Assembly (NCBI GenBank): GCA_016180645.1
Contig: JACPAV010000001.1
Span: forward strand, 1 to 12,443
Source: Nitrospirota bacterium
Lineage (GTDB): Bacteria > JACPQY01
Direction of reading: 5' to 3'
Length of the DNA: 12,443 bases
Both the position numbers and the translations under genes were made by a program. Positions 1 through 12,443 of this stretch are shown piece after piece; the first letter of the stretch is position 1, and every line of letters begins with the position of its first letter. Below the pieces are notes generated by a model that saw only the letters and a program-made list of their open reading frames with translations, ran no database searches and was not told the origin of the DNA.

Positions 1-32
1 ACCTTTTGTGCTCGTTCAACCCCCCATCCTGG

Positions 33-55
33 CCTTCCCCCTCAAGGGGGGAAGG
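33..55. repeat. Hairpin, CCTTCCCCC / GGGGGAAGG
   Basis: A 9-bp perfect inverted repeat (33-41 with 47-55) with a 5-nt loop. No T-tract follows, so an intrinsic terminator is not supported. It resembles the dispersed pyrimidine/purine hairpins found between genes in many GC-rich genomes and is similar in style to the hairpin at 870-893. Confidence 0.6.
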
Positions 56-160
56 GGTGGTAGCCGCACCCCCTTGCCGAGGACGGTATGGGGCCATGAT
101 ATGTCGCCATGCCACGGACGGCACGGCATGGAACATGGCCTTCATGGGTGCGTCTTCAGA

Positions 161-183
161 CACAGGCGTAAAGCCTGCGCCTA
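161..183. repeat. Short palindromic element, CAGGC..GCCTG
   Basis: CAGGC GTAAA GCCTG is followed by CGCCTA, so AGGCG can alternatively pair with CGCCT. From memory this string resembles a short dispersed repeat found in unrelated bacterial genomes. No function can be read from it. Confidence 0.4.
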
Positions 184-283
184 CCTCCTACCCCTTGAGG
201 GTGAGGATTCATATGGGGCTGAACGCTTGCGTAAGCTCCATGCGAGTGGGTGGAGCGAACCGTCCGGAGTGCGTCTGTCCAGT

Positions 284-347
284 GGCGGACCCCCGGCAAG
301 TCAACGATCCGCCGCCCGGTCCCCAAAACGTCTCCCGGGGGCCGGGC
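284..347. repeat. Two adjacent GC-rich hairpins
   Basis: The first pairs GGCGGA (284-289) with TCCGCC (308-313) around a CCCCCGGCAAGTC loop. The second pairs GCCCGGTCCCC (314-324) with GGGGGCCGGGC (337-347) with one mismatch. The CCGGCAA string within the first recurs beside the hairpins at 631-652 and 688-719, which suggests one family of intergenic modules. Confidence 0.5.
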
Positions 348-377
348 CAAGCGGTGCGCGGGGTAGGTGCTACGGAT

Positions 378-407
378 GTCATTGCGAGTGAAGCGAAGCA
401 ATCTCAC
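378..407. repeat. Dispersed palindrome of the CATTGCGAG..GCAATCTC type
   Basis: ATTGC (381-385) pairs with GCAAT (398-402) around GAGTGAAGCGAA. In one frame it reads VIASEAKQS. From memory, that peptide appears as a spurious fragment in annotations of many bacteria because this interspersed repeat is widespread. It is noncoding here and supports reading the upstream region as repeat-filled. Confidence 0.7.
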
Positions 408-630
408 GCCCATCGCCCCGCCTGTCGCCGTCCGCGCTGTGTGGGTACCAGGGAGAATGGAGGGGGTCCGCCGCATGGCGGATTCCCCCCTTCTCAAGTT
501 TTGTTTGTCGCCTCACCCCTCACGACTTACGACCCCCAGGACGGGGGAAGTGCCGTGGGAGGGCAGGAAGCCCGGAACGGCCGGCTCCCGACTCACGAGA
601 AATGCGAGTAAGGGGGAGCCGCCGGGGTTC

Positions 631-662
631 GGGGCCGCAAAGCTCCGGCCCCGGCAAATTTG
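631..662. repeat. Hairpin module ending CCGGCAAATTT (copy 1)
   Basis: GGGGCCG (631-637) pairs with CGGCCCC (646-652) and is followed directly by GGCAAATTT. The layout (G-rich arm, short loop, C-rich arm, CGGCAAATTT-like tail) is repeated at 688-728 and loosely at 827-860. Confidence 0.55.
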
Positions 663-687
663 CGTTCTCATGTGGGCACAAGGGAGT

Positions 688-728
688 CCGAGGGCTGGAC
701 TGCACGGTCCGGCCCTCGGCAAGTTTCT
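688..728. repeat. Hairpin module ending CGGCAAGTTT (copy 2)
   Basis: CCGAGGGCTGGAC (688-700) pairs with GTCCGGCCCTCGG (707-719) over 13 positions with one mismatch and a 6-nt loop. GCAAGTTT follows, parallel to the tail of the 631-662 module. It is the strongest inverted repeat in the upstream region. No T-run follows that would make it a typical intrinsic terminator. Confidence 0.6.
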
Positions 729-745
729 ATCGCCTTTTGCCTTCC

Positions 746-800
746 GGCTCACGGCTTACGACTCACGACTCACGACATGCGGCTCACGACTTACGATTTC
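746..800. repeat. Degenerate heptad array, unit about GRCTYAC
   Basis: Eight consecutive 7-nt units can be aligned with no gaps, most of them reading G[AG]CT[CT]AC (for example GGCTCAC, GGCTTAC, GACTCAC). A 7-nt period is not a multiple of three, so this is not a coding signature. Short tandemly repeated repetitive sequences (STRRs) with 7-nt units are known in cyanobacteria. This looks analogous, though the organism is not a cyanobacterium on any evidence here. Shorter arrays of the same type lie at about 510-533 and 583-610. Confidence 0.75.
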
Positions 801-826
801 GTGCGAGGAACGGGGACCGGGTGGAG

Positions 827-860
827 AGGGCCGAAAGGCCCCTCCCCCGGAAAATTTCCC
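827..860. repeat. Hairpin module ending CCGGAAAATTT (copy 3, degenerate)
   Basis: GGGCC (828-832), GAAA loop, GGCCC (837-841), then CTCCCCCGGAAAATTT. This is the same layout as the two previous modules with a slightly different tail. Confidence 0.45.
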
Positions 861-915
861 CTCACCCTTCCCTCTCCCGCAGGCGGGAGAGGGTGGCTGG
901 AAAGCCGGGTGAGGG
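860..915. repeat. Nested inverted repeat around CCCTCTCCC / GGGAGAGGG
   Basis: The inner stem CCCTCTCCC (870-878) pairs with GGGAGAGGG (885-893). An outer CCTCACCC (860-867) pairs with GGGTGAGG (907-914). No U-tract is present. This matches the general form of dispersed intergenic hairpins in GC-rich bacteria. Its position before the first gene does not by itself imply regulation. Confidence 0.55.
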
Positions 916-920
916 TGCGC

Positions 921-957
921 TCTCACGCTGACGGCTGAAGGCTGAAAGCCGAGTGCT
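921..957. repeat. Short heptad array before the first gene
   Basis: From 930, GACGGCT, GAAGGCT, GAAAGCC and GAGTGCT follow at exact 7-nt spacing, just after TCTCACG. It ends about 10 nt before the ribosome binding site of the gene at 985. Confidence 0.6.
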
Positions 958-984
958 ATTCCCAATGAAAGGAGACACATAACC

Positions 985-1578
985 ATGAAACAAACGCGCT
1001 CCCGGTTCCCGCAACTCGCCTTACCCCTTGCCACTTACCACTCACTTCTTGCAGCCGCCCGGCGCCTGACGCCTGCCGCCCGGCGCGCCGCGCTCGCGGC
1101 GCTGCTCATCACCCTTCACGCATCACTCGTCACGCTCCCCGGCTGCGGAGACGACAAGAAATCCGACGGGGGCGCCTCGAAGGACGAGCTACGAACGCGG
1201 CTTTGGGCCGCCCAAACGGTTCTTGAAGAAAAAAGGTGTTCCGTTGCTTCGGCTTGCTATGCGAAGGAATTCGCCACCTACCCTGGACATGGAAGTGTCG
1301 AGAACTGCACGAAGGTCAACCTGGAGCAAATTCAGGTCGCCCTACAAATAATCAAAGGAGCGTCATTTGAACAAGATTGTTACCTCGATCCAGTGCCTGC
1401 TGCGGAGGCATGTGCTACAAGTGTGGCTGCGGCTGACGCAAGGAGTTTCTGTGGCTCGCTAGTAAAGGAGACATTGCGTTGGAATTTCTTGGCGGTTTCA
1501 GATTGCGCACCTATGGTTCTGAACAGGAAAGAGGGATGCGATACCCCCGTACTGGCACCCAAGCGGGGCATGCAGTAG
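985..1578 (+). CDS. Cys-rich exported lipoprotein, unknown function
   Basis: A 197-residue protein I do not recognise. The ATG follows AAAGGAG at good spacing. The N-terminus is long for a signal peptide: about 35 basic and Ala-rich residues, then the hydrophobic core LITLHASLVTLPGC with a good lipobox (LPGC, Cys54). This predicts a lipid-anchored protein, outer membrane or periplasmic. After the lipid Cys there are exactly eight more cysteines (85, 91, 108, 132, 143, 156, 174, 185), enough for four disulfides, in a mostly helical mature part. Its place 35 nt before the TraU-like gene suggests membership of the T4SS operon, perhaps as a surface or pore-associated lipoprotein, but that is inference. 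Two signal-peptide stretches are built from 7-nt-period repeats (1024-1088 and 1105-1140), so the real start or signal could be younger than the mature domain. GC is lower in the mature part than in later genes. Confidence 0.85.
   Translation: MKQTRSRFPQLALPLATYHSLLAAARRLTPAARRAALAALLITLHASLVTLPGCGDDKKSDGGASKDELRTRLWAAQTVLEEKRCSVASACYAKEFATYPGHGSVENCTKVNLEQIQVALQIIKGASFEQDCYLDPVPAAEACATSVAAADARSFCGSLVKETLRWNFLAVSDCAPMVLNRKEGCDTPVLAPKRGMQ
1105..1140 (+). repeat. Heptad array encoding the lipoprotein signal core
   Basis: CTCATCACCCTTCAC (1105-1119) continues as GCATCAC, TCGTCAC at 7-nt steps. The same 15-nt string occurs at 10007-10021 in the TraV-like gene, and it is read in the same frame (LITLH) in both genes. 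Confidence 0.75.
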
Positions 1579-1590
1579 TTGAGGCAGTCC

Positions 1591-1616
1591 GGAGGGAGCG
1601 GAGGCAGTAGGTGATG
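1591..1616 (+). promoter_or_regulatory. Ribosome binding region and twin start codons of the TraU-like gene
   Basis: GGAGG at 1600-1604 precedes a GTG (1611) and an in-frame ATG (1614). Spacing is 6 nt to GTG and 9 nt to ATG, so both are usable; ATG is preferred as the stronger start. The octamer GAGGCAGT is repeated directly at 1581-1588 and 1601-1608. Confidence 0.6.
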
Positions 1617-4600
1617 CACTACAGGCGATTGACGCAGTGGTCTGTAATCTTGGCAGTAGTCTTTCTCGATCCTTCCCCGCGAGCTGAAGCGCAAACGGTT
1701 TCGATTGATGCGCTTTGGAACGTCGTTTCAGAATCACTCGATTGGGGGGGTGCATGCGGTATCAAGCCGGATTTCAACGCGACCGAATTCTCGGCGGCAG
1801 TCGGCGTGATATCCTCCGGTCCGGCGGGAGCAGTTGCCTCATCGGCGTTTTCAACGGCATTTGGTGGCGATCCCAACCCATGCTTCGGCATCTATCTCAA
1901 GTACAACGTTCCTTACTATCTTGTGGAGGTCGTTCCGGAGCGTTGGGACAGCGTTCTTGCGCCAGATGTATTCAAGGATTTTGTTCAACCGCTCACCAGC
2001 GTTGTTGAAGAAGCAATCCAACCGTTCTTCAAGCCGTTGGGCATCAATTTCAAGGGCCGAGGCGGGTCGTTCGGTGGGATGAACTACTACGAAGTCCATG
2101 TGTACAGATTGGCGTTTGACGTCGGGGCGATGGTCAGTGGCGTAATGAAGGAGATCGTGAAGAGCTTGGCAACTCATGGGATAGGGATGAACATTGGTTT
2201 GGATCCCAACTGGTTGTCCCCAGATATCTGTTACCTCTCCGAGTTCGACCCGTTTCGCTGGAAGCTCGGGCTGCCGACTCCGGAGTACCAACTGACCAAG
2301 GCGCATCGGTGCTGGGTGGAGAAACCGGGCAAAGGCAAGCAGGAATATCCGTGCGAATGGAAGGAAGACGTGAAGGCCGCCATGGCCAAGGCCGGCGGCA
2401 AGAGCGGGGGGTTACTGGGGAAAGCTGGTAGGGGCGTAGGGAAGGGTTTGGGAGCGGTGGGACTGGACAAAGCCGGAGACGTGGTGGGCGGTGCGATTGA
2501 AGATGTTGGGGAACTGGCAGAGGGGGTTGGGGAAGCTGTGGGGAGTGCCGTTGGCAATGTGGCCGAGGTGGTGGGTGAAGGCGTTGGCGCGATCGGCGAG
2601 GAGGATTATGAACTGCCTCCCGTCTTGATCCAACGGCGGGCCGAGGATCGGATGCGATTTTGGGAAGGAACCAACCAAGCCGGCCTTTTCTCGTGGGCGA
2701 ATATAAATGATCGTTCAGGGTGGGTGACGCATGCCGATCCCAAGTTTGCTGCCGCGGCCCTCGCCTTGAGGGGAGCCAGTCTTGCCACCAAGCGGCCGAC
2801 CTCCGATCCAAAGAAGTTTGGCGGTTGCTGGATCGATGGGCGTGGGGCGGATGAATTCGATCCGCTCTCACCCGCCGCTTTGTCGAAGAAGTACGACGAG
2901 CCGGGAGGTGTTTCGATTCAGCTTATCCACACCAAGGCAGGGGGAGGAACCTGGAACTCGTGTGTGCCCATCGGATGGGAGTCCCAACAATGGAACCGGC
3001 CGGAGTACTGGACTGGGAATGTGACGGAAGGGGCGCTTTACGTTATCTATGAACGCCGCAAAATGTGCTTGGTGGATCTGAAAACCTACCTCGAGAATGT
3101 CGCTGCTCTCACGGCGAGGTTACTGCAAGACGCAGCTTTTGCGACGATCACCGCTGGTATGGGGGTTCCAGCCATAGCTATGGACTACATCCTCACCATC
3201 TCCGCCACCATCGCCCAGGTCCAGCAGATGTATGAGGACGTGAAGCGGGTGCTCGACTACATCCAGAAGATCCAGCAGGCGATTCAGTGGATGAAGGACA
3301 TCATGGAAATGTTCAAGATACTGTTTGAGCAATTGGGGTCCGAGATGATGAAGCAGGGCGGCGGAGTGGCGATCAATGCGGTGACGCAGCTCGCGATGAC
3401 GGTCTTCGAGGTGGATGCGGACATCCAGAAGGGATTCAACGACGTGCAGTGCTCGATGGACATCGGGCGGAGGGCCCTTGAGGGGACCAAGGCCCTCACG
3501 GGACTCTCGGTGTGCGGTCACGGCACGGGCGATATCCCGGGGATGAAGTCCGTCAACGCGAAGATCTCTTCCATCGAGGGGAAGATCCCGCCCATTCTCC
3601 TCAAGCCGCCCATTTCGACCATGGCGGACACCGCCTGCCGGATGGGTCCCCTTCACGATCCCGTGCAGAGCATCAGCAGCACACTTCGGACGTACGAGAC
3701 GAAGCTGAAAACGATCGAGCGGTATCTCACCTACGGCGACTACGCCTGCATGGCCGTGCGGACGATCTCGAACCCGCCTAGGGACGCGGAGGGCCTGATC
3801 CGGATGTTTGGCGATCTCAAGATCGGGGGCGACACCGCGGCCCTCTTTACGGTGATAAACGCACTCGACAACCTCCGGCACCCGGACGCGATGCTGACGG
3901 CATCCGTTGCGGAAGTCCGCGCCCTCCCCGGCTTCCCGCAATCTGAGATCGCCTGGTGGGAAGGCAAGGCCAACTCCGTTCAAAGCAATCTCACCGCGGC
4001 CAATTTCACCGCCTCCCGCGCCCGAGAGATTCCAAACCGCCTGAAGCATCTCATCGGCCCCGAGCTGGTGAAAGACCTCGCCGCCCCCATCGAGCAGGAC
4101 GCAAAGAACCTGATTTCCGGCGGCCTCGGCCTCTCCACCAAGATGTTCGAGGATTTCGACGCGCTGGCCAAGGGCGGCGAGAGGCTCATGCGAAAGATCA
4201 GCGCCGTGGCGGACGTGAAGATGGACAAGCCCGAGAGGGCCGTGGAGGCGATCCTGGCCTTCGCCTCGCTCAAGGTCGAGTTCGAACGGTGGATGGGGGA
4301 CATGCAGAGGCTCATGCAGAACATGCCCGCCTACCAGAAGGAGCTTCAGAAGACGGCCGCGAATCTCCAGAAGCTCATCGGCACTCTCCCCAACAAGATC
4401 CGCAACCTGGACCGCACTTTGGCGGACCAAGTGTACGCGGCAGTTTTCATCGACACGGCCCCCCTTCGTCACGCGTCGGGGGACCTCCGGGACATGGCGA
4501 ATCGCGCCGCGAGCCTGCCGGGGCGCGGTCCCCAACTCGCCGCCGGTTTCAAGACCGCCGCCGATGGTCTCGATGCCGTGGCGAATGGCATGTCGGTCCT

Positions 4601-5285
4601 TTCCAAACAGAAGCTGTACGACCTGATGGACCCCGTGCACAAGGTTCTGGCCCAGGCGGGGGATGCCTTGGACAGCCTGACCCAGGGCGTGGGGAGTGCC
4701 GGTACCGGGATGCTGGCGGAGATGGAGAATCTGACATCGGGGTTGGGGAATTCGGAGCTTCTTTCCAGGCTAGGTTCGTTCTCAACCGATGGAGCCGGTC
4801 CCGCCTTCCGGGGGCCTGTCGCCAAGGATAGCGGCCTCTGGGATTTCTTGGGCACGATCGAGTCCTACGCGCGGATGAAGGAAGGGGCTGTGGTCAAGAC
4901 CGCCTGGAACGAGGCGGTGAGCGAGTCGGCGGGCGAGCCGCGTGAGAAGCGCGGCGCAGCCGCGATGGGGCGGTTCGTGAGGAAGACCGTGCCGCTCAGG
5001 CAGGAGGAGAAAGACGCGGCGGGAGGGGATGACAACGTGGCGAAGGACGCACTGGAGAAAAAGGCGACGGATGAGCACAGAACCGTGATCGAAACCGCGC
5101 GTGATCCGAAGAAGTACGGGCTGCTCGAAATCGAGGACTATCGGAAGGAGAGAGCCGAGTCCGGCTCTCCCGTAAACAAGGCATGGCAGGATGCCGTCAA
5201 TGCCTGCAAAGAGAAAGCCCGAGAGAAGAAGCAGAAGGCCCCCCGGGAAGGGTGGGACGAATCCATGTGTGATCGGAGATGGTAG
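1614..5285 (+). CDS. traU: TraU-like T4SS protein fused to a long helical extension
   Basis: A 1223-residue exported protein; numbering is from the ATG. A Sec signal peptide ends near ARAEA-Q (about residue 27). Residues 30 to about 490 read as a TraU / ICE PFL_4710-type (TIGR03756) domain: YYEVHVYRL (158-166), CYLSEFDPFRWKLGLP (206-221, like the family's YLSE-D-RxGLP), GWVTH followed by an Ala-rich helix (369-388), and the closing VIYERRKMC (477-485). Eight Cys lie in this part. F TraU is about 330 residues and is a periplasmic protein needed for DNA transfer. A Gly/Val/Ala-rich insert interrupts the domain at about 257-329. Residues 491-1223 are extra: helical, coiled-coil-like, with few Cys, ending in a charged tail with two related motifs (VKTAWNEAV at 1094, VNKAWQDAV at 1187). 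I do not recognise this extension. The next gene follows after 36 nt, and the TraU-then-TraH/TraG order fits conjugation loci. The TraU call rests on motifs recalled from memory. Confidence 0.75.
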   Translation: MHYRRLTQWSVILAVVFLDPSPRAEAQTVSIDALWNVVSESLDWGGACGIKPDFNATEFSAAVGVISSGPAGAVASSAFSTAFGGDPNPCFGIYLKYNVPYYLVEVVPERWDSVLAPDVFKDFVQPLTSVVEEAIQPFFKPLGINFKGRGGSFGGMNYYEVHVYRLAFDVGAMVSGVMKEIVKSLATHGIGMNIGLDPNWLSPDICYLSEFDPFRWKLGLPTPEYQLTKAHRCWVEKPGKGKQEYPCEWKEDVKAAMAKAGGKSGGLLGKAGRGVGKGLGAVGLDKAGDVVGGAIEDVGELAEGVGEAVGSAVGNVAEVVGEGVGAIGEEDYELPPVLIQRRAEDRMRFWEGTNQAGLFSWANINDRSGWVTHADPKFAAAALALRGASLATKRPTSDPKKFGGCWIDGRGADEFDPLSPAALSKKYDEPGGVSIQLIHTKAGGGTWNSCVPIGWESQQWNRPEYWTGNVTEGALYVIYERRKMCLVDLKTYLENVAALTARLLQDAAFATITAGMGVPAIAMDYILTISATIAQVQQMYEDVKRVLDYIQKIQQAIQWMKDIMEMFKILFEQLGSEMMKQGGGVAINAVTQLAMTVFEVDADIQKGFNDVQCSMDIGRRALEGTKALTGLSVCGHGTGDIPGMKSVNAKISSIEGKIPPILLKPPISTMADTACRMGPLHDPVQSISSTLRTYETKLKTIERYLTYGDYACMAVRTISNPPRDAEGLIRMFGDLKIGGDTAALFTVINALDNLRHPDAMLTASVAEVRALPGFPQSEIAWWEGKANSVQSNLTAANFTASRAREIPNRLKHLIGPELVKDLAAPIEQDAKNLISGGLGLSTKMFEDFDALAKGGERLMRKISAVADVKMDKPERAVEAILAFASLKVEFERWMGDMQRLMQNMPAYQKELQKTAANLQKLIGTLPNKIRNLDRTLADQVYAAVFIDTAPLRHASGDLRDMANRAASLPGRGPQLAAGFKTAADGLDAVANGMSVLSKQKLYDLMDPVHKVLAQAGDALDSLTQGVGSAGTGMLAEMENLTSGLGNSELLSRLGSFSTDGAGPAFRGPVAKDSGLWDFLGTIESYARMKEGAVVKTAWNEAVSESAGEPREKRGAAAMGRFVRKTVPLRQEEKDAAGGDDNVAKDALEKKATDEHRTVIETARDPKKYGLLEIEDYRKERAESGSPVNKAWQDAVNACKEKAREKKQKAPREGWDESMCDRRW

Positions 5286-5321
5286 CGATCACTGCGGAGG
5301 GAAGATAGGAGAAACAACAAC

Positions 5322-6506
5322 GTGGGAAAGAAAATCGGGGGGGCATCACTGGCCGTTCTGCTGCTTGTTGCATCGACCGTGGCGCGAGCGCAGACAAAGC
5401 AACCCGCCACTCCGCCAGTAGAAAAACAGGCGGAGATCAAGCGGACACCCTTCAAGCCGGGTCCGCTCCTCTTGTTCAAGGTGCCGACCATGCAAGGCAG
5501 TGCGGGCGACCAGGAAGTTGAAGACGAAACCCTACAGTTGTTCATGAAGAGCGAGGACATGCCTTCCTCGAAGTATCTTCAGAACCGCTACGCAACGGAG
5601 GCTCCATTGGCCATGGCCACCCGCGACATCAGCCTGGACAAGCGCCTGCAAAACATGACCCGGACTTTTGAGTTCTGGTCGCAGATGGGTGTGTTGCGAG
5701 AACTTGACAGGCCCGGCTTCGAGGCCGTCGGGCGGTGCATGACGGCGGGATTGACGATCAAGGACGCCGGCGGCAATGACATAACGATTACTCCAAGCAG
5801 TCCGCGCATTGGTGAAGAGTGCCTCAAGAGTTACCAAGCCGATGCGGCGGCCTTCGTGAAGGACAAGACCGGCCTGTCGGATTCGTCCATTATGGGACAG
5901 GTCTTTGGGGGCGCTACGCTCACGTTTGCGATGACGTACGTGGGGGACGCGCGGATTGAAAAGGAAGGAATCCGTCAGTTCTTCGGCGACAAGGAGAAGA
6001 CCGCACAGGATGGTTCCAAATACATGGCCTTCCAGAATGACGCTTACTACCAGCCATTCATGATCAGGAGAGACGTCGAGTTGTCGAAGCAGATCAGTAC
6101 GGCACTGGGCGGGAGTTGCGAATTGCAGCCGAGCCCATTGGTGTGGGACACCAATCTGCCATCCAGCGGCATCGACATCCCCGCGCCCGTTCTCAAGGAG
6201 GCCTACAGCGACGCATCGCTCTGCGCAATCCTCAAGACCGCACTGGCCGGGGAGGCCCTGAAGCGCGAAGTCGATTTCGTCATGACACAGATCGCCCTCG
6301 CGCAGGCGGACATGACGCTCCACCCCCTGGCGCGGGACCAACTCGCCTGGTGGCACGGCAGCCTCGAAAAGAAGATCAGCCGATGGGAACAGGAGGAAAT
6401 CCGAACCGGCGCGAAGTTCGAGGACGTGATTCGCAGCATCCAGGAGGCCCGCGCCGCCCGGCTCCGGCCGCTCCTGAACGCCATTCAGACGCCGGTGGTG
6501 CCGTGA
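5322..6506 (+). CDS. Exported T4SS protein in the TraH / TIGR03755 position
   Basis: A 394-residue protein starting at GTG after AGGAGAAA (5307-5314). A clear Sec signal peptide (KK, then GGASLAVLLLVASTV) is cleaved near ARA-Q at residue 23, which predicts a periplasmic location. The mature protein has four Cys (139, 167, 266, 301), a hydrophobic stretch around 190-206, and a helical C-terminal third from about residue 285 with a long amphipathic helix rich in Arg and Glu. In F-like operons TraH follows TraU and precedes TraG. In ICEs of the PAGI/clc type the PFL_4711 family (TIGR03755) follows the TraU-like PFL_4710. This gene holds exactly that place, between a TraU-like and a TraG-N-like gene, and the C-terminal helix is compatible. 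I could not confirm either family from a motif, so the function is inferred from position only. Its stop overlaps the next start. Confidence 0.55.
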   Translation: MGKKIGGASLAVLLLVASTVARAQTKQPATPPVEKQAEIKRTPFKPGPLLLFKVPTMQGSAGDQEVEDETLQLFMKSEDMPSSKYLQNRYATEAPLAMATRDISLDKRLQNMTRTFEFWSQMGVLRELDRPGFEAVGRCMTAGLTIKDAGGNDITITPSSPRIGEECLKSYQADAAAFVKDKTGLSDSSIMGQVFGGATLTFAMTYVGDARIEKEGIRQFFGDKEKTAQDGSKYMAFQNDAYYQPFMIRRDVELSKQISTALGGSCELQPSPLVWDTNLPSSGIDIPAPVLKEAYSDASLCAILKTALAGEALKREVDFVMTQIALAQADMTLHPLARDQLAWWHGSLEKKISRWEQEEIRTGAKFEDVIRSIQEARAARLRPLLNAIQTPVVP

Positions 6507-7645
6507 ACATGATCACCTTTTCCGATTACGATCTCCAACCGATTGTTGAAGGCAAGGATTGGCAGGTGGACTTTGTTCTCCACGGGTCGATCATGTCCAT
6601 TGCCGTCGCCCTCGGCATGTTCTGGATCGTGTACGCCGCGATCGCTTGGGCACAAGGCAACCACCCGAAAGCCATCTACAGGGTCCTCACCATCGCCTTT
6701 GCGGTGGCCATCACCGTCGCGGCTGAGCAGGCCGGCTCGCCCGCCGGATCGGCCGTCTTCGGGCAAATCGCCAAGGTAGCGGATGGTCTCCCCATGGGGC
6801 TGATCCAAGCCCGCGATGCCAAGATCAGCGCAGGGTTCTTCGATTCGGCCGAGCAGTTTCCCTTGGCCCGTCGGCTCCGAGACGATTTCGCCGGGGAACT
6901 CACGTCCTCCACTGCAACGCCTGTTCGAACCTTCGCGACCGAGTGCATGTCGAAGCCGGTCCACGAAAAACTGTCCGACGCGACGTACGCGGACGCCGTT
7001 ACCGAAGTCGGCGGGCGGTCGATCCGACTCAGCGGTGCCGACAAGAACTGCAAGAACCTGAACACGGAAATCGGCGTCGCCGCGGCGCAGGACAAGGGAA
7101 CAAGGAGCTACTTCTCCATGCGCCGAGCCGAGTCAAGGGTTTCTGCCGCCGCTCTCTTCTTGGAGCAGCCGCCCGCCGCGCCCAGCGAGCGCCTCCAACG
7201 GCTCCTGGCGAGTGAAATTCCGGCAAAAGATGAAATCGGCGTTCAGGAAGCAGGAAGCCTCCACGGCGAAGTGACCGAAGGGTTCATCAAGTCATTTGTC
7301 GCGGCCCCCCTTTTCGTCCTGCTTCCGGGTGGGCTCTGGAACCTGGGGATTTACACGCTCGGGTTCCTTTCCGCGAGAACGATTACGGGTTACTCCGCTT
7401 TCAAGCTTCATCAGAAAGAACTTGCGTGCATCAAACGGCTCGATGCTCTGGACGCACAGGACGCGCTGCTGGAACCTCTCCACGCCCACGAGTCGTATTT
7501 TGTGAAAGGCGGGGTGGACAAGAGGTATGTTGAGACCCTTGAAGGTTGCGTGAGGAGCAAGCGAACCACGCGGGTGCTGGAATGGATGGGCCTCGGCCTG
7601 ACGGGCGCCCTCATACTCGTGGCTTGGTGGAAAGCCGGTGGATAG
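6503..7645 (+). CDS. TraG N-terminal-like inner-membrane protein
   Basis: A 380-residue protein. The GTG at 6503 overlaps the TGA of the previous gene (GTGA), implying translational coupling; ATG at 6509 is an alternative start, and no separate ribosome binding site is seen. Hydrophobic segments lie at about residues 24-50, 57-75, 262-289 and 359-376, with a large hydrophilic loop between the second and third. The loop carries GLPMGL (95-100), a Cys in FATEC (148) and NCKNL (182-186). This is the pattern of the TraG_N domain in F TraG: two N-terminal membrane helices, a VP-GL-like segment, paired loop cysteines, then more membrane helices. F TraG is about 940 residues and its C-terminal half acts in mating-pair stabilisation. 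That half is absent here, as in several ICE systems. The role would be pilus assembly in the inner membrane. The assignment rests on layout and synteny. Confidence 0.55.
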   Translation: MNMITFSDYDLQPIVEGKDWQVDFVLHGSIMSIAVALGMFWIVYAAIAWAQGNHPKAIYRVLTIAFAVAITVAAEQAGSPAGSAVFGQIAKVADGLPMGLIQARDAKISAGFFDSAEQFPLARRLRDDFAGELTSSTATPVRTFATECMSKPVHEKLSDATYADAVTEVGGRSIRLSGADKNCKNLNTEIGVAAAQDKGTRSYFSMRRAESRVSAAALFLEQPPAAPSERLQRLLASEIPAKDEIGVQEAGSLHGEVTEGFIKSFVAAPLFVLLPGGLWNLGIYTLGFLSARTITGYSAFKLHQKELACIKRLDALDAQDALLEPLHAHESYFVKGGVDKRYVETLEGCVRSKRTTRVLEWMGLGLTGALILVAWWKAGG

Positions 7646-7739
7646 CGGGGAATGCATTCCCCCCCCAAGCCTGTGATTGGGAATTCCCACTTGCGAACAC
7701 GATGGGAGGCGTGATAGAAAGCGTGCAGGGATAGAAAAC
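7646..7739. promoter_or_regulatory. Intergenic gap with two palindromes, possible operator or promoter
   Basis: This is the only clean intercistronic gap between the TraU-side and TraK-side genes. GGGGAATGCATTCCCC (7647-7662) is a perfect 16-nt palindrome immediately after the TAG stop and is followed by a C-run. TGGGAATTCCCA (7678-7689) is a second perfect palindrome 15 nt on. A weak promoter-like pair follows (TTGCGA at 7691, GATAGA at 7713), as does AGGG at 7727-7730, the likely ribosome binding site for the ATG at 7740. The palindromes could bind a dimeric regulator or form stem-loops; nothing decides between these. Confidence 0.4.
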
Positions 7740-8504
7740 ATGGTACGGGGGAGAATGAAAATCGGGGGAGCACTCGGCTCAATCGTCATCCTCGCGCTCT
7801 GCGCGTCGCCCGCGTATGCCATCCGCGCCGTGCCGTGGATTCCGGGGCGGACGGTGGTCGTCCAACTCAGGCAAGGCCAGACTACGGAAGTCATTTTCCC
7901 TTCCGATATCAGTCAGTTCTCCAACCCTGAAGCCGAACTCTTCTCGATCCAGTTCACCGGGGCACGGCTTTACGTGAAGCCGACGGCCTCGCTATCTCCC
8001 ACCCGGCTTTTCGCCACGGATACGGCCGGCCGCAGCTACGTGATCGAACTCCAGGAGGCCGCGGAGGGACAGAGGGAGGACGACAGCGTGGAGATCAGCC
8101 TGGAAGTGGCCGAAGGGCGCCCCGCGCCGGTCGCGCCCGGGCCGAACCGGCTTGTCTTGGATCTTATGAAAGCGATGCGGCTGGAGCGGCCCGTCGCGGG
8201 CTACCAAGTAACCGAGAAAAAGGGGGAGCTTTTTTACGAGGAGCCGAAGGTCCTCCAGTTCCGCCTCATCCGTGTTTATGAGGGAAGTGTCATGATCGGC
8301 TATGTGTACGAGATCGAGAATATGTCAAACGGTCCGCTCCGAGTGAATCCCCAGGAGTTCACGTTCAAAGGCTACGTCGCAGGATCGGTGGCGGACATGC
8401 AACTGGCGCCTGCCGAACCGAAGGATTCCGTGGAGGCGTTCAAGGGCAATCCGAAGAAGACCATCGCGTACGTTGTCGTTTCGAAGGCGGGGATTCGAAA
8501 ATGA
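7740..8504 (+). CDS. traK: TraK-like outer-membrane core-complex protein (VirB9 equivalent)
   Basis: A 254-residue protein. The ATG at 7740 has AGGG 9 nt upstream and opens directly on a signal peptide (MVRGRMKIGGALGS, hydrophobic core, AYA-I cleavage near residue 27). A longer frame from 7677 would put a charged, non-signal stretch in front and is not preferred. Mature features fit the TraK / ICE TIGR03749 family: V-VQLRQGQTTEVIFPSDIS, then LYVKPTA---TRLFATDTAGRSYVIEL, a central AMRLERPVAGYQV comparable to the PAGWYQV segment of F TraK, and a C-terminal domain with YEIENMSNGPLRVNPQEF. TraK is the secretin-like periplasmic partner that links lipoprotein TraV and inner-membrane TraB in the outer-membrane core complex. 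The K-B-V order here is the canonical one. The stop overlaps the traB start. Confidence 0.8.
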   Translation: MVRGRMKIGGALGSIVILALCASPAYAIRAVPWIPGRTVVVQLRQGQTTEVIFPSDISQFSNPEAELFSIQFTGARLYVKPTASLSPTRLFATDTAGRSYVIELQEAAEGQREDDSVEISLEVAEGRPAPVAPGPNRLVLDLMKAMRLERPVAGYQVTEKKGELFYEEPKVLQFRLIRVYEGSVMIGYVYEIENMSNGPLRVNPQEFTFKGYVAGSVADMQLAPAEPKDSVEAFKGNPKKTIAYVVVSKAGIRK

Positions 8505-9745
8505 ACAAGATCAAAGAATGGCTGGACAAGCGTGGACTCAAAGGCGGGAAGCTCTATGCCGCCATCGGGGCGATCGTCGTCATCGGGCTGATGTTCGTGG
8601 TTGCGAGTCTTCCCAAGGAAGCGAAGGCCCCCGCGGGACCGAAGTCGGCCGCGCTCATCCCTTCCGCTTCGCTCGGCGCGATCGCAAACCAGGCGGGAGG
8701 GTCCATTCAAATGCCGGCCGTATCGCCGGAGTACTTCAATGTGAAAGTCCAGCAATTCATCGACGAGACGAAGGCGTGGAAGAACGACCGGCAAAAGTTC
8801 GAGGCCGAGGTCCTGGTCCAGTTGCGGGCCTTGAAGGAACACGGCACGACGGATGCAGGGGTCAGCACGCAACTGGACAATCTACAGTCCCAGATTACCA
8901 ATATCGGTGACCAGTTGGATTCCCTGCGTAGCGGAGGATTCGGGTCGGGCGCGGAAAGAGACCGCCGAGCCGCCTCGGGTCCACTCCAACTCATCACCGT
9001 ACCGCCCAAAAAGAAAAGCGAATCAACCGACCGCGGTTCGCGGGAATCCGGCGCGCTTCGAGGCGGAGCCGGCGCCGCGCAAGAGTCCCCCTTTTACCTG
9101 CCGGCAGGCTCGATGGTAAAGGCTACACTGCTGAATGGAGTCGAAGCACCTCCTTCAACACAAGGCCCGGGCCTGCCGGTCCTTCTTCTCGTGCGCGATT
9201 CGTTCCTCGGCCCCAACTCCACCTCGCTGCCGATGGATGGTTGCATGGTGCTGGGGCGGGCAGACGGCGATCTCTCCTCCGAGCGCGTGAAAATCGCCGT
9301 CAGTCTTGTTTCGTGCGTGTTTCCGGGCGGACGAACGCTCGACCGCGCCGTGCAGGGTTATGTCTCGGGGCCGGACGGCAAGCTTGGCATTCCAGGAAAG
9401 GTCCACGATCGGCGCGGACGGAAACTCGGAATGGCCGTGCTGGCGGGCTTCACCGCCGGCCTTTCTCAAGCCATTGGCCAGTCCGAAGTGACACGCGTCC
9501 TCACCGCCGAGGGGACGGAGCGAACCATTGTTTCCGGCAGCACGCTTACATTTGGCATGAGCCAGGCACTCGGCTCCGCGCTTGCGGAAGTGACCAATTT
9601 CTACCGGCAGGAAATCCAGCGTCTATTTCCGGTGATCGAAGTCCACTCCGGAACGCAGGTCACGCTTGTTCTGGAGCAAGGGGTGGATGTCCCGGAGATG
9701 AATGCGCTTCTATCAGGTATAGAGAGCGTGAAGGGTGAGGAGTGA
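8501..9745 (+). CDS. traB: TraB/VirB10-like core-complex protein spanning the envelope
   Basis: A 414-residue protein. Its ATG overlaps the TGA of the TraK-like gene (ATGA). Short cytoplasmic N-terminus, one membrane helix at about residues 18-36, then a coiled-coil region (about 80-145), a Ser/Gly/charged linker, and the conserved C-terminal domain. That domain is textbook TraB: FYLPAGSMVKATLLNGVEAP (198-217), PVLLLVRDSFLGPN, DGCMVLGRADGDLSSERV with Cys248, SLVSCVFPGG with Cys272, YVSGPDGKLGIPGKV, then AGFTAGL. The two Cys of this block are a known TraB feature. TraB bridges inner and outer membranes and contacts TraK and TraV. Length is a little below F TraB (475 residues), mainly in the linker. 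The last codons (SVKGEE) lie inside a 7-nt-period array, and the TGA overlaps the ATG of an 11-codon vestige (MGDVKPRRREW, 9745-9780). Confidence 0.92.
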   Translation: MNKIKEWLDKRGLKGGKLYAAIGAIVVIGLMFVVASLPKEAKAPAGPKSAALIPSASLGAIANQAGGSIQMPAVSPEYFNVKVQQFIDETKAWKNDRQKFEAEVLVQLRALKEHGTTDAGVSTQLDNLQSQITNIGDQLDSLRSGGFGSGAERDRRAASGPLQLITVPPKKKSESTDRGSRESGALRGGAGAAQESPFYLPAGSMVKATLLNGVEAPPSTQGPGLPVLLLVRDSFLGPNSTSLPMDGCMVLGRADGDLSSERVKIAVSLVSCVFPGGRTLDRAVQGYVSGPDGKLGIPGKVHDRRGRKLGMAVLAGFTAGLSQAIGQSEVTRVLTAEGTERTIVSGSTLTFGMSQALGSALAEVTNFYRQEIQRLFPVIEVHSGTQVTLVLEQGVDVPEMNALLSGIESVKGEE

Positions 9746-9792
9746 TGGGTGACGTGAAGCCCCGAAGGCGTGAATGGTGAAGAGTCATGAGT
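9728..9792. repeat. GTGA-type heptad array across the traB 3' end
   Basis: GTGAAGG, GTGAGGA, GTGATGG, GTGACGT, GAAGCCC, CGAAGGC, GTGAATG, GTGAAGA, GTCATGA and GTGATGT follow at exact 7-nt steps. Coding for the end of TraB, the traB stop, the MGDVKP vestige and the start of the broken four-helix gene are all contained in it. GTGAAGGGTGA (9728-9738) is the exact reverse complement of 10011-10021. Confidence 0.8.
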
Positions 9793-9889
9793 GATGTGAA
9801 ACCCCAGGATGGACGGCCTCACAAGAGGTTGGATGTTTGGCGGAAGAGCATCGAGATGACAAGGGTGATCTACGAAGTGACAGGGAAAT
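9777..9889 (+). repeat. 113-bp direct repeat, copy A
   Basis: Matches 12331-12443 with two differences (9786 C/G and 9790 A/G). The last 99 bp (9791-9889 against 12345-12443) are identical. It covers the end of the heptad array and the first ~34 codons of a four-helix-bundle gene. Identity at synonymous positions points to recent duplication, gene conversion or assembly. Confidence 0.9.
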
Positions 9890-9986
9890 CGTTGACCCTT
9901 TGTTGGACGATATCAGCAGGATGCTCTCCGGTCTGATTCGCCACGTTGAGATGCGGAACGGGCGGGGAGGGGGCGGAGGAACATGA
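9787..9986 (+). pseudogene. Broken four-helix-bundle (23S rRNA intervening-protein-like) gene
   Basis: The frame from ATG 9787 reads the N-terminal motif of the family (RPHKRLDVWRKSIEMTRVIYEV) and then loses it, stopping at 9936 after 49 residues. A different frame, from about 9885, reads the family's C-terminal helix (EIVDPLLDDISRMLSGLIRH) to a TGA at 9984-9986. Compared with the intact paralogue at 10432-10854 (HHKLDIWNKAMG..., ARMLSGLVRY), the middle of the protein, including the RRAAVSI-NLAEGAAR segment, is missing and the two ends are out of frame. So this is an internal deletion, with GAAAT a plausible micro-homology at the junction. The remnant's TGA overlaps the ATG of the TraV-like gene (ATGA), so some coupling may survive. 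The family (PF05635 / TIGR02436) is known from proteins encoded in 23S rRNA intervening sequences; its function is unclear. Confidence 0.85.
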
Positions 9987-10399
9987 GGGCTGTCCGACTT
10001 TTCATTCTCATCACCCTTCACTCATCACTCTTCATGAGTTTGCCCGCCTGTGCGGGTAAGACGAAGGGCAAGAGCACCCTCGCCGTCTACCAGGAAGCCC
10101 TCGGCGAAGGCACCCGCGAGGGGATCGAGGTGCTCAAGCAGGATTTCAAGCGTGAGCAGCCGCTCGGTTACGAGGAACCGGTCGTCCCCGTGATGTCGCC
10201 GCCCGAAACCATGCTGGTTTGGTTCGCCAACCAGAAAATCGGAGATGAGGTCTTTGTGCATGGCCATTGGGTCCAGATCGTCATCCGGCCGTGGGAATGG
10301 AACCCGGACATCTTGAACAGCCCTGCTCCCTCGCCCCGTACCGGGGGACAGGGGACACCCTTCCCGCTCCACCCGGAATCCAAGCCGAAGAACGAATAA
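9983..10399 (+). CDS. traV: TraV-like outer-membrane lipoprotein (VirB7 equivalent)
   Basis: A 138-residue lipoprotein. The ATG at 9983 is close to GGAGGA (9975-9980); a GGGGAGG at 9964-9970 may also serve. The signal peptide ends in a good lipobox (SLPAC, Cys23), predicting an outer-membrane lipoprotein. The mature part is short: a helical segment (about 34-55), then PVMSPPETMLVWFANQKIGD and VFVHGHWVQIVIRPWEW (about 94-110). This recalls the TraV C-terminal block (WIAPYID...SVFFVIKPSAW in F TraV) and the ICE TIGR03751 lipoprotein. TraV anchors the core complex in the outer membrane with TraK and TraB, and its place after traB is the usual one. The TraV call rests on this block plus synteny. 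The last ~27 residues (Pro/Ser/Gly-rich) are read from an intergenic-type hairpin string and may be a late extension. The signal core is encoded by a heptad array (10007-10039). Confidence 0.65.
   Translation: MRAVRLFILITLHSSLFMSLPACAGKTKGKSTLAVYQEALGEGTREGIEVLKQDFKREQPLGYEEPVVPVMSPPETMLVWFANQKIGDEVFVHGHWVQIVIRPWEWNPDILNSPAPSPRTGGQGTPFPLHPESKPKNE
10007..10039 (+). repeat. TCAC-type heptad array encoding the TraV signal core
   Basis: CTCATCACCCTTCAC (10007-10021) continues as TCATCAC, TCTTCAT. It is the approximate reverse complement of the array at 9728-9792 (TCACCCTTCAC against GTGAAGGGTGA is exact). The broken four-helix gene therefore lies between inverted arrays, and the right-hand array is read as ILITLHSSLFM. 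Confidence 0.75.
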
Positions 10400-10402
10400 G
10401 AC

Positions 10403-10455
10403 GTGAGGTGGGAGGTGGGAGGAGTGGAATCGTGAACCGTGAACCCGTGACCCCG
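10403..10455. repeat. GTGA-type heptad array, left end of the intact four-helix cassette
   Basis: GTGAGGT, GGGAGGT, GGGAGGA, GTGGAAT, CGTGAAC, CGTGAAC, CCGTGAC follow at 7-nt steps. GTGAGGTG (10403-10410) is the reverse complement of 10950-10957. GGAATCGTGA (10426-10435) is the reverse complement of 10883-10892. The array runs into the start of the gene at 10432. Confidence 0.7.
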
Positions 10456-10854
10456 ACGCGACGATTCGAGCGGCCACATCATAAGCTCGATATTTGGAAC
10501 AAGGCCATGGGTCTTGCCGAACAGGTCTACCAGCTTACGCGCAGTTTCCCAGCCGATGAAAAGTACGGGCTTGTCCTACAAATGCGGCGAGCGGCTGTCA
10601 GCATCGTCAGCAACCTTGCCGAAGGGGCGGCAAGACGGACCAACAAGGAGCTGGAGCAATTCCTCCATATCGCGCAGGGATCCCTGAGCGAACTTGAGGC
10701 CCAATTCGAGTTGGCCGAACGCCTCGGCCTCGTTAATCAATGGGCACGCGACTTGGTCAACGATGTCGCGCGAATGCTGTCTGGGCTTGTCCGGTATGCT
10801 AGGAATAGGCGGGCCGATGGCGTAACAAGAGAAGCCGTGAGGTATCCAGGGTGA
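10432..10854 (+). CDS. Four-helix-bundle protein (23S rRNA intervening-protein-like), intact
   Basis: 140 residues from GTG 10432, which has AGGAG about 8 nt upstream; GTG 10447 is an alternative. The frame is open further upstream, but only through the TraV-like gene and repeats. The protein has the whole family pattern (PF05635 / TIGR02436): HHKLDIWNKAMGLAEQVYQL, SFPADEKYGLVLQMRRAAVS, IVSNLAEGAARRTNKEL, QFLHIAQGSLSELEAQFELA, then ARMLSGLVRYARNRR. Its length is near the family norm of about 115-130, plus a short tail. Known members include proteins encoded in 23S rRNA intervening sequences, and the Avd accessory protein of diversity-generating retroelements has a related fold. A role in T4SS is not known, and the gene looks like a lodger between traV and the secretin-like gene. 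The first codons (VNREPVTP) come from the heptad array, so the true N-terminus is uncertain. Confidence 0.85.
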   Translation: MNREPVTPTRRFERPHHKLDIWNKAMGLAEQVYQLTRSFPADEKYGLVLQMRRAAVSIVSNLAEGAARRTNKELEQFLHIAQGSLSELEAQFELAERLGLVNQWARDLVNDVARMLSGLVRYARNRRADGVTREAVRYPG

Positions 10855-10878
10855 CGGGTTTTCCTGGACTTTCCGCTC

Positions 10879-10957
10879 GGGCTCACGATTCCCGGTTTTC
10901 GATTCTCGTGATGCGGGCCTTGTCCCACCGCCTCTCGCCTCCCGTTTCTCACCTCAC
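10879..10957. repeat. TCAC-type heptad array, right end of the intact four-helix cassette
   Basis: Units such as GGCTCAC, GATTCCC, GGTTTTC, GATTCTC and, after a break, GCCTCTC, GCCTCCC, GTTTCTC, ACCTCAC keep 7-nt spacing. TCACGATTCC (10883-10892) and CACCTCAC (10950-10957) are exact reverse complements of strings at the left end, giving imperfect inverted termini about 555 bp apart. Confidence 0.65.
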
Positions 10958-10987
10958 AAACAAGTAATGTAACCGAAAGGGGGAGCC

Positions 10988-12313
10988 ATGCTTCAGATGT
11001 GGGACATTCTGCCGGGATCTGCCTCCCGGCTCCTGCTACTCACGATTTGCACCTTGCCACTCACCACCCATTCGTGCGGCGGGAGCCGGCGCGAAAGCTA
11101 CTCCATGGATGACGAGGCGAAGAAGACGGCTTTGCAGGAGGTGGCGCAACAGGAAGGGCGAGAGGCGGGAGGAGAGAGGCGGGAGGGGGAAGGGCTTGGA
11201 GCGGGAGGCGGGAGGAGAGGGGAAGGGGGTGGGGAGCGTGAGCCGGAGGAGCGCGTGTCGGCGAGCCGGCGGGAGGCGGAGACGGTGCGGTCGACGCCAT
11301 CCGTTTCACTGAAAGCGAACGGTATCCCCCTCCGCATGGCCATGGAGCGCCTCGCGGCCCAGGCCGAGTGGCGCGTGCGCTGGGGGGAAGGCGTGGGCCA
11401 GGACGCGACCGTGTCGCTCGACGTGGAGGAGTTGGCGTTCCAGATGGCTGCCGAAGATCTTGCCGCGCAGGCGGGGTATGCCGCGGAGTTCGATTTCTCC
11501 GGGCACTCCGTCACGGTGCTCCGCTATGTGGAGCGAGTATTCTATCTGCCGGAAATCTGGGCGAGGCGGCAAATGCCTCTGCCGGGAAACGGAAATCCGG
11601 GCGTCTTCATCCGCTACGCCGAAGACCCGGCGACGGGAGTGGAGAACTCGATTCGGTCCTTCCTCTCGCCGCAGGGCAAAGTATTCGTGGATCCCATCAA
11701 CGGGACGGTGATGGTGCGCGACGAGCACACGAACATGAGGAGTCTTGAGCGATACTTCGCGCGGCTCAGCGATGAAGCCCGAACGCCCTGGCTCGTGGAG
11801 GTGGCCATCCTCGTCGCGTCTCCAGGGGAACAGGGCATACGGTGGGACAAGGTCGGAGAACGGCTCGGCTCGGCGCCCGGCGCCGGTGAGGGTCCCGCCG
11901 CCCTCGCGGCTCAGCTTGCCCAGGAGAAAGGTGATCCCGTGGCGATGCTCCTGAAGGCCCTCGCCCCGGAGAAGGCCCGCCTCCTGTCCAAGCCTGAATT
12001 CCTCACGCTCAACGGCTGGACCGTTCAACTTGCGGTTGCATCGGGCGCCGGCGCCGGGGGCGCGGGATGGGAACTCCGGCTCACCACGCACCGCGACTAC
12101 GCGAATCCGAGCGCCGTCGTCATCGAAGCGGCCGGGGGCCTGTCGGACAAGGTGACTCAAAGTTTCTCCACCGCCGCGAGCGCGGAGATAGGTCAACCGC
12201 TGATCGTCTCCACCGGCGTGGGCACGTCCGTTGAAAAAGGCTGGCTCAGCGATAAACGCCATACCCAGGAAGCCATCTTCGTCATCCGGGTCCTGCCGAA
12301 TCGGAAGCCGTGA
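10988..12313 (+). CDS. Short secretin-like protein, probable lipoprotein
   Basis: A 441-residue protein. The ATG follows GGGGGAG closely. The leader has a hydrophobic core (LLLLTICTLPLTTHSC); Cys30 could be lipidated, but the lipobox THSC is weak. Residues about 50-100 are a low-complexity Gly/Arg/Glu linker. Residues about 105-178 resemble an STN/N0 domain (SLKANGIPLRMAMERLAAQAEW... SLDVEEL... HSVTVLRY). Residues about 228-262 resemble a short secretin N-domain (VFVDPINGTVMVRDEHTNM). The rest resembles the secretin core: TPWLVEVAIL, LLSKPEFLTLNGWTVQLAV, and a closing QEAIFVIRVLP that parallels the LLIF-TPRI end of PilQ/PilN-type secretins. It is short for a secretin (500-700 residues usual), and the region between SKPEF and the end is compressed, so gating or lip strands may be missing. 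PilN/BfpB-type lipoprotein secretins of type IVb pili are the nearest analogues I can name. Its place beside traK-B-V suggests an outer-membrane ring role. Confidence 0.7.
   Translation: MLQMWDILPGSASRLLLLTICTLPLTTHSCGGSRRESYSMDDEAKKTALQEVAQQEGREAGGERREGEGLGAGGGRRGEGGGEREPEERVSASRREAETVRSTPSVSLKANGIPLRMAMERLAAQAEWRVRWGEGVGQDATVSLDVEELAFQMAAEDLAAQAGYAAEFDFSGHSVTVLRYVERVFYLPEIWARRQMPLPGNGNPGVFIRYAEDPATGVENSIRSFLSPQGKVFVDPINGTVMVRDEHTNMRSLERYFARLSDEARTPWLVEVAILVASPGEQGIRWDKVGERLGSAPGAGEGPAALAAQLAQEKGDPVAMLLKALAPEKARLLSKPEFLTLNGWTVQLAVASGAGAGGAGWELRLTTHRDYANPSAVVIEAAGGLSDKVTQSFSTAASAEIGQPLIVSTGVGTSVEKGWLSDKRHTQEAIFVIRVLPNRKP
11150..11245 (+). repeat. Purine-rich near-heptad repeat inside the secretin-like gene
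   Basis: GCGAGAG, GCGGGAG, GAGAGAG, GCGGGAG, GGGGAAG and later GCGGGAG, GAGAGGG, GAAGGGG follow mostly at 7-nt steps with one slip. The strand is almost pure A/G. It encodes the Gly/Arg/Glu linker (about residues 55-86). The same GCGGGAG-like words occur in the intergenic arrays at 10403 and, reverse complemented, at 10930-10957. Confidence 0.7.
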
Positions 12314-12330
12314 GTCGGGGAAGTAGATGG

Positions 12331-12443
12331 GTGAAGAGTGATGGGTGATGTGAAACCCCAGGATGGACGGCCTCACAAGAGGTTGGATGTTTGGCGGAAG
12401 AGCATCGAGATGACAAGGGTGATCTACGAAGTGACAGGGAAAT
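12331..12443 (+). repeat. 113-bp direct repeat, copy B (reaches the window end)
   Basis: Matches 9777-9889 with two differences; the final 99 bp are identical. The window ends at the GGGAAAT where copy A's own coding frame breaks down, so it cannot be seen here whether copy B continues as a normal gene. Confidence 0.9.
12341..12443 (+). CDS. Four-helix-bundle protein, 5' part only
   Basis: An ATG inside a GTGA-type heptad array (about 12324-12350) opens 34 codons, MGDVKPQDGRPHKRLDVW followed by RKSIEMTRVIYEVTGK, up to the window edge. This is the first helix of the PF05635 / TIGR02436 family and differs from the broken copy at 9787 only at residue 2 (Gly for Ser). The start lies 28 nt after the stop of the secretin-like gene. 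If intact it should continue with an SFP-(D/K)E-(K/R)YGL-like segment. It may equally be broken like its twin. Confidence 0.7.
   Translation, partial: MGDVKPQDGRPHKRLDVWRKSIEMTRVIYEVTGK

Follow-up and report, generated by a model that had tools for sequence, protein, structure and literature searches.

Genes of the four-helix-bundle family PF05635 ("23S rRNA IVP", hereafter IVP genes), whose name derives from inserts in rRNA genes, were found between mirror-image arrays of 7-bp repeats across a dozen or more bacterial phyla, and the resulting cassettes apparently represent a widespread, undescribed kind of small spreading element. We consider it likely that these cassettes, which resemble the intervening sequences (IVS) of 23S rRNA genes, are small non-autonomous elements that spread through intercistronic gaps and have derivatives lacking the gene. 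An undescribed non-autonomous element had already been suggested in the initial annotation of the DNA studied here; array enrichment, empty sites, and regular boundaries were all found, and movement is what we infer from them.

The window, i.e., the whole stretch analyzed, was an entire contig (C1; 12,443 bp) of a 4.7-Mb genome. It carries an F-type type IV secretion system (T4SS) operon with TraK-like, TraB/TrbI, TraV-like lipoprotein, and other genes, and three gaps of this operon are each occupied by a PF05635 member (broken after traB, intact after traV, and cut in the third gap). The TraB/VirB10-like gene upstream of the first site (8501 to 9745; all features described here are on the forward strand) matched Pfam TrbI (2.4e-23) and, under the profile cutoff, the NCBIfam TraB profile (2.2e-27). 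The TraV-like lipoprotein gene (9983 to 10399) showed 45% identity to the gene directly 3′ of traB in a sister genus (G001). The T4SS-operon gene at 10988 to 12313, described as secretin-like in the initial annotation, encodes a lipoprotein N terminus and was 51.6% identical to the gene in the equivalent position of the sister genus; it had no Pfam or NCBIfam family matches. No Rfam families were found within the 12,443-bp window, no transposase, recombinase, or reverse transcriptase was seen in the window cassettes, and no reverse transcriptase family was matched among the scanned window proteins.

Period-7 arrays of GTGA-type or TCAC-type heptads had been noted at all three sites and were located at 9725 to 9796, 10007 to 10034, 10403 to 10456, 10880 to 10957, and 12310 to 12350. 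In cassette 1, the left array (9725 to 9796, GTGA type) and the right array (10007 to 10034, TCAC type) are inverted matches of each other. Between them lies a broken IVP gene (9796 to 9986), in which about 31 N-terminal codons are fused to about 33 C-terminal codons across an internal deletion at about position 9889; judged from its sequence, this copy is an internal-deletion derivative. Its stop codon overlaps the TraV-like start codon (ATGA). The arrays had been placed in the operon gaps, but those of cassette 1 lie partly within the TraB and TraV-like coding sequences. The left array forms the C-terminal codons of the TraB-like gene (SVKGEE*), in place of which the sister-genus protein ends in GGVE* and lacks an array, and the right array codes for LITLHSSL, the core of the TraV-like signal peptide. 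An exact copy of 28 bp of this right array was found again at two positions of another contig (C65:7343 and C65:12536).

Cassette 2 contains an intact IVP gene (10465 to 10854) that matched PF05635 (10483 to 10779; E value, about 2.7e-33 to 5.7e-33), TIGR02436 (2.7e-31), and PDB entry 2GSC (2e-28). Its left array (GTGAGGTG..GGAATCGTGAACCGTGAACC..; 10403 to 10456) has its inverse in the right array (10880 to 10957), as seen both in the inverted-similarity test and in an RNA fold in which the arrays pair around the open reading frame (ORF) (z = -3.5); the fold of another locus (L153) likewise paired its arrays (z = -5.1). In cassette 3, the left array (12310 to 12350) is followed by the N-terminal part of an IVP gene (12350 to 12443) that is near-identical to positions 9796 to 9889; the final ~107 bp of the contig are a near-repeat of 9781 to 9889 (98% over 114 bp). 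This copy had been described as cut by the edge. It is indeed cut, but by the assembly, because 12443 is the contig end and not merely the window edge. At its start, contig C65 carries, in frame, the C-terminal portion of a sister IVP copy (94% identity to 9888 to 10050). Since cassette 3 repeats the start of copy 1 and C65 opens with a C-terminal part, C1 and C65 are, on this sequence evidence, probably neighbors in the genome.

Exact inverted words that had been proposed to join the cassette ends were present in cassette 1 (GTGAAGGGTGA at 9728 and TCACCCTTCAC at 10011, the latter also at 1109) and cassette 2 (GTGAGGTG at 10403 and CACCTCAC at 10950; GGAATCGTGA at 10426 and TCACGATTCC at 10883). 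Left-right inverted similarity exceeded that of shuffled sequences at site 1 (P < 0.0005; 0/2,000) and site 2 (P = 0.0015), as well as that of window pairs of the same spacing (P = 0.0035 and 0.003, respectively).

Matched inverted arrays flank each of the five clear IVP genes in the window genome, with a different word at each. The words at the four other PF05635 genes were GGTTCCT/AGGAACC (contig C10), GATTTGA type (C7), GACAATG type (C30), and ATGACCC type (C19). What is conserved is therefore the period and the left-right agreement and not the sequence. The initial reading of a similar unit with inverted ends is thus kept as far as the inversion is concerned, without a fixed word. That reading had also pointed to 23S rRNA genes as a place to look; an IVP insert there was ruled out, the sole 23S rRNA gene of the genome (on C4) having neither an IVP gene nor a period-7 array.

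The association was surveyed at 80 named loci spread over many phyla (Proteobacteria, Bacteroidota, Acidobacteriota, Nitrospirota, CPR, Planctomycetes, Firmicutes, and others) and at further loci in genomes related to that of the window. Whether arrays flank IVP genes more often than other genes had been proposed as a check on the initial annotation. Within 250 bp of 100 IVP genes, period-7 arrays were detected on the left in 42, on the right in 56, and on both sides in 32, versus 13, 20, and 3 for 330 control ORFs of the same loci. Periods of 5, 6, and 9 to 13 were near zero (a minority, the Brucella group, has octads), and some IVP loci had no detectable arrays. The arrays adjoin the upstream stop codon and the downstream start codon, a regular boundary of the kind that had been sought. 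Left-right matching was evaluated for the 91 loci left after removal of close relatives; in 54 of them, the locus's own right flank was the top inverted partner among all 91 (expected, 1). An inverted match score of ≥30 was reached by 62/91 IVP loci, by 1.8% of cross pairs, and by 6/249 control genes; because the controls are mechanical ORFs, these array and match rates are to be read as estimates. Chance and composition, i.e., G+A-rich intergenic DNA combined with a gap-dwelling gene family, would be in keeping with the GTGA-like character common to the words and with the occasional high-scoring cross pair. This explanation is rejected by the specificity of period 7, by own-pair matching, and by the control genes, and we regard it as very improbable.

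Comparison with relatives revealed filled and empty sites, which had been named as a further check. In the same T4SS operon of the sister genus, traB and traV overlap (TGATG) and site 1 is empty; only one of the two genera therefore has cassette 1. Sites 2 and 3 are occupied there by IVP cassettes with the words AGTAAGC/GTGAACA and AGTGAGC, and the site 3 cassette is full; cassettes were therefore kept at both sites while both words changed.

The second set of empty sites was found at the accB|accC junction, which was sought in 79 Xanthomonadaceae genomes and was readable in 68. The junction was empty in 35 of these (a spacer of 3 to 13 bp, typically 10, with no arrays), held an array-IVP-array cassette in 19, and held an array pair with no IVP gene in 3; a few further genomes had other short palindromes. 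In 19/19 cassettes, the arrays extend as far as the stop codon of accB on one side and the start codon of accC on the other. Target-site duplication was not seen by eye at this junction, where the spacer of about 10 bp is mostly replaced by the insertion. The words vary (GGGAATC, GGGATTC, GTGATTC, and others), and left and right arrays co-evolve: own pairs scored 44.8 versus 30.2 for cross pairs (0/20,000 permutations), and left-left and right-right similarities were correlated (0.76). The idea that the local word is always the commonest word of its genome was ruled out; the word is present elsewhere, and the local left-right match is tighter. Occupancy changed about 13 times by parsimony on the accB tree. 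Purifying selection acts on these 19 IVP genes (median dN/dS, 0.21), and this selection together with lasting occupancy also fits a useful resident gene.

Arrays are also dispersed outside IVP loci. In the 778 kb sampled of the 4.7-Mb window genome, 65 period-7 arrays were counted, versus 0 to 5 for other periods, and many of these (GTGA/TCAC types included) had an inverted partner 40 to 110 bp away with no IVP gene between. Because GTGA/TCAC arrays are scattered through this genome, no array is diagnostic on its own, and the diagnostic feature is the enrichment at IVP genes. This abundance without IVP genes, also on record for other bacteria (Rehm 2015; PMC4692102), and the gene-less pairs at accB|accC are what would be expected if arrays came first, as host heptad repeats grown by slippage in intergenic DNA, with the IVP gene a passenger landing or persisting beside tolerated sites. 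Against such an order of events stand the 35 empty accB|accC sites without arrays, the two arrays of an IVP gene matching one word better than words from other loci, and a dependence of array abundance on the gene across genomes. With abundance defined as at least 30 exact dimers of three words per genome, abundant arrays were found in 20/35 IVP genomes versus 2/44 IVP-free genomes among the 79 Xanthomonadaceae (Fisher test, 2.7e-7). On the accB tree, a dependent model of array abundance and IVP presence beat the independent one (Pagel-type likelihood ratio, 36.9; the P value is rough, since the tree is short and based on a single gene). Exceptions were 5 IVP-free genomes with ≥10 arrays (2 of them with ≥30) and 14 IVP genomes with <10, which perhaps use other words. 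We therefore consider the arrays-first order unlikely. In one genome (G060), GGGATTC arrays seemed to be biased in strand between replichores, which proved, on checking the sequence, to be an artifact of match-list order.

Slightly less likely again, in our estimate, is a regulatory mRNA device, in which an intercistronic stem serves RNase III cleavage or attenuation, the IVP protein binds its own transcript, and the unit is retained vertically by selection. Cassettes are mostly intercistronic and co-directional with their neighbors (57/89), their transcripts are predicted to form the stems described above, their ORF is under purifying selection, and RNase III excises the 23S IVS of Coxiella (PMC4990558). 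However, co-direction is barely above that of control genes (64% versus 54%), some cassettes are antisense to both neighbors, and the neighbors are highly varied (T4SS, accBC, metF, rfb, nrd, and hsd). Patchy filled and empty sites and multicopy amplification also speak against such a device and for spreading cassettes. Amplification was found in one genome (G009), with about nine dispersed copies of a ~700-bp unit in unrelated flanks. This unit consists of two divergent IVP genes around a palindrome, with heptads outside the right-hand gene; the closest copy pairs are 94 to 99% identical, and several copies lack the middle. Several other genomes have 5 to 10 IVP genes each.

Kinship to the 23S rRNA IVS, as assumed in the initial annotation, gained support from Coxiella, in which tandem heptamers (GACAGAT) are reported to lie just 5′ of the S23p ORF, inside the terminal inverted stem (Warrier et al. 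2016; PMC4990558). The cassettes share with the IVS of Leptospira and Coxiella the ORF family (S23p/PF05635), the size (about 430 nt), the sense orientation, and complementary termini forming a stem around the ORF. They differ in lying between protein genes (here, of a T4SS) and outside 23S rRNA, in having multicopy heptad arrays of variable word on both sides, and in occurring as several units per genome alongside derivatives that lack the gene. The IVS-type cassette probably includes the 23S rRNA insert as a special case. Ralph and McClelland (1993), as cited in PMC4990558, proposed that the IVS is a mobile element whose ORF is required for it to move. Identical heptads, likewise tandem, intergenic, and often in convergent pairs, are known as simple sequence repeats (SSRs). 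GGGAATC/GGGGATT repeats were described in Xanthomonas and Nostoc, with 70 to 75 convergent inverted pairs per Xanthomonas genome, near stop codons and with no general association with mobile elements (PMC4692102); TAACTGA repeats (PMC4679880) and the cyanobacterial STRR are further examples. In these papers, the repeats are regarded as independent SSRs or as G4 sequences and are not linked to the IVP gene, and in open-access full text we found no paper linking non-rRNA IVP genes with inverted heptad arrays. The occurrence of IVP genes at cas loci is also on record (PMC3936711).

Among the systems compared, the cassettes behave most like REPIN/RAYT, though they are not REPIN/RAYT by gene. The abundance of REPINs is tied to the RAYT gene, which encodes a TnpA-like transposase whose target is a palindrome of fixed sequence. 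Common to both are a few gene-bearing parents inside inverted repeats and many scattered gene-less inverted pairs (PMC3116915), with an abundance that depends on the resident gene. In contrast to RAYT, the resident gene here is PF05635 only, a four-helix bundle that is not known to be catalytic, without TnpA-REP (Y1 HUH), and the heptad word drifts. Unlike miniature elements derived from insertion sequences (MITEs), the cassettes have no fixed terminal inverted repeat, the word varying per element even at orthologous sites. Avd, the reverse transcriptase accessory protein of diversity-generating retroelements (DGRs), is a distant homologue of IVP (NF033474, 1.3e-5, under the cutoff; PHROG Avd, 2e-11), in line with the reported similarity of PF05635 to Avd (PMC10053308). 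This link suggests a nucleic-acid-binding role for IVP; a DGR would have a reverse transcriptase and template/variable repeats, none of which was seen in the window.

As the sequences show, the unit is one PF05635 ORF between two self-complementary arrays of a 7-bp word, about 0.4 to 0.6 kb in a stop-to-start gap. Classic end recognition is excluded because the heptad word is not conserved; in the mechanism that we infer, the ends would be recognized through self-complementarity and 7-bp periodicity, possibly as a hairpin in single-stranded DNA or in a transcript. Host machinery might do the copying, with the unit moving as DNA or through RNA, by template switching at replication forks, recombination between arrays, or reverse transcription in trans, and the pentameric IVP protein (2GSC) may bind array nucleic acid and aid the persistence and multiplication of arrays. 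Internal deletion would yield gene-less inverted pairs, perhaps also single arrays, that scatter like REPINs. A sense transcript would form a long stem, and RNase III could process it in the way that it processes the 23S rRNA IVS. We also entertain, with slightly less than even confidence, a bacteria-wide element class whose ends are matching 7-bp-periodic inverted arrays and whose driver is a non-enzymatic pentameric four-helix bundle, which would make the 23S rRNA IVS, the Xanthomonas GGGAATC repeats, and the cyanobacterial heptads one system. The cassettes join three old puzzles, namely, the purpose of the 23S rRNA IVS protein, the origin of heptameric repeats, and the spread of IVS, and make each testable in ordinary strains. 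They reshape host genes, their array ends becoming protein tails and signal peptides, and explain the scattered "four helix bundle protein" annotations within unrelated operons.

The spreading-element reading does not account for transfer between cells, since IVP genes are absent from phage records and rare on plasmids (23 of 72,556 records). The plasmid genes are mostly cyanobacterial, and some cassettes on these cyanobacterial plasmids run antisense within pairs of nrd or transporter genes, the cassette in the nrd gap being flanked by AGTAGGG arrays.

Several different genes encode lipoprotein signal peptides whose hydrophobic core is specified by TCAC-type (or TGCTTAC-type) heptad arrays. 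Such core-coding arrays lie at positions 1109-1133 and 10007-10034 of the window, at 7728-7766 of contig C7 and at 2593, 5033, 7343, and 12536 of contig C65 (L353) of the same genome, and, in the sister-genus genome G001, in the gene after site 2, the second gap of the shared T4SS operon (L175-L180 region). The core peptides encoded by the arrays read LITLHSSLFT.. and SLLAAYCLLG. The export signals in several different genes are recruited repeat ends.

At site 2 of G001 (L175-L180 region), no stop codon separates the reading frame of the PF05635 four-helix-bundle gene (IVP) from the downstream T4SS gene, and their join is supplied by the right array; here the cassette has made a gene fusion of the two. 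Contig C65 probably joins contig C1, the window, inside cassette 3 (window position 12443 to the start of L353), and the assembly break is the point where intact and deleted IVP copies diverge.

The multicopy elements of genome G009 (L165-L174) have a central palindrome surrounded by two divergent IVP paralogues, and the middle ~230 bp is missing from several copies. In Brucella-group cassettes (L105, L094, L129, and L141), the repeat unit is 8 bp (GGAGTAGG), not 7. In the inverted pairs of a GCTGAxx heptad family on contigs C2, C5, C10, and C35 of the window's genome (G000), the order of the arrays is reversed, the C-rich one leading, and the family has no IVP partner among the IVP genes found in that genome. 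In some Xanthomonadaceae (L249, L254, L255, L259-L261, and L270), the repeat that fills the accB|accC gap is of another kind, short and palindromic (gcgggg..ccgcgagcccgcgaacgcc..). Antisense-strand IVP cassettes on plasmids of Nostoc edaphicum (L357) and Calothrix (L360) split gene pairs, namely, two ribonucleotide reductase genes and two transporter genes.
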